Made by a program: the position numbers and the translations under genes. Shown piece after piece: positions 1 to 64,000 of a stretch of 64,000 bases of DNA. Under the pieces are notes generated by a model. The model was not told the origin of the DNA. It saw nothing but the letters and a program-made list of their open reading frames with translations, and made no database searches. This stretch comes from Polynucleobacter sp. MWH-Braz-FAM2G (GTDB lineage: Bacteria > Pseudomonadota > Gammaproteobacteria > Burkholderiales > Burkholderiaceae): the NCBI RefSeq assembly GCF_018687635.1, contig NZ_CP061300.1, positions 558,001 to 622,000 of the forward strand, in the 5' to 3' direction. Each line of letters starts with the position of its first letter. The stretch's first letter is position 1.

Positions 1-822
1 AAGCCTCTTTATTACATTGGCGATCCTGACTATCAAATTAAATCCGTAGGTTCCAATATTAAGTTTGGTGTTCCGTACACCGAGGTCGATCGCGTCTTCT
101 TCGGAACTGGTATTGAAGTATTTAGTATCTACGCCACCACGAATACACCAATTCCTTATCAAAATTATGTTACAAGTTACGGGGGAACGGTACCTGGTCG
201 TTTGCAAACCTATAACGTTCCTCTTACAGTAGGCTGGGCTCGTGATGGTCGTGATAGCGCTTTAATTCCATCAGAGGGCTCTTTGCAACAACTATCGGCT
301 GAAGTTGGAACCCCTATTGGCGACCTTACTTTCTACCGAGTTTATGGCCAGTACCAAAAATACCATTCTTTCTCTAAAGGCAATATCTTGTCATTTAATG
401 GAGAAGTTGGTTATGGCGAAGCATATGGCAATAAGCTTTTTCCTATTACCAAAAACTATTTCGTAGGCGGCATTGGATCAGTGCGGGGCTACTCTCCAGG
501 TTCCTTGGGTCCTCAGTACTACAACACGGTTACTAATTCTTATCAGCCAACAGGCGGTCAATCTAAGATTGTGGCGAACGTAGAGTACACCTTCCCCGTA
601 CCTGGTTCAGGGGTCGATAAAACATTGCGTATGTTTACTTTCGTTGACGGTGGTAACGCTTTTGGAGAAAACATTAATTTAGTCCTAAGGTACTCATATG
701 GATTGGGTATATCATGGATATCACCGCTAGGACCTCTAAAATTTAGTTATGGTATTCCGTATAAGTCGCAGCCAACGGATAATATTCAACGTTTACAGTT
801 CCAAGTCGGTACAGCGTTTTAA
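1..822 (+). CDS. bamA: Outer membrane protein assembly factor BamA, C-terminal part (5' truncated by window edge)
   Basis: The reading frame is open from base 1 to the TAA at 820-822, so about 273 residues of the C-terminal beta-barrel are visible and the POTRA domains lie outside the window. The barrel signature VRGY is at visible residues 161-164; in BamA this motif of extracellular loop 6 reaches into the barrel. The protein ends in Phe, as expected for a barrel protein recognised by the Bam machine. BamA inserts beta-barrel proteins into the outer membrane. It is followed directly by ompH and the lipid A genes, the usual proteobacterial order. A TTG at 202 opens the longest in-frame ORF but is internal and not a real start. 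Confidence 0.95.
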   Translation, partial: KPLYYIGDPDYQIKSVGSNIKFGVPYTEVDRVFFGTGIEVFSIYATTNTPIPYQNYVTSYGGTVPGRLQTYNVPLTVGWARDGRDSALIPSEGSLQQLSAEVGTPIGDLTFYRVYGQYQKYHSFSKGNILSFNGEVGYGEAYGNKLFPITKNYFVGGIGSVRGYSPGSLGPQYYNTVTNSYQPTGGQSKIVANVEYTFPVPGSGVDKTLRMFTFVDGGNAFGENINLVLRYSYGLGISWISPLGPLKFSYGIPYKSQPTDNIQRLQFQVGTAF

Positions 823-840
823 TTGTTTAAGGAAAGTTTT

Positions 841-1368
841 ATGAAGCTTTATCAATCTTCTAAATGGATTAAGGTGGGTATATTTGCTGCAGTGTCAGTT
901 ATATCTGCTCCACAAGTTTTTGCGCAAGATGCAGGCACACGTGTTGCTGTGGTCAACTCTGAGAAAGTATTCAACGAATCCAATCTTGCAAAAGCTATGC
1001 AAACTCGTTTGCAAAATGAATTTACTAAGCGCCAGAATGATTTACGAGATAGCGCTCAAAAAATTAAGTCAGCGGCTGAAAAGTTAGATCGTGATGCGGC
1101 TGTGATGAATGAAGCAGAACGCGTTCGTCGTCAGCGTGAGTTGGCCGATCAAGACCGTGAACTCCAACGCAAACAACGTGAATTTACAGAAGATCTTAAT
1201 CAACGTACATTTGAAGAGCGTGCCAAGATTGCTGAAAAAGCGAATGCGGTCCTCAAACAAATTGCCGAACAAAGAAAAATCGACATTATTGTTCAAGAGG
1301 CGGCTTATGTGAGTCCCAAGGCTGATGTAACTGATGATGTCATCAAGGCTTTAAACAGCTTAAAGTAA
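841..1368 (+). CDS. ompH: Periplasmic chaperone OmpH/Skp family
   Basis: The 175-residue protein carries a signal peptide (about residues 1-28, cleavage after VFA). A charged, Arg/Lys/Glu-rich helical segment follows at about residues 45-130, matching the coiled-coil tentacles of Skp/OmpH. Skp binds unfolded outer membrane proteins in the periplasm and hands them to the Bam complex. The ATG at 841 is preferred over an in-frame TTG at 823 because AAGGAAAG lies just upstream and the signal peptide then starts properly. It sits 18 bp after bamA and 4 bp before lpxD, within one operon. Confidence 0.93.
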
Positions 1369-1372
1369 TCTT

Positions 1373-2440
1373 ATGCCGACCGCCATCAAGCTGGCCGAAC
1401 AGTTTCAAGTAAGCTTGATGGGGCAAGCGCCTCACGATTTCAGTGGCCTCGCTCCTTTAGAGCGAGCGCAATCTAATCAGATTTCCTTTCTTTCTAATCC
1501 GCTTTATAGGCAACAAGCCAGCGCTAGTAATGCTGGGGCTCTAATTGTCAGCCAATCTGATTTTGAGTTTTTGCAAGCCAACCCTGGCGCAAATTCAGAA
1601 AAGCGGGTGTACTTTGTTTCTAAAAATCCCTATGCCACCTTTGCTAGGATGGCTCAATATTTTGCTAAAGAAAATGGCCCAATTTATACCGCTGGAATTC
1701 ATCCTAATGCGGTAGTTCATCCTACCGCTATAGTGCCAACTTCATGTCATATTGGGCCCTTTGTTCAAATTGGCGCAGGTGTGACTTTGGGCGAGCGCGT
1801 TGTCATTCTGGGTAATACCAGCATTGCTCAGAACAGTGTTATCGGAAATGATTCGCTCATCTATCCATCAGCCTCAATTTATAGCCATAGCCAAATTGGT
1901 GAGCGTTGCATTATCCATAGCGGCGCTGTAATAGGTGCGGATGGATTTGGTTTTGCTCCTGATTTTTCAGCAACTGGTGGGGAATGGGTCAAGATCCCTC
2001 AAACTGGTCGGGTGGTAATTGGAGATGATGTTGAGATTGGCGCTTCTACCACGATTGATCGTGGCGCTATGACCGATACGGTAATTGGTTCTGGAACAAA
2101 AATCGATAATCAGGTACAAATTGCGCACAATGTCATTGTCGGAAATTGTTGCGTTATTGCTGGATGTGCCGGTATATCAGGTAGTACAAAAATTGGAAAT
2201 TTCTGCATTATTGGCGGTTCAGCAAACTTTGCGGGTCATCTTACGATTGCTGATAGAACTACGGTTTCTGGCAATACGTCCATTATTCGCTCTATTACGG
2301 AGCCAGGACAGCATTTCACGGGCGTTTACCCCTCTATGCTCCATGCTGCTTGGGAGAAAAACGCGGCGATTTTGCGCGGCCTAGATAAAATACGTCAACG
2401 CTTGCGTTTACTGGATAAAAACAAATCTACAGATTCGTAA
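1373..2440 (+). CDS. lpxD: UDP-3-O-(3-hydroxyacyl)glucosamine N-acyltransferase
   Basis: The 355-residue protein catalyses the third step of lipid A synthesis, adding a second 3-hydroxyacyl chain from acyl-ACP to UDP-3-O-acyl-glucosamine in the cytoplasm. Residues 1-100 form the N-terminal uridine-binding domain. From about residue 105 the sequence is a run of hexapeptide repeats ([LIV]-G-x-x-x-x) that fold as a left-handed beta helix. The probable catalytic His is His252 in the QIAHNV motif. Length agrees with the family (about 340-360). The gene starts 4 bp after ompH and is followed by fabZ, lpxA and lpxB. Confidence 0.96.
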
Positions 2441-2484
2441 AAATCTGTAAACCTACATTCATTCTACTTTTTAGCAGGTTATTT

Positions 2485-2934
2485 ATGAGCACTCCAATTG
2501 CAATTGACATCAACAAGATCCTGAAGTTGCTACCACATCGCTACCCATTTCTATTGGTTGACCGCGTGCTGGAAATCGCTCCTCGTGAAAGTATTACGGC
2601 ATTAAAAAATGTCACCATGAATGAACCGTTCTTTCAAGGTCACTTTCCAGATTTTCCTGTGATGCCAGGGGTATTAATCATTGAAGCGTTGGCTCAAACG
2701 GCCGCTTTACTAACTTTTTCAGAAGAGCGCGCTGAAGATGCGATTTACTATTTCGCAGGTATTGATGGTGCCCGTTTTAAAAAACCAGTATTACCTGGCG
2801 ATCAGTTGATTATGACTGCTAAGTTAGAGCGTGGGCGAGCTGGCATCTACAAGTTTGCAGTGCAGGCAACTGTCGACGGTGAGATTGCCGCTGAAGCTAA
2901 TATCACTTGTGCGGTTCGTACGAAAGGCGCGTAA
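2485..2934 (+). CDS. fabZ: 3-hydroxyacyl-[acyl-carrier-protein] dehydratase FabZ
   Basis: The 149-residue single hot-dog-fold enzyme dehydrates 3-hydroxyacyl-ACP to trans-2-enoyl-ACP in fatty acid synthesis. The active-site helix is visible as [12 protein letters not shown], with His53 and Glu67 as the expected catalytic pair. N-terminal [14 protein letters not shown] is the standard FabZ opening. Its place between lpxD and lpxA links the 3-hydroxyacyl-ACP pool with lipid A synthesis, since both pathways compete for that substrate. The stop codon overlaps the lpxA start (TAATG), which suggests translational coupling. Confidence 0.97.
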
Positions 2935-3731
2935 TGACTCGGATTCATGCATCTGCTGTTGTGGATAGTAAGGCTGAGCTAGCTGGTGATGTTGAAGTTG
3001 GTCCATATTCCGTAATTGGCCCAAATGTAAAAATTGGTGCTGGTACTAAGGTAGGCTCTCACACTGTTATTGAGGGTTACACCACTATCGGGAAAGATAA
3101 TCACTTTGCTCACTTTGCTGCTATTGGTGGACCTCCGCAAGATATGAAATACCGTGGAGAGCCAACGCAATTAATTATTGGTGATCGTAATACCGTTCGA
3201 GAATTCACAACGATACATACTGGTACATCTCAAGATGAGGGTGTCACTCGTATTGGAAATGACAACTGGATTATGGCTTATGTGCATATTGCCCATGACT
3301 GCCAAGTTGGTAATCACACTATTTTCTCCAGCAATGCGCAAATCGCTGGACATGTTCAGGTAGCGGACTGGGCCATCATGGGTGGCATGTCTGGTGTGCA
3401 TCAGTTTGTTCGTATTGGCCAGCATGCAATGTTGGGCGGGGCATCTGCATTGGTGCAAGACATACCTCCTTTTGTGATTGCTGCTGGAGATAAGGCTTCT
3501 CCTCATGGCATCAATGTAGAGGGTTTAAAGCGCCGTGGATTTTCAACGGAAACCATATCCGCACTACGTCAAGCATATAAAGTTCTCTATAAAGACGGAC
3601 TGAGTTTTGAAGACGCTAAAGTAGAAATTCAGAAGATGGTCGTTGCGTCGGCGGCAGATCCTGCTACTGCTGAGAAGCTTGCGCAGTTTCATGACTTTAT
3701 TGCTGCCTCTACGCGCGGCATTATACGGTAA
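2934..3731 (+). CDS. lpxA: UDP-N-acetylglucosamine O-acyltransferase
   Basis: The 265-residue enzyme carries out the first lipid A step, moving a 3-hydroxyacyl chain from ACP to the 3-OH of UDP-GlcNAc. The N-terminal two thirds consist of hexapeptide repeats and the C-terminal third is helical, as in E. coli LpxA (262 residues). The catalytic base is probably His121 in the HIAHDC motif. The ATG at 2934 overlaps the fabZ stop. An in-frame GTG at 2907 would extend the protein but lies inside fabZ and adds no family sequence, so the ATG is chosen. Confidence 0.96.
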
Positions 3732-3741
3732 CGGAACTACT

Positions 3742-4935
3742 TTGCCAAAGTTAGCTTGTGTAGCAGGCGAACCTTCCGGTGATTTGTTGGCTGCACCAGT
3801 ACTGAGTGCGCTCAATCAGATTCCAGATATGGCTGGTCTTGAGGTGTATGGAGTTGGTGGTCCACGTATGCAGGCAGAAGGTATGCGTTCCATTTGGCCA
3901 ATGGAAACATTAAGTGTACGCGGTTATGTGGAAGCCATTAAACAACTTCCCGCCATCCTAAGATTGCGTAAAGAGCTCATCCATCACCTGTTAAATGAAG
4001 GGCGACCCGATGTTTATTTGGGTATTGATGCTCCGGACTTTAATTTAGGCGTTGAGCTGCAATTGCGTAAAGCGGGTATTCCTACTTTGCATTTAGTTTC
4101 ACCATCAATTTGGGCCTGGAGAGCAGGGCGTATTAAGAAGATTTCACAAGCAGTGGAGCGTATGCTGTGTATCTTTCCTTTTGAAACTGAAATCTACGAT
4201 CGTGCGGGAGTTGCATCTACTTATGTGGGGCACCCATTAGCAAGTGATATTCCATTGGAGCCAAATACAACCAATGCAAGACAAGCTATTGCAAATACAC
4301 TGAATCTCGCACCAGTCTCACTTGATGGAATTGTGGTTGCGGTTTTGCCTGGTAGTCGTAGCTCCGAGATTGAATTAATTGCCCCAGTCTTTTTTAAAAC
4401 AATGCAGCTATTAAGCGAAAGATTAAAGGGTCAGAAGCTTCACTTTTTAATTCCGGTAGCGACACCCCGATTGCGCGAGCCGCTTGAACAACTCTTGCTT
4501 CAAACTCAGAGTATTAATCCAGGGATTCAGATTCATTTGCTTGATGGTATGGCTGATGAGGTTCTAGAAGCATCTGATGTTGTCTTAATCGCGAGTGGTA
4601 CAGCGACCTTGCAGGCAGCGCTATGGAAAAAACCTATGGTGATTTCATATAAGGTGCCTTGGCTAACGGCGCAAATTATGAAACGCCAAGGTTATTTGCC
4701 TTATGTCGGCTTGCCGAATATCTTGTGTGGTGAGTTTGTAGTCCCTGAGTATCTGCAGGATGATGCAACCCCAGAAAAATTAGTGAATGCCCTTCAAGAC
4801 TGGTTGGATCACCCAGCTAAAGTTGCCGAACTAAAAGAGCGCTTCTCCAAAATGCATGAAACCTTGCGCCGTCCTACTGGTCTTCTAGTTGCTCAAGCGG
4901 TAGCTCAGACTATCGCAAATAACCGTAAAGCCTAA
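3742..4935 (+). CDS. lpxB: Lipid-A-disaccharide synthase
   Basis: This GT19 glycosyltransferase condenses UDP-2,3-diacylglucosamine with lipid X to form the lipid A disaccharide at the inner face of the cytoplasmic membrane. The motif GEPSGD near the N-terminus and SPSIWAWR in the middle are typical of LpxB. The best start is a TTG at 3742, giving [14 protein letters not shown] as N-terminus and 397 residues, close to the usual 380-390. Upstream ATG and CGC-rich frame extension (from 3643) overlaps lpxA and looks like read-through. It ends 5 bp before rnhB. Confidence 0.92.
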
Positions 4936-4940
4936 TTAAT

Positions 4941-5534
4941 ATGAATATGATTTGGGTCTGCGGAGTCGATGAAGCTGGGCGTGGCCCTTTAGTTGGCGCT
5001 GTAGTTGCAGGTGCAGTAGTGCTCGATCCCAATAATCCGATTGAGGGCTTAAAGGACTCCAAAAAATTAAGCGCTGCTCGCCGTGAATTTTTATACAAAC
5101 AGATTCTAGAGAAAGCAAAAGCTTGGGGTGTGGGTGAGGCTAGCCCTGCTGAAATTGATGAAATTAATATTTTGCAAGCGACGATGCTGGCAATGCGTCG
5201 TGCTATTGAGGATATGACCATTCGATTAGGAGCTTGGCCAGATAAAGCTTTAATTGATGGTAATCGGTGTCCAGAGTTACCGATTGCAGCGGAGGCGATT
5301 GTGAAGGGTGATGCTAAAGAGCCTGCTATTTCTGCGGCATCAATCATTGCTAAAGTCACGCGTGATCGTCAGATGATGTCCTTGCACGAGAAATATCCGG
5401 AGTATGGTTTTGCCCAACATATGGGTTACCCAACAGAGGCTCATTTTGCTGCTCTTGAGCAATATGGTGCATGTGAGCAACATCGACGTAGCTTTTCACC
5501 GGTGCGTAAGGTTCTGGAATTCAGAGCAAGTTAA
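4941..5534 (+). CDS. rnhB: Ribonuclease HII
   Basis: The 197-residue enzyme cleaves RNA of RNA-DNA hybrids and removes misincorporated ribonucleotides. The first acidic motif [10 protein letters not shown] (Asp10, Glu11), the central ALIDGN and the later KVTRD segment provide the conserved acidic active site. A second ATG two codons downstream (4947) is an equally possible start. RnhB at the end of the lpx operon is a common proteobacterial arrangement. The antisense open frame over this gene is not coding. Confidence 0.96.
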
Positions 5535-5537
5535 GCC

Positions 5538-6362
5538 ATGAACTTTGATCTCATTACCTCCAAAGAGAATTCTTTATTCAAAGAGATTCGAAATTTACAA
5601 GCCACAGGTTCTAAAGGTCAGAAGGCTAGGTTGGCAAGTGGCCATGCATTATTAGAAGGTATCCATCTAGTTCAAACTTGGGTTGGCGACCCCGCTCTAA
5701 AAACACTGTTTACTTCAGAGCTTGGATTAAAGAATTTAGAAATCTCTCAAGCAGTTTATGAGCATTTAGAAATTTGCCCTGAGACTAAAGTCTTTCAATT
5801 GGATAGTGCGCTGTGGGATTTATTATCGGATTTGGTTAATGCACCGCACATTGCTGGATTCCTTAACCTTCCAAAATCAACCCTCACCCCACCGCAATCC
5901 ATTGCTACTCTAGAAGGCGATGTGGTGATATTGGATCGCGTACAAGATGCGGGTAATGTGGGCTCTATTTTGCGCACAGCAGCCGCAGCAGGCTTCTCTC
6001 AAGTAATTGCTTTATCGGGTTGTGCGCATTTATGGTCCAACAAAGTATTGCGAGCAGGCATGGGGGCACATCGCTTACTAGATTTATATGAGGGCTGGAC
6101 TAACCAGCAAGTTTTAAGTGCAATTACTGCTCCACTGCTGGCTGCCACAGCAGATGCAGATCAAGATCTCTACACTCTAAAAGAAAAGCTTCTCCATCCT
6201 GTTGCTTGGGTGATGGGCAGCGAGGGGCAGGGCGTTTCTGAAGATCTGCTTGCGCAATCCAAAGGCGTATCCATTCCTATTGACCCAAGGGTAGAGTCAT
6301 TGAATGTTTCTACTGCAGCAGCTATTTGTTTATTTGAGACAGTGCGGATTAGACGTACTTAA
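5538..6362 (+). CDS. TrmH/SpoU-family RNA 2'-O-methyltransferase
   Basis: The 274-residue protein has an N-terminal L30e-like substrate-binding segment (about 1-105) and a C-terminal SPOUT methyltransferase domain. All three SpoU motifs are visible: GNVGSILRTAAAAGF (motif 1), GSEGQGVS (motif 2) and SLNVSTAAAICLFE (motif 3), which build the knotted SAM site. This class methylates the 2'-OH of a ribose in rRNA or tRNA; the sequence alone does not say which nucleotide. It starts 3 bp after the rnhB stop and is probably the last gene of the operon. Confidence 0.9.
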   Translation: MNFDLITSKENSLFKEIRNLQATGSKGQKARLASGHALLEGIHLVQTWVGDPALKTLFTSELGLKNLEISQAVYEHLEICPETKVFQLDSALWDLLSDLVNAPHIAGFLNLPKSTLTPPQSIATLEGDVVILDRVQDAGNVGSILRTAAAAGFSQVIALSGCAHLWSNKVLRAGMGAHRLLDLYEGWTNQQVLSAITAPLLAATADADQDLYTLKEKLLHPVAWVMGSEGQGVSEDLLAQSKGVSIPIDPRVESLNVSTAAAICLFETVRIRRT

Positions 6363-6392
6363 CCTAGAAACCTCTAAAGCTTTTGAAATTAC

Positions 6393-6406
6393 TTGAGATA
6401 GATCAA
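6393..6406. promoter_or_regulatory. FNR/ANR-like dyad upstream of the diguanylate cyclase
   Basis: TTGAGATAGATCAA matches 9 of the 10 defined bases of the FNR consensus TTGAT-N4-ATCAA and sits in a larger perfect dyad ACTTGA-N6-TCAAGT. It lies in the AT-rich 214-bp gap (6363-6576) between the SPOUT methyltransferase and the diguanylate cyclase. A hexamer AATAAC at 6429-6434 is where a -10 element would fall for activation from -41.5. No other convincing element was seen in the gap. The match is by eye only. Confidence 0.45.
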
Positions 6407-6576
6407 GTAAAGAATGTTTATATTTCTGAATAACCAGTTCTTAAATGGCGATTATTCGATGCGCTCATTTAAAATGACCACATTCACTCTAATTTATAAA
6501 GGCTAATTCAAGTAATGCATGTTTCTAAGGGTGACAAGTCCGCAGAGTCATTTCATTGCAGCGGATTTCATAATTA

Positions 6577-8091
6577 ATGGTTGTTCTCGAATCCTACGGC
6601 GTTGCTAGACGCAACCTTCGTATTATTAAAGCCATTGCTATAGCTCTGGCGATTGTTTTGGTTGGTAATGCATTTGTTTCTATTTACCTCCTTCGTAAAA
6701 GTAGTATTGAAGATCGATCAGCGCAATTATCCAATCTCACATCTATATTGGCCGAGCATACAGCTCAAACGATATTTTCAGCTAATACCGCGTTAGAGAG
6801 TATTTTTGATGCTATTGAAATGGCTCATATTCAAACTGAAATGAGCTATCAAAAATTTGCTTCTCAAAAAGATCTTTATGAATTACTAAAAGAAAAAACT
6901 AGTACCAATCCAGTTTTGGATGTCAGCACTTTTGTGGCATCGGATGGCAAGGTATTGAATTTTTCTAGAGAGTATCCTCCTCCCAATATCAATTTGAATG
7001 ATCGCGATTACTTTAAATACCTAAGTACTCATGATGACCCAGCAATTTTTTATAGCGTGCCAGTGCAAAATAAAGGAACTGGAAAATGGGTTTTTTATCT
7101 AGCAAAACGCATTAATGGAAAAAATCATGAATTTTTGGGTGTGGTGCTTGTTGGCGTTTCGGTTGAGATGATTTCTTCGTTTTATAAGGGGGTTAGTTCC
7201 AGCTTGGGCGATGGTACTTCAATTATTTTGTATCGAAGCGACAATACCTTGTTAACTCGTTGGCCTTTAGTTACAAGGCAAATTGGCACAGTCAATTCAT
7301 TGGGTCTGATCGAGCAGTCATTAGCTCATGCAGACCTCAAAAATGGGGTGGTTTTCTCATCCGATCCTGCGTTTACCAACCCTGATGAGAGGGGTGTCAC
7401 CAGAATGCTTTCCTATAAGAAAGTAAATGGCTATCCATTTATTGTTGGGGCAACACTGCCAGAATCAGTTTATTTATCTAATTGGTACAAGAATGCTATC
7501 GGCGTATTGTTGGCTACTACGCTTAGCTTGATTGCTTTAATCATTGGCACATATTATTTGATTAGGTCCTACAGTAAGGGTGCGGAGCATTACTATCGTG
7601 CTAATCACGATATTTTGACTGGACTTCCAAATCGTGGCTTATTTTTTGATCGTTGTAGTCAGGCGATTAATCAGGCTAAACGCAACAACACTAATTTAGC
7701 AATTTTATTTATTGATCTTGATAATCTCAAAACAGTGAATGACTCCTACAGTCATGATGCTGGTGATGCTTTGCTCATTGAGGTTGCCAATAGATTGAAG
7801 TCGAGTGTGCGTATATCCGATACAGTCGGGCGTATTGGTGGTGATGAGTTTGTAGTCTTATTGCTGGGATCGGATACGGATGCCCATGTTTTACAGATAG
7901 CTGAAAATATTCGCCAAGCGCTCATGAAGCCTGTGAAATATGAGGGTGTGGAGCTGGCCTCAAGTGCGAGTATCGGTATTGCTTTGCATCCCACCCATGG
8001 AGAGGATGTAACGGAATTATTGCGTCGAGCTGATGAAGCAATGTATTTGGCTAAAAGTAGCGGTCGAAATAGTATTATTTTCGCCGGCTAA
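6577..8091 (+). CDS. Membrane-anchored diguanylate cyclase with periplasmic Cache-like sensor
   Basis: The 504-residue protein starts with a transmembrane helix (about 17-38). An extracytoplasmic region of about 270 residues follows, resembling dCache_1 sensors (for example the LNDRDYFKYL segment). A second helix lies at about 308-332 and a GGDEF domain runs from 345 to the end. The catalytic GGDEF motif is intact and an allosteric inhibitory site RISD lies five residues before it, so it should make cyclic di-GMP under product inhibition. There is no EAL domain. It stands alone, behind an FNR-like dyad. The ligand of the sensor cannot be told. Confidence 0.9.
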   Translation: MVVLESYGVARRNLRIIKAIAIALAIVLVGNAFVSIYLLRKSSIEDRSAQLSNLTSILAEHTAQTIFSANTALESIFDAIEMAHIQTEMSYQKFASQKDLYELLKEKTSTNPVLDVSTFVASDGKVLNFSREYPPPNINLNDRDYFKYLSTHDDPAIFYSVPVQNKGTGKWVFYLAKRINGKNHEFLGVVLVGVSVEMISSFYKGVSSSLGDGTSIILYRSDNTLLTRWPLVTRQIGTVNSLGLIEQSLAHADLKNGVVFSSDPAFTNPDERGVTRMLSYKKVNGYPFIVGATLPESVYLSNWYKNAIGVLLATTLSLIALIIGTYYLIRSYSKGAEHYYRANHDILTGLPNRGLFFDRCSQAINQAKRNNTNLAILFIDLDNLKTVNDSYSHDAGDALLIEVANRLKSSVRISDTVGRIGGDEFVVLLLGSDTDAHVLQIAENIRQALMKPVKYEGVELASSASIGIALHPTHGEDVTELLRRADEAMYLAKSSGRNSIIFAG

Positions 8092-8123
8092 TCTCACTAT
8101 AAGGGTAATTTCTAGCCCCTTCT

Positions 8124-8951
8124 TTAGCCCAAAATTGTTTTATCTGACTTGATGGCTTGCAGTACAGTAGTCGCAATCTCTTCAATTGATTTGCTGGTTG
8201 TTAGAACCCAAGGAATAGACTGCTTTTTCATCATTGCCGTTGCTTCATTAATTTCATAGCGACAGTTTTCTAGCTTTGCATAATTGCTGCCTGGTCTGCG
8301 TTCATTGCGAATTTCAGAGAGACGCTCAGCATCGATCATGAGGCCAAAAATTTTGTGGCGATAGGGTACCAAGTCTTTTGGCAATTGTCCGCGCTCAAAG
8401 TCTTCCGGAATAAGTGGGTAGTTTGCTGCTTTGAGCCCATATTGCATCGCTAAATAAAGGCTAGTTGGGGTTTTACCAACCCGCGAGATCCCAATCAGAA
8501 TCACATCCGCCTCGGCTAGATTTTGGTTGGACTGACCATCATCATGAGCTAGTGAATAGTTAATTGCCTCAATTCGGTTTTTGTATGCCTCAGTATCCGC
8601 ATTGTGGTGCAGACGGTTCATGGCATGGGTGGATTTCATGCCTAGAGCGGCCTCTAAAGGGGCTACGAAAGTCTGGAACATATCGAGAATGAGGCCATTT
8701 GCCTTACTCACAATTGAATTGAGCTCAGAATTCACTAGGGTCGTAAAAACAATGGGTTGCACACCATATTTGCTGGCCGCCTGATTAATGCTGCTGACGG
8801 CATCATGGGCTTTGTCAACGCTGTCTACAAAAGGCACCCGAATATGCTTAAAAGTAGCCTCAAATTGAGCCAAAATGGATTGGCTGAAGTTCTCGGCGGT
8901 AATGCCGGTACCGTCAGAAACAATAAAAACAATGCGGGTTTCAGTAGACAT
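8124..8951 (-). CDS. ppsR: PEP synthase regulatory protein (bifunctional kinase/pyrophosphorylase, DUF299)
   Basis: The 275-residue protein belongs to the DUF299 family, which reversibly phosphorylates and dephosphorylates PEP synthase near its catalytic His and so turns it off and on. The N-terminus has the family opening VFIVSDGTGITAE and a P-loop-like GISRVGKT at residues 154-161. It is divergent from ppsA (106 bp apart), the enzyme it is expected to control, as in many betaproteobacteria. The ATG at 8951 gives the standard N-terminus. Confidence 0.95.
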   Translation of the reverse strand: MSTETRIVFIVSDGTGITAENFSQSILAQFEATFKHIRVPFVDSVDKAHDAVSSINQAASKYGVQPIVFTTLVNSELNSIVSKANGLILDMFQTFVAPLEAALGMKSTHAMNRLHHNADTEAYKNRIEAINYSLAHDDGQSNQNLAEADVILIGISRVGKTPTSLYLAMQYGLKAANYPLIPEDFERGQLPKDLVPYRHKIFGLMIDAERLSEIRNERRPGSNYAKLENCRYEINEATAMMKKQSIPWVLTTSKSIEEIATTVLQAIKSDKTILG

Positions 8952-9057
8952 GGATTTAGCTTAAAAGTCAGGGTCAGCACTACAATAGAATCATATTAAA
9001 GCATGCCCTATTTTGAGTGGCCGCTAGACCAGTTTCCTTATCTTTTGAGAGTATTTT

Positions 9058-11463
9058 ATGTCCAACCAACAGCAACAAAATAGCAATATGGCAGACGCCT
9101 ACGTTTTACCATTTGAGCAACTTCGTATGACTGATGTTGAATCAGTTGGCGGTAAGAATGCCTCCCTTGGCGAAATGATTTCTCAGCTAGCGTCCACTGG
9201 AGTTCGTGTACCAACTGGTTTTGCTACTACTGCATTAGCCTTCCGTGATTTTCTAAAGCACAACAACCTCACTGAGCGAATTCAACAGCGTTTGGATGGC
9301 TTGAATATTGATGATGTGCGCGCATTGGCCGAGGCTGGTGCGGAGATTCGTAATTGGATAGAAACTGCGCCATTTCAGCCTAGGCTTGAAGAAGAAATTC
9401 GTAAAGCATTTGCGGTTTTGGATGATTCAGGCAAAGGATCTTTTGCGGTCCGTTCCTCGGCTACTGCTGAAGACTTGCCAGACGCTTCCTTTGCTGGTCA
9501 GCAAGAGACTTTTTTGAATGTCGAAGGTATTGAAGATGTTCTCAAGAAAATTCGCGAAGTGTTTGCTTCTTTATATAACGATCGCGCCATCTCCTACCGT
9601 GTTCATAAGGGCTTTGCCCATGCTGAAGTAGCTTTATCTGCTGGTATTCAGCGCATGGTTCGTTCCGATCTTGGCGCTGCAGGCGTGATGTTTACTCTAG
9701 ATACAGAGTCTGGATTTGAGGATGTTGTTTTCATTACATCAAGCTATGGCTTAGGCGAGACAGTTGTTCAAGGCGCCGTGAACCCAGACGAGTTTTATGT
9801 TTTCAAAACAACCTTGGCTCAAGGCAAAAAAGCGATTATTCGTCGCTCTTTAGGTTCCAAGTTAATTCAGATGCAATTTGCGCCGAAAGGTTCTGCTGAA
9901 AAAGTGCAGACCGTGGACGTATCTCCAGAAAAGCGGAATCGTTTCTCGTTGGAAGATGCTGACATTACTGAACTGGCTAAATATGCCATGATCATCGAGA
10001 AGCACTACGGTCGCCCAATGGACATTGAGTGGGGTAAAGACGGTCAAGATGGTCGTATTTATATTCTTCAGGCACGTCCTGAGACTGTAAAGAGTCAAGC
10101 TGCTGGACAAGTAGAGATGCGCTACAAGCTCAAAGGCAGTTCTAAAGTGCTGGCAAAAGGTCGCGCTATTGGTCAAAAGATTGGTGCTGGTCCAGTGCGC
10201 ATCATTCGCGATCCAAGTGAAATGGATCGTGTTCAGCCTGGTGATGTTTTGGTTGCTGATATGACTGATCCAAACTGGGAGCCGGTCATGAAGCGTGCTT
10301 CAGCCATTGTGACGAATCGCGGGGGGCGCACTTGTCACGCAGCGATTATTGCTCGTGAGCTTGGTGTACCTGCAGTGGTTGGTTGTGGCGATGCAACCGA
10401 GAATTTACAAGACGGCATGATGGTGACCGTTTCTTGTGCTGAAGGTGATGAAGGTCATATCTACGATGGATTGATCGAAACAGAAGTGACTGAAGTATCG
10501 CGTGGTGTATTGCCAGATATCCCAGTAAAAATCACCATGAATATCGGTAATCCTCAATTGGCATTTGATTTCTGCCAGATTCCAAATGCTGGCGTTGGCT
10601 TAGCTCGTCTAGAGTTCATTATTAATAACTACATTGGCGTGCACCCTCGCGCAGTATTGGAGTATCCAAACATTGATCCTGACCTCAAGCGTGCAGTAGA
10701 GAGTGTTGCTCGCGGCTACGCTAGCCCACGTCAGTTTTATGAAGATAAGTTGGTTGAGGGCGTTGCTACTATTGCGGCCGCTTTTTATCCAAAGCCTGTC
10801 ATCGTGCGCTTGTCAGACTTTAAGTCTAACGAATATAAGAAGTTGATCGGTGGATCGCGTTATGAGCCAGATGAGGAAAATCCAATGTTGGGATTCCGCG
10901 GTGCCTCACGCTATGTATCGGAAGATTTCGGCGAGGCATTTGCTCTAGAGTGCGCTGCAATGAAGCGTGTACGAGAAGATATGGGCTTAGACAATGTAGA
11001 AATCATGGTTCCATTTGTACGTACGATCAAGCAAGCTGAGCGTGTGATTGGCATGATGGAGAAGTTTGGCCTCAAGCGTGGCGTCAATGGCTTACGTTTG
11101 ATCATGATGTGCGAGATTCCTTCAAATGCCATTTTGGCTGATCAATTCTTAGAGTATTTCGATGGCTTCTCTATCGGCTCTAATGATATGACTCAGTTAA
11201 CTTTAGGTCTTGATCGTGACTCTGGTATGGAGCTATTGGCAATAGACTTCGACGAACGTGATCCATCAGTGGAATTTATGATTGCTCGCTCGATTGATGC
11301 TTGTCGTAAGCAAAATAAATACGTTGGTATTTGTGGTCAAGGACCTTCAGATCATCCAGACTTTGCCCGTTGGTTGGTCGAGAAGGGTATTACCTCTATC
11401 TCATTAAATCCTGATAGCGTAGTGACTACTTGGGAAATGTTGGGTAAGAATCTCAAAGCCTAA
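9058..11463 (+). CDS. ppsA: Phosphoenolpyruvate synthase
   Basis: The 801-residue enzyme converts pyruvate and ATP to PEP, AMP and phosphate, the entry to gluconeogenesis from C3 compounds. Domains in order: an ATP-grasp-like nucleotide-binding domain (about 20-350), the swivelling phosphohistidine domain with GGRTCHAAI (His427 is the phosphorylated residue), and the C-terminal PEP-binding barrel ending with the [11 protein letters not shown] motif (Cys759 as probable acid/base). Length fits E. coli PpsA (792). PpsR is encoded divergently. A strong terminator follows the stop codon. Confidence 0.97.
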
Positions 11464-11480
11464 ACATTCTTTAACGAACA

Positions 11481-11510
11481 AAAAAAGCCTAGATATTTCT
11501 AGGCTTTTTT
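11481..11510 (+). terminator. Rho-independent terminator of ppsA
   Basis: A perfect 13-bp inverted repeat (AAAAAAGCCTAGA / TCTAGGCTTTTTT) with the 4-base loop TATT ends in a T-run, 17 bases after the ppsA stop. The A-run on the left arm also gives a U-tract for the opposite strand, so it may serve the convergent minus-strand operon as well. Confidence 0.9.
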
Positions 11511-11544
11511 GTTTTTACTGAGGGGCGTTGATTATCTTGTAGAC

Positions 11545-12426
11545 CTACTTTTTCTTGGGCAGTGCCTTCTTGACCACCTTTTTCGCTAAGGTAGCTTTTT
11601 TGCTAACTGAAGACTTTACTGCTTTCGCTTTTGACGAAGGGGTATTAATCGGAACGCTACCCATTTTTTTGGCGGGAATGGAGATGTCACTTGATTTTTG
11701 AGTGCCACTCCAGCTTGGTTCGGCAATAGAGTTAAAGGCTTCACGCAGCTTCTCCCCCCATGATTGATGAATCATCGCAAAATAAGGATTTGCATCATCA
11801 AGGGTAACTAGTTTTGTAGCCTTTAAAGAATTTTTTTCATAAACCAGCATATCTAAAGGTAAACCAACCGAGATATTACTTTTTAATGTGGAATCCATCG
11901 AAATTAATGCGCACTTAGTTGCCAGATTAAGTGGAGTGGTGAAGTTAAGCACTCTATCTAAAATTGGCTTGCCGTACTTGGACTCTCCAATTTGGAAATA
12001 GCAAGTTTCAGGGGTGGATTCAATAAAGTTTCCGGCAGAATAAATATTGAATAGACGTGGCTTCTCACCTTTTACTTGACCGCCGAAAATCATATTGCAG
12101 TTAAAGTCGAGTCCGGCCTTCTCTAGGGCTGAATGATCTCGTTCATAAACTTGTTTAATTGCATCGCCTACAACAACCGCAGCTTCATATGAGTTTTTGG
12201 CTGTCCATAAGTTTCTGCCCTTGAGAGATTGACCTTGCAACAGAATTTCTTTAACAGACTGAGTGATGGCAAGATTACCAGCGCTCATGAGGGCAAAGAA
12301 GCGATCCTTATTCTGAAATAAGGTCATTTTTCTAAAAGTGCCAATTTGATCTACACCCGCATTTGTGCGAGTGTCAGACAAGAAAACAAGACCATCTTTA
12401 AGGCAAAGCCCAACACAATACGTCAT
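11545..12426 (-). CDS. Anbu-type proteasome-like peptidase with lysine-rich tail
   Basis: The 293-residue protein resembles the Anbu (ancestral beta-subunit) group of Ntn hydrolases related to HslV and 20S proteasome beta subunits. After removal of Met1 the N-terminus is Thr (MTYCVGLCL), the expected nucleophile, followed by the SDTRTNAG segment seen in this group. The core ends near residue 235. The last 60 residues are an added low-complexity tail rich in Lys, Ala, Ser and Val, resembling histone-H1-like tails. It is the last gene of a four-gene minus-strand operon. AGAGGG lies 9 bases before the ATG. Its substrate is unknown. Confidence 0.85.
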   Translation of the reverse strand: MTYCVGLCLKDGLVFLSDTRTNAGVDQIGTFRKMTLFQNKDRFFALMSAGNLAITQSVKEILLQGQSLKGRNLWTAKNSYEAAVVVGDAIKQVYERDHSALEKAGLDFNCNMIFGGQVKGEKPRLFNIYSAGNFIESTPETCYFQIGESKYGKPILDRVLNFTTPLNLATKCALISMDSTLKSNISVGLPLDMLVYEKNSLKATKLVTLDDANPYFAMIHQSWGEKLREAFNSIAEPSWSGTQKSSDISIPAKKMGSVPINTPSSKAKAVKSSVSKKATLAKKVVKKALPKKK

Positions 12427-12482
12427 ACATTGACCCTCTTAATAATTTCTTGGAATTATCCCTTAATTATCCAAGAGGGTTG

Positions 12483-13280
12483 CTATGGCAACTGTTGAAT
12501 GGAGATATTTGCGGTGAGTTCTTCGCCACCACCGCCTGAGCGAACACCCTTCACGGGCGCCGCTGAGTAATAGTCTCGACCAATGGCTAAACGAATGTGA
12601 CTAGAATCAATTAAGCGGGCATGAGTAATGTCGACACTTGTCCAAATTCCTTTGTCAATATCACTACAAAAATCAATCCAAGCATGGCTAGCAAGGTTAG
12701 GTGATTCTTCAGCAAAAAAATACCCGCTCACATAACGTGCAGGGATTCCTGTTGCCCGACATAAGCTCAGCATGATATGAGCATGATCTTGGCAAACGCC
12801 AGATTTCATGGCGAACGATTGTGCTGCTGTAGTGGCAAAGTTCGTTTTTCCGGGAGAGTAAACAATCAAGCCTTGGATTGCTTCAGCGAGTTTAAGAACC
12901 TGATCAACTGAATTTTTCTTAGGCAGACTATAAGAGAAGTAATCGAGCATCTCTTCTGTTGGCTCAGTCAGATTGGTTTGTTGCAAAAGGTAGTAGGGTG
13001 AAACTGCTTTGGAATCATCAATGAACTCAAAAGCATCTTGTGTATGTACTTCGCCTTCAGCCTCAATCATCATCGAGGTATAAGGGCTTTCTTGCACAAA
13101 CACACTGCATGTATTGCCAAATGTATCTATGGAGCTTGATGATTTTATGGGAGTGCTAATTCTCCACTTGTCGACTTGCTGGCCTGCAGTTGTTGGTGGT
13201 GTTAGGCGCAGTTCTTGGATGGAATACCGTACTGGAGTTTCATAGCGGTATTCAGTGCGGTGGCGAATTTTAAGATGCAT
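12483..13280 (-). CDS. Transglutaminase-like cysteine peptidase
   Basis: The 265-residue protein has the N-terminal beta domain of bacterial transglutaminase-like proteins (HRTEYRYETPVRYS opening) and a papain-like core. The catalytic triad is visible as Cys163 in SGVCQDHAH, His199 in SHAWID and Asp217 in WTSVDITH. Such proteins are usually peptidases or amidases rather than crosslinkers. No signal peptide is seen, so it should act in the cytoplasm. It lies between the alpha-E gene (16 bp upstream) and the Anbu gene (56 bp downstream). Confidence 0.88.
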   Translation of the reverse strand: MHLKIRHRTEYRYETPVRYSIQELRLTPPTTAGQQVDKWRISTPIKSSSSIDTFGNTCSVFVQESPYTSMMIEAEGEVHTQDAFEFIDDSKAVSPYYLLQQTNLTEPTEEMLDYFSYSLPKKNSVDQVLKLAEAIQGLIVYSPGKTNFATTAAQSFAMKSGVCQDHAHIMLSLCRATGIPARYVSGYFFAEESPNLASHAWIDFCSDIDKGIWTSVDITHARLIDSSHIRLAIGRDYYSAAPVKGVRSGGGGEELTANISIQQLP

Positions 13281-13296
13281 ATAGTCTTCGTGATTC

Positions 13297-14274
13297 TTAG
13301 GCGACAGCTAATGGAATGAGGTAAGCGTTACTGAACTCATCAGCTATGTGGTTGATGCGCTCTAGGAAGGTCTTAATAAACTCTTCAAGACCTTGCTCGA
13401 ATACCTCATTAATATCTGAATAATCTAGACTGGCCTTAAGCTTCCCAAGTAAACGCTCGATTTCTTTTGATTGCTGATTCTTCACTTCGGAAATCAGAGG
13501 AATGAGTTCATTGATACAACAGACTAATGAGCGCGGCATTTGCTTGTTGAAGATCAGAAGTTCCGCTACTTGTTTGGGTGTTACCTGATCAGAGTAAATT
13601 TGACGGTAAATCTCAAAGGCGGACACGGAGCGGAGTAAGGCAGCCCAGTGATAGAAATCAAAAAATTCTCCATCTGTACCGTCTTCAGAAGATTTCTGGG
13701 CGCCCAGAACCTTGAGAGCATCTTGATCTTCGTATTTAGTCTCCAAAATGCGGGCAGTATTATCAGCGCGCTCTAGCAAGGTTCCCACATTAATGAAGTA
13801 GAAAGCCTCGTTCTTAAGCATGGTGCCATAGAAGACGCCTCTAAATAAATGACAACGATGCTTGACCCATTCAAGTAAACGACTAGGATCGGCTTGATGT
13901 CTTGCTTCTAGGATGCGTTGCAGCTCTAGCCAAGTGGTATTTTGAGTTTCCCAAACCTCGGAGGTGATCTTCCCGCGAATGACACGAGCATTTTCACGCG
14001 CAGCAAACAAGCAAGAAACAATGCTTGAAGGATTGCTAGTTTCATAGATCATGAAGTCCAAAACGTTTTCACGATTGATCACATCATATTTGCTTAGGAA
14101 AGCATCTTCCAGCTTCGAAATCGTGAGTAGCTTTTTCCAACTTTGCTCTAAAAATTCAGCGGGTTGTGGAAGTAGGGAGGTTTGATGATTTACATCCAAC
14201 ATGCGGGCAGTGTTCTCTGCACGTTCGGTGTAACGGGCCATCCAATAAAGACAATCAGCGGTACGACTTAACAT
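13297..14274 (-). CDS. Alpha-E domain protein (DUF403)
   Basis: The 325-residue, mostly helical protein begins with MLSRTADCLYWMARYTERAENTARML, whose repeated Glu/Arg helix is the mark of the alpha-E family. A second similar segment, LLERADNTARILE, lies near residue 165. No catalytic function is known for the family. Comparative genomics has linked it with circularly permuted ATP-grasp proteins and transglutaminase-like peptidases in predicted peptide-synthesis systems. It is the second gene of the operon, 26 bp after the ATP-grasp gene. Confidence 0.88.
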   Translation of the reverse strand: MLSRTADCLYWMARYTERAENTARMLDVNHQTSLLPQPAEFLEQSWKKLLTISKLEDAFLSKYDVINRENVLDFMIYETSNPSSIVSCLFAARENARVIRGKITSEVWETQNTTWLELQRILEARHQADPSRLLEWVKHRCHLFRGVFYGTMLKNEAFYFINVGTLLERADNTARILETKYEDQDALKVLGAQKSSEDGTDGEFFDFYHWAALLRSVSAFEIYRQIYSDQVTPKQVAELLIFNKQMPRSLVCCINELIPLISEVKNQQSKEIERLLGKLKASLDYSDINEVFEQGLEEFIKTFLERINHIADEFSNAYLIPLAVA

Positions 14275-14300
14275 TTTTTGTGGTTCCTCTTACTCTTCTC

Positions 14301-15713
14301 TCACTCTTCCAGTACCCAGGTGTCTTTAGTTCCACCACCTTGGGAGGAGTTCACTACTAAGGAGCCTTCTTTAAGTGCAACTCTAGTTAGTCCACCAGGC
14401 ACCATCTTGATGGTTTTTCCAGAGAGCACAAATGGTCTTAAGTCGATATGTCTAGGAGCAACACCTGACTCTACAAAGGTAGGGCATGTAGAGAGAGCCA
14501 AAGTGGGTTGAGCAATATATTTATCTGGATTGGCAATGAGATGAGCTCTAAATTCTTCAACCTCTGCTTTGGTAGATGCTGGGCCAACCAGCATGCCATA
14601 GCCACCAGCTCCATGCGTTAACTTGACTACCAATTTATCTAGATTGGCCAATGTGTAAGCTAGGTCATCTGGCTTGCGGCACTGGAATGTAGGAACGTTA
14701 TTCAGAATAGGTTTTTCGCCAAGATAAAACTCGATCATCTCGGGCACATATGGATAGATTGACTTGTCATCGGCAATACCAGTACCAATTGCATTTGCTA
14801 GAGTGACGTTACCAGCGCGATGTGCTGATAAAAGTCCTGCTACACCTAATGTTGAATCTGAGCGGAATGCTAGGGGATCCAAGAAATCATCATCAACACG
14901 GCGATAGATTACGTCTACTCGCTCAGGGCCTTGAGTAGTGCGCATAAAGACTTGCTCATTTTTTACAAACAAGTCCTTGCCTTCGACTAACTCAACTCCC
15001 ATTTGTTGGGCTAAATAGCTATGCTCAAAGTAGGCGGAGTTATACATGCCTGGGGTGAGGACGACTACATTTGGTTTTTTTACATCATCGGGCTTAACCG
15101 ACTTGAGACACTCGAGCAAAAGATCTGGGTAGTGTTCTACAGGAGCGACGCGGTATTTTTGGAAAAGATCCGGGAAGAGTCGCATCATCATCTTACGGTC
15201 TTCAACCATGTAAGACACGCCAGAGGGAACGCGTAGGTTGTCTTCTAATACGTAGAACTCGCCTTCACCTGCGCGAACAATATCAATACCTGCAATCTGT
15301 GCATAAATGTCGCGCGGCACGCTTACATTGCGCATCTCAGGCCGATATTGCGCATTGTTATAAATTTGTTCAGCAGGTACGATTCCCGCTTTAATGATTT
15401 CTTCATCGTGATAGACGTCATAGATGAAGCGGTTAAGTGCTTTTACTCGTTGGCGCAGTCCAGCCTCGAGCTGTTCCCATTCTTTAGCTGTAAATATTCG
15501 GGGTACCTGGTCAAAAGGGATTGTCCTTTCTGACCCTAGGTCGTCTCCGTAGACGGCGAAGGTAATGCCAACCCGTCTAAAGATGAGATCAGCTTCAGCA
15601 CGCTTGAGACCCATTAAGGTGTCGCTTTGCTGCTTTAACCAATTGTGGAAGATTTGGTAGTGTGGACGCGCTTTGCCTGCGGCGTCGAGCATTTCGTCAA
15701 AAGGCAATTTCAT
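14301..15713 (-). CDS. Circularly permuted ATP-grasp type 2 protein
   Basis: The 470-residue protein has the family motif EDNLRVPSGVSYM in its first half and the ATP-grasp-like LTHGAGGYGMLVGP segment near residue 375, consistent with permuted ATP-grasp domains. Members are predicted to form amide bonds between amino acids or to a peptide, but no product has been firmly assigned. It is the first gene of the minus-strand operon with alpha-E, transglutaminase-like and Anbu genes. The 133-bp region upstream carries an NtrC-like dyad. The length matches relatives (about 470-490). Confidence 0.88.
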   Translation of the reverse strand: MKLPFDEMLDAAGKARPHYQIFHNWLKQQSDTLMGLKRAEADLIFRRVGITFAVYGDDLGSERTIPFDQVPRIFTAKEWEQLEAGLRQRVKALNRFIYDVYHDEEIIKAGIVPAEQIYNNAQYRPEMRNVSVPRDIYAQIAGIDIVRAGEGEFYVLEDNLRVPSGVSYMVEDRKMMMRLFPDLFQKYRVAPVEHYPDLLLECLKSVKPDDVKKPNVVVLTPGMYNSAYFEHSYLAQQMGVELVEGKDLFVKNEQVFMRTTQGPERVDVIYRRVDDDFLDPLAFRSDSTLGVAGLLSAHRAGNVTLANAIGTGIADDKSIYPYVPEMIEFYLGEKPILNNVPTFQCRKPDDLAYTLANLDKLVVKLTHGAGGYGMLVGPASTKAEVEEFRAHLIANPDKYIAQPTLALSTCPTFVESGVAPRHIDLRPFVLSGKTIKMVPGGLTRVALKEGSLVVNSSQGGGTKDTWVLEE

Positions 15714-15766
15714 AGTTACAAAACTAATGCCTTTTATAAGTATTAGGTAGGGGATTTTGAAGCGGC

Positions 15767-15795
15767 TTGGTGCTATATTGCACCATTAAAGTGCA
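15767..15795 (-). promoter_or_regulatory. NtrC-like binding dyad upstream of the ATP-grasp/Anbu operon
   Basis: Read on the minus strand, TGCACTTTAATGGTGCA (15795-15779) fits the NtrC enhancer pattern TGCACY-N5-GGTGCA. It shares its GGTGC/GCACC arm with a second dyad, TGGTGC-TATATT-GCACCA (15768-15785). A third GGTGC half-site is at 15842-15846. The dyads lie 66-82 and 55-72 bases before the ATP-grasp start. No exact -24/-12 sigma-54 promoter (GG-N10-GC) was found between them and the gene; the closest has a spacing one base short. The assignment is pattern matching by eye. Confidence 0.5.
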
Positions 15796-15846
15796 TAAAT
15801 ACTAAATTTCTAGCTTTTAGGGCTGTCCAAGCAAGTTTTTTGGTGC

Positions 15847-16299
15847 TTAAGCGTTTAAATCACCTCGAGCGATACGTCCCTTTTGTACTTCCCATTCACG
15901 CTCTTTGGTAGCGGCACGCTTGTCATGCTGCTTTTTGCCTCTAGCAAGCCCGATTTCGCATTTCACATTCCCCTTTGAGAAGTGGAGGTTCAGTGGGACT
16001 AGTGTGTAGCCCTTTTGCTCTACCTTCCCAATGAGTTTGCGGATTTCAATGGCGTTAAGCAGAAGCTTTCGAGTGCGGGTACTGTCGGGAACAATATGAG
16101 TGGAAGCTGATAGCAGGGGGGTAATATGGCAACCGATTAAAAATAGCTCCGCCTTGCGAATGACTACATACGCTTCTTTAATATGCACACGACCTGCTCG
16201 AATGGCTTTTACCTCCCAGCCTTCCAAAACAAGTCCAGCTTCAAAGCGCTCCTCGATAAAATAATCAAAGAAGGCTTTTTTGTTATCGACGATACTCAT
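15847..16299 (-). CDS. smpB: SsrA-binding protein SmpB
   Basis: The 150-residue protein binds tmRNA and brings it to stalled ribosomes for trans-translation. The N-terminus has the family segments [26 protein letters not shown] and the C-terminus is the basic tail rich in Lys and Arg ([16 protein letters not shown]) that enters the mRNA channel. Length is standard. It is divergent from ratA with only 25 bp between the starts. This smpB/ratA arrangement is common in proteobacteria. The tmRNA gene itself is not in this window. Confidence 0.96.
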
Positions 16300-16324
16300 A
16301 TTTATTTAGCTCTCAAGAACGATT

Positions 16325-16756
16325 ATGGCAGACGTCTACAAGACCGTTTTAATTGGCCAGTCAGCCGACCGTATGTATGGCTTGGTTACTGATGTCGCCC
16401 GTTACCCTGAGTTTTTGCCTTGGTGTGGCGGGGTGGAAATTTTTGAGCAAACTGAGACAGTCCTTGATGCCAAAATCAATATTCACTTTAAAGGGATTAC
16501 GCAGTATTTTCACACTCGTAACGTGAATCATCGTCCAGAGACTATTGATATGGTTTTTGTCGATGGTCCTTTTAAGCATTTTTCGGGGCAGTGGAACTTC
16601 ATACCCTTGCGAGAAGACGCCTGTAAGGTGGAGTTCAAGCTTCACTGGGAGTTCAAGAGTGTCATCCTCGATAAGATTATTGGTCCTGTTTTTGGCCATA
16701 TAGCCGGCACCTTTGTGGATTGTTTTGTAAAGCGTGCAGAGGAGTTGTATGGCTGA
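16325..16756 (+). CDS. ratA: RatA / COQ10-type START-domain protein
   Basis: The 143-residue protein belongs to the polyketide-cyclase/START-like group, with the N-terminal YGLVTDVARYPEFLPWCGGVEI motif typical of RatA and mitochondrial COQ10. E. coli RatA was described as a toxin that blocks 70S ribosome association, while the eukaryotic relatives bind ubiquinone, so the true role in this organism may be quinone handling. The last 8 bases overlap the RnfH-family gene, so the two are probably translated together. Confidence 0.9.
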   Translation: MADVYKTVLIGQSADRMYGLVTDVARYPEFLPWCGGVEIFEQTETVLDAKINIHFKGITQYFHTRNVNHRPETIDMVFVDGPFKHFSGQWNFIPLREDACKVEFKLHWEFKSVILDKIIGPVFGHIAGTFVDCFVKRAEELYG

Positions 16757-17099
16757 GCGCACGCTTGATTTGCTGCTCTGTGATGCGCGACAAGGTCAAC
16801 CCGTTTTAAGGCCCTTTCAGCTCATTATTAGTGGTGATGAGACCCCAACGATTGGATTGGCGCTGATCCAAGCTGGGATTGCCGCAAGTCCAGACGACCC
16901 TGCTCTAGCCAGAAAGGGGTGCTATGGAGTCTTTGGCAAGCGTAAGGAGTGGGATAGCCCTATCTATCCTGGAGATCGCTTGGAGCTTTACTCTCCTTTG
17001 TTAATTGACCCCAAGATGGTACGCCGCAAAAAGGCCAATCAGAACCAGGATGCCAAATTCCAGGCTGCCGCAGCTAAAAGAAAGGCTAGGAGGCTATAA
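16749..17099 (+). CDS. rnfH: RnfH/RatB family ubiquitin-like-fold protein
   Basis: The 116-residue protein fits the RnfH (UPF0125) family: the SDDPALARKGCYGVFGK and YPGDRLELYSPLLIDPK segments are characteristic, followed by a basic C-terminal tail. The family has a beta-grasp fold and no settled function; it is usually found beside ratA. The ATG at 16749 gives the family N-terminus MAERTLD and overlaps the ratA end by 8 bp. An in-frame GTG at 16734 is further inside ratA and less likely. Confidence 0.87.
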   Translation: MAERTLDLLLCDARQGQPVLRPFQLIISGDETPTIGLALIQAGIAASPDDPALARKGCYGVFGKRKEWDSPIYPGDRLELYSPLLIDPKMVRRKKANQNQDAKFQAAAAKRKARRL

Positions 17100-17116
17100 T
17101 CTGTTTTTGCGACTAG

Positions 17117-18589
<1,473 letters not shown>

Positions 18590-18613
18590 GACTTAAAAAA
18601 GATTGCTTTATTC

Positions 18614-20221
18614 GTGCACGACAAAATACTGATTCTCGACTTTGGTTCACAGGTAACTCAACTTATTGCTCGGCGCGTACGCGATGGACGGGTGTATTCG
18701 GAGATTCATCCATATGATTGCGATCCCGAATTCATCCGCAAGTTCATTCAAGAGCAAGGTGGCAAAGGCATCATTCTTTCTGGTGGCCCTAGCTCTGTAA
18801 CCGAGGAAGGAAGTCCACGCGCACCCCAAATAGTTTTTGAACTGGGTGTACCAGTGTTGGGGATTTGTTATGGCATGCAAACCATGGCTACCCAATTAGG
18901 TGGTGCGGTTGCATCAGCAGAGTCCTTGGGTAAAGCGCGTGAGTTTGGCTATTCTGAAGTGCGAGCTCATGGTCACACCAATTTACTCAAAGGTATTCAG
19001 GATTTCTCCACTAGTGAGGGGCATGGCATCCTCAAGGTATGGATGAGTCATGGGGATTCAGTCACTACACTGCCACCATCATTTAAGTTGATGGCCTCAA
19101 CTGAGTCTTGTCCGATTGCTGGCATGGCTGATGAAGAGCGCCGTTTTTATGCGTTTCAATTTCATCCAGAAGTTACTCATACTATCCAAGGTACAGCAAT
19201 TATTAATCGTTTTGTACATGAGATTTGCCATTGCAAACCTGATTGGGTAATGGGTGATTACATCGCTGAAGCTGTAGAAAATATTCGCAAGCAAGTAGGT
19301 GATGAAGAGGTTATTTTGGGTCTGTCAGGTGGAGTGGATTCCAGTGTGGCAGCAGCGTTGATTCATCGCGCTATAGGTGATCAACTCACTTGTGTGTTTG
19401 TTGATCACGGACTTCTTCGTTTAAATGAAGGCGACATGGTAATGGAAATGTTTGCGCGCAACCTAGGTGTGAAGGTAATCCGCGTTGACGCTAAAGATAC
19501 CTTTATGGGTGAGTTAGTTGGCGTTACTGATCCAGAAGCAAAACGCAAAATCATTGGTAAAGAATTTGTTGAAATCTTCCAAACAGAATCTGGAAAAATT
19601 AAGAATGCAAAATGGCTTGCACAAGGAACTATCTATCCTGATGTGATCGAGTCCGCTGGTAAAGGCAAGAAGGGTGCGCATACTATTAAGAGTCACCATA
19701 ATGTTGGTGGCTTACCTGAAGATATGCATCTCAAATTACTTGAGCCATTACGTGAATTATTCAAAGATGAAGTGCGTGAACTAGGTGTTGCATTAGGCTT
19801 GCCGCGCGAAATGGTTTACCGTCATCCCTTCCCAGGCCCTGGTCTAGGCGTGCGAATTTTGGGTGAAGTCAAAGCAGAATTTGCAAGCTTATTGCAACGA
19901 GCAGATGCAATATTTATTGAAGAGTTGCGCAATACGATTGATGAAGTTAGTCAAAAATCATGGTATGACCTCACCAGTCAAGCTTTCGCAGTATTCTTAC
20001 CAGTAAAGTCTGTTGGTGTCATGGGCGATGGTAGAACATATGAATATGTTGTTGCGCTAAGAGCAGTGCAAACCCAAGACTTTATGACAGCGCATTGGGC
20101 TCATTTGCCACATGAGTTGCTTGGTAAAGTTTCTAACCGCATCATTAATGAGGTGCGTGGCATCAATCGTGTTGTTTATGACATCAGCGGAAAACCGCCG
20201 GCAACGATCGAGTGGGAATAA
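18614..20221 (+). CDS. guaA: GMP synthase (glutamine-hydrolysing)
   Basis: The 535-residue enzyme aminates XMP to GMP using glutamine and ATP. The N-terminal class I amidotransferase domain shows Cys85 in GICYGMQ and the FHPEV motif for the His/Glu of the triad. The ATP-pyrophosphatase domain starts near residue 210 with [13 protein letters not shown], and the dimerisation domain ends in the usual PPATIEWE. The start is GTG at 18614 ([13 protein letters not shown]). It follows guaB by 24 bp. Confidence 0.98.
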
Positions 20222-20257
20222 GAGCTCACACCAATTCCTTTGGTGTATCCATAGCTC
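20222..20257 (+). other. Two-tier hairpin after guaA
   Basis: Immediately after the guaA stop lie a 5-bp outer repeat (GAGCT/AGCTC) and a perfect 7-bp inner stem ACACCAA/TTGGTGT with a 5-base loop. There is no T-run after it, so it is not a classical intrinsic terminator. It may mark the 3' end of the guaBA transcript or be chance. Confidence 0.35.
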
Positions 20258-20364
20258 AATAAAGTAGGTATAGTAATTCGCTATTGCTGTAGGCTTAAGG
20301 TGTAAAACATTCACCTGAAAATTCTAAATAAAAGATATGCCAATTTCATCTTACGGAGAAATTC

Positions 20365-21747
20365 ATGGATAGCTTGAAAGAAGAGATACGCGAGCATATT
20401 TCAGCCATATACCAAACGGCTTTAGATGAAATTAAAAACGTATTTAATTTATTAAAAGAAATTTGGCCACTTTTATTTTTATTATTGCTTGCTCTTAGCG
20501 TTTTGATCTGGTTTGCAAAGCCTGCTCCCCCTAAAAAAGTACTAATGGCAACTGGTGTTGGTGGTTCATACAAGGTATTGGGGGAAAAATATCGCACTTT
20601 TTTTGAGAAAAAAGGTATTGAGCTCAAGCTTATTGAGACGCATGGTTCCAAAGAAAATCTTCAGCATTTAATTGACCGAAATGACCCAATACAGGCAGCT
20701 TTTGTTCAAGGTGGAATGATTGCGTCAGATGATCTTAGTGGCGTTCAATCTTTAGGTAGTGTTGATTATGAGCCAGTTTGGGTTTTTTATCACAGCAAGG
20801 CGTTCAACGAAAGTACAAGACTCTCGGATCGAGATATTGCTAGGCTCAAAATTAATATAGGTCCAATAGGAAGTGGTACCCATACTCAGGCGGTGAATAT
20901 CTTCAAGTTAAACCATTTAAACACCAGCTCCCCTAATTTATTAAATATGGGTAATACGGATGGTGTGAGCGCTTTAGAACGTGGCGAAATTGATGGGGTT
21001 ATTTTAGTTGATGGTTTTGATTCTCCTAACGTTCAGCGACTGATCAAAAATCCCGATATAAGATTGGCCACATTTAAGCGCGCAGATGCTTATACACGCC
21101 TGCTATCCTATTTCGAAGAGGTAAGCGTTCCTATGGGCGGTTTTGATCTTGGTAGTAACACTCCAGATCATCCCATTCAGTTGATATCGACCACAACAAA
21201 CCTCTTGATTGATGATCGCTTGCATCCTGCCATTCAGGTCCTATTTCTCGAGGCGGCAAGGGAAATAAATGGCGGGAAGTCGTATTTTTCTAAAGTGGGT
21301 GAATTCCCCGTTTATATGAATACTGAAGCGCCTTTAAGTAATGAGGCAAAGTATTTTTATGAAAAGGGTACACCTACTCTCATGAAATATTTACCTTTTT
21401 GGTTGGCAGAATTTATAGAGCGGATGTTTGTGCTTTTATTGCCCTTTGCGGCATTTGCTTATCCAATTGTTAAATCCATACCAAACTATCGTATGAACCT
21501 CGCACGAAAACAAATTAACTCAATCTACAAGGATTTGGATAAATTTGAACAAAATACAATTGAGTCATTTGATCCAAGTAAGAGGGCGGAATACATTGAG
21601 ATACTCAATGAGATGGAACTCAGAGCATTAAACTCAAAAGCATCTAGGTTAGCCACTGCAGAGTGTTATAGCCTCAGGAGCAATATTGAATTTATACGCA
21701 ACGCACTTGAAAAGCAGGTAATTTACAAGGGTAGGCAAGCGCATTAA
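20365..21747 (+). CDS. Membrane-anchored TAXI-family solute-binding-like protein
   Basis: The 460-residue protein has one N-terminal transmembrane helix (about 31-51, LLFLLLLALSVLIWFA) without a signal cleavage site. A TAXI-type (TRAP-associated extracytoplasmic immunogenic) binding domain runs from about 55 to 340; MATGVGGSYKVLGEKYR is its typical start. A second hydrophobic helix lies at about 345-372 and a helical C-terminal tail of about 90 residues follows. Normal TAXI proteins are secreted and work with fused TRAP permeases; no permease gene lies nearby. Anchoring at both ends suggests a sensor or tethered binding role. ATG at 20365 follows ACGGAG. Confidence 0.8.
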   Translation: MDSLKEEIREHISAIYQTALDEIKNVFNLLKEIWPLLFLLLLALSVLIWFAKPAPPKKVLMATGVGGSYKVLGEKYRTFFEKKGIELKLIETHGSKENLQHLIDRNDPIQAAFVQGGMIASDDLSGVQSLGSVDYEPVWVFYHSKAFNESTRLSDRDIARLKINIGPIGSGTHTQAVNIFKLNHLNTSSPNLLNMGNTDGVSALERGEIDGVILVDGFDSPNVQRLIKNPDIRLATFKRADAYTRLLSYFEEVSVPMGGFDLGSNTPDHPIQLISTTTNLLIDDRLHPAIQVLFLEAAREINGGKSYFSKVGEFPVYMNTEAPLSNEAKYFYEKGTPTLMKYLPFWLAEFIERMFVLLLPFAAFAYPIVKSIPNYRMNLARKQINSIYKDLDKFEQNTIESFDPSKRAEYIEILNEMELRALNSKASRLATAECYSLRSNIEFIRNALEKQVIYKGRQAH

Positions 21748-21818
21748 AAATATGTCCCGCCTGAAAATTACTATTCAAAATCTTTTTATGGGATTGGCTA
21801 CAGAAGCCTATTGCTGTT

Positions 21819-22616
21819 ATGTCTGAATTAAGACAAATTTCTTTTGAAGTTCTCGCTGTCGCAGATGCGCAAAGTAAGGTGGATAGGCTATTTCAATTAT
21901 TTGATGACTATCAAAAGCAAGCAATTGAACTCGATATCTTTCTTAAGATTGACTCTCGAAATTTTATACTTCCCGGTCGTCCATCAAGGCCAGAGTTGGT
22001 GCCTCCCAAACTCGTCCCCAAAAGAAGAATGAATAGCCCAGAGGGAAGGGCGCGTTTATTGCACTCTTTAGCTCACATTGAATTTAATGCCATGAATCTT
22101 GCGCTCGATGCGATTTGGCGTTTTCCAGATATGCCTCAGCAATACTATGAAGATTGGTTACGGGTGGCCAAAGAAGAGGCGTATCACTTTAGTCTAGTGA
22201 ATGAATATTTGCATTCTTTAGGTTTCTGCTACGGTGATTTCACTGCCCATAATAGTTTATGGGAGATGGTGGAGAGAACGACGGATTCAGTCATGGCCAG
22301 AATGGCATTAGTTCCCAGAACAATGGAGGCTCGTGGATTGGATGCAGTGCCTATGATTTTGGAGCGGTTCCAGCAGGTAAAAGATGCAAGGGCAGTAGAG
22401 ATCCTTGAGATTATCTTGCGCGATGAAATTGGTCACGTACGAATTGGTAATCATTGGTTCAACTTTTTGTGCACTCAAGAAAATATCTCACCAATTGCTG
22501 CGTATAGAGACTTAGCTAGAAAATATCGTGCTCCTGTTTTAAAGCCGCCATTTAATTTGGAGGCACGTAAGCAGGCTGGTTTTACATCTGAAGAGTTAAG
22601 TCTACTGGGGGTCTAA
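21819..22616 (+). CDS. DUF455 ferritin-like protein
   Basis: The 265-residue protein matches DUF455, a ferritin-like helical family with a likely di-metal centre. Candidate ligands are seen as Glu and His in HIEFNAMNLALDAIW, AKEEAYHFSLVNEYL and RDEIGHVRIGNHWF, the last resembling the E-x-x-H signature of diiron proteins. The reaction is unknown; distant relatives include tRNA hydroxylase MiaE. It follows the TAXI-like gene by 71 bp on the same strand. A 24-codon open frame (21752-21826) overlaps its start by 8 bases. Confidence 0.82.
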   Translation: MSELRQISFEVLAVADAQSKVDRLFQLFDDYQKQAIELDIFLKIDSRNFILPGRPSRPELVPPKLVPKRRMNSPEGRARLLHSLAHIEFNAMNLALDAIWRFPDMPQQYYEDWLRVAKEEAYHFSLVNEYLHSLGFCYGDFTAHNSLWEMVERTTDSVMARMALVPRTMEARGLDAVPMILERFQQVKDARAVEILEIILRDEIGHVRIGNHWFNFLCTQENISPIAAYRDLARKYRAPVLKPPFNLEARKQAGFTSEELSLLGV

Positions 22617-22634
22617 TTGATGAATATATATGCG

Positions 22635-22653
22635 AAGCTCTACAATGGAGCTT
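22635..22653 (+). terminator. Weak hairpin after the DUF455 gene
   Basis: AAGCTC-N7-GAGCTT forms a perfect 6-bp stem, followed by an AT-rich stretch (ATTGACTTTTAATTG) but no unbroken T-run. It lies 18 bases after the DUF455 stop and before the lipoprotein gene, so it could separate the two transcripts. Confidence 0.35.
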
Positions 22654-22704
22654 ATTGACTTTTAATTGTTGCTTAGAGGGTTGGTTTAAATCTACATCTT
22701 CAGT

Positions 22705-23412
22705 ATGAAAATTAAGCAAAAATTTACCCTTTTTTTAATGCCACTATTAATTGTGGGTTGTATTTCGTCTCAACCTTTTCCGCAAGGCGTTGTAGAGATT
22801 CAGCCTCAACCAATTCCTCAGATGCGCGCTCCAAGAGTTGGTCAAGAGTGGGTGTATCAGGTTCGCAATGTTTTTAATCAAGAAATTATTGATACCATCA
22901 CTGAAAAAGTAGTTTCTGTTGGTAATGAAGTGCGCATTGCTCGTTCGAGCGCTAAAACAGGCCCATTGCCAGATGAAATTCAATCTCCTTGGGGATTTGT
23001 AACTCAGGATCCTCATTGGAGGCCGGCTCAGATTTTTACTAAGCCCATTCCTTTATGGCCCCCGCAATTAAGTGCTGGTTGGAATGGATTTTTTACTACT
23101 CAGTATCAAGTCCCATCCTATCCTGATAGTAAATACTACTGGGGCTTAGGCATGACCGCTTTGCAATGGGAGCGTATTAAGACCTCAGCAGGTGAATTTT
23201 TAGCCCTACAGGTTCATAACGATGTACCTAACTTTGTTAGTAATGACCTATTTAGGCTTGCCAATGAACGTCAAGAGGATTTGTGGTTTGCACCCGAGGT
23301 AGGTCGCTGGGTCATTCGGCGAAGCTCTGGACGCTACATTACCGCGGGGGTCTATTGGTCTAATGCCTACTGGGAAGATTATTTACAGTGGGAGTTAATC
23401 TCCTGGAAATAG
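22705..23412 (+). CDS. Putative lipoprotein of unknown function
   Basis: The 235-residue protein starts with a lipoprotein signal peptide: a basic N-terminus, a hydrophobic stretch and a lipobox LIVGC with Cys at residue 19. The mature part is rich in Trp, Tyr and Pro and contains PRVGQEWVYQVRNVFN near residue 45, which suggests a beta-rich periplasmic domain. No catalytic motif was recognised and I do not know the family. It stands between a weak hairpin and queE, 28 bp downstream. Confidence 0.78.
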   Translation: MKIKQKFTLFLMPLLIVGCISSQPFPQGVVEIQPQPIPQMRAPRVGQEWVYQVRNVFNQEIIDTITEKVVSVGNEVRIARSSAKTGPLPDEIQSPWGFVTQDPHWRPAQIFTKPIPLWPPQLSAGWNGFFTTQYQVPSYPDSKYYWGLGMTALQWERIKTSAGEFLALQVHNDVPNFVSNDLFRLANERQEDLWFAPEVGRWVIRRSSGRYITAGVYWSNAYWEDYLQWELISWK

Positions 23413-23440
23413 GCAATGCGCTTAAAATAGACGCATTGCT

Positions 23441-24094
23441 ATGTATACCGTAAAAGAACTATTTCCCACGCTTCAGGGCGAAGGAGCCCACGCTGGTAGG
23501 GCTGCAGTATTTTGTCGCTTCGCAGGATGCAACCTTTGGAGTGGGCGTGAAGAGGATCGTGATACTGCTGTTTGCCAGTTTTGTGACACTGATTTTGTGG
23601 GGAGTGATGGTCTAGGTGGGGGTAAGTTTGAAACGGCCAATGCTCTTGCGGATGCGATTGAGTCTTCATGGCGCAGTACTTCAGCGGGACCCCAACAACG
23701 TTATGTCGTGTTTACGGGAGGTGAGCCCCTCTTGCAATTGGATGAGAATTTAATTGCAGCTCTTCATCAAAAGGGTTTCGAAGTGGCTATTGAGACAAAT
23801 GGCACGATTAGAGTGCCCAAGGGGGTTGATTGGGTTTGCGTTAGCCCAAAAGCAGGCGCTGAATTAATCGTTCTTCAGGCGGATGAGTTAAAGCTGGTGA
23901 TTCCACAAAATGACCATCGAGAGTTAGAAAAACTGATGTCACGATTTGAGAAGATGGATTACCGCAATCGATTCTTGCAACCAATGGATGGCGCTAACCT
24001 CAAAAACAATACTGAATTAGCAGTAAGCTTATGCCAAAAGAGGCCCTTATGGAGATTAAGTTTGCAATCTCATAAACTTATCGGGATACGCTGA
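23441..24094 (+). CDS. queE: 7-carboxy-7-deazaguanine synthase
   Basis: The 217-residue radical-SAM enzyme converts 6-carboxy-tetrahydropterin to 7-carboxy-7-deazaguanine in the pathway to preQ0 and queuosine tRNA. The cluster ligands appear as C-N-L-W-S-G with a 14-residue spacer and then CQFC, the variant cysteine spacing typical of QueE rather than the normal CxxxCxxC. The N-terminus VKELFPTLQGEG is the family signature. queD follows 37 bp downstream. Other queuosine genes (queC, queF) are not in the window. Confidence 0.95.
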   Translation: MYTVKELFPTLQGEGAHAGRAAVFCRFAGCNLWSGREEDRDTAVCQFCDTDFVGSDGLGGGKFETANALADAIESSWRSTSAGPQQRYVVFTGGEPLLQLDENLIAALHQKGFEVAIETNGTIRVPKGVDWVCVSPKAGAELIVLQADELKLVIPQNDHRELEKLMSRFEKMDYRNRFLQPMDGANLKNNTELAVSLCQKRPLWRLSLQSHKLIGIR

Positions 24095-24131
24095 GCAAGT
24101 TAAGCTTAAAGAATAATGAATGACTTAATCA

Positions 24132-24596
24132 ATGACTAATAAACAACCCGCCATCTCCATTACGCGTCGCTTAGAGTTTGACTCAGGACATCGCATCCCA
24201 AACCATGACGGTCAATGTCGTCATCTCCATGGCCATCGTTATGCCATTGAGGTAACGCTTACCGGAGAAGTGGCAGATCATCCTGGCAAAGCAGATGATG
24301 GGATGGTGCTAGATTTTGGCGACATCAAGCGCTTAACTAATCAACACGTTGTTGAGCTTTGGGATCATGCATTTCTGGTGGCAAAAGAGGATGAGGCTCT
24401 GGTTGCATTCTTAGGAACTTTGCCTAATCACAAGACGGTCATCATGGAGCATGTGCCTACTGTTGAGAATCTAGCGAATGCGGCCTTCGCGATTTTGCAG
24501 CCCATTTTTAGCAAAGCCTTTGGAGGTCGATTGGAGCTTTCTGCAATTCGACTTTACGAGACGCCGAATTGCTGGGCGGATGTTCATCCCTCTTAA
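24132..24596 (+). CDS. queD: 6-carboxytetrahydropterin synthase
   Basis: The 154-residue enzyme makes 6-carboxy-5,6,7,8-tetrahydropterin from dihydroneopterin triphosphate, the step before QueE. The zinc-binding His residues are visible in FDSGHRIPNHDG and CRHLHGHRY, with the QueD-type Cys in the second motif, and a C-terminal LYETPNCWADV segment carries the substrate Glu. The tadA ATG comes directly after its stop codon, so the genes are co-transcribed. The pair queE-queD argues for queuosine rather than tetrahydrobiopterin synthesis. Confidence 0.95.
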   Translation: MTNKQPAISITRRLEFDSGHRIPNHDGQCRHLHGHRYAIEVTLTGEVADHPGKADDGMVLDFGDIKRLTNQHVVELWDHAFLVAKEDEALVAFLGTLPNHKTVIMEHVPTVENLANAAFAILQPIFSKAFGGRLELSAIRLYETPNCWADVHPS

Positions 24597-25996
<1,400 letters not shown>

Positions 25997-26015
25997 TTTT
26001 TTGACACATCCATTC

Positions 26016-26630
26016 ATGCGGGGCGCTTTCATTCTGATAGTGTTCGCCTTTACTGGGGTAGCAATGGCAACTGAAGAGCCCAAATTTACTATTCTCGAAA
26101 AAGAACCCCCGTTTGAGGTTCGTGCTTACGCTCCCATGATTGTTGCTGAGGTGCGGGTGGAGGGTGATTTGGATAGTGCTTCAAGTCAAGGCTTTAAGTT
26201 GATTGCAGCATATATCTTTGGACAAAATCAAGTAAATGAAAAAATATCCATGACTGCACCTGTAGTAGTTGAAGATCAAGGACCTAAGAGCGCCAAGATT
26301 GCGATGACTGCGCCAGTAGGAATTGAGTCAACAGCAGGTAAGTGGACAGTGTCTTTTGTGATGCCTGCTGAATACACTATGGACACAATACCCAAGCCAT
26401 TAAATCCGCAGGTTCAACTTCGGCAAATTCCAGCACTTAAAAAGGCAGTAGTGAGCTTTAGTGGTTTTTATGACAACCAGAAGGTTTTGGAAAAAACCTC
26501 AGAACTTGAGCAATGGATGAAAACTCGTAATTTATACGCAAACGGGGCGCCTAATTTTGCGCGGTACAACCCCCCGTGGACCTTGCCTTTTATGCGTCGT
26601 AACGAGGTAATGATTACTTTGCGAGATTAG
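26016..26630 (+). CDS. SOUL-family heme-binding protein, exported
   Basis: From the ATG at 26016 the protein has 204 residues. An N-terminal hydrophobic signal-like segment (FILIVFAFTGVAMA) is followed by the SOUL domain, with the typical EPPFEVRAYAPMIVAEV start and two MTAPV motifs (ISMTAPVVV and IAMTAPVGI). Such proteins bind tetrapyrroles or phospholipids; the bacterial role is not known. An in-frame TTG at 26001 is a possible alternative start. Its stop overlaps the stop of the convergent rlmJ gene. Confidence 0.85.
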   Translation: MRGAFILIVFAFTGVAMATEEPKFTILEKEPPFEVRAYAPMIVAEVRVEGDLDSASSQGFKLIAAYIFGQNQVNEKISMTAPVVVEDQGPKSAKIAMTAPVGIESTAGKWTVSFVMPAEYTMDTIPKPLNPQVQLRQIPALKKAVVSFSGFYDNQKVLEKTSELEQWMKTRNLYANGAPNFARYNPPWTLPFMRRNEVMITLRD

Positions 26631-27502
26631 TTTTTCGCCTCAAAACTCTTCAAGATAAACTGTCCACCACCATTAATTTCTAAGGCCTTGGTTAAGGTTG
26701 GCAGTGCTTGCGCTAAGTGTTTTTCTAGAGTCCAGGGCGGATTAATAATGAACATGCCGCTTGCCTGCAGGCGACGCTCGCCTTGTGCGTTTTCAACGCG
26801 CAGTTCCGTATGCAACCAAGAACGCTTATAAGCACCGGCAATTTTTTTAAGACGATCAGGAAGGGCGGCTGATTCTCTGCGGGAGAGTACTGGGTACCAA
26901 ATAGCGTAGCAACCAGTAGCAAAACGTTGCAAAGCTTCTTCCATAGCAACTTCTAGATAGCGGTAATCTTGTTTGTCCTCATACGATGGATCTATCAGCA
27001 CTAGGCCACGTCGACTGGGAGGGGGAAGAAGTCCTTTTAATCGATTGAAGCTATTTTCAGAATAGATATCAATCTGTTTAGATTGTTTTAGTTCACTAAT
27101 GTTGTGGCGAAGAATATCTATCTCTTTGGGATGCAGTTCAAATAATTTGATTCGATCTTGGGGGCGCAGGAGACGTGCCAAAATAAAAGGGGAGCCAGGA
27201 TAAGTCTTGAGTTGCCTATCAATATTCTCAGCCAAAATGTAATCTAAATAGTTTTGAACGCTCTCTGGAATGGGGTTGCCTGCTTCCTTATATTTCATGA
27301 GTCGAAATATGCCTCCCTCTGCCTCTTTGCTAACAGAGGCAAAGCCATCTTCTAGGCTATAAATCCCAGCACCAGCATGCGTATCAACCAGCGTTAACGC
27401 TCCAGGCTTTTCTTGTAAATACTCGACAAGATGAATCAGAGTAAGGTGCTTAAGAATGTCAGCATGACTACCAGCATGAAAAGCATGTCGATAACTAAAC
27501 AT
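26627..27502 (-). CDS. rlmJ: 23S rRNA (adenine(2030)-N6)-methyltransferase
   Basis: The 291-residue enzyme methylates A2030 of 23S rRNA in E. coli. The family start MFSYRHAFHAGSHADILKHLTL, the SAM-binding LVDTHAGAGIYSL segment and motif IV LIDPSYEDK (a variant of the DPPY/NPPY motif) are visible. Length fits RlmJ (280). It is the last gene of a five-gene minus-strand run, 3 bp after the PAP2 gene, though its job is unrelated to the envelope genes before it. Confidence 0.94.
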   Translation of the reverse strand: MFSYRHAFHAGSHADILKHLTLIHLVEYLQEKPGALTLVDTHAGAGIYSLEDGFASVSKEAEGGIFRLMKYKEAGNPIPESVQNYLDYILAENIDRQLKTYPGSPFILARLLRPQDRIKLFELHPKEIDILRHNISELKQSKQIDIYSENSFNRLKGLLPPPSRRGLVLIDPSYEDKQDYRYLEVAMEEALQRFATGCYAIWYPVLSRRESAALPDRLKKIAGAYKRSWLHTELRVENAQGERRLQASGMFIINPPWTLEKHLAQALPTLTKALEINGGGQFILKSFEAKN

Positions 27503-27505
27503 AAA

Positions 27506-28297
27506 TTATTTTGGGTTACCAGAAATCTGGCTAAATTGCGCCTTGACAAAGAAGATCAAGGTGATTGTGACGATAGCAATGGACGCGTATTGCAATGGCA
27601 GATTTAATTCAAGATCCATGGTTTGGGTAAAGTGCGCATAGATTGCTGCACCACCACTAATTGCAATGATGCGAGGCCAGATATTTCTGGGTGTGAGTTG
27701 ATTTTCAGGAACGTATTGCGCCAGAATTGCACCCAGCATTCCACACCAAATACCTATTCCAGCTCCAGCTAGTACGTCCGTAAGCCAGTGAGCTCCTACC
27801 CCCATGCGCGAAAGTCCTACAAGCGTAGCCACAATAAAAATAGGGAATGCTTTTATACGTCTAGATTGATCGCAGGCGAAGTAAAGCGCACTAGCGATGG
27901 CAAACGCCGTCAATGTATGACCCGATGGAAATGCCTTGCTTAGCAACGGCCCTCCAAGGTGATGAAAACTATCGCTACTGAGAAGGCTTTCGGGTCTCGG
28001 TAAGTTAAAGAGACGCTTGAGGCTGAAACTTGCTATCGCAGTAAATCCACCAGCAAATATTCCAGCGCTTAATAAGCGGGGCGCCAAGAGAAGTAAAGGA
28101 AAGGCGAGTGCAAAGACGCCCCAGCCATTTCCTAAGAATGTAAGCCAGGCCCATAGAGTGTCTGGGAGTAACTGTGTGAAGCGATTGATGAATAAAAAAC
28201 TACTAGTTTGAATTTCACCGAAATAAATTGCGCATGCTAGCGCAAGAGGGGCCAGCGGAATAAACCAGGCGAAAGTCGGTATTACTTTCTTGCTCAT
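27506..28297 (-). CDS. PAP2-family membrane phosphatase
   Basis: The 263-residue protein has about six hydrophobic segments and two of the three PAP2 phosphatase motifs are clear: PSGHTLTAFA (motif 2) and SRMGVGAHWLTDVLAG (motif 3, catalytic His). Motif 1 is probably SLKRLFNLPRP. Such enzymes remove phosphate from undecaprenyl pyrophosphate, lipid A or phosphatidylglycerol phosphate. Its overlap with the GT9 gene (4 bp) and the operon context favour a role in envelope lipid-carrier recycling or lipid A dephosphorylation. Confidence 0.88.
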   Translation of the reverse strand: MSKKVIPTFAWFIPLAPLALACAIYFGEIQTSSFLFINRFTQLLPDTLWAWLTFLGNGWGVFALAFPLLLLAPRLLSAGIFAGGFTAIASFSLKRLFNLPRPESLLSSDSFHHLGGPLLSKAFPSGHTLTAFAIASALYFACDQSRRIKAFPIFIVATLVGLSRMGVGAHWLTDVLAGAGIGIWCGMLGAILAQYVPENQLTPRNIWPRIIAISGGAAIYAHFTQTMDLELNLPLQYASIAIVTITLIFFVKAQFSQISGNPK

Positions 28298-29562
28298 CCA
28301 GCAGAGCGACCCTTTGCTTGATCAGAGGCTTTAAGTTGTACAACAACTTTCTCTAAAACTTGAGCTACAGTAATTGCTTGCATACAGACGTTGTCATGGC
28401 AAGGAGTCTTGCGATGATTGGCAGCGCTTACACAAGGTGAACAGGCTAAGTTGGCTGTAATGGCAATAGAATTACCAACTGATCCGTAGAGAGCCGGGGT
28501 CTCTGGGCCAAATAGAATAACAGTTCTTAATGGTGTTACTGCTGAGAAGTGGCCAGGGCCAGAATCGTTAGTCACCATGACATCAGACAGGGTGTAGAGC
28601 GGTGGAAGTTCAGCAAAGTTCACCTGGCCAGCAAAGTTCAAGGCATTTTTAACGTTAGCTACAGATCGAACCTTATCCACATACACGAATTCAGCAGGTG
28701 AGCCAGTAATTAAAATAAGATCATTGGGGTATTGTTGGTGGATTGCTTGAATCAATTCCGAAAAACGCTGTTGCGCCCAGCGACGCTGTGGCAGTAGGTC
28801 GCTAGCATTCGGATTGATCAGAATGAGGCGATCTTTTCCAGGGGTGTAACTGATCCTGGCTTCTCTTGCCAGTCTCTCAATACGTTCACGTACTTTTTCT
28901 AGGGCATTTGGATTGATGATGGCTTGCTCTAAGCGAACTTCAGAATCTGGAATCTCGATTTTGCTAAAAGGGATCTCAATTTTTTGAGCAAATGCCGCAT
29001 GAATTAAGGATAAAAAATTCTTGGTAATGTGAATATGCGGGTTGTAATGAACTTTGCGAGTTAGCATGAACCCGCGCCATAATCCTTCACCATGAAAGAT
29101 ATGATACCCAACGCGACGACGCGCACCACACATCCCCGTTAGTAGAGCGGTAAATCTAGAAAATAGCTCCAAATCAATAACAGTATCGATGCGGTGTTTA
29201 CGAGCAAGCACCAAAAAGCGCAAAGTATCTTTAATCAGACCACCCAAGCTAGACGAATCAATCGTAAAAATATTTTCTGGTTTCACCGTGTTGAGCAGTG
29301 TCAAACTAGCGCGATTACTTTTAAAGATCAAAAAGTAGAGTTCTGCACCGCGTGCTTGCGCATTACGCATCGCAGGATCGACCAAAATAGCGCTACCCAT
29401 TTCGGATAGTTCAATGAAAAGTAGTCTTTTGGGTGTTTGCGGACCGCGGCTGAAAATATTTTTGATACCGTCGACCAGAGCAACTACAGGGCTCACGATT
29501 GCGCATAATGGCACACCAACCCAATGATCGATGGCGCGCATTGTATTGACACTAATAGTCAT
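28294..29562 (-). CDS. GT9-family glycosyltransferase (heptosyltransferase-like)
   Basis: The 422-residue protein resembles ADP-heptose:LPS heptosyltransferases. The donor-binding C-terminal half shows NDSGPGHFSAVTPLRTVILFGPETPALYGS. A Cys-rich segment follows (CSPC then a spaced CHDNVC), which several GT9 enzymes carry. An acceptor-binding N-terminal half with a hydrophobic start precedes it. The exact sugar cannot be told. It lies 17 bp after the UPF0104 gene and overlaps the PAP2 gene, all on the same strand, suggesting one envelope-glycan operon. Confidence 0.87.
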   Translation of the reverse strand: MTISVNTMRAIDHWVGVPLCAIVSPVVALVDGIKNIFSRGPQTPKRLLFIELSEMGSAILVDPAMRNAQARGAELYFLIFKSNRASLTLLNTVKPENIFTIDSSSLGGLIKDTLRFLVLARKHRIDTVIDLELFSRFTALLTGMCGARRRVGYHIFHGEGLWRGFMLTRKVHYNPHIHITKNFLSLIHAAFAQKIEIPFSKIEIPDSEVRLEQAIINPNALEKVRERIERLAREARISYTPGKDRLILINPNASDLLPQRRWAQQRFSELIQAIHQQYPNDLILITGSPAEFVYVDKVRSVANVKNALNFAGQVNFAELPPLYTLSDVMVTNDSGPGHFSAVTPLRTVILFGPETPALYGSVGNSIAITANLACSPCVSAANHRKTPCHDNVCMQAITVAQVLEKVVVQLKASDQAKGRSAG

Positions 29563-29579
29563 AGTCTTACTCTAGAAAA

Positions 29580-30623
29580 TTATTTTCGTTTTAATAAAAA
29601 ATAGGCGCCAGGCAAAACCGACAATACAGTAATGGCGCCGTAGCTAATGGAGGCAAGAACTGTTAATGAAGGATTTACACCCCACAGGGCGAGGACGGAT
29701 GAAAGCGTAGCTTCTCGCAGGCCCCAGCCTGAAATACTAATTGGTAACATTAGTAACAAACTTAGTGCTGGCAGGCCAATCATTAATCCTTCAATAGGAG
29801 CATCCACCCCGTAGGCTTTCATGCAAAAAAGCAGAGTCAGGATGGTAAGGAAATGAATCCCAATTGCTAAACATGCTTGCGCAATATTATTAGGCCAAGC
29901 AAATGCAAGCTGGATACCTGGCATCGCTTGATACATATTGAAGCGATCTAAAACTTTTTGTAAAAGTTGTTTGCTAGGGGTCCAGGCCAGGATGACTGCA
30001 ATCACTACGCCAGCAAGCAGCATGACGGCCATTACTGCATAGCCCAAGTCTTTACCCCATGCGGCTAGGGTAGCTCCACCCAGTATTAGGCCAATAGCGC
30101 CAAGCAAGTTATTTCCAGCTAAGCCCAAAAGTCGATCGACTAAGACCATTGCAAAACTCAGGCGTAATTTTGGCGTTGCGTGTTCGAGGTCTACAGAATG
30201 ATGAAGCTCTTCATCGAGCTCTTTGGTTTCAGTAAAATTTCCTGTGCTGCTTAGGTGGGTGGCAGTGATGGCGCGATAGCTATCTCCACCCAATGTGCTC
30301 GGCAAGCCTTGATTAATTAAGCCGCCAGTAAAGTAAAGACCGATATAGGAATAGATTCGGCGAGGAAAACCTACGGACTGCATGAATAATCCCCAACGAT
30401 ATCCACCACAAACAAATGCCAACATCATGCTTCCTAGTGCGGCTAAAAACCAAAGAGGCTGCATTTGAATATGACTATCAAATAAAGAATGCCAATCAAT
30501 GCCGCTAGTTGCTTTCCACAGAAGGGCAATCGATAGCAGAATGCGAATAGTGGGCCAAGCCCGTTTAAGAATAGATTTCCACCCCGATTGGGCTTTGGGT
30601 GTGGGCTGGGCTTGTGAACTCAT
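29580..30623 (-). CDS. Lysylphosphatidylglycerol-synthase-like (UPF0104/YbhN) membrane protein
   Basis: The 347-residue protein has about eight transmembrane helices and the family segments YFTGGLINQGLPSTLGGDSYRA and ISGWGLREATLSSVL, typical of the LPG-synthase transmembrane domain (flippase-like part of MprF, AglD, YbhN). The catalytic aminoacyl-transfer domain of MprF is absent, so lipid or glycolipid translocation is more likely than aminoacylation. Its N-terminus is cytoplasmic and basic. It sits between GT39 and GT9 glycosyltransferase genes. Confidence 0.87.
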   Translation of the reverse strand: MSSQAQPTPKAQSGWKSILKRAWPTIRILLSIALLWKATSGIDWHSLFDSHIQMQPLWFLAALGSMMLAFVCGGYRWGLFMQSVGFPRRIYSYIGLYFTGGLINQGLPSTLGGDSYRAITATHLSSTGNFTETKELDEELHHSVDLEHATPKLRLSFAMVLVDRLLGLAGNNLLGAIGLILGGATLAAWGKDLGYAVMAVMLLAGVVIAVILAWTPSKQLLQKVLDRFNMYQAMPGIQLAFAWPNNIAQACLAIGIHFLTILTLLFCMKAYGVDAPIEGLMIGLPALSLLLMLPISISGWGLREATLSSVLALWGVNPSLTVLASISYGAITVLSVLPGAYFLLKRK

Positions 30624-30672
30624 AAGCGTAAGGATAATGCCTTAGGCGCCTAAGGTCTTGAATTTGAGGGAA

Positions 30673-32169
30673 TTAGTCTATCTGACCCATGCCCCGCCAA
30701 TTGCTACAAAGGCTAAAGTCAAATTTGGATAAGACGCGACCAAATCGTTCAATCTCTAAGCTATCCAATGGTTTGCAAGCCTCAAAACCAGAGTTGTTTC
30801 CTATGGGCATACCATGAGGCATGCCTGACCATTGAATAAGAAGGACATTCGCTCCTGGCGGGAGCTCTCCAAACCAGAGATCAAATTGATCTTTTCTTTG
30901 GTCTAAAACAAACACAGTAGTGGGTGAGGCATACCAAGCGGCGCGGCTACCCAAGGTCCAATTTTGTACGGCGATACCTTGTGCATTAGAGCCCTTTGTT
31001 AGTTCCGCAGCTTTTTGACCAGCTGCTTTCCATCCATATAAATCAGCGATGGGATTGGATTTCACAGATGTGGTGCTAATACCTCCTGATAAGACATAAG
31101 CAAAACCAATGCAACATAAAGCGATTTGCAGGGCAAATAGAATGCGAATCCATTGGCGATGTTGTGTAGCCCATGCTTTTGCCAAACCAATTCCTGCAAA
31201 AGGTGCAAGACAGAACCAAGCAGGTGAGGTCCAATGTGGCAGACCGCCGCCGCCAGAGAGGCTGACAAAAATGATGAAGGGAATTAAAAAGAAACCAAAA
31301 AGCGCTAGCAATGAAAGTTTTGTTGCATGCATGCAGTCTTTTAAAAAAACAACAGCACCTAATATTAGGAGAGGGCCAAAGACAAGTATTTGAACGCCGA
31401 TGTAAGCGACCAATCTTCGCCAAAGCCATTCGCCGCCACTGCCATGGGCAAGTTGGTATTTAAATGAGATCCAATCATTAGCCCAATTCCAATACAGAAC
31501 TGGCGTAATGAGTAGTAAGGCGATGAGTGCTGCAATCCAGAAGCCAGATTTAGAGAGCCAGCGCTTTCTGGGTGTGCTCAAGAAGACAAATAACAATGCA
31601 AGAGCAGTAAAGCTGGCCGTGTATTTACTAAGACCTGCTAGTCCCAGCAGAATGCCTGTGGCCATCCAATCGCCAAAGCTAAATTTATCTTTTGTGAGCC
31701 AACGCAAGGCCATCAACATCAGACCAAGGCTTAAGGGGGCTAGTAAAGTATCGGGCAATAAACCAATTGCCAAAATATGAAGCATAGGCGCAGCGATGAT
31801 GGCTAAGACAGCCATCAATCCGCACAAATTAGCTGATGGGAGTGCACTTGTGAGATATCCCGCATTACGCCCGCGAATAAAGTGATGCACTTCAACGGTT
31901 ACCTGATAAACCAAATAACAGGAAATAATCCAGAGCAATTCTGGAATCAGTCTAATGATGCCCTCTAAGGAAGTGAGAGTCACTAATGGCCATTGAATCC
32001 AGCCTACCAAAGGCGGATGATCATAGTAGCTCCAGTCAAGGTGTTGAGCATACAGCGCATAGTGGGCTTCATCTACTGAAAATTCGATTGAAAATCCCAA
32101 GGCTAGATGCACTCCTGCGGCAATCAAGACACAGATGACGGCCCAACTGGAAGGAGATTGATGGCGCAT
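30673..32169 (-). CDS. GT39/ArnT-like membrane glycosyltransferase
   Basis: The 498-residue protein has some ten hydrophobic helices. Near the N-terminus it shows the acidic loop motif FSVDEAHYALYAQHL followed by YYDHPPLVGW, the signature of the dolichyl-phosphate-mannose and ArnT type (PMT_2) glycosyltransferases. These use polyprenyl-phosphate sugars at the periplasmic face. The C-terminal soluble part (about 350-498) has no known motif. It is the first gene of the minus-strand envelope operon, 49 bp before UPF0104. The sugar and target (lipid A, glycan or protein) are unknown. Confidence 0.87.
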   Translation of the reverse strand: MRHQSPSSWAVICVLIAAGVHLALGFSIEFSVDEAHYALYAQHLDWSYYDHPPLVGWIQWPLVTLTSLEGIIRLIPELLWIISCYLVYQVTVEVHHFIRGRNAGYLTSALPSANLCGLMAVLAIIAAPMLHILAIGLLPDTLLAPLSLGLMLMALRWLTKDKFSFGDWMATGILLGLAGLSKYTASFTALALLFVFLSTPRKRWLSKSGFWIAALIALLLITPVLYWNWANDWISFKYQLAHGSGGEWLWRRLVAYIGVQILVFGPLLILGAVVFLKDCMHATKLSLLALFGFFLIPFIIFVSLSGGGGLPHWTSPAWFCLAPFAGIGLAKAWATQHRQWIRILFALQIALCCIGFAYVLSGGISTTSVKSNPIADLYGWKAAGQKAAELTKGSNAQGIAVQNWTLGSRAAWYASPTTVFVLDQRKDQFDLWFGELPPGANVLLIQWSGMPHGMPIGNNSGFEACKPLDSLEIERFGRVLSKFDFSLCSNWRGMGQID

Positions 32170-32216
32170 ATGCTGATTTTAGACTCATGCAGGCTATTCT
32201 TTGGGACAATTAAAGT

Positions 32217-33017
32217 ATGTTGAAACAAGTCATCAGATATTTATTTCTAGGCGTAGCCTTTTTCTTGGTTGGCTGTGCTGGCCTAAGTACTGATTCTGTG
32301 CAAAACGAAGCTGGTCAAGCAATTAACTTAGACCAATTACCGGCCCAGGAAGAGCTGCCTAAATTCTCAAGCGAAACTGCCCGTGAAGGTATGCCAAATG
32401 GCTGGAACTTTTATCGCATAGCCCCCTTCAAAAAGAACACGGTTTACCGTCTTGAAAACTATCAAGGTAGAACGGTGCTAAGTGCTAATTCCAAAACATC
32501 TGCTTCTGGGTTGGCAGTTAAGTTGCGTCCTCGTCAAGCATCCAACTTATGGTTGCAGTGGGAGTGGAAGGCGATAACTCCAATCGTCAATGCTGATAAT
32601 GCTGATGGTTACACGGATGATGCACCGCTACGCATATTGGTTGCTTTCGATGGCAACAAGTCGAAACTGCCTTTAAAAGAAAAAATGACTTTTGAAATGG
32701 CCAATCTGATTAGTGGACAAGAGATGCCATACGCCACATTGATGTATATCTGGTCAGGAAAATCTCCCATAGACACAATCATTAGCAATGCACACACCTC
32801 CAGAATTAAGATGATTGTTGTGGATTCTGGTTGGGAAAATTTAGGTCAATGGCATAAACATCAACGTGACTTGGCTGCTGACTTCAAACGGGCTTATGGG
32901 GAGGCGCCTGGCGAAGTCATTGGGATTGCATTACTTACTGATACTGACAATACCAAATCAGAAACACGTGCTTTTTATGGTGATATTGAATTGATTCGCA
33001 AAACTCAAAAGCAGTAA
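32217..33017 (+). CDS. DUF3047 lipoprotein
   Basis: The 266-residue protein carries a lipoprotein signal with lipobox FLVGC (Cys about residue 19). The mature part matches DUF3047: the LWLQWEWKAITP segment and the late IGIALLTDTDNTKSETRAFYGDIEL segment are typical, giving a beta-sandwich resembling carbohydrate-binding modules. No enzyme activity is known. It is divergent from the GT39 gene (47 bp apart) and convergent with copA, so it may belong functionally with the envelope operon. Confidence 0.83.
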   Translation: MLKQVIRYLFLGVAFFLVGCAGLSTDSVQNEAGQAINLDQLPAQEELPKFSSETAREGMPNGWNFYRIAPFKKNTVYRLENYQGRTVLSANSKTSASGLAVKLRPRQASNLWLQWEWKAITPIVNADNADGYTDDAPLRILVAFDGNKSKLPLKEKMTFEMANLISGQEMPYATLMYIWSGKSPIDTIISNAHTSRIKMIVVDSGWENLGQWHKHQRDLAADFKRAYGEAPGEVIGIALLTDTDNTKSETRAFYGDIELIRKTQKQ

Positions 33018-33028
33018 TAAAACATTGT

Positions 33029-33048
33029 CTAGGTTGAACTTAACCTAG
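33029..33048 (-). terminator. Hairpin overlapping the copA stop
   Basis: A perfect 7-bp stem CTAGGTT/AACCTAG with a 6-base loop lies between the convergent DUF3047 and copA genes and covers the copA stop codon. On the minus strand it is followed by a T-containing stretch (GTTTTATT), so it could terminate copA mRNA; on the plus strand no T-run follows. Confidence 0.45.
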
Positions 33049-35315
33049 TGCTGGGAAGGGTGCCAGCGCTTCAATAAGAGTGCATTGCTCAATACGCAGA
33101 AACTGGAGAGTGCCATGGCGCTGCCAGCTAGCATGGGTGATAGGTAGCCCAAGGCAGCCAGGGGAATGCCTGTGGCGTTAAAAATAAATGCCCAGAATAA
33201 ATTTTGCTGAATTTTTCGCCAGGTTCTTTTTGAAATATCAATTGCATTTGCCACTAACGTTGGATCGCCTCTCATTAAAGTGATTCCGGCTGCTTGCATG
33301 GCCACATCAGTACCTGTTGACATTGCCATTCCAACATCAGAAGTAGCTAGGGCTGGGGCATCATTTACGCCGTCACCCACCATTGCAACAAACTGACGTT
33401 GACCATTCTTTAATTGAAGTTGACGAATAATGTTCGCCTTATCGCTTGGCATAATTTGCGCAAACACTTCTTGAATACCAATATTTTTTGCAACACGATT
33501 AGCTGCCGCGACATTATCTCCAGAAAGCATGACTGTGCGAATATGCATGTCGTTTAATGAAGTAATTGCATCTTTTGAGCTATCTTTAAGTTCATCTCCA
33601 AAAGTAATGATGGCAATTGGCGACGAAGGCGCTTCACCATTCATTAAGACGGAAACAGTTTGACCTGCCTCAAAACATGTTTTTGCTTTTTCTAGGATCG
33701 CGCAATAATGCGGACTTCCCTCCAATGATGCAATGCTTTGAAGAGTAAGATTTTGACCTTTAAAAACTCCTGAGCTGGGTTTGCCGCTAATACCAATGCC
33801 TGCCAATGCTTTGCTATCCATGGGAATAATGGGTTCTATTCTCTTTTGTTTTGCCGCCTCAAGTAGAGCTTTTGCAAGTGGATGTTCGCTGCCTAGTTGA
33901 AGTCCTGCGGCACTTGTGAGAATGTCGTCTTCAGAAAATGCATTCGTAAACGAAATAATCCCAAGCAGTTGTGGCTTGCCAATAGTGAGGGTGCCAGTTT
34001 TATCAAAGGCAACGACATTTAAGCGGTGCGCCAACTCCAATACCTGCGGATCTTTAATTAAGATCCCATAGCGAGCTGCTACGCCAGTTCCTGCCATGAT
34101 GGCTGCCGGTGTCGCAAGACCAAGGGCGCATGGACATGCAATCACTAATACAGATACCGCTCTCAAAATAGCAATTGATGCGGAGTCTAAATAGAACCAA
34201 TTGGCCAATCCAGTGATGATCGCTATGGCTATAACGCTAGGTACAAAAATAGCACTTACTTGATCAACTAGTTTTTGGATGGGTGCTTTTTGGGTCTGAG
34301 CATCCTCTACTAGTGAAATGATTTTCGAAAGAACGCTCTCAACTCCTACTGCTTGCGCCTCAATGACCAAAAGACCTTCGCCATTTAGCGAGCCACCAAT
34401 CACTTTTTCAGTTAGATGTTTTTTGACGGGCTCACTCTCGCCTGTAAGAAGAGATTCATCAACATGACTGCTGCCACGAAGAATGACGCCATCCACCGGA
34501 ATGCGCTCACCTGGTAAAACCAAGATGCGGTCTTTGGGGAAAACCTGATCCAAAGGAAGATCGCGAAATTGATCTAAGGGAGAGTTTTCGGAAATGATGA
34601 TATTTCGTTCAATGACTTTGGCGTGTTCGGGCCAAAGCTTCTGAAGGGCGCGTATTGCTTCACTCGTTTGTTGTTTGGCTCTGGACTCTAACCATTTGCC
34701 AAGCAAGACCATGCAAATGATTACTGCAGAGCCTTCAAAATATAGTTCATGCGCTGCATGATCTGATGACAGCATTTGGTAAATACTTAATCCATAGGCG
34801 GCACTTGTGCCAAGTGCTACAAGCAAATCCATATTGCCAACCCCAGACATCAGGGATTTAAAGCCAGCTTTATAAAAACGCCATCCTAAAAAAAATTGAA
34901 CTGGGCTTGCTAGTAGAAGTTGCCATTTTGGTGCAAGGGCCCAATGAATTCCGAAGGGCATTAGGAACATTGGTAGAAAGAGTGGGGCGGAGAGAGCAAA
35001 GCCTAATAAAACACGTCCTAGACCGTCTGCCCCCCAGAATAATTTAGCTGGCGCTAGCTCTTGGGTGCCATGAGGTGTACTGACTTTGGCTTCATAGCCT
35101 GTCTTTTGGACCATGGCGATAATTTCATCAATTTTGACTCCAGAATTGGTATTTAGGCGAATTTTGGCCTGCTCAGTGGCTAAATTGACGCTGGCTGCCT
35201 CGACCCCAGGAATTTTGTCCAAGGCCTTCTCAACCCTGCCCACACAAGAGGCGCAAGTCATGCCGCCAATATCTAGAGTAAATAGCTCGGAATTCGTGTC
35301 TTTTTGAGTGTTCAT
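33045..35315 (-). CDS. copA: Copper-translocating P1B-type ATPase
   Basis: The 756-residue ATPase exports Cu(I) across the inner membrane. Domains in order: one N-terminal heavy-metal-binding domain with GMTCASC (Cys21, Cys24), eight predicted membrane helices, the actuator motif LTGESEP, the CPC metal site (394-396, ACPCALGLATPA), the phosphorylated Asp438 in DKTGTLT, the HP motif in SEHPLAKALL, and GDGVNDAPAL. The CPC motif indicates copper or silver. A small copper-chaperone gene is divergent, 51 bp away. No CueR-type regulator is in the window. Confidence 0.95.
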   Translation of the reverse strand: MNTQKDTNSELFTLDIGGMTCASCVGRVEKALDKIPGVEAASVNLATEQAKIRLNTNSGVKIDEIIAMVQKTGYEAKVSTPHGTQELAPAKLFWGADGLGRVLLGFALSAPLFLPMFLMPFGIHWALAPKWQLLLASPVQFFLGWRFYKAGFKSLMSGVGNMDLLVALGTSAAYGLSIYQMLSSDHAAHELYFEGSAVIICMVLLGKWLESRAKQQTSEAIRALQKLWPEHAKVIERNIIISENSPLDQFRDLPLDQVFPKDRILVLPGERIPVDGVILRGSSHVDESLLTGESEPVKKHLTEKVIGGSLNGEGLLVIEAQAVGVESVLSKIISLVEDAQTQKAPIQKLVDQVSAIFVPSVIAIAIITGLANWFYLDSASIAILRAVSVLVIACPCALGLATPAAIMAGTGVAARYGILIKDPQVLELAHRLNVVAFDKTGTLTIGKPQLLGIISFTNAFSEDDILTSAAGLQLGSEHPLAKALLEAAKQKRIEPIIPMDSKALAGIGISGKPSSGVFKGQNLTLQSIASLEGSPHYCAILEKAKTCFEAGQTVSVLMNGEAPSSPIAIITFGDELKDSSKDAITSLNDMHIRTVMLSGDNVAAANRVAKNIGIQEVFAQIMPSDKANIIRQLQLKNGQRQFVAMVGDGVNDAPALATSDVGMAMSTGTDVAMQAAGITLMRGDPTLVANAIDISKRTWRKIQQNLFWAFIFNATGIPLAALGYLSPMLAGSAMALSSFCVLSNALLLKRWHPSQH

Positions 35316-35366
35316 ATAGAAGATAATCTACCCCATGAATGCCATGCTTACATTAAAAAGGTCTTT

Positions 35367-35561
35367 ATGTTGACTCTAAAAGTATCCGGAATGACTTGTG
35401 GTGGCTGTATTAATGCCGTTACTCGGGCGATTCAGGCAGAGGATCCGCAAGCAAAGTTGCAGGCAGATTTAACGACTCAGACCATCAATCTTGAGACAAG
35501 TCTGCCAATAGAGAAGGCTAGTCAGCTCATAACAGATGCCGGCTTTCCAGTTGTTCAATAG
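35367..35561 (+). CDS. copZ: Small heavy-metal-associated (CopZ-like) chaperone
   Basis: The 64-residue protein is a single HMA domain with the metal-binding motif GMTCGGC (Cys11, Cys14) at the N-terminus. CopZ-type proteins carry Cu(I) in the cytoplasm to CopA. The ATG at 35367 is preceded by AAAAAGG six bases upstream and gives the exact domain start. A GTG at 35304 would extend into the copA gene and is rejected. It faces copA across a short shared promoter region. Confidence 0.88.
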   Translation: MLTLKVSGMTCGGCINAVTRAIQAEDPQAKLQADLTTQTINLETSLPIEKASQLITDAGFPVVQ

Positions 35562-35626
35562 CAATTGTTTAGAATGACCGCAAATCTAATAAAACTTGCA
35601 GTTTTGTCCTCAAAGGATCGTGATTT

Positions 35627-36274
35627 ATGTTCTTCAGTAAGTTAATGCCTCACGATGGTAATTTCTTCGAGCTTTTCAATGAGCACGCCAATAATATTGT
35701 GTCTGCATCCGAATCTTTTTTAAAGTTCGTTGAGCATTACAACGATGAAACATTGCGAGCTAAGTACACCCAAGAGGTGGATAAAGCAGAGCATGCTTGC
35801 GATGATGTTGTGAAAGAGGTGCATCGTCGATTGCATAAAACTTTCATTACACCGATTGATAGAGACCAAATTTTTTCACTCATCAATACGATGGATGATG
35901 TGGCTGACCTGTTGCAGAATGGTACAGAAGCGATGCATTTGTATGATGTGAAGAAGATGACGTCTGAGATGTTGCAAATGGCGGAACTCTGCAACCAGTG
36001 CTGTATTGGAATGAGAAATGCTGTTGCCACTTTAAAAGACATTTCAGATCCAGAGGTGGCCAAAGCTGCCTTGAAGACCTGTGACGAGATTGATCACTTG
36101 GAGTCTGGTGCGGATCGTCTGCTTTCCACGGCTATCACAAAGTTATTCCGTGAAGATATCGAAGTTCGTGAGCTGATCAAGTGCCAACGCATTTATGAGT
36201 TACTCGAAGAAGTTACCGATAAATGTGAAGACGTTGCCAACTTGGTTGAGGGCATTGTTCTTGAAAACTCTTAA
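35627..36274 (+). CDS. DUF47/PhoU-like phosphate transport accessory protein
   Basis: The 215-residue all-helical protein belongs to the DUF47 (PhoU_div) family, recognised by MPHDGNFFELFNEHANNIV at the start, THRIFITPIDRDQIF-like sequence in the middle (HKTFITPIDRDQIF) and acidic metal-binding helices such as DEIDHLESGADRL. Such proteins are found directly before Pit transporters and are thought to adjust their activity. Here pit follows 11 bp downstream, so the two form one operon. AAGGA lies nine bases before the ATG. Confidence 0.93.
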   Translation: MFFSKLMPHDGNFFELFNEHANNIVSASESFLKFVEHYNDETLRAKYTQEVDKAEHACDDVVKEVHRRLHKTFITPIDRDQIFSLINTMDDVADLLQNGTEAMHLYDVKKMTSEMLQMAELCNQCCIGMRNAVATLKDISDPEVAKAALKTCDEIDHLESGADRLLSTAITKLFREDIEVRELIKCQRIYELLEEVTDKCEDVANLVEGIVLENS

Positions 36275-36285
36275 GGCGAAATAAG

Positions 36286-37296
36286 TTGCCAGCGACAGAA
36301 GTAGCTTTTTGGGTTGTGGCGCTTTTAGTGGCGCTAGCTCTCGCATTTGATTTCATGAATGGTTTTCATGATGCAGCCAACTCCATTGCAACGGTAGTTT
36401 CTACCGGAGTGCTTAAGCCGCAGCAAGCGGTAGTTTTTGCGGCCTTCTTTAATTTTCTAGCTATTTTTATTTTTCACTTAAGCGTAGCCGCTACAGTTGG
36501 TAAAGGCATTGTTCATCCAAGCGCAGTGGATTTGCACGTTATCTTTGGCGCTTTAGTTGGCGCAATTGTTTGGAATGTCATTACTTGGTATTACGGCATT
36601 CCATCTAGTTCTTCACATGCCTTGATTGGTGGTTTAGTTGGTGCCGCACTCCCTAAAGCAGGTATTGATGGTCTAGTCTGGTCGGGTATTTTGAAGACAG
36701 TCTCTTTTATTTTTATTTCACCGTTTGTTGGTTTCCTGCTTGGTTCATTAATGATGTTGCTAGTAGCTTGGGTTTGTAGAAACGCCAACTTGGCAAAAAC
36801 CGATCGCTGGTTCCGTCGACTTCAGCTACTTTCTGCAAGCGCATATAGCTTGGGTCATGGTGGTAATGATGCGCAAAAGACAATCGGGATTATTTGGTTA
36901 TTGCTGATTATTACTGGATACGCTGACGCTAGCGCAAAGATGCCACCAACATGGACCATCATTTGCTGTTACGTCGCGATAGCCATGGGCACGATGTTTG
37001 GTGGTTGGCGCATTGTGAAAACGATGGGCCAGAAACTTACAAAACTTAAGCCGGTTGGTGGTTTCTGTGCCGAGACAGGTGGAGCCATTACCTTATTTGC
37101 TGCAACTGCTCTGGGTGTGCCTGTTTCTACTACCCATACGATTACAGGGGCTATTGTTGGTGTGGGTTCAACTCAAAGAGCGAGCGCGGTTCGTTGGGGG
37201 GTTGCTGGAAATATTGTTTGGGCATGGATCTTCACCATTCCAGCAACAGCCTTGATGTCGATGGCTGTCTATTATCTAAGCTTGCTAATTTTTTAA
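36286..37296 (+). CDS. pit: Low-affinity inorganic phosphate (PiT) transporter
   Basis: The 336-residue protein has about ten transmembrane helices and the two repeated family signatures: FDFMNGFHDAANSIATVVSTG near the N-terminus, and GGNDAQKTIG near residue 195 together with GVPVSTTHTITGAIVGVG in the second half. It imports metal-phosphate with protons. The start is TTG at 36286, backed by TTAAGGCG seven bases upstream. It forms an operon with the DUF47 gene. A hairpin-rich gap follows before apbC. Confidence 0.94.
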   Translation: MPATEVAFWVVALLVALALAFDFMNGFHDAANSIATVVSTGVLKPQQAVVFAAFFNFLAIFIFHLSVAATVGKGIVHPSAVDLHVIFGALVGAIVWNVITWYYGIPSSSSHALIGGLVGAALPKAGIDGLVWSGILKTVSFIFISPFVGFLLGSLMMLLVAWVCRNANLAKTDRWFRRLQLLSASAYSLGHGGNDAQKTIGIIWLLLIITGYADASAKMPPTWTIICCYVAIAMGTMFGGWRIVKTMGQKLTKLKPVGGFCAETGGAITLFAATALGVPVSTTHTITGAIVGVGSTQRASAVRWGVAGNIVWAWIFTIPATALMSMAVYYLSLLIF

Positions 37297-37306
37297 GGTA
37301 TTGCAT

Positions 37307-37345
37307 GCCGGCTGAAATAGATCACTTTCAGCAAATATTGCCGGC
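37307..37345 (+). other. Nested inverted repeat after pit
   Basis: GCTGAAA (37311-37317) and TTTCAGC (37326-37332) form a perfect 7-bp stem, flanked by two GCCGGC hexamers (37307-37312, 37340-37345) that can also pair. There is no T-run. It starts 10 bases after the pit stop and may act as a transcript end or stability element. Confidence 0.4.
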
Positions 37346-37382
37346 TACGAGTAAGCTAGCGCTAATTAAGAAAATATAAGAG

Positions 37383-37403
37383 ACCTAGGGGTGCATTCTA
37401 GGT
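37383..37403. promoter_or_regulatory. Dyad upstream of apbC
   Basis: ACCTAG-N9-CTAGGT is a perfect 6-bp inverted repeat lying 24-44 bases before the apbC GTG start and just before the AGGAG ribosome site. It may be an operator or an mRNA hairpin. It does not resemble a known IscR site by eye. Confidence 0.3.
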
Positions 37404-37426
37404 TGATTCATTATTAGGAGAAAGTA

Positions 37427-38515
37427 GTGTCAGTTACCCCAGAGTTAGTGCAGGCGACTTTAAAGAATTTAATCGACTCCAACACAAAAATTGACTATGT
37501 GACCGCTAAAAGCGTGAAAAATATTCGCGTTGAAGATGGCGATATTTCTTTGGATATCGTTTTGGGTTATCCAGCTAAAAGTCAATTTGATTCCATTCGC
37601 AAGTCAGTCATTAGTGCTTTGCGTGAATTACCTGGCGTGAAGAATGTCAGCGTCAATGTTTCTAGTCAGATCGTTGCACATGCAGTGCAGCGTGGTGTGA
37701 AGTTATTACCCAGCGTAAAAAATATTATTGCAGTTGCTAGCGGTAAGGGCGGTGTTGGAAAGTCGACTACTGCGGTGAATCTAGCACTCGCTCTTGCTGC
37801 CGAGGGCGCACAAGTAGGAATTTTGGACGCGGATATTTACGGTCCAAGCCAACCCATGATGTTGGGTATTACGGGTAGACCGGATTCCCTTGAAGAGAAC
37901 ACGATTGAGCCGATGGAAGCTTACGGCCTTCAGGCTAGCTCGATTGGTTTTTTAATTGATGATGATGCACCGATGGTCTGGCGTGGTCCTATGGTGACAT
38001 CTGCGTTGGAGCAACTTCTTCGTCAAACTCGTTGGCGTGACCTGGATTACCTAATCGTCGATATGCCTCCTGGCACAGGTGATATTCAATTGACTCTGGC
38101 GCAAAAGGTTCCTGTTACTGGTTCAGTGATTGTGACTACTCCGCAAGATATTGCATTATTAGACGCTCGTAAGGGTCTGAAGATGTTTGAGAAGGTGGGG
38201 GTACCGATCATCGGCATCATTGAAAATATGAGTACCTATGTTTGCACCCAGTGCGGACATGAAGAGCATGTCTTTGGTACTGGTGGTGGCGAAAAAATGT
38301 GTAAAGAATATGGAGTGGATTTCTTAGGCGCTTTACCGCTAAATCTATCCATTCGTGAGCAAGCGGATGCGGGACGTCCTACTGTGGTTGCTGACCCTGA
38401 TGGTGCTATTAGCGCTATTTACAAAGGGATTGCTAGACAGGTGGCTATCCGCGTTGCTACTCTAGCTAAAGATATGAGCAGCAAATTTCCGAACATTGTG
38501 GTTCAAAACACCTGA
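37427..38515 (+). CDS. apbC: Iron-sulfur cluster carrier ApbC/Mrp (NBP35 family)
   Basis: The 362-residue protein has an N-terminal DUF59 (MIP18-like) domain (about 1-85) and a deviant P-loop ATPase domain starting with GKGGVGKS (106-113). The TYVCTQCGHEEHVFG segment holds the CxxC that binds a bridging [4Fe-4S] cluster in the dimer. It delivers Fe-S clusters to target proteins. The GTG start at 37427 has AGGAG seven bases upstream. It lies directly before the formate dehydrogenase cluster, whose proteins need many Fe-S clusters. Confidence 0.94.
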   Translation: MSVTPELVQATLKNLIDSNTKIDYVTAKSVKNIRVEDGDISLDIVLGYPAKSQFDSIRKSVISALRELPGVKNVSVNVSSQIVAHAVQRGVKLLPSVKNIIAVASGKGGVGKSTTAVNLALALAAEGAQVGILDADIYGPSQPMMLGITGRPDSLEENTIEPMEAYGLQASSIGFLIDDDAPMVWRGPMVTSALEQLLRQTRWRDLDYLIVDMPPGTGDIQLTLAQKVPVTGSVIVTTPQDIALLDARKGLKMFEKVGVPIIGIIENMSTYVCTQCGHEEHVFGTGGGEKMCKEYGVDFLGALPLNLSIREQADAGRPTVVADPDGAISAIYKGIARQVAIRVATLAKDMSSKFPNIVVQNT

Positions 38516-38521
38516 GGACTT

Positions 38522-39055
38522 ATGCGTTTTGCGGTATTAATGCGTAAACAAAATATTGATAACCCATGGGTCTCATACCGCTGGGTGCCTCAGGAGGTAT
38601 TGCCAGATTTTGGGCAATTCAATAGCAGTCAAGGCAATTGCATCACGGGCCAATTCTTGGGTCGTGATGCTGAGGGCGAGTCCTGGTTATTTACAGGCTA
38701 CGAATTGGATCTCTTTCCTGACGAGGCAGAAGGTTACTATCTGAATGTATCTGCAACCACACCGAGTTGGTTTGTTATGTGGCGTTTAGAGGAAGATGTT
38801 GAGCGCTATTTAGATGAGCAATCCATTGCCTTGGCAAAATCAGAACCCTCATTTGCAGTGCCGCACCGTATATGCGTCAGCTATAACGAAGCTGCTCGCT
38901 TACTGGATGGTGGGGAGTCGGTAGATACCATTCCTATGAGTGAGCAACACACGGCTTGGTTACAAGAGTACGCTAACGAACACTATCACCCAGAACCCAA
39001 AAAACGTCATAAGCCCGCTTCTTTCAAAGGCGCCGAGCGCCCACTGGAGGAATAA
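38522..39055 (+). CDS. DUF3305 protein, formate dehydrogenase cluster
   Basis: The 177-residue protein fits DUF3305: MRFAVLMRKQNIDNPWVSYRWVPQEVLPDFG and the later TPSWFVMWRLEED segment are typical. No catalytic motif is visible and it lacks a signal peptide. The family is found almost only next to DUF3306, a poly-ferredoxin and TorD-type chaperone genes in formate dehydrogenase clusters. It starts 6 bp after apbC and its stop overlaps the next start. Confidence 0.85.
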   Translation: MRFAVLMRKQNIDNPWVSYRWVPQEVLPDFGQFNSSQGNCITGQFLGRDAEGESWLFTGYELDLFPDEAEGYYLNVSATTPSWFVMWRLEEDVERYLDEQSIALAKSEPSFAVPHRICVSYNEAARLLDGGESVDTIPMSEQHTAWLQEYANEHYHPEPKKRHKPASFKGAERPLEE

Positions 39056-39597
39056 TGGCTGATGGATTTTTAGGTCGCTGGTCTAGGCGCAAAGCCGGTG
39101 TTGATGTTGATGCTCCTCAAGAAAAAAAAATAGAGGCCCCAAAAGAGCCTTCGCAAGACCTTCCTGCTGAGAAGATTGCGGAAGAGGCTTCGCCACTTCC
39201 CACTTTGGATGATGTCGCCAAGATTGATCGTTTTGATCCAGACTTTTCGGCTTTTATGAAACCAGATGTTGATCCTGCTGTTCAGCAGGCGGCTCTTAAG
39301 AAAATGTTTACCGATCCTCATTTCAATATCATGGATGGGTTAGATATCTATATTGATGATTACAGTAAGCTAGACCCCTTGCCCCCAGGAATGCTTGAGC
39401 GAATGACGCAGAGTGATATGTTGAATCTGTTCCGCAAATCTGCTGATCTTGCATCTTCAGATTCAGAACAGAACGAAAGCCGCTTAACAGAGCCGCAAGC
39501 TCAAAGTGCTTTGCCATCCACAGAGCAAAAAACTTCTGCTCAATTGGGTGAAGTGACCGATGCAGTGCCAATTGAACCCGAACAGAAAAAAACTTAA
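39055..39597 (+). CDS. DUF3306 protein, formate dehydrogenase cluster
   Basis: The 180-residue protein begins with the DUF3306 mark MADGFLGRWSRRK. Residues 20-60 are acidic and low in complexity. The core (about 60-125) includes FDPDFSAFMKPDVDPAVQQAALKKMF and LPPGMLERMTQS. The C-terminal third is Gln/Glu/Ser-rich and probably disordered. The function is unknown. It overlaps the DUF3305 stop by one base and precedes the poly-ferredoxin by 11 bp. Confidence 0.85.
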   Translation: MADGFLGRWSRRKAGVDVDAPQEKKIEAPKEPSQDLPAEKIAEEASPLPTLDDVAKIDRFDPDFSAFMKPDVDPAVQQAALKKMFTDPHFNIMDGLDIYIDDYSKLDPLPPGMLERMTQSDMLNLFRKSADLASSDSEQNESRLTEPQAQSALPSTEQKTSAQLGEVTDAVPIEPEQKKT

Positions 39598-39608
39598 GAA
39601 GATAGCGC

Positions 39609-41699
39609 ATGAGTCAAAAATTAGTTTGCAACTGTAATGGCACGATGCCTTTGGATGCAAAGGCGATGGGAGCTCCGATTCATCAGTCTTTATGCAGACA
39701 AGAGGTCAGCTCTTTTTTAAAAGCTTTAGATGGTTCTGAATCCTTAGTAATTGCTTGCACTCAAGAAGCTGCTCTTTTTAGTGAATTGGCTAATCAAGCC
39801 GAAAAACCATTGGTTGCCCCATTACGTTTTGTAAATATTCGAGAAGTGGCAGGGTGGACCCAAGAGGCCAACACATCGGGACCCAAAATTGCAGCCTTGT
39901 TAGCCTTAGCTGATATGCCTGAGGCAGAACCTGTTCCTGTAGTGAATTATGAAAGTCAGGGCAGACTGTTAATTATCGGCGCAGGCTCTCAAGTTATTCC
40001 TTGGGCTGAAAAGTTAAGTCAGTCTTTGGATGTTTCGGTTTTATGCACAGAGTCTGCTGATCTTCCTCTTAATCGTAGTTACCCTATTTTTTCTGGAGTT
40101 GTTACAAAGTTAGATGGCTATCTTGGTAATTTTTCAGTCAATTGGGATTTGCAAAACCCGATTGATCCTGAGATGTGCACGCGCTGTGGCGCGTGTGTAG
40201 AGGTTTGTCCTGAAGGCGCTATTGATTTGTCCTTTCAGATTGATCTTGAGAAATGCAAATCTCATCGTGCTTGCGTGACTGCCTGTGCCGGCATTGGAGC
40301 AATTTCGTTTGATCGCAAAGAGCGTGAACGTAGTTCTGACTTTGATCTGATCTTGGACTTACGTGCCGATCCAAAAATGCGCATGAGTCAAACTCCTCAA
40401 GGTTACTTTGCGCCAGGTGTTGACCCCTTAGACCAAGCGCTAGCCACCAATCAGCTATTAGAGATGGTGGGGGAATTTGAGAAGCCAAAATATTTTGTCT
40501 ATAACGAAAAAATTTGTGCGCATGGTCGCAATGGCAAAGTAGGTTGTAGTGCGTGCATTGACGTTTGTTCAACAGGGGCTATCGGATCTATTTTCAAAAA
40601 TGGTCAAGGCTCAGTTGAAGTCAATCCCAACCTGTGCATGGGATGCGGAGCTTGCGCCACCACATGCCCTTCTGGTGCAATGCGCTACAACTATCCTAGC
40701 GTTGCTCATCAAGGTAAAGAGTTAAAGACACTCGCAAATGTATTTACTGCAGAGGCTAAAAAAATAAATCAAGCAATGGCTCCCAGTTTGCTATTGCATA
40801 CTTTAAAGGCGGGCACCCAAATGATTGATGGTCTGGGTCGATCTGCCCACATCATGCCCAAGCAGTTTGAGGGGCTTCCTGCTTTTGTTATTCCTTATGG
40901 CATCGAACATATTGCCTCTACTGGACTTGATCTTTGGCTTGGGGCGCTTACTTATGGTTTTGCCGAGGTCATCCTTTTGTTAAGTGGAGATGAGGATCCT
41001 GCTTATCGTGCGGCGCTGGAACAGCAAACAGAATTGGCAAATAGCATTCTTAAAGCTTATGGCTTTGACGAGCGAATTCACTTGATAGCGGCAAGCTCCG
41101 CTGATGATTTAGCTTCGCTATCTAAAGCAATGGGAGCTTTCCGTCAGCGTGGCTCATTGGCTCCTATTTGCACTCCAGCAAGTATTGGTTTGTCGAATCA
41201 AAAGCGTGAAACGCTAGAAGCAGTTTTAGAGCATTTGCAAAGGCAGGCTAAGTCTCCTTTGCCTGAGTTCGGAGTAGCGCTACCAAAGTCTTCCTTAATT
41301 GGAGGTCTAACGATTAATAAAGATGCATGCACTCTGTGTATGTCTTGTGTGAGCAGTTGTCCTGAGGGGGCGCTATTAGATAATCCAGATGAGCCTGTTC
41401 TGTCTTTCATAGAAAAGCAGTGTGTTCAATGCGGACTTTGTGTACAGACCTGCCCTGAAAAGGCTTTGACTCTTGCGCCTCGATTACAGACAGTAGAACA
41501 ACGCAAGCAAAGAGCCGTTCTCAATGAGACCCAAGCTTTCCACTGCATTAGCTGTGGCAAACCTTTTGGCACTCTAAAAATGGTTGATTTGATGTTGACT
41601 AAGCTGGGAGCTCATGGTGCCTTTGCGGGTGCAGCGATGGAAAGGCTCAAGATGTGCGGCGATTGTCGCGTGGTTGATATGGTGAAAAAAGAATCATGA
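39609..41699 (+). CDS. Large poly-[4Fe-4S] ferredoxin of the formate dehydrogenase cluster
   Basis: The 696-residue protein is cytoplasmic (no signal peptide). Cysteine clusters occur near residues 190 (CTRCGACVEVC), 216, 303, 343 (CMGCGACATTC), 574 (CTLCMSCVSSC) and 605 (CVQCGLCVQTC). This gives room for about six [4Fe-4S] clusters, with a last CxxC/CGDC pair near the C-terminus that may bind zinc. The middle part (360-560) has a Rossmann-like look without a clear motif. The role is unknown; electron delivery or cluster assembly for formate dehydrogenase is likely from context. Its ATGA end overlaps the TorD-like gene. Confidence 0.87.
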   Translation: MSQKLVCNCNGTMPLDAKAMGAPIHQSLCRQEVSSFLKALDGSESLVIACTQEAALFSELANQAEKPLVAPLRFVNIREVAGWTQEANTSGPKIAALLALADMPEAEPVPVVNYESQGRLLIIGAGSQVIPWAEKLSQSLDVSVLCTESADLPLNRSYPIFSGVVTKLDGYLGNFSVNWDLQNPIDPEMCTRCGACVEVCPEGAIDLSFQIDLEKCKSHRACVTACAGIGAISFDRKERERSSDFDLILDLRADPKMRMSQTPQGYFAPGVDPLDQALATNQLLEMVGEFEKPKYFVYNEKICAHGRNGKVGCSACIDVCSTGAIGSIFKNGQGSVEVNPNLCMGCGACATTCPSGAMRYNYPSVAHQGKELKTLANVFTAEAKKINQAMAPSLLLHTLKAGTQMIDGLGRSAHIMPKQFEGLPAFVIPYGIEHIASTGLDLWLGALTYGFAEVILLLSGDEDPAYRAALEQQTELANSILKAYGFDERIHLIAASSADDLASLSKAMGAFRQRGSLAPICTPASIGLSNQKRETLEAVLEHLQRQAKSPLPEFGVALPKSSLIGGLTINKDACTLCMSCVSSCPEGALLDNPDEPVLSFIEKQCVQCGLCVQTCPEKALTLAPRLQTVEQRKQRAVLNETQAFHCISCGKPFGTLKMVDLMLTKLGAHGAFAGAAMERLKMCGDCRVVDMVKKES

Positions 41700-42346
41700 C
41701 TGAAAATACAAAAGAAGCAGTAAAAGCTACATCCCTAGCCGAAGTTGGGGATGTAGGCTTACCGGAGGATCTCGCGAGAGCTGATTTATACGGTTTAATT
41801 GCGCGTTTTTTTCAGATGCCGCCTGATCAAGAATTGCTAGATCAAATTGCCGCTACCGCTGATCAACACGATGCTTCTAATGAGGCCCCTTTGGCGAAGG
41901 TCTGGATGGATGTGGTGGAGGTTGCTAAAAATAACCCTGCCAAAGCTTGGCATGATGAATTTGACTTGAATTTCATTAGTGTTGGAAAGCCTAACGTCGT
42001 TCTTAATGGCTCCTTTTACATGGCAGGTCATTTAAATGAGAAGCCTTTGGTCAATATCCGCAAAGCCCTAGAAGGATTTGGTCTGGAGGCGGCAGAAGAG
42101 GTGACTGAGACCGAAGATCATATTTCTGCACTTTGTGAAGTCATGCGCTACCTTATTGCTGGGGATGATGTAGAAGTCTCAAACCTTACAAACCAAAGGG
42201 TTTTTTTCAATGAGCATATTCGTCCTTGGTACGACGAACTTTGCGATGCCATAGAAGGCATTCCTGAGATGCATCTTTATCGTCCAGTTGCCGCCTTGAC
42301 CAGAGAATTCTTGGCTATTGAGGGGCAGGGATTTGACATGATTTGA
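41696..42346 (+). CDS. TorD/DmsD-family molybdoenzyme chaperone
   Basis: The 216-residue helical protein resembles TorD-type chaperones: DLARADLYGLIARFFQMPPDQELL at the start and the E-x-x-E-D-H-I (TETEDHISALCEVMRYL) segment near residue 140 are typical. Such proteins bind the Tat signal of a molybdoenzyme and help cofactor insertion before export. It overlaps the poly-ferredoxin gene by 4 bp and precedes two genes encoding twin-arginine proteins, its probable clients. Confidence 0.88.
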   Translation: MTENTKEAVKATSLAEVGDVGLPEDLARADLYGLIARFFQMPPDQELLDQIAATADQHDASNEAPLAKVWMDVVEVAKNNPAKAWHDEFDLNFISVGKPNVVLNGSFYMAGHLNEKPLVNIRKALEGFGLEAAEEVTETEDHISALCEVMRYLIAGDDVEVSNLTNQRVFFNEHIRPWYDELCDAIEGIPEMHLYRPVAALTREFLAIEGQGFDMI

Positions 42347-42461
42347 TATTGCAGTGCAGCACAGGGTAAGCCTTAGATAGATTTTGATATGTCTATATGC
42401 GAAAAATGCAATTACCAATTACACTTGCCCTAGATCAAGAATAATTAAATAGGAGCATGCC

Positions 42462-42683
42462 ATGAGCACTAAATCCAAAGTTGCTTTAAGCGAAGAAAAT
42501 AAGCCATCGCGTCGTAAGTTCTTTATTGGTGCAGGCGCAGCAGTAGGTGCTGTTGCTGTGGTCAGTCAAACCCCGGTTGGTAAGGCCGTTATCCAAGAAA
42601 TTAGTGGTGCGACCGCCGTCAAAGATGCTGGCCAAACTATGACTGCGCACATGCGTAAATATTACGAAACCACATTGATTTAA
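42462..42683 (+). CDS. Small twin-arginine protein of the formate dehydrogenase operon
   Basis: The 73-residue protein has a Tat-type signal: SRRKFFIGAG at residues 17-26 followed by a hydrophobic Ala/Val stretch (AAVGAVAVVSQTP). The short mature part ends in MRKYYETTLI. Similar small Tat proteins precede the catalytic subunit gene in many proteobacterial formate dehydrogenase loci, but the role is not known. A TAGGAG ribosome site lies upstream. 115 bp separate it from the TorD gene, so a promoter may lie there. Confidence 0.82.
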   Translation: MSTKSKVALSEENKPSRRKFFIGAGAAVGAVAVVSQTPVGKAVIQEISGATAVKDAGQTMTAHMRKYYETTLI

Positions 42684-42751
42684 TCAGTTGTATTTAGCTT
42701 TCGCTGTAACTGTTATCCAAAAAATACAAAAAACTTTTTCAGGGACATCAT

Positions 42752-45730
42752 ATGAGTCTGACTCGTAAATCCAATACCCCACAAAGCAGTCGTGCAACTT
42801 CCCATTTAATTGGCAGCTTGTCACGAGGATTAAAGGCGGCTGTGCCAACAATGGATCGCCGTACATTCCTGAAGCGCTCAGGCGTTGGCGTTGGCGCTGG
42901 TATTGCTGCAAGCCAATTGAGTTTTGTGCAAAAGGCTGCTGCAGAGCCCAGCAAAGCGATGCTCGACGGCAAGGGCAAGATTGAAGTTAAGAGATCTATT
43001 TGCACCCATTGTTCAGTTGGTTGCGCAGTAGATGCGACTGTTGAGAATGGTGTTTGGGTACGTCAAGATCCTGTCTTTGATTCCCCAATTAATATGGGTG
43101 CTCACTGTGCTAAAGGCGCTGCTTTGCGTGAGCACGGTCATGGCGACTATCGCTTGCGTTACCCAATGAAGCTGGTGGATGGAAAGTATCAGCGCATTTC
43201 TTGGGATCAGGCGCTAACTGAAATTACTGCTCAGATGAAGAGTATTCGTGAGAAATATTCTCCAGATGCAATGTTCTTTATCGGCTCCTCAAAGCACAAC
43301 AATGAACAGGCCTACTTACTGCGTAAGTGGGTCTCTTTCTTTGGCACAAACAATACAGACCATCAGGCTCGTATTTGTCACTCAACTACAGTTGCGGGTG
43401 TTGCAAACACCTGGGGCTATGGTGCGATGACTAATAGCTATAACGACATGATGAATGCCAAGGCAGCCCTCTATATTGGTTCAAATGCAGCCGAAGCTCA
43501 TCCTGTATCTATGTTGAGTTTGTTGCACGCAAAAGAGAATGGTTGCAAAGTGATCGTGGTCGATCCACGTTATACCCGTACAGCAGCAAAGTCAGATCAG
43601 TACATTCGCATTCGTTCTGGTACCGACATTCCATTCTTATTTGGATTGCTCTATCACATCTTCAAAAATGGCTGGGAAGACAAGAAATACATCAATGATC
43701 GTGTTTACGGTATGGATGAGATCCGTAAAGAAGTCATGGAAAAGTGGACACCTGCAGCAGTAGAAGAAGCTTGCGGAGTTCCTGAAGATCAAATGTATAA
43801 AGCCGCTAAGACAATGGCTCAAAATCGTCCTAGTACAGTGGTTTGGTGTATGGGTCAGACCCAGCACACTATTGGTAACTCCATGGTGCGCGCATCCTGT
43901 ATTTTGCAGTTGGCATTAGGTAACGTAGGTAAATCTGGTGGCGGTACAAATATTTTCCGCGGTCACGATAACGTTCAAGGTGCTACTGACGTAGGTCCTA
44001 ACCCAGATTCTTTGCCTGGCTACTATGGCCTTGCCGCTGGCTCTTGGAAACACTTCGCAACTGTTTGGGGTGTCGACTACGAGTGGATCAAAGGTCGTTA
44101 TGCGCCTGACATGATGGAGAAATCCGGTACAACGGTTTCTCGTTGGGTTGATGCAGTTCTTGAGAAGAACGACATGATCGATCAGCAAACTAACGTTAAA
44201 GGTTTGTTCTTCTGGGGTCATGCTCCTAACTCTCAAACTCGTGGCTTGGATATGAAGCGCGCGATGAATAAGTTGGATCTGTTGGTCGTAGTTGATCCAT
44301 ATCCAAGCGCTACTGCAGCAATGGCAGCAATGCCTGCGGCCGAGGGTGATGTAGTTAATAAAAATCGCAATGTTTACTTGTTGCCTGCTGCTACACAGTT
44401 TGAAACCTGTGGTTCTGCTACAGCTTCAAATCGTTCTTTGCAATGGCGTGAGAAAGTAATTGATCCATTGTTTGAGTCAGTGCCTGACCATGTAATCATG
44501 CAAGCATTCGCCGATCGTTTAGGCTTTGGCCAAGAGTTGTCCAAGAACTACAAAATCCTCAATTCCAAGTTTGCTGGTAAGCAATGGAAAGAGCCGCAGA
44601 TTGAAGATATCTTGCGTGAGATTAATCGCTCAGTCTGGACAATTGGATATACCGGTCAAACTCCTGAGCGTCTCAAAGCGCACATGAGAATGGTTGCAAC
44701 CTTTGATCCGAAGACCTTGAAGTCCCGTGGTGGAGTTGATCCGGTTACGGGTTATGACACCACTGGCGATTACTATGGCTTGCCTTGGCCTTGCTACGGA
44801 ACTGCTGCAATCAAGCACCCAGGTTCACCCAACCTTTATGACACTAGTAAGAGTGTGATGGAGGGCGGTGGTAACTTCCGCGCAAACTTCGGTGTTGAGC
44901 GTGAGGGTGTGAGCTTGCTGGCTGGGGATGGCTCTTGCTCCAAGGGTTCAGCGATTACTACTGGATATCCAGAGTTTGATCACGTGTTTGTGAAGAAATT
45001 GGGTTGGTGGGATCAGTTGACCGATGAAGAGAAGAAGCTCGCCGAAGGTAAAAACTGGAAGACTGACTTGTCTGGCGGAATTCAGCGCGTTGTAATGAAG
45101 AATGGTTGCCATCCATTTGGTAACGCAAAAGCGCGCGCTGTTGTTTGGAACTTCCCAGATCCAGTGCCTATTCACCGTGAAGCCTTGTACAGCACGAATG
45201 AGAAGATGATGCGTAAGTACCCAACATCGGCTGACAAGAAGAATTTCTGGCGCTTACCTACTCTCTACAAGACTGTTCAAGATCAAAACTTGAATCAGAA
45301 ATTGTATGAAAAGTTCCCAATCATTTTGACTTCTGGTCGTTTGGTGGAATACGAGGGTGGCGGTGATGAAACTCGCTCTAACCCATGGTTGGCTGAACTT
45401 CAGCAAGAAAACTTTGTGGAGATTAATCCTAAGGCTGCTGCGGCTCGCGGTATTAAGAATTGGGATTATGTGTGGGTTAAGTCCCCAACTGGTGCTCAAA
45501 TTAAAGTTCGTGCTTTAGTTACCGAGCGTGTCAACGAGGGTACTGCGTTCGTACCATTCCATTTTGCTGGATGGTGGCAAGGGGCGGACTTGCGCAAATA
45601 CTACCCAGAGGGTGCTGCACCAGTAGTTCAAGGTGAGGCGGTCAATACTGCAACTACCTATGGTTACGACCAGGTAACAATGATGCAGGAGACCAAAACC
45701 ACGATGTGTCAAATCGAGAAATTTGCCTAA
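42752..45730 (+). CDS. fdhA: Formate dehydrogenase catalytic (molybdopterin) subunit, Tat-exported
   Basis: The 992-residue protein oxidises formate to CO2 in the periplasm. A Tat signal (DRRTFLKRSG, residues 35-44) follows an unusually long n-region. The first [4Fe-4S] site is CTHCSVGC with a fourth Cys in GAHCAKG, and the metal ligand is Cys209 in RICHSTTVAG where E. coli FdnG has selenocysteine. The C-terminal molybdopterin dinucleotide-binding domain includes LTSGRLVEYEGGGDETRSNPWLAEL. Electrons pass to fdhB and the cytochrome b subunit. The metal may be Mo or W. Confidence 0.95.
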   Translation: MSLTRKSNTPQSSRATSHLIGSLSRGLKAAVPTMDRRTFLKRSGVGVGAGIAASQLSFVQKAAAEPSKAMLDGKGKIEVKRSICTHCSVGCAVDATVENGVWVRQDPVFDSPINMGAHCAKGAALREHGHGDYRLRYPMKLVDGKYQRISWDQALTEITAQMKSIREKYSPDAMFFIGSSKHNNEQAYLLRKWVSFFGTNNTDHQARICHSTTVAGVANTWGYGAMTNSYNDMMNAKAALYIGSNAAEAHPVSMLSLLHAKENGCKVIVVDPRYTRTAAKSDQYIRIRSGTDIPFLFGLLYHIFKNGWEDKKYINDRVYGMDEIRKEVMEKWTPAAVEEACGVPEDQMYKAAKTMAQNRPSTVVWCMGQTQHTIGNSMVRASCILQLALGNVGKSGGGTNIFRGHDNVQGATDVGPNPDSLPGYYGLAAGSWKHFATVWGVDYEWIKGRYAPDMMEKSGTTVSRWVDAVLEKNDMIDQQTNVKGLFFWGHAPNSQTRGLDMKRAMNKLDLLVVVDPYPSATAAMAAMPAAEGDVVNKNRNVYLLPAATQFETCGSATASNRSLQWREKVIDPLFESVPDHVIMQAFADRLGFGQELSKNYKILNSKFAGKQWKEPQIEDILREINRSVWTIGYTGQTPERLKAHMRMVATFDPKTLKSRGGVDPVTGYDTTGDYYGLPWPCYGTAAIKHPGSPNLYDTSKSVMEGGGNFRANFGVEREGVSLLAGDGSCSKGSAITTGYPEFDHVFVKKLGWWDQLTDEEKKLAEGKNWKTDLSGGIQRVVMKNGCHPFGNAKARAVVWNFPDPVPIHREALYSTNEKMMRKYPTSADKKNFWRLPTLYKTVQDQNLNQKLYEKFPIILTSGRLVEYEGGGDETRSNPWLAELQQENFVEINPKAAAARGIKNWDYVWVKSPTGAQIKVRALVTERVNEGTAFVPFHFAGWWQGADLRKYYPEGAAPVVQGEAVNTATTYGYDQVTMMQETKTTMCQIEKFA

Positions 45731-45757
45731 GTCAAAAAATAAAGTCAGGAGAACACA

Positions 45758-46414
45758 ATGGCAAGAATGAAATTTATTTGTGACACAGAACGATGCATCG
45801 AATGCAACGGTTGTGTCACAGCCTGTAAGAACGATAACGAAGTACCTTGGGGTGTTAACCGTCGTCGCGTTGTCACTGTTAACGATGGCATCATCGGTCA
45901 AGAGAAATCTGTATCTGTTGCCTGTATGCACTGTACCGACGCTCCTTGTATGGCCGTTTGCCCAGTCGATTGCTTTTATCGCACTGATGAAGGCGTTGTA
46001 TTGCATGACAAAGACATCTGTATCGGTTGTGGTTATTGCTCATTTGCCTGCCCATTTGGCGCACCTCAGTTCCTAAGCAAGGGCGCTTTTGGTTCGCGCA
46101 GCAAAATGGATAAGTGCACATTCTGTAGCGGTGGTCCAGAAGAGAATGGCAGTGTTGCTGAGTTTGAGAAATATGGACGTAATCGGTTGGCTGAAGGTAA
46201 GTTGCCGCTATGCGCTGAAATGTGCTCTACCAAGGCTTTGATTGGTGGTGATAGTGACATCATTTCTAGCATCTTTAATAATCGCGTTGCTACTCGCGAA
46301 AAGAATGGCAAGTATCCTGGTTCACAGGCATTTGGTTGGTCTACTGCCTATGGTGGTCCCGGTACTCCAGCTCCAAGCCCGACACCTGCTGACAAAATTC
46401 CAGGAGCCAAATAA
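45758..46414 (+). CDS. fdhB: Formate dehydrogenase iron-sulfur subunit
   Basis: The 218-residue protein has four cysteine groups typical of the four-cluster HybA/FdnH type: CIECNGCVTAC, CMHCTDAPCMAVC, CIGCGYCSFAC, and CTFC with CAEMC. It passes electrons from the catalytic subunit to the membrane cytochrome. It has no signal peptide of its own, so it should be exported by hitch-hiking on the Tat signal of the catalytic subunit. It lacks the C-terminal membrane helix of FdnH. The stop overlaps the next start (TAATG). Confidence 0.94.
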   Translation: MARMKFICDTERCIECNGCVTACKNDNEVPWGVNRRRVVTVNDGIIGQEKSVSVACMHCTDAPCMAVCPVDCFYRTDEGVVLHDKDICIGCGYCSFACPFGAPQFLSKGAFGSRSKMDKCTFCSGGPEENGSVAEFEKYGRNRLAEGKLPLCAEMCSTKALIGGDSDIISSIFNNRVATREKNGKYPGSQAFGWSTAYGGPGTPAPSPTPADKIPGAK

Positions 46415-46650
46415 TGAAAGTAAATTTCAAAACTCTCGGCTTGTGTTTTGCGGCAACAACCCTCTTAGCAGCTTGCTCTGAGCCGCCAGAAATTGCGGCA
46501 AAAGCTGCCAAGCGTCCCGATGTCGCCCCATACATGGGAGCAAACAATGGCTTCGTGACAAAAGGTTGGACTCCAGGAAATCAGGCTAGTTGGACTGAGT
46601 CGATTGACAAACGAACTCAAGGTCAGAACGAATACAGTCGCGTTAAGTGA
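46414..46650 (+). CDS. Small lipoprotein of the formate dehydrogenase operon
   Basis: The 78-residue protein has a lipoprotein signal with lipobox LLAAC (Cys21) and a 57-residue mature part rich in Asn, Thr, Trp and Lys, without Cys or other cofactor ligands. It starts inside the fdhB stop codon and has an AGGAG seven bases upstream, so it is very likely translated. It lies between the Fe-S and cytochrome b subunit genes. I do not recognise a family; a structural or anchoring role beside the periplasmic enzyme is a guess. Confidence 0.75.
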   Translation: MKVNFKTLGLCFAATTLLAACSEPPEIAAKAAKRPDVAPYMGANNGFVTKGWTPGNQASWTESIDKRTQGQNEYSRVK

Positions 46651-46697
46651 TCAACTAAATAACAATAAATAAAACGAAAACGTTTAAGGACATGTGT

Positions 46698-47753
46698 ATG
46701 AAACGATCATTTTCTAAAGTTCTACGCACTTTGGTGGTGACTGCTGGTTTGTCGCTGACTTTGGCGAGCGGACTCAGTTTTGCTGAGCGCGCACCTATGG
46801 CACCATTGCCATCTGCTAGTGGTGTGGATGTTCCTCCGCTGTCTGTGCCGGCAAATCCAAATAGTCTGGCCAATGGCACTCAAGCCCAGGCTCAGCCAGC
46901 AAACCCTTCTATTTTTACTACTGCAAATAGTGACCCATATAACTACGTTAGCATTCCAGATAAAGAATCAAGCGTTTTAATTCAACGTTCTGGTCAAGAA
47001 TGGCGTGTGATTCGTAATGGTGTGATTACCGTATACGGTGGCTGGCTATTGGCCTTAGCATTCTTTGGGATCATCGCAACTTATACCCTTAAGGGTCCTA
47101 TGAAATTGCATGAACCTATGTCGGGTGTCAAGATTAAGCGCTTCAGTGCATTTGACCGCTTGGTTCACTGGTTGATGGCATTCAGTTTCTTAGCCTTAGC
47201 TTTCACTGGTTTATTAATTTTGTATGGCAAGTATTTTGTTATGCCATTAATGGGTGGGGTTGCATATGGCTCATTCTTAATGGTTTGCAAAAATATCCAT
47301 AATTTCACTGGTCCGTTATTTACGATTTGTATCGTGATTTTCTTCTTGCTGTTTGCTCATAAGAATCTTCCTGGCAAGGGCGATCTGCAATGGTTCCTCT
47401 CCTTTGGTGGAATCTTTAATGGTAAACATGTACCTGCAGGATTCTTTAATGGTGGTGAAAAAATCTGGTTTTGGTTTGGTATGACATTCTTGGGCTTGGT
47501 AATTTCAGGTTCAGGCTTTGTGCTCGATATGATTGTTCCATTCATGTCGATTGAGTACACCCGTGGCACGATGCAGATTGCCAACATCATTCACAGCAGT
47601 GCTGCAATCTTGATGTCAGCTATGGCAATGGGGCATATCTATATTGGAACCATCGGATCCCAAGGGTCGATTGATGGAATGAAGACGGGGTATGTAGATG
47701 CTACTTGGGCCAAAGAGCATCATGAGCTCTGGTATAACAAAGTTAACAAATAA
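46698..47753 (+). CDS. fdhC: Formate dehydrogenase cytochrome b (gamma) subunit
   Basis: From the ATG at 46698 the protein has 351 residues. An N-terminal signal peptide (to about residue 30) and a 70-residue Pro/Ala-rich periplasmic segment precede the cytochrome b561-type domain. The heme-b helices include FDRLVHWLMAFSFLALAFTG, NIHNFTGPLFTICIVIFF and IIHSSAAILMSAMAMGHIYIG, with the His ligands. It transfers electrons to quinone. The ATG at 46692 also fits the frame, but AAGGA then lies only one base away, so 46698 (7 bases) is better. Confidence 0.93.
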   Translation: MKRSFSKVLRTLVVTAGLSLTLASGLSFAERAPMAPLPSASGVDVPPLSVPANPNSLANGTQAQAQPANPSIFTTANSDPYNYVSIPDKESSVLIQRSGQEWRVIRNGVITVYGGWLLALAFFGIIATYTLKGPMKLHEPMSGVKIKRFSAFDRLVHWLMAFSFLALAFTGLLILYGKYFVMPLMGGVAYGSFLMVCKNIHNFTGPLFTICIVIFFLLFAHKNLPGKGDLQWFLSFGGIFNGKHVPAGFFNGGEKIWFWFGMTFLGLVISGSGFVLDMIVPFMSIEYTRGTMQIANIIHSSAAILMSAMAMGHIYIGTIGSQGSIDGMKTGYVDATWAKEHHELWYNKVNK

Positions 47754-47763
47754 GGAAAAAGCC

Positions 47764-48081
47764 ATGAAAAAAATCATTGCTTTTGCACTCTGCACATTTA
47801 ATGCAACTTTAGTGATGGCGGCATTGCCACCGCTATCCCCTGAAGCGCAAGAGGCTGCCAATTTGGCTAAAGCTAAAACTGCTTATGGCGATAAGGTTGG
47901 AGCATATCAATTGTGTCAAGCACAAAATCGTGTAGCTGACCGATTTAAGGTTGCTGGAACACCTGCTCCAGCTCCTTGTGTAGCGCCGCCGCCTTTTGTT
48001 CCACCAGTAGCGGCTACAGCCGTTCCTGCGGCAGCACCAGCAGCCCCTGCGGCTCCAGCGGCACCTGCAGCTGCCAAGTAA
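47764..48081 (+). CDS. Small exported protein with Pro/Ala-rich tail
   Basis: The 105-residue protein has a signal peptide (MKKIIAFALCTFNATLVMAA) and a short helical part (about 22-70) with a Cys pair (LCQAQN and APCVAPP, possibly a disulfide). The C-terminus is low-complexity Pro/Ala/Val sequence. It starts 10 bases after the cytochrome b subunit. The family is not recognised, but the place suggests a periplasmic partner of formate dehydrogenase. An in-frame TTG at 47698 lies inside the previous gene and is rejected. Confidence 0.78.
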   Translation: MKKIIAFALCTFNATLVMAALPPLSPEAQEAANLAKAKTAYGDKVGAYQLCQAQNRVADRFKVAGTPAPAPCVAPPPFVPPVAATAVPAAAPAAPAAPAAPAAAK

Positions 48082-48789
48082 TTAGTCGACAAGTAATTCT
48101 TGATGTAGGTAGCGTCTAGCTGCCTGCGTTTGGGGATCGGTAAAGAAAGGACCTACGGGTCCTTTTTCTTTTATCTCGCCTTGATCGATAAAAATAATGT
48201 ACTCCGCAATTCGTTGTACTTGCGCAAGTTGATGGGATGAGAAGATCACATTTGCACCTTGCTGGGCGAATTGTCGAATGAGTTCTTCAACTTGCTCGGT
48301 GGTATTGGGATCAAGATTGGCAGTAGGCTCATCTAGCAATACCAAATTTGGTTTTTGGAGAATAGCTCTAGCAAGGCAAAGTTTTTGTCGCTCACCTGCT
48401 GATAATTTGTGAGCAGGACTGTCAGTCAGCTTATTCAATCCTACTTGTTCAATAACTTTAATGACATCGGATTGTTGAATGGATTTATCTGCATCTCGAA
48501 CCATAGCGATATTGCATATTGCCGATGCCTTAATCATTGGCGTGTGATGAAGTACTAATGCTGTCTTGGTTTTAAAAAGAAAGCTTACTGTTCCGCTATC
48601 CGGTTTGATAAGTCCATCTAAGAGTTTAAGAAGTGTGGTTTTGCCGGCGCCGTTTGGACCAATACAGGCTGTGATTCTGTCTGCGGGGATAATCGCATGT
48701 GGGATATTGAGAATGACCCTTCCATTGCTCTTGACGATGACGTCTTTCAGTTCGATGAACTTGTCGAAATTCTCAACAGCATTAACCAT
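48082..48789 (-). CDS. tupC: Tungstate-type ABC transporter ATPase
   Basis: The 235-residue protein is an ABC ATPase with Walker A GPNGAGKTTLL, signature LSAGERQKL, Walker B LVLLDEP and a switch His in FSSHQL. It resembles TupC/ModC-like proteins lacking the C-terminal TOBE domain, in line with tungstate transporters. The ATG at 48789 overlaps the tupB stop by 8 bp; a longer frame to 48819 has no better start. Together with tupB it faces the formate dehydrogenase operon and ends one base after it. Confidence 0.87.
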   Translation of the reverse strand: MVNAVENFDKFIELKDVIVKSNGRVILNIPHAIIPADRITACIGPNGAGKTTLLKLLDGLIKPDSGTVSFLFKTKTALVLHHTPMIKASAICNIAMVRDADKSIQQSDVIKVIEQVGLNKLTDSPAHKLSAGERQKLCLARAILQKPNLVLLDEPTANLDPNTTEQVEELIRQFAQQGANVIFSSHQLAQVQRIAEYIIFIDQGEIKEKGPVGPFFTDPQTQAARRYLHQELLVD

Positions 48790-49477
48790 AGCGACGCTCC
48801 GCAATTTGACGGACTGCAAAGGTGAATAGATTCGCTAACAGAACAATTGTTAGCAATACAATTCCGAGTGCAAGCGCTAAAGGTAGATCTCCTTTGCTAG
48901 TCTCCAAAGCAATTGCGGTTGTCATTGTCCTAGTGGAATGGTCTATGTTTCCGCCAACAATCATGACTGCGCCAACTTCTGATATTGCTCTGGCTAAACC
49001 AGCTAGGACCGCTATCGTTAACGAGAAGCGGCAGTCCCAAATCAACCACTTAAAACGCGAAAGTGGTGGTAGTCGGAGACTCATAAATGAATCGCGATGG
49101 ATTTTCCAGGAGTCTTCCAGAATTTGCCTGCTAAGGGCGGCGATTAAAGGGGTTGTAAGCAATGTCTGAGCCACGATCATGCCCTTCGGCGTAAAAAGCC
49201 AACCCCATGCTCCTAACGGTCCTGAGCGAGATAACATCAGGTAAACCAAGACCCCAACAATCACAGTGGGTACTCCCATGAGGGTATTGAGTGTCACAAT
49301 AATCGTCTTTTTCCCTATAAATTGCTCAGTAGCCAAGAGGGCGCCTATAGGTAGGCCAAGAAAAGTTCCGATCAGAAGGGCTGTAAGACTTACCTGCAGG
49401 GAGATAAATACGATGCCTAAAACACCGGCATCTAAATGGGCGAGCAGGGCAATGGCGTCTTGAAAGGCTTTTAACAT
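48782..49477 (-). CDS. tupB: Tungstate-type ABC transporter permease
   Basis: The 231-residue permease has five or six transmembrane helices and the EAA-like cytoplasmic loop of binding-protein-dependent permeases (LARAISEVGAVMIVGGNID), which matches TupB of tungstate transporters. It overlaps tupC by 8 bp. The binding-protein gene tupA is not beside it or elsewhere in the window. Its neighbour is a formate dehydrogenase, so tungstate or molybdate supply to that enzyme is likely. Confidence 0.85.
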   Translation of the reverse strand: MLKAFQDAIALLAHLDAGVLGIVFISLQVSLTALLIGTFLGLPIGALLATEQFIGKKTIIVTLNTLMGVPTVIVGVLVYLMLSRSGPLGAWGWLFTPKGMIVAQTLLTTPLIAALSRQILEDSWKIHRDSFMSLRLPPLSRFKWLIWDCRFSLTIAVLAGLARAISEVGAVMIVGGNIDHSTRTMTTAIALETSKGDLPLALALGIVLLTIVLLANLFTFAVRQIAERRYG

Positions 49478-49543
49478 GCGCTCGATTCTATCAAGGCGGT
49501 GGCAAAATGGCAGTAATGAGATTAATTACCCTATTTTCAATCT

Positions 49544-49744
49544 ATGGCTGAAGTCGTTTGTCTCTGTAATGAGGTTTTCGATGTGGATTTGCGTGAATAT
49601 CTAGATTCCCATCCCGTGGAATCTATTGATGAGTTGCGTGAGCAAGCCTCTATCTGTAATAAATGTATGCAGTGCCAAGATTTGGTTGAGGGCGAGATCT
49701 ATTTAGCGCGAGTTCGGCGCCAACGTGCTGCAGGACAGTTTTAA
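49544..49744 (+). CDS. Small BFD-like [2Fe-2S] protein
   Basis: The 66-residue protein resembles bacterioferritin-associated ferredoxin-like domains: Cys6 and Cys8 (CLC) near the start and Cys38, Cys41, Cys44 in CNKCMQC near residue 40, enough for one [2Fe-2S] cluster with one spare Cys. The typical E. coli Bfd has 64 residues. It is divergent from tupB (66 bp) and its stop overlaps the start of the EEP gene (TAATG). No bacterioferritin gene is nearby. A redox role cannot be specified. Confidence 0.82.
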   Translation: MAEVVCLCNEVFDVDLREYLDSHPVESIDELREQASICNKCMQCQDLVEGEIYLARVRRQRAAGQF

Positions 49745-50496
49745 TGAGTTCTGCGAAGTCAGCTCGCTTCACGGTTCTGAGTATGAATCTACATAAAGGG
49801 ATGTCACCTTTACATCGGCATTCAACGATCTACCAGTTACGCCAAAAAATGCGTAGTCACTATCCAGATCTACTTTTTTTGCAAGAGTTGCAACAGGAAC
49901 ATCGAGGTAGGGCAAAGCGTTTTTCTCAATGGCCTTTGACTGAGCTCACTCACTTTCTGTCAGAGGATTTTTGGCGTGATTGGCACTACGGAAAAAATGT
50001 CGAGTATCGCGATGGACATCATGGGAATGCCATTCTCTCTAAGCATCCCCAGCAAAAAGGCAACAACTACGATATCTCTGCTTATCGATTTGAGGGGCGT
50101 GGGCTGTTACATAGCGTGACTTATCTAGAGGGTATAGATAAACCAATCCATTGTTTTTGTGTGCATTTGGCGCTGTTTGAGCGTGGCCGCGAGCGACAGT
50201 TGGAAGCTATCATTAGACATATTCAGGCATTGACGCAAGAGGGACCCACTATCGTGGCGGGTGACTTTAATGATTGGCGCAATCGAGTAAGTGCACCCAT
50301 GAGAGCAGCAGGCTTCGAGGAGGTCTTTGAGGTATTGACTGGTTCGCCAGCAAAGACATTCCCTAGTATCAAGCCATTATTACCTATGGATAGGATTTAT
50401 GTGCGTGGACTCAAGATTCATTCTGCAAATATTTTGCATGAATGGCTAAAACTTTCAGATCATCTTGGCATAACTGCTGAATTGGAACTTGTATGA
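49744..50496 (+). CDS. Endonuclease/exonuclease/phosphatase (EEP) family protein, YbhP-like
   Basis: The 250-residue protein shows the EEP fold motifs: MNLHKGMSP (Asn), LLFLQELQ (metal-binding Glu), VAGDFNDWR (Asp-Asn), and MDRIYVRGL with LSDHLGI (catalytic Asp-His). In E. coli the related ybhP lies next to clsB and ybhN; here a cardiolipin synthase gene overlaps its end by 4 bp. The substrate may be nucleic acid, phospholipid or inositol phosphate. The neighbouring lipid enzyme makes a lipid-linked role plausible. Confidence 0.87.
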   Translation: MSSAKSARFTVLSMNLHKGMSPLHRHSTIYQLRQKMRSHYPDLLFLQELQQEHRGRAKRFSQWPLTELTHFLSEDFWRDWHYGKNVEYRDGHHGNAILSKHPQQKGNNYDISAYRFEGRGLLHSVTYLEGIDKPIHCFCVHLALFERGRERQLEAIIRHIQALTQEGPTIVAGDFNDWRNRVSAPMRAAGFEEVFEVLTGSPAKTFPSIKPLLPMDRIYVRGLKIHSANILHEWLKLSDHLGITAELELV

Positions 50497-51968
50497 ATAT
50501 CTTAGCGTTTATTTTCGGATCGGTTTTCGGATTTTCATTAATTTGGGTTCCGATTGTTCATGTCCTCATTATCTTTTTGTTCGGCTTACATTTAATTTCA
50601 GTTAGAAGACCTGTTGGCGTGGCATTTGCCTGGTTTTTGATCGTCATATTACTCCCTTTGCTTGGTATCGCTTTATATATTTTGATTGGCGAGCGCCCGG
50701 TCGGAAGAAAGCTCACTCGAAAAATTATTCATATGAACCGTGAGTACGAAAAGCTCACCGAGATGATGCGTCAGCAATTTGCTGCTGATCGACAGAAGCT
50801 ACCTGTTGAAGGAAGGGCTCTCAGTCTTTTGGCTGAATCAAAAAATGGCTCACCAGTTGTAGCTGGAAATAAGATTGAACTACACACCAATTCTCTTAAG
50901 ATCCTCCAAAATTTTATCGATGAGATTAATCAGGCCAAAAAAAGCTTGCACTTAGAGTTCTATATATGGGCTTTGGGAGGTGATGCTGATCGGGTATGTG
51001 AGGCACTTATAGCAGCTGCGAAGAGGGGGATAGCATGCCGCGTTTTGCTTGACTCATTGGGTAGTAAAGATTGGTTTAAATCTCAGTGGCCCAGCAAGTT
51101 TCGTAATGCTGGAATTCAAGTAACTGAGGCATTGCCTATACAGTTTGGGCGCTTTCAATTTCGCCGTGCAGATTTGCGCCTTCACCGAAAAATCTTTGTG
51201 ATTGATAATGCGATTGTTTGGACTGGTAGTATGAATTTAGTAGATCCGCGCACCTTCAAGCAAGATTCTGGAGTGGGTGAGTGGGTTGATGCTATGGTGC
51301 GGATTGAAGGGCCAGTAGCGTCTCAGTTTGAATTAACCTTTGCTTTTGACTGGAGTGTCGATAATCCAAAAATTCACAACTTCAATGATCGTGAGCCTCC
51401 AGTAGCACCACATGAGGGAGGTGCTATAGCCCAAGAGTTTTCCTCTGGACCTGTTTATCGTGACGATATTCTGTATCAAGTTTTACTCTCCGCCATTATG
51501 GATGCGAATGAGGAGCTGACTATAACCACGCCTTACTTTGGTCCTGATGATGGGTTAATTCAGGCCCTGATGGCGGCCGCGGGGAGGGGGGTTAAGGTAA
51601 CGCTAATCGTTCCTAAGTTGAACGATTCAACTTTAGTTGCTTGGAGTAGTAAAAGTTTCTACGAGGATCTATTGAATGCGGGCGTTGCGATTGCCGAGTT
51701 TCATGGTGGTCTTTTGCACACCAAGAGTCTATTAATCGACAAGCGCATTGCTATCTTTGGTTCGGTAAATTTTGACCAACGAAGCTTGCGTCTGAATTTT
51801 GAAATTAGTCTAATTGTGTATAACGTGGATTTCTGCGCAAAACTAGAGAAGTTGATTGACTCCTATCTAGCGCAATCAGATTATGTAGATCCAAAAGCAT
51901 GGGCAAAAAGACCTACTTGGCAGCGATATCTTGAAAATGCTGCACACCTCACTTCACCCCTGCTTTAA
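50493..51968 (+). CDS. cls: Cardiolipin synthase (phospholipase D family)
   Basis: The 491-residue protein has two N-terminal transmembrane helices (about 2-25 and 40-60) and two phospholipase D motifs, HRKIFVIDN from His231 and HTKSLLIDK from His409. This ClsA-like layout condenses two phosphatidylglycerol molecules to cardiolipin and glycerol. Length matches E. coli ClsA (486). It overlaps the EEP gene upstream by 4 bp and its stop overlaps the stop of the convergent CoA-transferase gene. Confidence 0.93.
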   Translation: MNILAFIFGSVFGFSLIWVPIVHVLIIFLFGLHLISVRRPVGVAFAWFLIVILLPLLGIALYILIGERPVGRKLTRKIIHMNREYEKLTEMMRQQFAADRQKLPVEGRALSLLAESKNGSPVVAGNKIELHTNSLKILQNFIDEINQAKKSLHLEFYIWALGGDADRVCEALIAAAKRGIACRVLLDSLGSKDWFKSQWPSKFRNAGIQVTEALPIQFGRFQFRRADLRLHRKIFVIDNAIVWTGSMNLVDPRTFKQDSGVGEWVDAMVRIEGPVASQFELTFAFDWSVDNPKIHNFNDREPPVAPHEGGAIAQEFSSGPVYRDDILYQVLLSAIMDANEELTITTPYFGPDDGLIQALMAAAGRGVKVTLIVPKLNDSTLVAWSSKSFYEDLLNAGVAIAEFHGGLLHTKSLLIDKRIAIFGSVNFDQRSLRLNFEISLIVYNVDFCAKLEKLIDSYLAQSDYVDPKAWAKRPTWQRYLENAAHLTSPLL

Positions 51969-53149
51969 ATTGCTCCACTAGCCCGCATTTCTGCAATCTC
52001 GGACTCTGCAATTCCCAGTTCTTTGAGGATGGAGTCTGTGTGCTCTCCAACTGCGGGGATTGCATCCATACGGTATTCATAGCTGTCATTTAATCCGGGT
52101 GGCAACAATGCGGGTATGGGTCCATTTGGAGTTCCCACTTCAGTCCAGCGCTCACGGGCTTTTAGTTGCTCATGCTTCCATAACCCTTCCATATCATTCA
52201 AATGAGCATTCGCGATTTGAGCCTTCTCCAGTCTGGCGATTAATTGTTCTGAAGTCAGTTTGCTAAAGCAGGCATTGATGATTTCTAATAACTCAGCACG
52301 TTTTTCATTGCGCTTAAAGTTGCGATCAAAGCGTTCATCTTGCGCAAGGGCGGTATTTTCTAATACGGTCTCGCAAAACTGCACCCACTCACGTTCATTT
52401 TGCAGTCCAAGCATGACAGTTTTGCCGTCACCAGCCTTGAAAGGTCCATAGGGGTAGATAGTCGCATGTGACGCTCCATTGCGTGGTGGCGGATCTGCGC
52501 CATCATAGGCGTAATACATGGGAAAGCTCATCCATTCGCTCAGGGCTTCAAGCATAGAAATATCTATGACAGAGCCTTTTCCAGTTTTTCCTCTTTGTAG
52601 TAATGCTGCCAGGATATTGGTATAGGCATACATGCCTGCGGCGATGTCAGCGATCGAGTTACCAGCCTTGCTGGGCGTTTCTGGGGTTCCAGTAATTGAA
52701 AGAAAGCCTGCTTCACTTTGGATTAGAAGGTCATATGCTTTTTTATCTCGATAGGGTCCGTCATTTCCGTAGCCTGAGATGGCGCAGGTAATTAGACTAG
52801 GATTCTCTTTTTGCAAAACTTCTGGACCGAGGCCCATACGAGTGGCTGCGCCAGGCGCCAAGTTCTGAATAAAGACATCGGCAGTTTTTAATAAACTTTT
52901 CAATACCGCCATCGCAGACTCTTGTTTGAGGTCTAGCGTCAAACTTTCTTTAGAGCGATTTACCCAAACAAAGTGAGATGACAGACCTGCAACTTGGGTG
53001 TCATAGCCTCTGGCAAAGTCTCCGCCACCTGGGCGCTCAATTTTGATAATGCGTGCACCTAGGTCAGCTAATTGCCGAGTGCAAAATGGAGCGGCAATGA
53101 CGTGCTCGAGTGCAACTACTGTGATGCCATCTAAGGGACGGATGCTCAT
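51965..53149 (-). CDS. CaiB/BaiF (class III) CoA transferase
   Basis: The 394-residue protein resembles formyl-CoA transferase/CaiB enzymes. The N-terminal LDGITVVALEHVIAAPFCTRQLADLGARIIKIERP and the SGYGNDGPYRDKKAYDLLIQ segment are typical; Asp140 there is the expected acyl-accepting catalytic residue. It moves CoA between organic acids. It is paired with an acyl-CoA dehydrogenase gene 12 bp upstream on the same strand, suggesting activation of a carboxylic acid followed by alpha,beta-oxidation. The actual acid is unknown. Confidence 0.9.
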   Translation of the reverse strand: MSIRPLDGITVVALEHVIAAPFCTRQLADLGARIIKIERPGGGDFARGYDTQVAGLSSHFVWVNRSKESLTLDLKQESAMAVLKSLLKTADVFIQNLAPGAATRMGLGPEVLQKENPSLITCAISGYGNDGPYRDKKAYDLLIQSEAGFLSITGTPETPSKAGNSIADIAAGMYAYTNILAALLQRGKTGKGSVIDISMLEALSEWMSFPMYYAYDGADPPPRNGASHATIYPYGPFKAGDGKTVMLGLQNEREWVQFCETVLENTALAQDERFDRNFKRNEKRAELLEIINACFSKLTSEQLIARLEKAQIANAHLNDMEGLWKHEQLKARERWTEVGTPNGPIPALLPPGLNDSYEYRMDAIPAVGEHTDSILKELGIAESEIAEMRASGAI

Positions 53150-53161
53150 GTTGATATCCCG

Positions 53162-54331
53162 TTAGAAAGATCTAGGAAGGCCAAGCACATGCTCGGCAAT
53201 ATAGGAGTAGATCAAGTTGGTTGAAATTGGTGCAACTTGATAGAGGCGTGTTTCTCTAAACTTGCGTTCAACGTCATACTCATTAGCAAAACCAAAGCCA
53301 CCATGGGTTTGTAAACACACATTAGCTGCTTCCCAAGATGCTTTGGCTGCAAGATACTTGGCCATATTTGCCTCTGGCCCGCAGGGTTGATGTGCATCAA
53401 ATAGCTCGCAAGCTTTAAAGCGCATCAGATTAGCAGCCTCAGTCTCGATATAACTATCCGCTATCGGAAATTGAATACCTTGATTTTTGCCAATCGGCCG
53501 ATCAAAAACTACCCGATCATTTGCGTACCGACGAGCGTGATCAATAAACCAGTAGGCATCCCCAATGCACTCGGCTGCAATTAAGACGCGCTCTGCATTG
53601 AGTCCATCGAGAATATATTTAAATCCCTGACCCTCAGTACCAATAAGGTTTTCAGCGGGAATTTCTAGATTATCAAAGAAGACTTCGTTGGTTTCGTGGT
53701 TCACCATATTTGCAATGGGGCGCACTTCCATGCCTTTACCAATTGCATCAGCAAGATTCACGATAAAAATCGACATACCTTCTGATTTTCTCTGTACTTC
53801 ATTGATGGGGGTAGTTCGAGCTAGCAGAATCATCAGATCTGAGTGTTGAATGCGGGAGATCCACACTTTCTGACCATTAACAATGTATTTGTCGCCTTGT
53901 TTAACTGCGGTAGTTTTCAGTTTAGTGGTGTCTGTTCCAGTGGTGGGTTCAGTGACCGCCATGCTTTGAAGACGCAATTCGCCCGAAGCAATTTTAGGGA
54001 GATACATTCTCTTTTGCGCATCAGAACCATGGCGCAATAGTGTGCCCATGTTGTACATTTGTCCATGACACGAACCTGAATTGCCACCCGAGAGATTGAT
54101 CTCTTCCATGATTACGGATGCTTCAGCAAGACCTAGTCCCGAGCCCCCAAATTCCTCTGGAATCAAAGCGGCTAACCAACCAGCCTTAGTCATCGCTTCC
54201 ACAAAGGCTTCTGGATAAGTCCTGTCATGATCAATCTTTTGCCAATAGGCTGAGTCAAAAGTGCCACAAAGATCCCGCAATGCCTCGCGCATTTCTTGAA
54301 ATTGATCGGGCTTAGGAATAGGTTGATTCAT
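53162..54331 (-). CDS. Acyl-CoA dehydrogenase family flavoenzyme
   Basis: The 389-residue protein has the complete acyl-CoA dehydrogenase fold: AVTEPTTGTD (FAD/substrate loop, from residue 125), the middle beta domain and THGGFGFANEYDVERKFRE near residue 340. The usual C-terminal YEGT with the catalytic Glu is replaced by LYQVAPIS (Gln365). A Glu at 247 in DGLNAERVLIA occupies the helix-G position used by isovaleryl-CoA dehydrogenase. It probably oxidises a branched or bulky acyl-CoA made by the neighbouring CoA transferase. Confidence 0.9.
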   Translation of the reverse strand: MNQPIPKPDQFQEMREALRDLCGTFDSAYWQKIDHDRTYPEAFVEAMTKAGWLAALIPEEFGGSGLGLAEASVIMEEINLSGGNSGSCHGQMYNMGTLLRHGSDAQKRMYLPKIASGELRLQSMAVTEPTTGTDTTKLKTTAVKQGDKYIVNGQKVWISRIQHSDLMILLARTTPINEVQRKSEGMSIFIVNLADAIGKGMEVRPIANMVNHETNEVFFDNLEIPAENLIGTEGQGFKYILDGLNAERVLIAAECIGDAYWFIDHARRYANDRVVFDRPIGKNQGIQFPIADSYIETEAANLMRFKACELFDAHQPCGPEANMAKYLAAKASWEAANVCLQTHGGFGFANEYDVERKFRETRLYQVAPISTNLIYSYIAEHVLGLPRSF

Positions 54332-54438
54332 TGGTGTCTCAATTTATAGGTTTTATGATGTTTCTTCTGATTTAAGCATTAGTTTAAGCAAGATTTGAAA
54401 ATCCAGGAGATTAAGTAAAACAGGGCAAAATAGACTCT

Positions 54439-54492
54439 ATGAGACCGACAGAAATTCGCTTCTATGCCATCCCTGTAAAAGGCATTGCTTAA
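54439..54492 (+). CDS. Possible 17-codon leader peptide upstream of the DedA-like gene
   Basis: A small frame MRPTEIRFYAIPVKGIA runs from an ATG at 54439 to a TAA whose last base is the first base of the next ATG (TAATG at 54490-54494). Such one-base overlaps couple translation in several neighbouring gene pairs of this window. No good ribosome site precedes it, and the peptide has no known match, so it may be chance. It sits in the 160-bp gap between the acyl-CoA dehydrogenase and DedA-like genes. Confidence 0.3.
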   Translation: MRPTEIRFYAIPVKGIA

Positions 54493-54995
54493 TGGACCAC
54501 CTGTTCGAGAGTTTTTTTGCATGGTTTGAAATGCCTGTAGTAGGGCTGCCAGCAGTATTTATAAGCTCCTTTATTTCTGCAACATTAATACCAGCTGGAT
54601 CCGAGCCTATTTTGTTTGGCTATATCACTCTAAATCCACACTTATTTTGGGTTGCCATTGCCGTTGCTACAGTTGGCAATACATTGGGCGGTATGCTGGA
54701 TTGGTGGCTGGGAGTATTGGCGCGCAATAGATTCAAGTTGATGGATGAGCCTCGCAATAGTCGTCTTAAGCGCTGGCTCGGGAATTGGGGGCCAAAATTA
54801 CTGTTGCTATCGTGGCTGCCTGGTCTGGGTGATCCCTTGTGTCTTGCGGCGGGATGGTTAAAGCTACCATGGCAGCCATGTCTTATTTATATGTTTATTG
54901 GTAAGTTATTGCGTTTTATTACGCTGACATGGCTTCTTACTTTGGTCCCAGAAAGCTTTTGGCACCAATTAGGTCACTGGCTTCACATTATCTAA
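54492..54995 (+). CDS. Small DedA/YqaA-like membrane protein
   Basis: The 167-residue protein has about four hydrophobic segments and resembles the YqaA branch of DedA/SNARE-associated proteins: FISATLIPAGSEPILFGY at the start and GNTLGGMLDWWLG and LLLSWLPGLGDPLCLAAGWL in the middle. DedA relatives move polyprenyl-phosphate or phospholipids across the membrane. The gene stands alone on the plus strand between two minus-strand catabolic blocks and converges on livF (16 bp between the stops). Confidence 0.85.
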   Translation: MDHLFESFFAWFEMPVVGLPAVFISSFISATLIPAGSEPILFGYITLNPHLFWVAIAVATVGNTLGGMLDWWLGVLARNRFKLMDEPRNSRLKRWLGNWGPKLLLLSWLPGLGDPLCLAAGWLKLPWQPCLIYMFIGKLLRFITLTWLLTLVPESFWHQLGHWLHII

Positions 54996-55011
54996 ATCAA
55001 AAATCCAATTT

Positions 55012-55716
55012 TTAAACGGCACAATACTTTTGCTGAATCTCGTCATTGTTTAAAAGGTTCTGAGCAGTGTCATGAAATACGATCTCACCCTGATCTAGGA
55101 TGTAGGCGCGGTCAGAAATCTTTAGCGCTTGTTGGACATTCTGCTCCACCAAAAGAATAGTTAAGCCTTGCTGTTTTAGCTTGGCAAATAACTCAAACAT
55201 TTCTTCAACTAAAACCGGCATGATGCCTTCAGATGGTTCATCAAGCAGAATTACTTTGGGCTTACCAATCATTGCTCTGGCAATTGCCAGCATTTGTTGT
55301 TCACCACCTGACATCGAGGTGCCGTCTTGATGGAGGCGCTCTTTCAGTCTTGGAAAAGTTTCGGCAATTTCATCGACTAATGCACTCATATCGCCCTTAT
55401 TTTTTTGGGCGATAACTCCTAATTCAAGGTTTTCTTTGACGGTGAGTCCAGGAACGATTCGACGATCCTCTGGAACATATGCCAACCCCAAATGAAAGCG
55501 TTCATGAGCAGGCAAGTCTAGGAATGAAGTGCCATCAATTGCCGCCGTGCCTTGGCGCTTAGATAAAAGGCCCATCAAGGAGCGCAGGGTGGTAGTTTTA
55601 CCGGCACCATTGCGACCCATTAAGGTCACAATTTCTCCTTTGTTTACTTGAAGCGAGATACCTTGCAAGACGTGACTGCGGTCATACCAGGCATTTAAGT
55701 TTTCAACACGCAACAT
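55012..55716 (-). CDS. livF: Liv-type ABC transporter ATPase (LivF)
   Basis: The 234-residue ATPase has Walker A GRNGAGKTTT, signature MSGGEQQML, Walker B VILLDEPSEG and the switch His replaced by Gln (LLVEQNV), as usual in LivF. It is one of two ATPases of a branched-chain amino acid type (HAAT) transporter. The gene is the last of the five transporter genes, 14 bp after livG. In this gene context the substrate may not be an amino acid. Confidence 0.93.
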   Translation of the reverse strand: MLRVENLNAWYDRSHVLQGISLQVNKGEIVTLMGRNGAGKTTTLRSLMGLLSKRQGTAAIDGTSFLDLPAHERFHLGLAYVPEDRRIVPGLTVKENLELGVIAQKNKGDMSALVDEIAETFPRLKERLHQDGTSMSGGEQQMLAIARAMIGKPKVILLDEPSEGIMPVLVEEMFELFAKLKQQGLTILLVEQNVQQALKISDRAYILDQGEIVFHDTAQNLLNNDEIQQKYCAV

Positions 55717-55730
55717 GTTTGGCCTTCTCT

Positions 55731-56486
55731 TTAACCTTGACCTAGGTACACGCGACGTACCTCGGCATTATTTTGGATTTCTTCTGGAGTGCCTTCTGCG
55801 AGGAACTCGCCATGATGAAGAACAATGATGCGCTTACAAAGCCCCATGATCAGCTTCATCTTATGTTCAACTAGAATGACAGTACGCTCACTTGCGAGAG
55901 TGCGAATGAGCTCCATCATGACTAATGTTTCTTCTGGAGACATCCCTGCGGTAGGCTCATCTAATAATAGTAGGCTTGGATTGCAGGCAAGCGCCATAGC
56001 GATCTCAAGTGCGCGCTGTTGACCGTGAGCCAAATCACCCGTCTTTTTATTCCGCAAATGCTCAAGATTTACTCGATGAAGTAATTCATCGGCAATCTCA
56101 ATGGGTTTCGGATAGCTTTGTGCATTCCGTAAAAAGTTATAGCGCGCCGTTTCCATTTGAGCGGCTACACGCACGTTTTCATGAACACTTAATTGCTTAA
56201 AGACATTGGTGATCTGAAAGCTTTTAGAGATTCCAATGCGTGCAAATTCATGTTGCTGCATTCCAGTAATATCTTTGCCGTTAAATAATATTTGACCGCT
56301 TGTAGGAGGAAAAGCGCCGCTTAAGACATTGAAGAATGTGCTCTTGCCGGCGCCATTGGGTCCAATGATGGCAGTCAGTGTTCCAGGCATAAAACTAGTG
56401 GAGACATTTTGCAGGGCCTTGAACTTACCAAAGCTCTTGCTAACGTTGCGCGCCTCAAGAATGGGGGTGATGGTTGCGCTATTCAT
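55731..56486 (-). CDS. livG: Liv-type ABC transporter ATPase (LivG)
   Basis: The 251-residue ATPase has Walker A GPNGAGKSTFF, a signature motif of the LAHGQQRALEIA form typical of LivG, Walker B LLLLDEPTAG and switch His in LVEHKM. It pairs with LivF to power the transporter. Its first base is the last base of the livM stop region (1-bp overlap), so the two are translationally coupled. Confidence 0.93.
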   Translation of the reverse strand: MNSATITPILEARNVSKSFGKFKALQNVSTSFMPGTLTAIIGPNGAGKSTFFNVLSGAFPPTSGQILFNGKDITGMQQHEFARIGISKSFQITNVFKQLSVHENVRVAAQMETARYNFLRNAQSYPKPIEIADELLHRVNLEHLRNKKTGDLAHGQQRALEIAMALACNPSLLLLDEPTAGMSPEETLVMMELIRTLASERTVILVEHKMKLIMGLCKRIIVLHHGEFLAEGTPEEIQNNAEVRRVYLGQG

Positions 56487-57445
56487 TATTTGGAATCCTG
56501 ATTAATTTGTAGCTTGCTCAGAATGGTGCCCCAAATGCCTTTAGGGAAGAACAGCACAAAGAACATGAAAACTATGCCAACAACGGCCATCCAGTGTTTT
56601 GTAAAGGTGGTTACGACATCCTCCAAATAGAGCATGACCGCTGCTCCAATAAAGGGACCAAAGAAGGTTCCCATACCACCCAAGATGCTCATCATGACCG
56701 CTTGTCCAGACTGCAAATAATGCAAGGAATCAATCGGCACAATAGAAAGGTGCAGGGCGCGCAATGAGCCAGCCAATCCACAAATAGCTGCTGATAAAAC
56801 AAATACCAACAGTTTGGTGCGAGCAACATCAAACCCGCAGGCAGCAGCACGCTTTTCGTTTTCGCGAATCGCTTCCATTACTGCACCTAGAGGTGAACTC
56901 AAAATGCGAGAGATGAGCCAAATCGCAATGACTACAAAGAAGAGTATTACGTAGTACTTAACGAGTGGGTTTAAGAAGTCAACAGGAATACCCAGAATCT
57001 TGAACTCATCAACTCTGACGCCGCGTAAACCATTTTCACCACCAGTCAGACTCTCCGCTTTGTAGAAGATGTAGTACACAATTTGACCAAGCGCTAATGT
57101 CACCATTGAGAAGTAGATGCCACGAGTACGAATAGCAAGATAGCCCATGATCAGTCCGCCTATCGCTGCACCAATAATGCCAACCAATATAGCTACGCCC
57201 CAAGGCATCCCATAATGAACAATGCCAATGCCAGTGAGATAGCTCCCAATGCCAAGAAAGGCTGCATGGCCAAAGGATAAGAGACCCATATAGCCAAATA
57301 ACAAGTTGAAGCCCATGGCGAATAAACCAAATATCAAAATATTGATTGCCAGTGCCTCATAAGGCATGATGAATGGAAATATGGCTAGAAATAGGGTGCT
57401 AGCTAGTACCCTATGGCGTGCTACGAGTTGAAAAAATGAATTCAT
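56486..57445 (-). CDS. livM: Liv-type ABC transporter permease (LivM)
   Basis: The 319-residue permease has about eight transmembrane helices and the LivM signature GLLSFGHAAFLGIGSYLTGIG in the first third, with the EAA-like loop AIRENEKRAAACGFDVARTKL that contacts the ATPases. It forms the channel with LivH. It is 14 bp after livH and overlaps livG. Confidence 0.93.
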   Translation of the reverse strand: MNSFFQLVARHRVLASTLFLAIFPFIMPYEALAINILIFGLFAMGFNLLFGYMGLLSFGHAAFLGIGSYLTGIGIVHYGMPWGVAILVGIIGAAIGGLIMGYLAIRTRGIYFSMVTLALGQIVYYIFYKAESLTGGENGLRGVRVDEFKILGIPVDFLNPLVKYYVILFFVVIAIWLISRILSSPLGAVMEAIRENEKRAAACGFDVARTKLLVFVLSAAICGLAGSLRALHLSIVPIDSLHYLQSGQAVMMSILGGMGTFFGPFIGAAVMLYLEDVVTTFTKHWMAVVGIVFMFFVLFFPKGIWGTILSKLQINQDSK

Positions 57446-57459
57446 AAATATACGGAGCC

Positions 57460-58344
57460 TTAGCCCATCGCTCCTGCTTTACCAAATAAACCTTGCGGAC
57501 GAATTAATAACACCACCGCCATCAAGACAAAAATAGATAGTTCGGCTAAATCTGGAAAGAAGAGCGAAGTCATGCTGTAAACCACACCAACAAGTAAGCC
57601 CGCTACTACCGCGCCTGCAGGTGAACCCATGCCGCCAACGACGGTGACCACAAAGGATTCCGCCAAAATAGGGATGCCCATTTCTGGGTTAACAGATCGA
57701 GTCGGCGAAGCAAGAATTCCGGAGAGACCGGCGATTGCACAACCTAAGCCAAAAACTAATAACCAGACTTTGGCGATATCGACGCCCAATACCTTCACAA
57801 TTTCTTGATCTGCTGCGCCAGCTTTGATAATTAAACCGTAGCGTGTTTTCTGAATAAAAAACCACACTCCAAAAATGATGACTGCGGTGGCTACGATTAA
57901 AAAGAGTCGATATTTTGGAAAGTATCCAATTCCCACATTGACTGTTCCACCCAAACCTTCTGGAGTAACTGAAGGTAGACCTTCTATACCAAAGGTAATT
58001 CGCATTGCTTCAATCAGAACATAAGAGAGGCCAAAGGTTAGTAGTAGCGGGTAGTCCAGTCCGCGCCCATAGAGCGGTCTCACTAGGAAGCGCTCAGTTA
58101 CTAATCCAATAGCACCAGTAAGTAATGGTGTGAGAACTAGGCTAAACCAAAAGTTTCCAGTGATTCCCAAGAAGTACACACCCAAGAAAGCGCCCACCAT
58201 AAAGAAAGCGCCATGTGCAAAGTTCACCACATTGAGCATGCCAAAAATGAGACATAGGCCAAGCGCAAGAAGCGCATAAATACTACCTAAGGCGATGCCC
58301 GTAAGTAGTTGCATGCAAAGAAGTTCAAATGAAAGACCGGTCAT
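57460..58344 (-). CDS. livH: Liv-type ABC transporter permease (LivH)
   Basis: The 294-residue permease has about eight transmembrane helices. LGSIYALLALGLCLIFGMLNVVNFAHGAFFMVGAF is the family start and the AGAADQEIVKVLGVDIAKV loop contacts the ATPases. It is separated from the binding-protein gene by 85 bp that contain a strong hairpin, and from livM by 14 bp. Confidence 0.93.
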   Translation of the reverse strand: MTGLSFELLCMQLLTGIALGSIYALLALGLCLIFGMLNVVNFAHGAFFMVGAFLGVYFLGITGNFWFSLVLTPLLTGAIGLVTERFLVRPLYGRGLDYPLLLTFGLSYVLIEAMRITFGIEGLPSVTPEGLGGTVNVGIGYFPKYRLFLIVATAVIIFGVWFFIQKTRYGLIIKAGAADQEIVKVLGVDIAKVWLLVFGLGCAIAGLSGILASPTRSVNPEMGIPILAESFVVTVVGGMGSPAGAVVAGLLVGVVYSMTSLFFPDLAELSIFVLMAVVLLIRPQGLFGKAGAMG

Positions 58345-58393
58345 ATATTTACTCAGAAAAACTACCCCTCACTTCATTGTGCGGGGTTGTGAA

Positions 58394-58419
58394 TCAGGGT
58401 GAATGAGTATTCACCCTGA
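58394..58419 (-). other. Strong intercistronic hairpin between the binding-protein gene and livH
   Basis: An 11-bp perfect inverted repeat (TCAGGGTGAAT/ATTCACCCTGA) with a 4-base loop lies 11 bases after the binding-protein stop. On the transcribed minus strand no T-run follows, so it is more likely a partial terminator or 3'-end stabiliser that lets the binding protein be made in excess over the membrane parts, a common arrangement in ABC operons. Confidence 0.7.
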
Positions 58420-58429
58420 AATTTTTGGA

Positions 58430-59665
58430 TTAGGCTTTATGTCCTAGCTCAGCGCAAGTGCGCATGTTTTTCTCAGTAGTGGGTTCAATCGTCAAAATAT
58501 TGAAGACGTCATACTTATCTTTCATATTCTTGGATTTAGACTCAACAATGATGACGGTCTGTACTGCTTGATGGTCACATTTGCGATAGTATTCAGGACC
58601 CTTGTACCAGTCATACTTCAGATTTTCCATCGCTGTAACCACCTTCATGGTTTCAGTTGATTTAGCAATCTTGATTGAGGCTAATACGCTCTTGACGCCT
58701 GCATAGCCTAATGCACCGTAATCTGATGGAACTGAGCCGTTATACATTTTGCGGAATGCATCGTTAAAAGCTTTCGCAGTTGGAATGCGATCTTCAAGAC
58801 CCCAGTAATATGATGTGCCACCGATGATGCCTTCGAATGCCTCAGGGCCGCCTGCAAGACGTGAGGTATACAGAAGTACAGGTGTCACGATCTTCATGCT
58901 CGATTTAAGGCCGAAGTCAGTGCATTGTTTTGCTGCATTCACCAAATCACGACCAAAGTTGCAAAGTACCAAAATATCTGGGTTCAACGCCTTAATGCGT
59001 GGCAGGAAAGCGGAATAATCAGATGCGCCCAATGGATGGCGGATATCAGCTAGAGTGGTTGCGCCCATTTCTTTGCCGGCACGTTCAAAAGCGCGCACCA
59101 TTTCATGGCCGTAGGCGTAATCAGCTGTGAGGAAGACAATTTTTTTGCCAAAACGTGGAATAGAGTAACGAGCTACAGCACCAGCAGTCATTGTTGGGTT
59201 TAATGCTTCATGGAATGTGTAAACACTCCAGTCTTTCGCTTCGTTAATTGCATCAGACTGACTGATGGAGTTGAACAACACTTTTCTTTCTTTGCAAACC
59301 GCATTGATCGAGAGTTGTGTTGCGGCAGAAAGTGAGCCTACAACGAAGTTCACCTTATCTTTTTCGATTAACTCTAAAGTGCGGGTAGCCGCTTCGCCTG
59401 GATTGAGCTTGTCGTCACGAACTAAAAGCTCAGCTTTGCGTCCATTGAAGCCGCCAGCATCATTGAACTCTTTAATGGCCAATTCAGCAGCCTTCACCTG
59501 ATCTTGTGCTTCGGCAGAAAATGGGCCGGTTAATGGAGTTGGAAAACCAATCTTGATGGTATCAGCTTGAGCGTTTGCAACATTTAACCAAAGTGGGGTA
59601 CTTGCTACTGCTGCTCCACCAATTAACATCTGACGTCTAGTTTGATTCGTTACTTTTTGTTTCAT
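58430..59665 (-). CDS. Liv-type ABC transporter substrate-binding protein
   Basis: The 411-residue protein starts with a Tat-like signal (TRRQMLIGGAAVASTPLWLNVANA) and continues as a type I periplasmic binding protein (Peripla_BP_6) with KIGFPTPLTGPFSAEAQDQVKAAELAIKEFNDAGG. It delivers substrate to the LivHMGF transporter. The ATG at 59665 has GGAGGAG seven bases upstream; the ATG at 59680 is part of that ribosome site region and less likely. Similar binding proteins take amino acids, urea, amides or aromatic acids; the neighbouring genes favour an aromatic compound. Confidence 0.9.
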   Translation of the reverse strand: MKQKVTNQTRRQMLIGGAAVASTPLWLNVANAQADTIKIGFPTPLTGPFSAEAQDQVKAAELAIKEFNDAGGFNGRKAELLVRDDKLNPGEAATRTLELIEKDKVNFVVGSLSAATQLSINAVCKERKVLFNSISQSDAINEAKDWSVYTFHEALNPTMTAGAVARYSIPRFGKKIVFLTADYAYGHEMVRAFERAGKEMGATTLADIRHPLGASDYSAFLPRIKALNPDILVLCNFGRDLVNAAKQCTDFGLKSSMKIVTPVLLYTSRLAGGPEAFEGIIGGTSYYWGLEDRIPTAKAFNDAFRKMYNGSVPSDYGALGYAGVKSVLASIKIAKSTETMKVVTAMENLKYDWYKGPEYYRKCDHQAVQTVIIVESKSKNMKDKYDVFNILTIEPTTEKNMRTCAELGHKA

Positions 59666-59740
59666 GGTTGTCTCCTCCATATAAAACCTTGTTAAATAAT
59701 CGTGCTTTTAGTTTTTCTAAATCTTAACTGAATGCGCTTT

Positions 59741-60982
59741 TTAATGCGCGGATTCAGGTACTGCTTTTCCTTGTGCCAATAGATCAGTCAGATCAATTGC
59801 TGTCTCCGCCATCACAGTATTGGCATTTCTTTTGAGATTCTCAGAATCCCGAGTACCTTTGCTACCCTGTGCTTGCATATAGCGCCCCAAATATTGGGCT
59901 CTCGCGACCACCTGCTGTCCGAGTTTGAGTCGCTCATTTCCGTATGCACTTAAGGCTTCTGGAGTGGCGCCGAGCTTAGCTATGTGTCGTGTAATGGACA
60001 TTGCCTCGTCCCCAGCTTTGGTGACACCCATTCCTACGTGGGGTCTACCTACAAAAGCGGCATCACCCATTAATGCGATTCTGTTAAATACAATTTCTTC
60101 AGAACGAACATCGTAAATAGCTTGAAAAAATGGAGCGGCAGTTTTTTCTAGTATCTCTGCGTATTGAGGTGCCAAAATGTCTTGTGCCACTTTGCGCATA
60201 TGAGAAATATTTTTCCAAGATACCTTTAGTGGCGGAATCCCTGTCGGGTAGTAATGCCCATCGTTATCTGTGAGTAGATTAACTAGCTCTTCTTGTTCTG
60301 ACGCAGGTCTGTACCAAACAAAGTTGTAACGACGCTTGCCAGGGCGAGTGTCGTTACCAGAACCCGCTACGGGATAGCCCAGCATTTGCTCGCCATTAGG
60401 CAAGCAAAAGCCAAAATAGTTAAATAAAGTATCTAGCGTGAAATTCGATAAGCAGGCTTCATCACATACGCCACGCCATGCTATGTAACCGGCATACTCA
60501 GGCTGAATCTGTGGCGCAATTTGAGCCCTTACTGCTGAACGAATCCCGTCAGATGCAATCAGGAGTTCGGCCTCAAATTGACTGCCATCTTCGCATAGCA
60601 CTTGTACTTTTTTAGCATCTTGAGCGACTGTTTTTACTGCCTTACCTTGCAGATAACGCTCATTTGGAAAACTCTCTTTGAGCATGTGATAGAGACGGCT
60701 CCAGGAGGTGAGTACCTGAGGGAATTCCATTTCACCAAGGCTTTTGCCATCTGCGCCTAACGTCACCCTTTTGGTAACAGGCACACCGAGTGTGTGGTCA
60801 ACGGTAACTCCAGAGGCGCGTAGTGCTTCAGTCAATGAATCATGCGTCACGATACCGGCACCGCGACCATCCATGGATCCAATGGTCTTTTCTAGAAGAG
60901 TAACGTCATGACCCTGACGCAGCAACATATTTGCCGCGAACAAGCCGCCAAGAGATCCGCCCACCACTAGAATTTTTGCCAT
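59741..60982 (-). CDS. Group A FAD-dependent aromatic hydroxylase-like monooxygenase
   Basis: The 413-residue protein has the FAD-binding start KILVVGGSLGGLFAANMLL, followed by the GRGAGIV segment, the DG motif LLIASDGIRSAVR and the second FAD motif ALMGDAAFVGRPHVGMG. The sequence resembles 2,6-dihydroxypyridine 3-hydroxylase and related enzymes acting on hydroxylated N-heterocycles. It would insert one oxygen into an activated ring using NAD(P)H. It lies between the VOC gene (9 bp) and the binding-protein gene (75 bp), so it probably acts on the imported substrate or a product of the molybdenum hydroxylase. Confidence 0.87.
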   Translation of the reverse strand: MAKILVVGGSLGGLFAANMLLRQGHDVTLLEKTIGSMDGRGAGIVTHDSLTEALRASGVTVDHTLGVPVTKRVTLGADGKSLGEMEFPQVLTSWSRLYHMLKESFPNERYLQGKAVKTVAQDAKKVQVLCEDGSQFEAELLIASDGIRSAVRAQIAPQIQPEYAGYIAWRGVCDEACLSNFTLDTLFNYFGFCLPNGEQMLGYPVAGSGNDTRPGKRRYNFVWYRPASEQEELVNLLTDNDGHYYPTGIPPLKVSWKNISHMRKVAQDILAPQYAEILEKTAAPFFQAIYDVRSEEIVFNRIALMGDAAFVGRPHVGMGVTKAGDEAMSITRHIAKLGATPEALSAYGNERLKLGQQVVARAQYLGRYMQAQGSKGTRDSENLKRNANTVMAETAIDLTDLLAQGKAVPESAH

Positions 60983-60991
60983 TAGTAGTTC

Positions 60992-61450
60992 CTATGCCGC
61001 CTTAGCATCTAATGCTGCTTTTTCTTCTGCGGGGTAATTAAGTTCAATCACTACGCCGTTTGGATCATCTAAAAAAATCTGGTGCAGTTTTAGCACTGGC
61101 ACCGTGCGCTCGCGATATGGGATGTTTAATTTCTTCAAGAGTGCAATTTTTTCTTCAAGTCCAGTGGCAAAAAAAGCGATGTGATCAACTGCGCCAGATC
61201 CATGCAGGGAACTTGGGTCTCGATCACCTAAGTATTTCTTAAGGCCACTTGGATCGTTTTTATCAATGGCGATGAGATGTAAAACCGCATTAGCCCAACT
61301 GCTCTCATCTCCGTTATATAGCCAAACACCAGGAAAGGGGAACTCAGGCCTTGGGCCAACTGTTAAGCCAAGAATTTTGCTAAAAAATTCAGTTGTCTTT
61401 TCGATCTCAAGACTGCGAATAGAGAAGTGATTTAGGCTTAGGTTAGACAT
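60992..61450 (-). CDS. VOC-superfamily protein (glyoxalase/dioxygenase-like)
   Basis: The 152-residue protein is a vicinal-oxygen-chelate fold with two beta-alpha-beta-beta-beta modules: LNHFSIRSLEIEKTTEFFSKILGLTVG at the start and VDHIAFFATGLEEKIALLKKL in the middle, with His and Glu metal ligands (HFSI, VDHIAF, VIELNY). It may be a ring-cleaving dioxygenase, isomerase or hydrolase step of the same pathway. It lies 14 bp after tetR and 9 bp before the monooxygenase gene. Confidence 0.86.
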   Translation of the reverse strand: MSNLSLNHFSIRSLEIEKTTEFFSKILGLTVGPRPEFPFPGVWLYNGDESSWANAVLHLIAIDKNDPSGLKKYLGDRDPSSLHGSGAVDHIAFFATGLEEKIALLKKLNIPYRERTVPVLKLHQIFLDDPNGVVIELNYPAEEKAALDAKAA

Positions 61451-61464
61451 GATGACCTTTTGGA

Positions 61465-62157
61465 TTAAGCAAATAGTAATTTTGCGGAATGAAGATAAGA
61501 CTGCACGCGATCGCGAATAATTTCTTGTTCTGTATTAGTGCTCTCGACTGCGTAGATTGCTTGTCCATAGATCCACCTTCTCATACCGATATAAAAAATA
61601 CCGCCATGTAAGCCCATGAGGAATTCAAGTTCACGCTGGGTGGGTTTGGAATTGTTTGGTCTTCCGCAATACTTGCGCGTTTCGCGAATGAGTCTAGGTA
61701 ACAAGCGTGAACGCAATAGCTCAAAGAATCGATCACTAATGGTGTGATCGCTTAAGCCTGAGAAAATCAAGATTCGCACAAAGTCATAAGTTAAAACGGT
61801 ATTGGAGTAGTCCAAATAGAAGGCATTGAATTTTTCTTCAGGCGTCAGAGACTCATCATCCAATAGTGCCTCCCACTCTGGTTTCCATCTCGACTCAAAA
61901 ACCTCTTTATAAACTTCTTGAATCAAAGCGTCTTTGGTTGGGAAGTAGTGATAGAGAAGGGTATGGGTGACGCCTAATTCTTTGGATAAATTTCTGAGTT
62001 GTCCATCAATTCCATTTCTGGCGAAGAACTGAATGGCGCTATCCAATATTTGGCGTTTACGCTCTGCGGTGCCCATTCTTCTTTTGGTGGGCGGCGTCAA
62101 TTCTGCTGAAATTTCAGCATTATTTGAGCTGGAAACGTGATCTTCAGTAAAACGCAT
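61465..62157 (-). CDS. TetR-family transcriptional regulator
   Basis: The 230-residue protein has an N-terminal TetR HTH: KRQILDSAIQFFARNGIDGQLRNLSKELGVTHTLLYHYFPTKDALIQEVY (about residues 32-82), and a helical ligand domain behind it. It is the first gene of the minus-strand catabolic/transport operon and divergent from coxG, with an operator-like palindrome in between. It probably represses both directions and is relieved by a pathway compound. Confidence 0.92.
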   Translation of the reverse strand: MRFTEDHVSSSNNAEISAELTPPTKRRMGTAERKRQILDSAIQFFARNGIDGQLRNLSKELGVTHTLLYHYFPTKDALIQEVYKEVFESRWKPEWEALLDDESLTPEEKFNAFYLDYSNTVLTYDFVRILIFSGLSDHTISDRFFELLRSRLLPRLIRETRKYCGRPNNSKPTQRELEFLMGLHGGIFYIGMRRWIYGQAIYAVESTNTEQEIIRDRVQSYLHSAKLLFA

Positions 62158-62189
62158 GTCTTCTCAGGGTTTATCCGAATTTGGACTTA

Positions 62190-62227
62190 TTGACCAAAAG
62201 TTAAATAATGGTACATTGTTGAACAAT
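62190..62227 (+). promoter_or_regulatory. Promoter/operator region between tetR and coxG
   Basis: TTGACC (62190-62195) and TACATT (62212-62217), 16 bases apart, form a reasonable sigma-70 promoter for coxG. The -10 is overlapped by the perfect palindrome ATTGTT-G-AACAAT (62215-62227), a fitting place for TetR-type repression. The AAGGAG ribosome site of coxG lies at 62259-62264. Elements were found by eye. Confidence 0.5.
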
Positions 62228-62269
62228 TGGTAGATAAGACTCTATTCGTACAAACCCCAAGGAGATCAA

Positions 62270-62746
62270 ATGGAATTAAATGGCGAGCAACTCATATCCG
62301 CTCCAATCCCTGAGGTATGGAGGGGTTTGAACGATATTGACGTGCTGGCCAAGTCTATTCCGGGCTGCGAAGAGATCAGTCGCATCTCCCCAGAAGAGGT
62401 TCATGCCAAGGTTATGTTCAAGATTGGTCCAGTAAGAGCCCGATTTGCTGGGAAATTGCTCCTAAGCGACATCATTCCTGATCAGTCTTGTTCTATGGCA
62501 TTTGAGGGGTCGGGGGGTGCTGCTGGATTTGCTAAAGGCAAATCTCGGGTTGAGTTAAAGCAGTCCGAAGGAGGTACTTTGGTTTGTTATACGACCGAAG
62601 CTTCAATTGGCGGGAAATTGGGGCAAATTGGCGGGCGCTTGATTAGCGCATCAGCTAAAAAAATTGCAGATGATTTTTTTCAGCAATTTGCAAAAGAATT
62701 AGGCGGGGAGACGATAGCGTTGGAGTCAGACGCTGGCAGTAAATAA
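62270..62746 (+). CDS. coxG: CoxG-like SRPBCC protein (molybdenum hydroxylase cluster)
   Basis: The 158-residue protein belongs to the CoxG (CO dehydrogenase subunit G) family: MELNGEQLISAPIPEVWRGLNDIDVLAKSIPGCEEI and the FEGSGGAAGFAKGKSRVEL segment are typical. It probably helps anchor or mature the hydroxylase at the membrane. AAGGAG is five bases before the ATG. It is divergent from tetR (112 bp) and 122 bp before the FAD subunit gene. Confidence 0.9.
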   Translation: MELNGEQLISAPIPEVWRGLNDIDVLAKSIPGCEEISRISPEEVHAKVMFKIGPVRARFAGKLLLSDIIPDQSCSMAFEGSGGAAGFAKGKSRVELKQSEGGTLVCYTTEASIGGKLGQIGGRLISASAKKIADDFFQQFAKELGGETIALESDAGSK

Positions 62747-62787
62747 AAATAGTCATAGAGCTATAAAACATAACTATAAAAAGTAGT

Positions 62788-62799
62788 TGCATTAATGCA
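62788..62799. promoter_or_regulatory. Palindrome upstream of the molybdenum hydroxylase subunit genes
   Basis: TGCATTAATGCA is a perfect 12-bp palindrome in the AT-rich 122-bp gap between coxG and the FAD subunit gene. It overlaps a possible -35 (TTGCAT, 62787-62792) whose partner would be TGTAGT at 62811. The rest of the gap holds A-rich direct repeats (AAAAAGCT twice, 62826-62841) and nothing else recognised. Confidence 0.3.
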
Positions 62800-62868
62800 G
62801 TTGTAGTACGTGTAGTGCAAAAAATAAAAAGCTAAAAAGCTGAATATTTTAGTGGTGGAGGAGACGTA

Positions 62869-63723
62869 ATGAAATCAGCAGCATTTGATTATGTGAAGCC
62901 GAAGGTTTTGCAGGAGGCTTTGTCTTTGCTTGAGCAGGGGGGTGATGATGCGCGCTTAATTGCCGGTGGACAAACTCTGTTGGCAACTTTAAATATGCGT
63001 TTATCTGAACCGAGTGTGCTAATCGACATTACTGATTTAAAAGAGCTCCAAGGCATCACGGTAGTAGGCGATCAATTGCGTATTGGGGCGTTGGTAACTC
63101 ATACTGAAATTGAGGATTCAGAGTTGGTGGCAAAGCATGCACCACTGTTAAAAGCAGCTGCTCCTCACATTGCCCATCGCGCTATTCGTAATCTAGGAAC
63201 CTGGGGTGGATCTTTGGCATACGGAGACCCCGCCGCTGAATGGCCTGCTTGCAGTCTGACTTTACAAGCAACTATGATCATTCATGGCCCTGCGGGTGAG
63301 CGCAGAATTTCTGCAAAAGATTTTTTTATTGATCTGTACACAACCTCTCTTGAGCCAGATGAAATTCTGGTGGCTACCGAGATCCCGCTTGCTAATAAAC
63401 AAGAAGTTTTCTATTTCCATGAACTGGCTAGACGTCATGGCGACTATGCGGTTGCTGGCTTAGCGGCCGTGGCGCAAAAGCAGGACGACGTGCTCAATCA
63501 TTGCGCATTTACGTTCTTTTCAATTGGCGCTACACCTGTGATGGCAACCAAGGCTCAAGATCTGGTCAATGGTCAAAAGTTAAATGATGAATTAATTGCC
63601 AAAGCCGTAGCGACAGCGCGGGATGAGATTGAAGCAATAGCTGACATCACTAATAGCGCAGAAGCCAAGCAACATTTAATCGGTGTATTGCTTGAGCGTG
63701 GACTCAAGCAGATGGTTGCTTAA
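62869..63723 (+). CDS. Molybdenum hydroxylase FAD-binding (medium) subunit, CoxM/XdhB-like
   Basis: The 284-residue protein is the FAD subunit of xanthine-dehydrogenase-family hydroxylases. The FAD motifs AGGQTLLATLNMRLSEPSVLIDI and LGTWGGSLAYGDPAAEWPA are present; the C-terminal CODH_FAD domain ends near residue 282. It passes electrons from the [2Fe-2S] subunit to an acceptor. GGAGGAGACG is the ribosome site. The [2Fe-2S] subunit follows 43 bp later; the large molybdopterin subunit must lie beyond the window. Confidence 0.93.
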   Translation: MKSAAFDYVKPKVLQEALSLLEQGGDDARLIAGGQTLLATLNMRLSEPSVLIDITDLKELQGITVVGDQLRIGALVTHTEIEDSELVAKHAPLLKAAAPHIAHRAIRNLGTWGGSLAYGDPAAEWPACSLTLQATMIIHGPAGERRISAKDFFIDLYTTSLEPDEILVATEIPLANKQEVFYFHELARRHGDYAVAGLAAVAQKQDDVLNHCAFTFFSIGATPVMATKAQDLVNGQKLNDELIAKAVATARDEIEAIADITNSAEAKQHLIGVLLERGLKQMVA

Positions 63724-63766
63724 GTCGCAATCAATAAAACATCATTCGAGAAATTCGGAGATCAGT

Positions 63767-64000
63767 ATGAGTTTGAAGAAAAAAATTTCAATGACCGTAA
63801 ATGGCCAACTTGTGAATGCGGAGATTGAGTCGCGTAAACATCTGGTAGATTTTTTGCGTGAAGATCTCCATTTAAAAGGGCCGCACTTAGGTTGTGAGCA
63901 AGGAGCATGTGGCGCTTGTACCGTCAAGGTGGATGGTCAAATCATCCGCGGTTGTCTATTTTTGGCTGTTCAGGCTAATGGAAAGGTGGTCGAAACAGTT
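63767..64000 (+). CDS. Molybdenum hydroxylase [2Fe-2S] (small) subunit, 3' truncated by window edge
   Basis: 78 residues are visible. The plant-type [2Fe-2S] motif CEQGACGACTV (three Cys) and a fourth Cys in IRGCLF show the N-terminal ferredoxin domain of XdhA/CoxS-type subunits; the second, C-terminal cluster domain is cut off. The ATG at 63767 has CGGAG seven bases upstream. Together with the FAD subunit it forms part of a hydroxylase that adds water-derived oxygen to an aromatic or N-heterocyclic ring, or, less likely, a CO dehydrogenase. Confidence 0.93.
   Translation, partial: MSLKKKISMTVNGQLVNAEIESRKHLVDFLREDLHLKGPHLGCEQGACGACTVKVDGQIIRGCLFLAVQANGKVVETV

Follow-up and report, generated by a model that had tools for sequence, protein, structure and literature searches.

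The minus strand of positions 11545 to 15713 in the window (the whole stretch of 64,000 nucleotides of DNA from the freshwater bacterium Polynucleobacter that was analysed) is filled by four intact genes, encoding in order an ATP-grasp protein, an alpha-E protein, a transglutaminase-like protein and the proteasome relative Anbu, and a predicted binding site for the nitrogen regulator NtrC lies directly upstream. We propose, with a probability of about one half, that the operon serves under nitrogen limitation and that its ligase forms an amide conjugate, which two hydrolases then cut, most likely in the course of peptide or protein turnover. Control of the operon by nitrogen through NtrC is very probable on the sequence evidence; that its chemistry serves turnover rather than the synthesis of a stable small molecule we hold at slightly less than even odds. 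These four genes make up the classical Anbu operon, a known set that was reportedly described by Iyer (2009) and by Valas & Bourne (2008). The NtrC box, which the preliminary description passed over, is the most informative feature of the locus, and the control of the operon is what we add to the known gene set. A conserved box of the glnA/amtB type points to the physiological state under which to look for the product, and the search would be set in a small genome that has few boxes of this kind.

The four genes and their products

Open reading frame positions and family profiles bore out the order and strand of the genes in the preliminary description, and this order on one strand is that of an Anbu operon. 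The first gene (14301 to 15713, minus strand) encodes a circularly permuted ATP-grasp protein of 470 amino acids, presumed to be an amide ligase (PF14403, 556.5 bits; PF04174, 517.1 bits). It matches the solved structure 3n6x at E 1e-216; this is its sole solved relative and is labelled a putative glutathionylspermidine synthase. The second gene (13297 to 14274, minus strand) encodes an alpha-E protein of 325 amino acids (PF04168, 327.8 bits), for which no solved relative was found by sequence, the best E values in a profile search being 0.069 and 1.3, neither of them significant. Alpha-E is presumed to be the partner of the ATP-grasp from gene order and from a second system of the same genome (L003), in which a transglutaminase-DUF2126 protein and a transglutaminase accompany a single polypeptide that fuses ATP-grasp to alpha-E; it is fairly likely that the two form one ligase unit. 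The ATP-grasps of the two systems are 33% identical. The second system has paralogous ATP-grasp and alpha-E domains and transglutaminase folds as in the Anbu operon, but it has no adjacent Anbu and contains DUF2126, a domain regarded as a putative amidoligase.

The third gene (12483 to 13280, minus strand) encodes a transglutaminase-like cysteine hydrolase of 265 amino acids (PF08379, PF01841), with the solved relative 3isr at E 7.9e-14. The triad Cys163/His199/Asp217 that had been read from its sequence proved correct, the cysteine being present in 42 of 43 aligned sequences and the other two residues in all 43. The fourth gene (11545 to 12426, minus strand) encodes a proteasome-like Ntn hydrolase of 293 amino acids, which scored 22.3 bits against PF00227, just below the cut-off of 22.4, and matched five solved Anbu sequences at E 6e-82 to 2e-63, one of them labelled as designed. 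The threonine next to Met1, also noted earlier, is kept as Thr1 in 51/51 aligned sequences, as are Asp17 and Lys32. The C-terminal tail is rich in lysine (15 among the last 55 residues), and in many relatives the tail has a QTLAQ-type motif, whose presence shows no evident correlation with a nearby transglutaminase (28 with both, 10 with the motif only, 13 with the transglutaminase only, 6 with neither). A hairpin over the Anbu ribosome site, which is strong in this genome (predicted at -22.7 kcal/mol by single-sequence folding), was rejected; other Polynucleobacter sequences fold differently and mostly more weakly.

The gaps between the genes are 26, 16 and 56 bases along the operon. Between Anbu and the convergent gene ppsA lies a two-way terminator-like stem-loop (11481 to 11510, both strands) with a 13-pair stem, 4 G-C pairs and a T run on both strands, a consensus match from a scan whose 4 sites were no excess over the mean of 5.1 in shuffled sequence. 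The short gaps and this terminal site favour a single predicted transcript. A caution comes from the sequence GATAAT, which 15 of 29 distinct sequences from Polynucleobacter carry 26 to 42 bases 5' of the Anbu start codon and which makes a separate Anbu transcript possible. When the genes were compared with those of four relatives, dS could be estimated in 12 of 16 cases, with dN/dS of 0.008 to 0.036, and was saturated in the other 4; because these ratios are low, conservation of the operon is not a matter of chance.

A predicted NtrC box in a genome without RpoN

The predicted box, TGCACTTTAATGGTGCA, occupies positions 15779 to 15795 on the minus strand, which is -82 to -66 from the ATP-grasp ATG, and its 17 bases match exactly the pattern TGCACYN5RGTGCA, which we take to be the NtrC box consensus, from enteric glnA. 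It is the sole match in the window at up to one mismatch, but 0.66 would be expected by chance, so that the window match by itself proves little. In the genome as a whole (2.17 Mb), we observed three exact boxes against none for the control, one being that of the Anbu operon and another lying upstream of amtB. At up to one mismatch there were 12 sites against 4 for the control. Five of these precede nitrogen-control genes or the Anbu operon (the operon, amtB, two at glnA-ntrB-ntrC and one at a porin/P-II gene pair, with one-mismatch boxes at the last two loci); the other seven do not precede plain nitrogen genes. A weaker half box, AGCACCAAGCCGCTTCA, lies 21 bases downstream of the first (15758 to 15774, minus strand), and within it GCACCAAGCYGC is nearly invariant in an alignment of 41 distinct upstream sequences; this half box is a putative further site for NtrC. 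Elements of -35 and -10 type could not be placed in the operon upstream region.

NtrC is encoded in this genome (TIGR01818, 653.6 bits, cut-off 558.6), as is NR(II)/NtrB (NF008293, 307.3, cut-off 240). RpoN was not found in the genome, and the 400 bases upstream of the operon contain no sigma-54 element (GG-N10-GC) at up to 2 mismatches. In this NtrC the sigma-54 contact loop is altered to GAFPGA and the Walker-B motif reads LFLGE. Since RpoN is absent, the contact loop is lost and the Walker-B motif has lost its aspartate, NtrC probably activates transcription through sigma-70. The sigma-70-type NtrC of Rhodobacter capsulatus and the NtrC of Caulobacter are described as likewise having nitrogen targets and no working GAFTGA loop (PMC10274813). 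In those proteins, however, the loop is deleted (PMC10274813), whereas here it is substituted, with the Walker-B aspartate also changed in the clade, and Polynucleobacter, unlike either precedent, is a beta-proteobacterium.

Box, loop and gene set among relatives

A uniform scan found the box, at up to 2 mismatches, between -90 and -70 in 51/57 same-genus genomes, with an exact match in 39. A footprint alignment, for which 44 of the 51 loci were parsed, gave 41 distinct Polynucleobacter upstream sequences; the arms are exact in 36 and carry one mismatch in 5, the box always starts 79 to 82 bases 5' of the ATG, and the spacer is variable. Exact boxes in 61 same-genus genomes numbered 147, against 10 for the control pattern. 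Six of the 57 genomes lack the proximal box (G031, G014, G004, G005, G028 and G056), and G031 has a sigma-54 site. The state of the box and the state of the NtrC loop go together. Where the loop is altered (24 genomes), the proximal box is present in 23 and the sigma-54 element in none; where the loop reads GAFTGA (13 genomes), the corresponding counts are 1 and 9. An exception, G062, has the proximal box despite an intact loop and RpoN. Genomes with the loop kept, the loop changed, the Walker-B motif changed and RpoN absent form a natural series for the study of how a sigma-54 regulon may pass to sigma-70.

Among wider relatives, at up to 2 mismatches, a sigma-54 -24/-12 site occurs in 44/80 upstream regions against 27/1507 control windows, and an NtrC box in 42/80 against 68/1507, leaving 36 and 38 regions, respectively, without them. 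In six of the 22 family loci that begin with the ATP-grasp gene, a search allowing 3 mismatches still gave no sigma-54 site, and one of those six genomes, G117, has no RpoN. Solitary Anbu genes have neither type of site in 9/9 cases.

The four families are less constant as a set than the preliminary description, which presented them as one unit, had implied; the families, order and active sites that it gave were supported. Of 80 named relatives, 79 have alpha-E after the ATP-grasp, 31 a transglutaminase, 30 Anbu and 24 all four families, although 27 of these loci are shorter than 15.3 kb, so that contig ends may hide genes. Of 40 family loci, 30 combine all four; two of these have broken genes, and in one some 3 kb separate ATP-grasp from alpha-E. 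Anbu is solitary in 9 of the 40, and three-gene versions without the transglutaminase occur. All 39 Anbu-bearing genomes that were examined, from 74 found, retain an ATP-grasp, in the same stretch of 6.6 to 11 kb in 30 and elsewhere in 9, with broken copies in two; those with a solitary Anbu have it elsewhere in 9/9. An ATP-grasp match is absent from 20/81 same-genus genomes (15/67 among those of good quality), and the system is therefore dispensable.

Published observations and a proposed function

Several reports bear on the control of these families. In Pseudomonas putida grown on nitrate versus ammonium, log2 changes of 3.99 for PP_2688 and 4.44 for PP_2685 are given (PMC8050072). Under nitrogen limitation PP_2686-2688 rose 11- to 37-fold in three strains, and an rpoN mutant kept the induction (14.2-, 16.0- and 19.6-fold), so that induction in this species has no simple dependence on sigma-54; the Anbu gene, PP_2685, rose only 1.12-fold in the wild type (PMC7801951), and a value of 11.1 is given for it elsewhere (PMC3325844). 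In a Burkholderia cenocepacia ntrC mutant, I35_5080 to 5083 changed by -8.2, -9.4, -9.4 and -6.0 (PMC5491218). At that locus NtrC governs, as we propose here, genes for an ATP-grasp (DUF404/407), an alpha-E protein (DUF403) and a transglutaminase, but the cluster encodes a large transglutaminase protein, is sigma-54-dependent, and has no Anbu named in it (PMC5491218); the gene order of Caballeronia and Burkholderia loci suggests orthology between its ATP-grasp and the Polynucleobacter one. Unchanged expression under various conditions is also cited (PMC5666114).

On the biochemical side, the Yersinia bercovieri ATP-grasp released phosphate from ATP, and the in vitro work detected neither peptidase nor amidase activity for Anbu, nor any specific binding of the four proteins to one another (PMC6376114); the failed Anbu assays described used standard proteasome substrates and mostly Anbu by itself (PMC6376114, PMC5666114). 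The Anbu operons of Pseudomonas, Yersinia and other Proteobacteria share the four families, their order and the active-site residues with ours (PMC5666114, PMC6376114). The operon here differs in its proximal NtrC box, in lying in a genome without sigma-54 and in the lysine-rich end of Anbu. As had been stated earlier, no product or client for the gene set is named in the parts of the literature searched, nor a client for Anbu, an old proteasome relative, in those operons (PMC5666114, PMC6376114).

In the mechanism that we favour, phosphorylated NtrC would bind the box and half box about 45 to 80 bases upstream of the ATP-grasp start and activate sigma-70 polymerase. Judging from the families, the ATP-grasp, with alpha-E as partner or subunit, would activate a carboxylate as an acyl phosphate and join it to an amine, and the transglutaminase-like cysteine hydrolase and the Anbu threonine hydrolase would then cleave the conjugate itself or the protein bearing it, which would allow the recycling of peptides or amino acids while nitrogen is scarce. 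If a tag is used, it could be a tail of Anbu or a free peptide. The scheme would resemble mycobacterial pupylation in function, with unrelated ligases. The Pup-proteasome likewise pairs a ligase with a proteasome-type hydrolase and matters under nitrogen limitation, but its ligase is unrelated and it relies on a protein tag (Pup) and an unfoldase (PMC8223512); the four-gene unit contains none of the three.

The same families could instead build a short peptide or an amino-acid or polyamine conjugate, with the hydrolases trimming or recycling it and nitrogen limitation setting only the timing, a reading that we regard as possible though rather doubtful. The suggestion in the preliminary description, that a small peptide or tag is made and trimmed, may likewise be correct. 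It fits the chemistry of the ATP-grasp family and the glutathionylspermidine synthase label of 3n6x; furthermore, 43 of the 80 named loci have an ATP-grasp without its own transglutaminase or Anbu in the available stretch, although many of these adjoin the second system and some are truncated where a contig ends, and there is no obvious gene for a tag protein among the annotated neighbours (reading frames of at least 120 amino acids, so that shorter ones are missed). Against it, Anbu assembles into a complex with many sites and is bound by proteasome inhibitors; the authors of that study took this to mean protein degradation and considered the peptide-synthesis proposal less likely (PMC5666114). 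The retention of the ATP-grasp in 39/39 Anbu genomes ties Anbu to the ligase and fits both readings.

It is improbable that Anbu simply degrades peptides or unfolded proteins during starvation, with the other three genes separate and partly co-controlled. The three-gene versions, the solitary Anbu genes without a box, the GATAAT sequence as a possible promoter of Anbu's own, and the pull-downs that gave no contacts among the four proteins (PMC6376114) would all agree with such an arrangement; the joint occurrence of the four families (24/80 named and 30/40 family loci) and the ligase retained elsewhere in solitary-Anbu genomes argue against it. A regulator other than NtrC at the palindrome, the nitrogen link being a coincidence, would account for the seven genomic matches beside genes without a plain nitrogen role, but it is very unlikely, given that the same motif precedes glnA-ntrB-ntrC, amtB and the P-II gene, and that the same families belong to the B. 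cenocepacia NtrC regulon (PMC5491218) and are nitrogen-responsive in P. putida (PMC8050072, PMC7801951).

A more inclusive version of our favoured reading, which we consider unlikely as a whole, joins a nitrogen-starvation tag-and-recycle system to a stepwise conversion of NtrC into a sigma-70 activator and a relocation of the operon box. The GAFTGA loop would have been lost first, and the Walker-B aspartate and RpoN later; the box would have shifted to a constant position some 80 bases upstream of the gene, so that the operon stayed within the core nitrogen response beside glnA, amtB and P-II. The system would then be functionally equivalent to pupylation, with an ATP-grasp/alpha-E pair as its ligase, and the Anbu tails, lysine-rich here and of QTLAQ type in many relatives, might be partner docking sites or substrates of the ligase or transglutaminase.

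A role in phage defence was rejected, none of the four proteins matching PADLOC models, and positions 8000 to 20000 contained no structured RNA at Rfam gathering scores. Among 75 named loci, the only extra partner that recurred in many was a ComEC-type protein (28 loci, in most of them upstream and on the same strand); other clusters occurred in at most 7 loci each or appeared to be shadow reading frames of known genes. Annotation of seven representatives, the ComEC-type protein included, gave no Pfam match for a partner found in 7 loci, and the lesser partners comprised a sodium:solute symporter and a sensor kinase (5 loci each) and a GntR-aminotransferase, a thiolase and CobD/CbiB (4 each).

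Operon genes and the predicted NtrC box

The source genome, a single contig of 2.17 Mb, probably belongs to Polynucleobacter, as most of the protein relatives with a name come from that genus. The operon lies on the minus strand, and its four intact ORFs have the place and order assigned to them in the preliminary description: ATP-grasp (14301–15713), alpha-E (13297–14274), transglutaminase-like (12483–13280) and Anbu (11545–12426). The intergenic gaps are 26, 16 and 56 bases, respectively, and a two-way terminator-like site is positioned after Anbu. The Cys163/His199/Asp217 triad claimed for the transglutaminase-like protein is indeed intact, with C163, H199 and D217 kept in 42, 43 and 43 of 43 aligned sequences; likewise, the Thr beside Met1 of Anbu (T1) is present, together with D17 and K32, in 51/51 aligned sequences. 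Comparison with four relatives indicated purifying selection on all four genes (dN/dS 0.008–0.036 in the 12 of 16 gene comparisons with unsaturated dS). Among 29 distinct Polynucleobacter sequences, 15 carry a GATAAT 26–42 bases upstream of the Anbu ATG (segment 12427–12482), possibly a -10 element from which Anbu is transcribed separately.

These four genes form the classical Anbu operon, which is already known. The available text of PMC6376114 describes the same four genes, with no activity found for Anbu, no specific contacts among the proteins and phosphate release by the ATP-grasp protein, and that of PMC5666114 presents Anbu structure and inhibitor binding and reports, as cited work, induction in nitrogen-limited P. 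putida. In the literature searched on the Anbu operon, neither a product nor a client was found named, as had been stated earlier. What is new here is a probable nitrogen control through an NtrC that, judged from sequence, looks free of sigma-54.

A predicted NtrC box, TGCACTTTAATGGTGCA, was located by sequence match at 15779–15795, upstream of ATP-grasp. In the window alone a match at ≤1 mismatch is unsurprising (0.66 expected by chance), so that the case for the box rests on genome and genus evidence. TGCACYN5RGTGCA is matched exactly at 3 sites of the source genome (control, 0) and with ≤1 mismatch at 12 (control, 4). Five of the 12 precede the Anbu operon, amtB, glnA-ntrB-ntrC (two) and a porin/P-II pair, whose P-II protein scores slightly below both NCBIfam cut-offs; the remaining 7 are associated with genes of no plain nitrogen role. 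Across Polynucleobacter, the box arms and their distance to the ATG are conserved and the spacer varies: among 41 distinct upstream sequences, which come from 44 of 51 loci, the arms are exact in 36 and carry one mismatch in 5, and all boxes start at -79 to -82. By a simple equal-base estimate, ≤1 arm mismatch in the scanned interval would arise by chance in ~0.15% of sequences. A uniform scan of 57 same-genus genomes at ≤2 mismatches detected the proximal box (-90 to -70 before the ATP-grasp ATG) in 51, of which 39 have an exact copy, and not in G031, G014, G004, G005, G028 or G056.

Two further boxes of the source genome may be mentioned. An exact box at L005:1501–1517 (G000:C1:1623674–1623690) lies upstream of no ORF of ≥80 aa in the stretch read; it could serve an NtrC-controlled small RNA or short gene. 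The gene for a TorF-type putative porin (L025:1285–2202) sits between a one-mismatch box and the P-II gene, and thus the porin may be part of the nitrogen response.

NtrC loop, RpoN and promoter type

RpoN (sigma-54) was found in 41 of the 62 genomes searched, including 13 of 31 from the same genus, and was not found by this search in the source genome. The source-genome NtrC (L008:1084–2535, corresponding to G000:C1:759531–760979), which scores above the equivalog cut-off, has GAFPGA in place of the sigma-54 loop GAFTGA, and LFLGE in place of LFLDE in Walker B. In our first sample (28 genomes with an NtrC match out of 30 searched), GAFPGA occurred in 7/7 same-genus genomes without RpoN; the 13 with RpoN comprised 8 GAFPGA, 1 GAFQGA and 4 GAFTGA, and GAFTGA was read in 8/8 genomes of other genera. 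A second set of 16 genomes gave 14 NtrC matches; here the loop alone was read, irrespective of RpoN, which added 3 GAFPGA, 3 AQFGNT, 4 GAFANA, 1 GAVPNA and 3 GAFTGA. Gly replaces the Walker-B aspartate in 11 of 41 NtrC proteins read (G016 left out), each with GAFPGA. Given GAFQGA, AQFGNT, GAFANA and GAVPNA in other members of the genus, loss of the sigma-54 loop seems to have occurred repeatedly. Most simply, the loop was lost first and RpoN afterwards; RpoN may also have been regained by transfer.

We observed that operon promoter type and NtrC loop state change together. Because the genomes are mutually related, the following counts do not represent independent events. One group comprises 24 same-genus genomes with an altered loop and the operon promoter read; the proximal box is present in 23 of them and a sigma-54 element (≤2 mismatches, 400 bases) in none. 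The other comprises 13 GAFTGA genomes with the operon (5 of the same genus, 8 of other genera); here the proximal box is confined to G062, and 9 genomes carry a sigma-54 element at ≤2 mismatches, which in 3 of the 9 (G005, G028 and G004) lies 314 bases upstream and is not trusted. At the locus of G014, the lone altered-loop genome without the box, transglutaminase and Anbu were not found. In a set of 80 loci, seven of them Polynucleobacter or near-Polynucleobacter, sigma-54 elements lie upstream of 44 and NtrC boxes upstream of 42, with both present in 23; among 1507 control windows, the corresponding numbers are 27 for sigma-54 elements and 68 for NtrC boxes. Nine solitary Anbu genes had neither element.

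Published expression data and a possible role

The available portions of several reports bear on this control. In P. putida, nitrate versus ammonium gave log2 changes of 4.44 for PP_2685 and 3.99 for PP_2688 (PMC8050072). Under nitrogen limitation, PP_2686–2688 rose 12.6-, 11.0- and 14.7-fold in the wild type and 14.2-, 16.0- and 19.6-fold in an rpoN mutant, with PP_2685 at only 1.12-fold in the wild type (PMC7801951); elsewhere, 11.1-fold is given for PP2685 (PMC3325844). Expression was 6- to 9.4-fold lower in a B. cenocepacia ntrC mutant (PMC5491218). Induction that survives in the P. putida rpoN mutant is hard to reconcile with a simple sigma-54 model in that organism, and it leaves the sigma-70 reading of the source genome untouched. 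In Rhodobacter and Caulobacter, an NtrC without GAFTGA is described as acting at sigma-70 promoters (PMC10274813).

Judging from their families, the ATP-grasp protein with alpha-E would carry out amide ligation through an acyl-phosphate, and the Cys and Thr enzymes would hydrolyse. The type of control suggests a task during nitrogen scarcity, most simply peptide or protein turnover. Mycobacterial pupylation is reported to play a role under nitrogen limitation (PMC8223512, in the text available); its likeness to the Anbu operon would be a functional parallel, not an evolutionary one.

Gene-set association and Anbu tails

That ATP-grasp and alpha-E act as one unit is best indicated by their fusion (871 aa) in a second, paralogous system of the source genome, L003, which also encodes a transglutaminase-DUF2126 protein (1133 aa) and a transglutaminase (306 aa). 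Among 80 named relatives, alpha-E follows ATP-grasp in 79, transglutaminase in at least 31 and Anbu in at least 30, and the four-gene set is complete in at least 24, these counts being lower bounds because 27 loci end early. In many loci without the complete set the two systems adjoin. The link from Anbu to ATP-grasp is strict: all 39 Anbu-bearing genomes examined, out of 74 found, have ATP-grasp (30 in the same stretch, 9 elsewhere), split into frames in G101 and G164.

Several variants were also seen. The operon is split into several frames in G016 (L175) and G164 (L123), is present as two near-identical copies in G062 (L157/L158), and is without the transglutaminase gene in four same-genus genomes (G004, G005, G028 and G056; L167–L170). 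About 53 bases before the first start codon of the second system lies GCGCACTATATTTGTGCGC (L003:3218–3236), whose arms are perfectly complementary and which is near the NtrC consensus, yet outside it.

We compared Anbu C-terminal tails from the source genome (gene at 11545–12426) and from loci L089–L128, L157–L176 and L217–L296. Of 19 Polynucleobacter tails read, 16 had a Lys fraction of 0.19–0.25, compared with 0–0.06 in 31/31 tails from outside Polynucleobacter. Five short Anbu proteins of 237–246 aa (L244, L256, L261, L269 and L278) are almost tail-less, and a short motif of the QTLAQ/QSLAE type occurs within the tail of 38 of 57 non-Polynucleobacter Anbu proteins.
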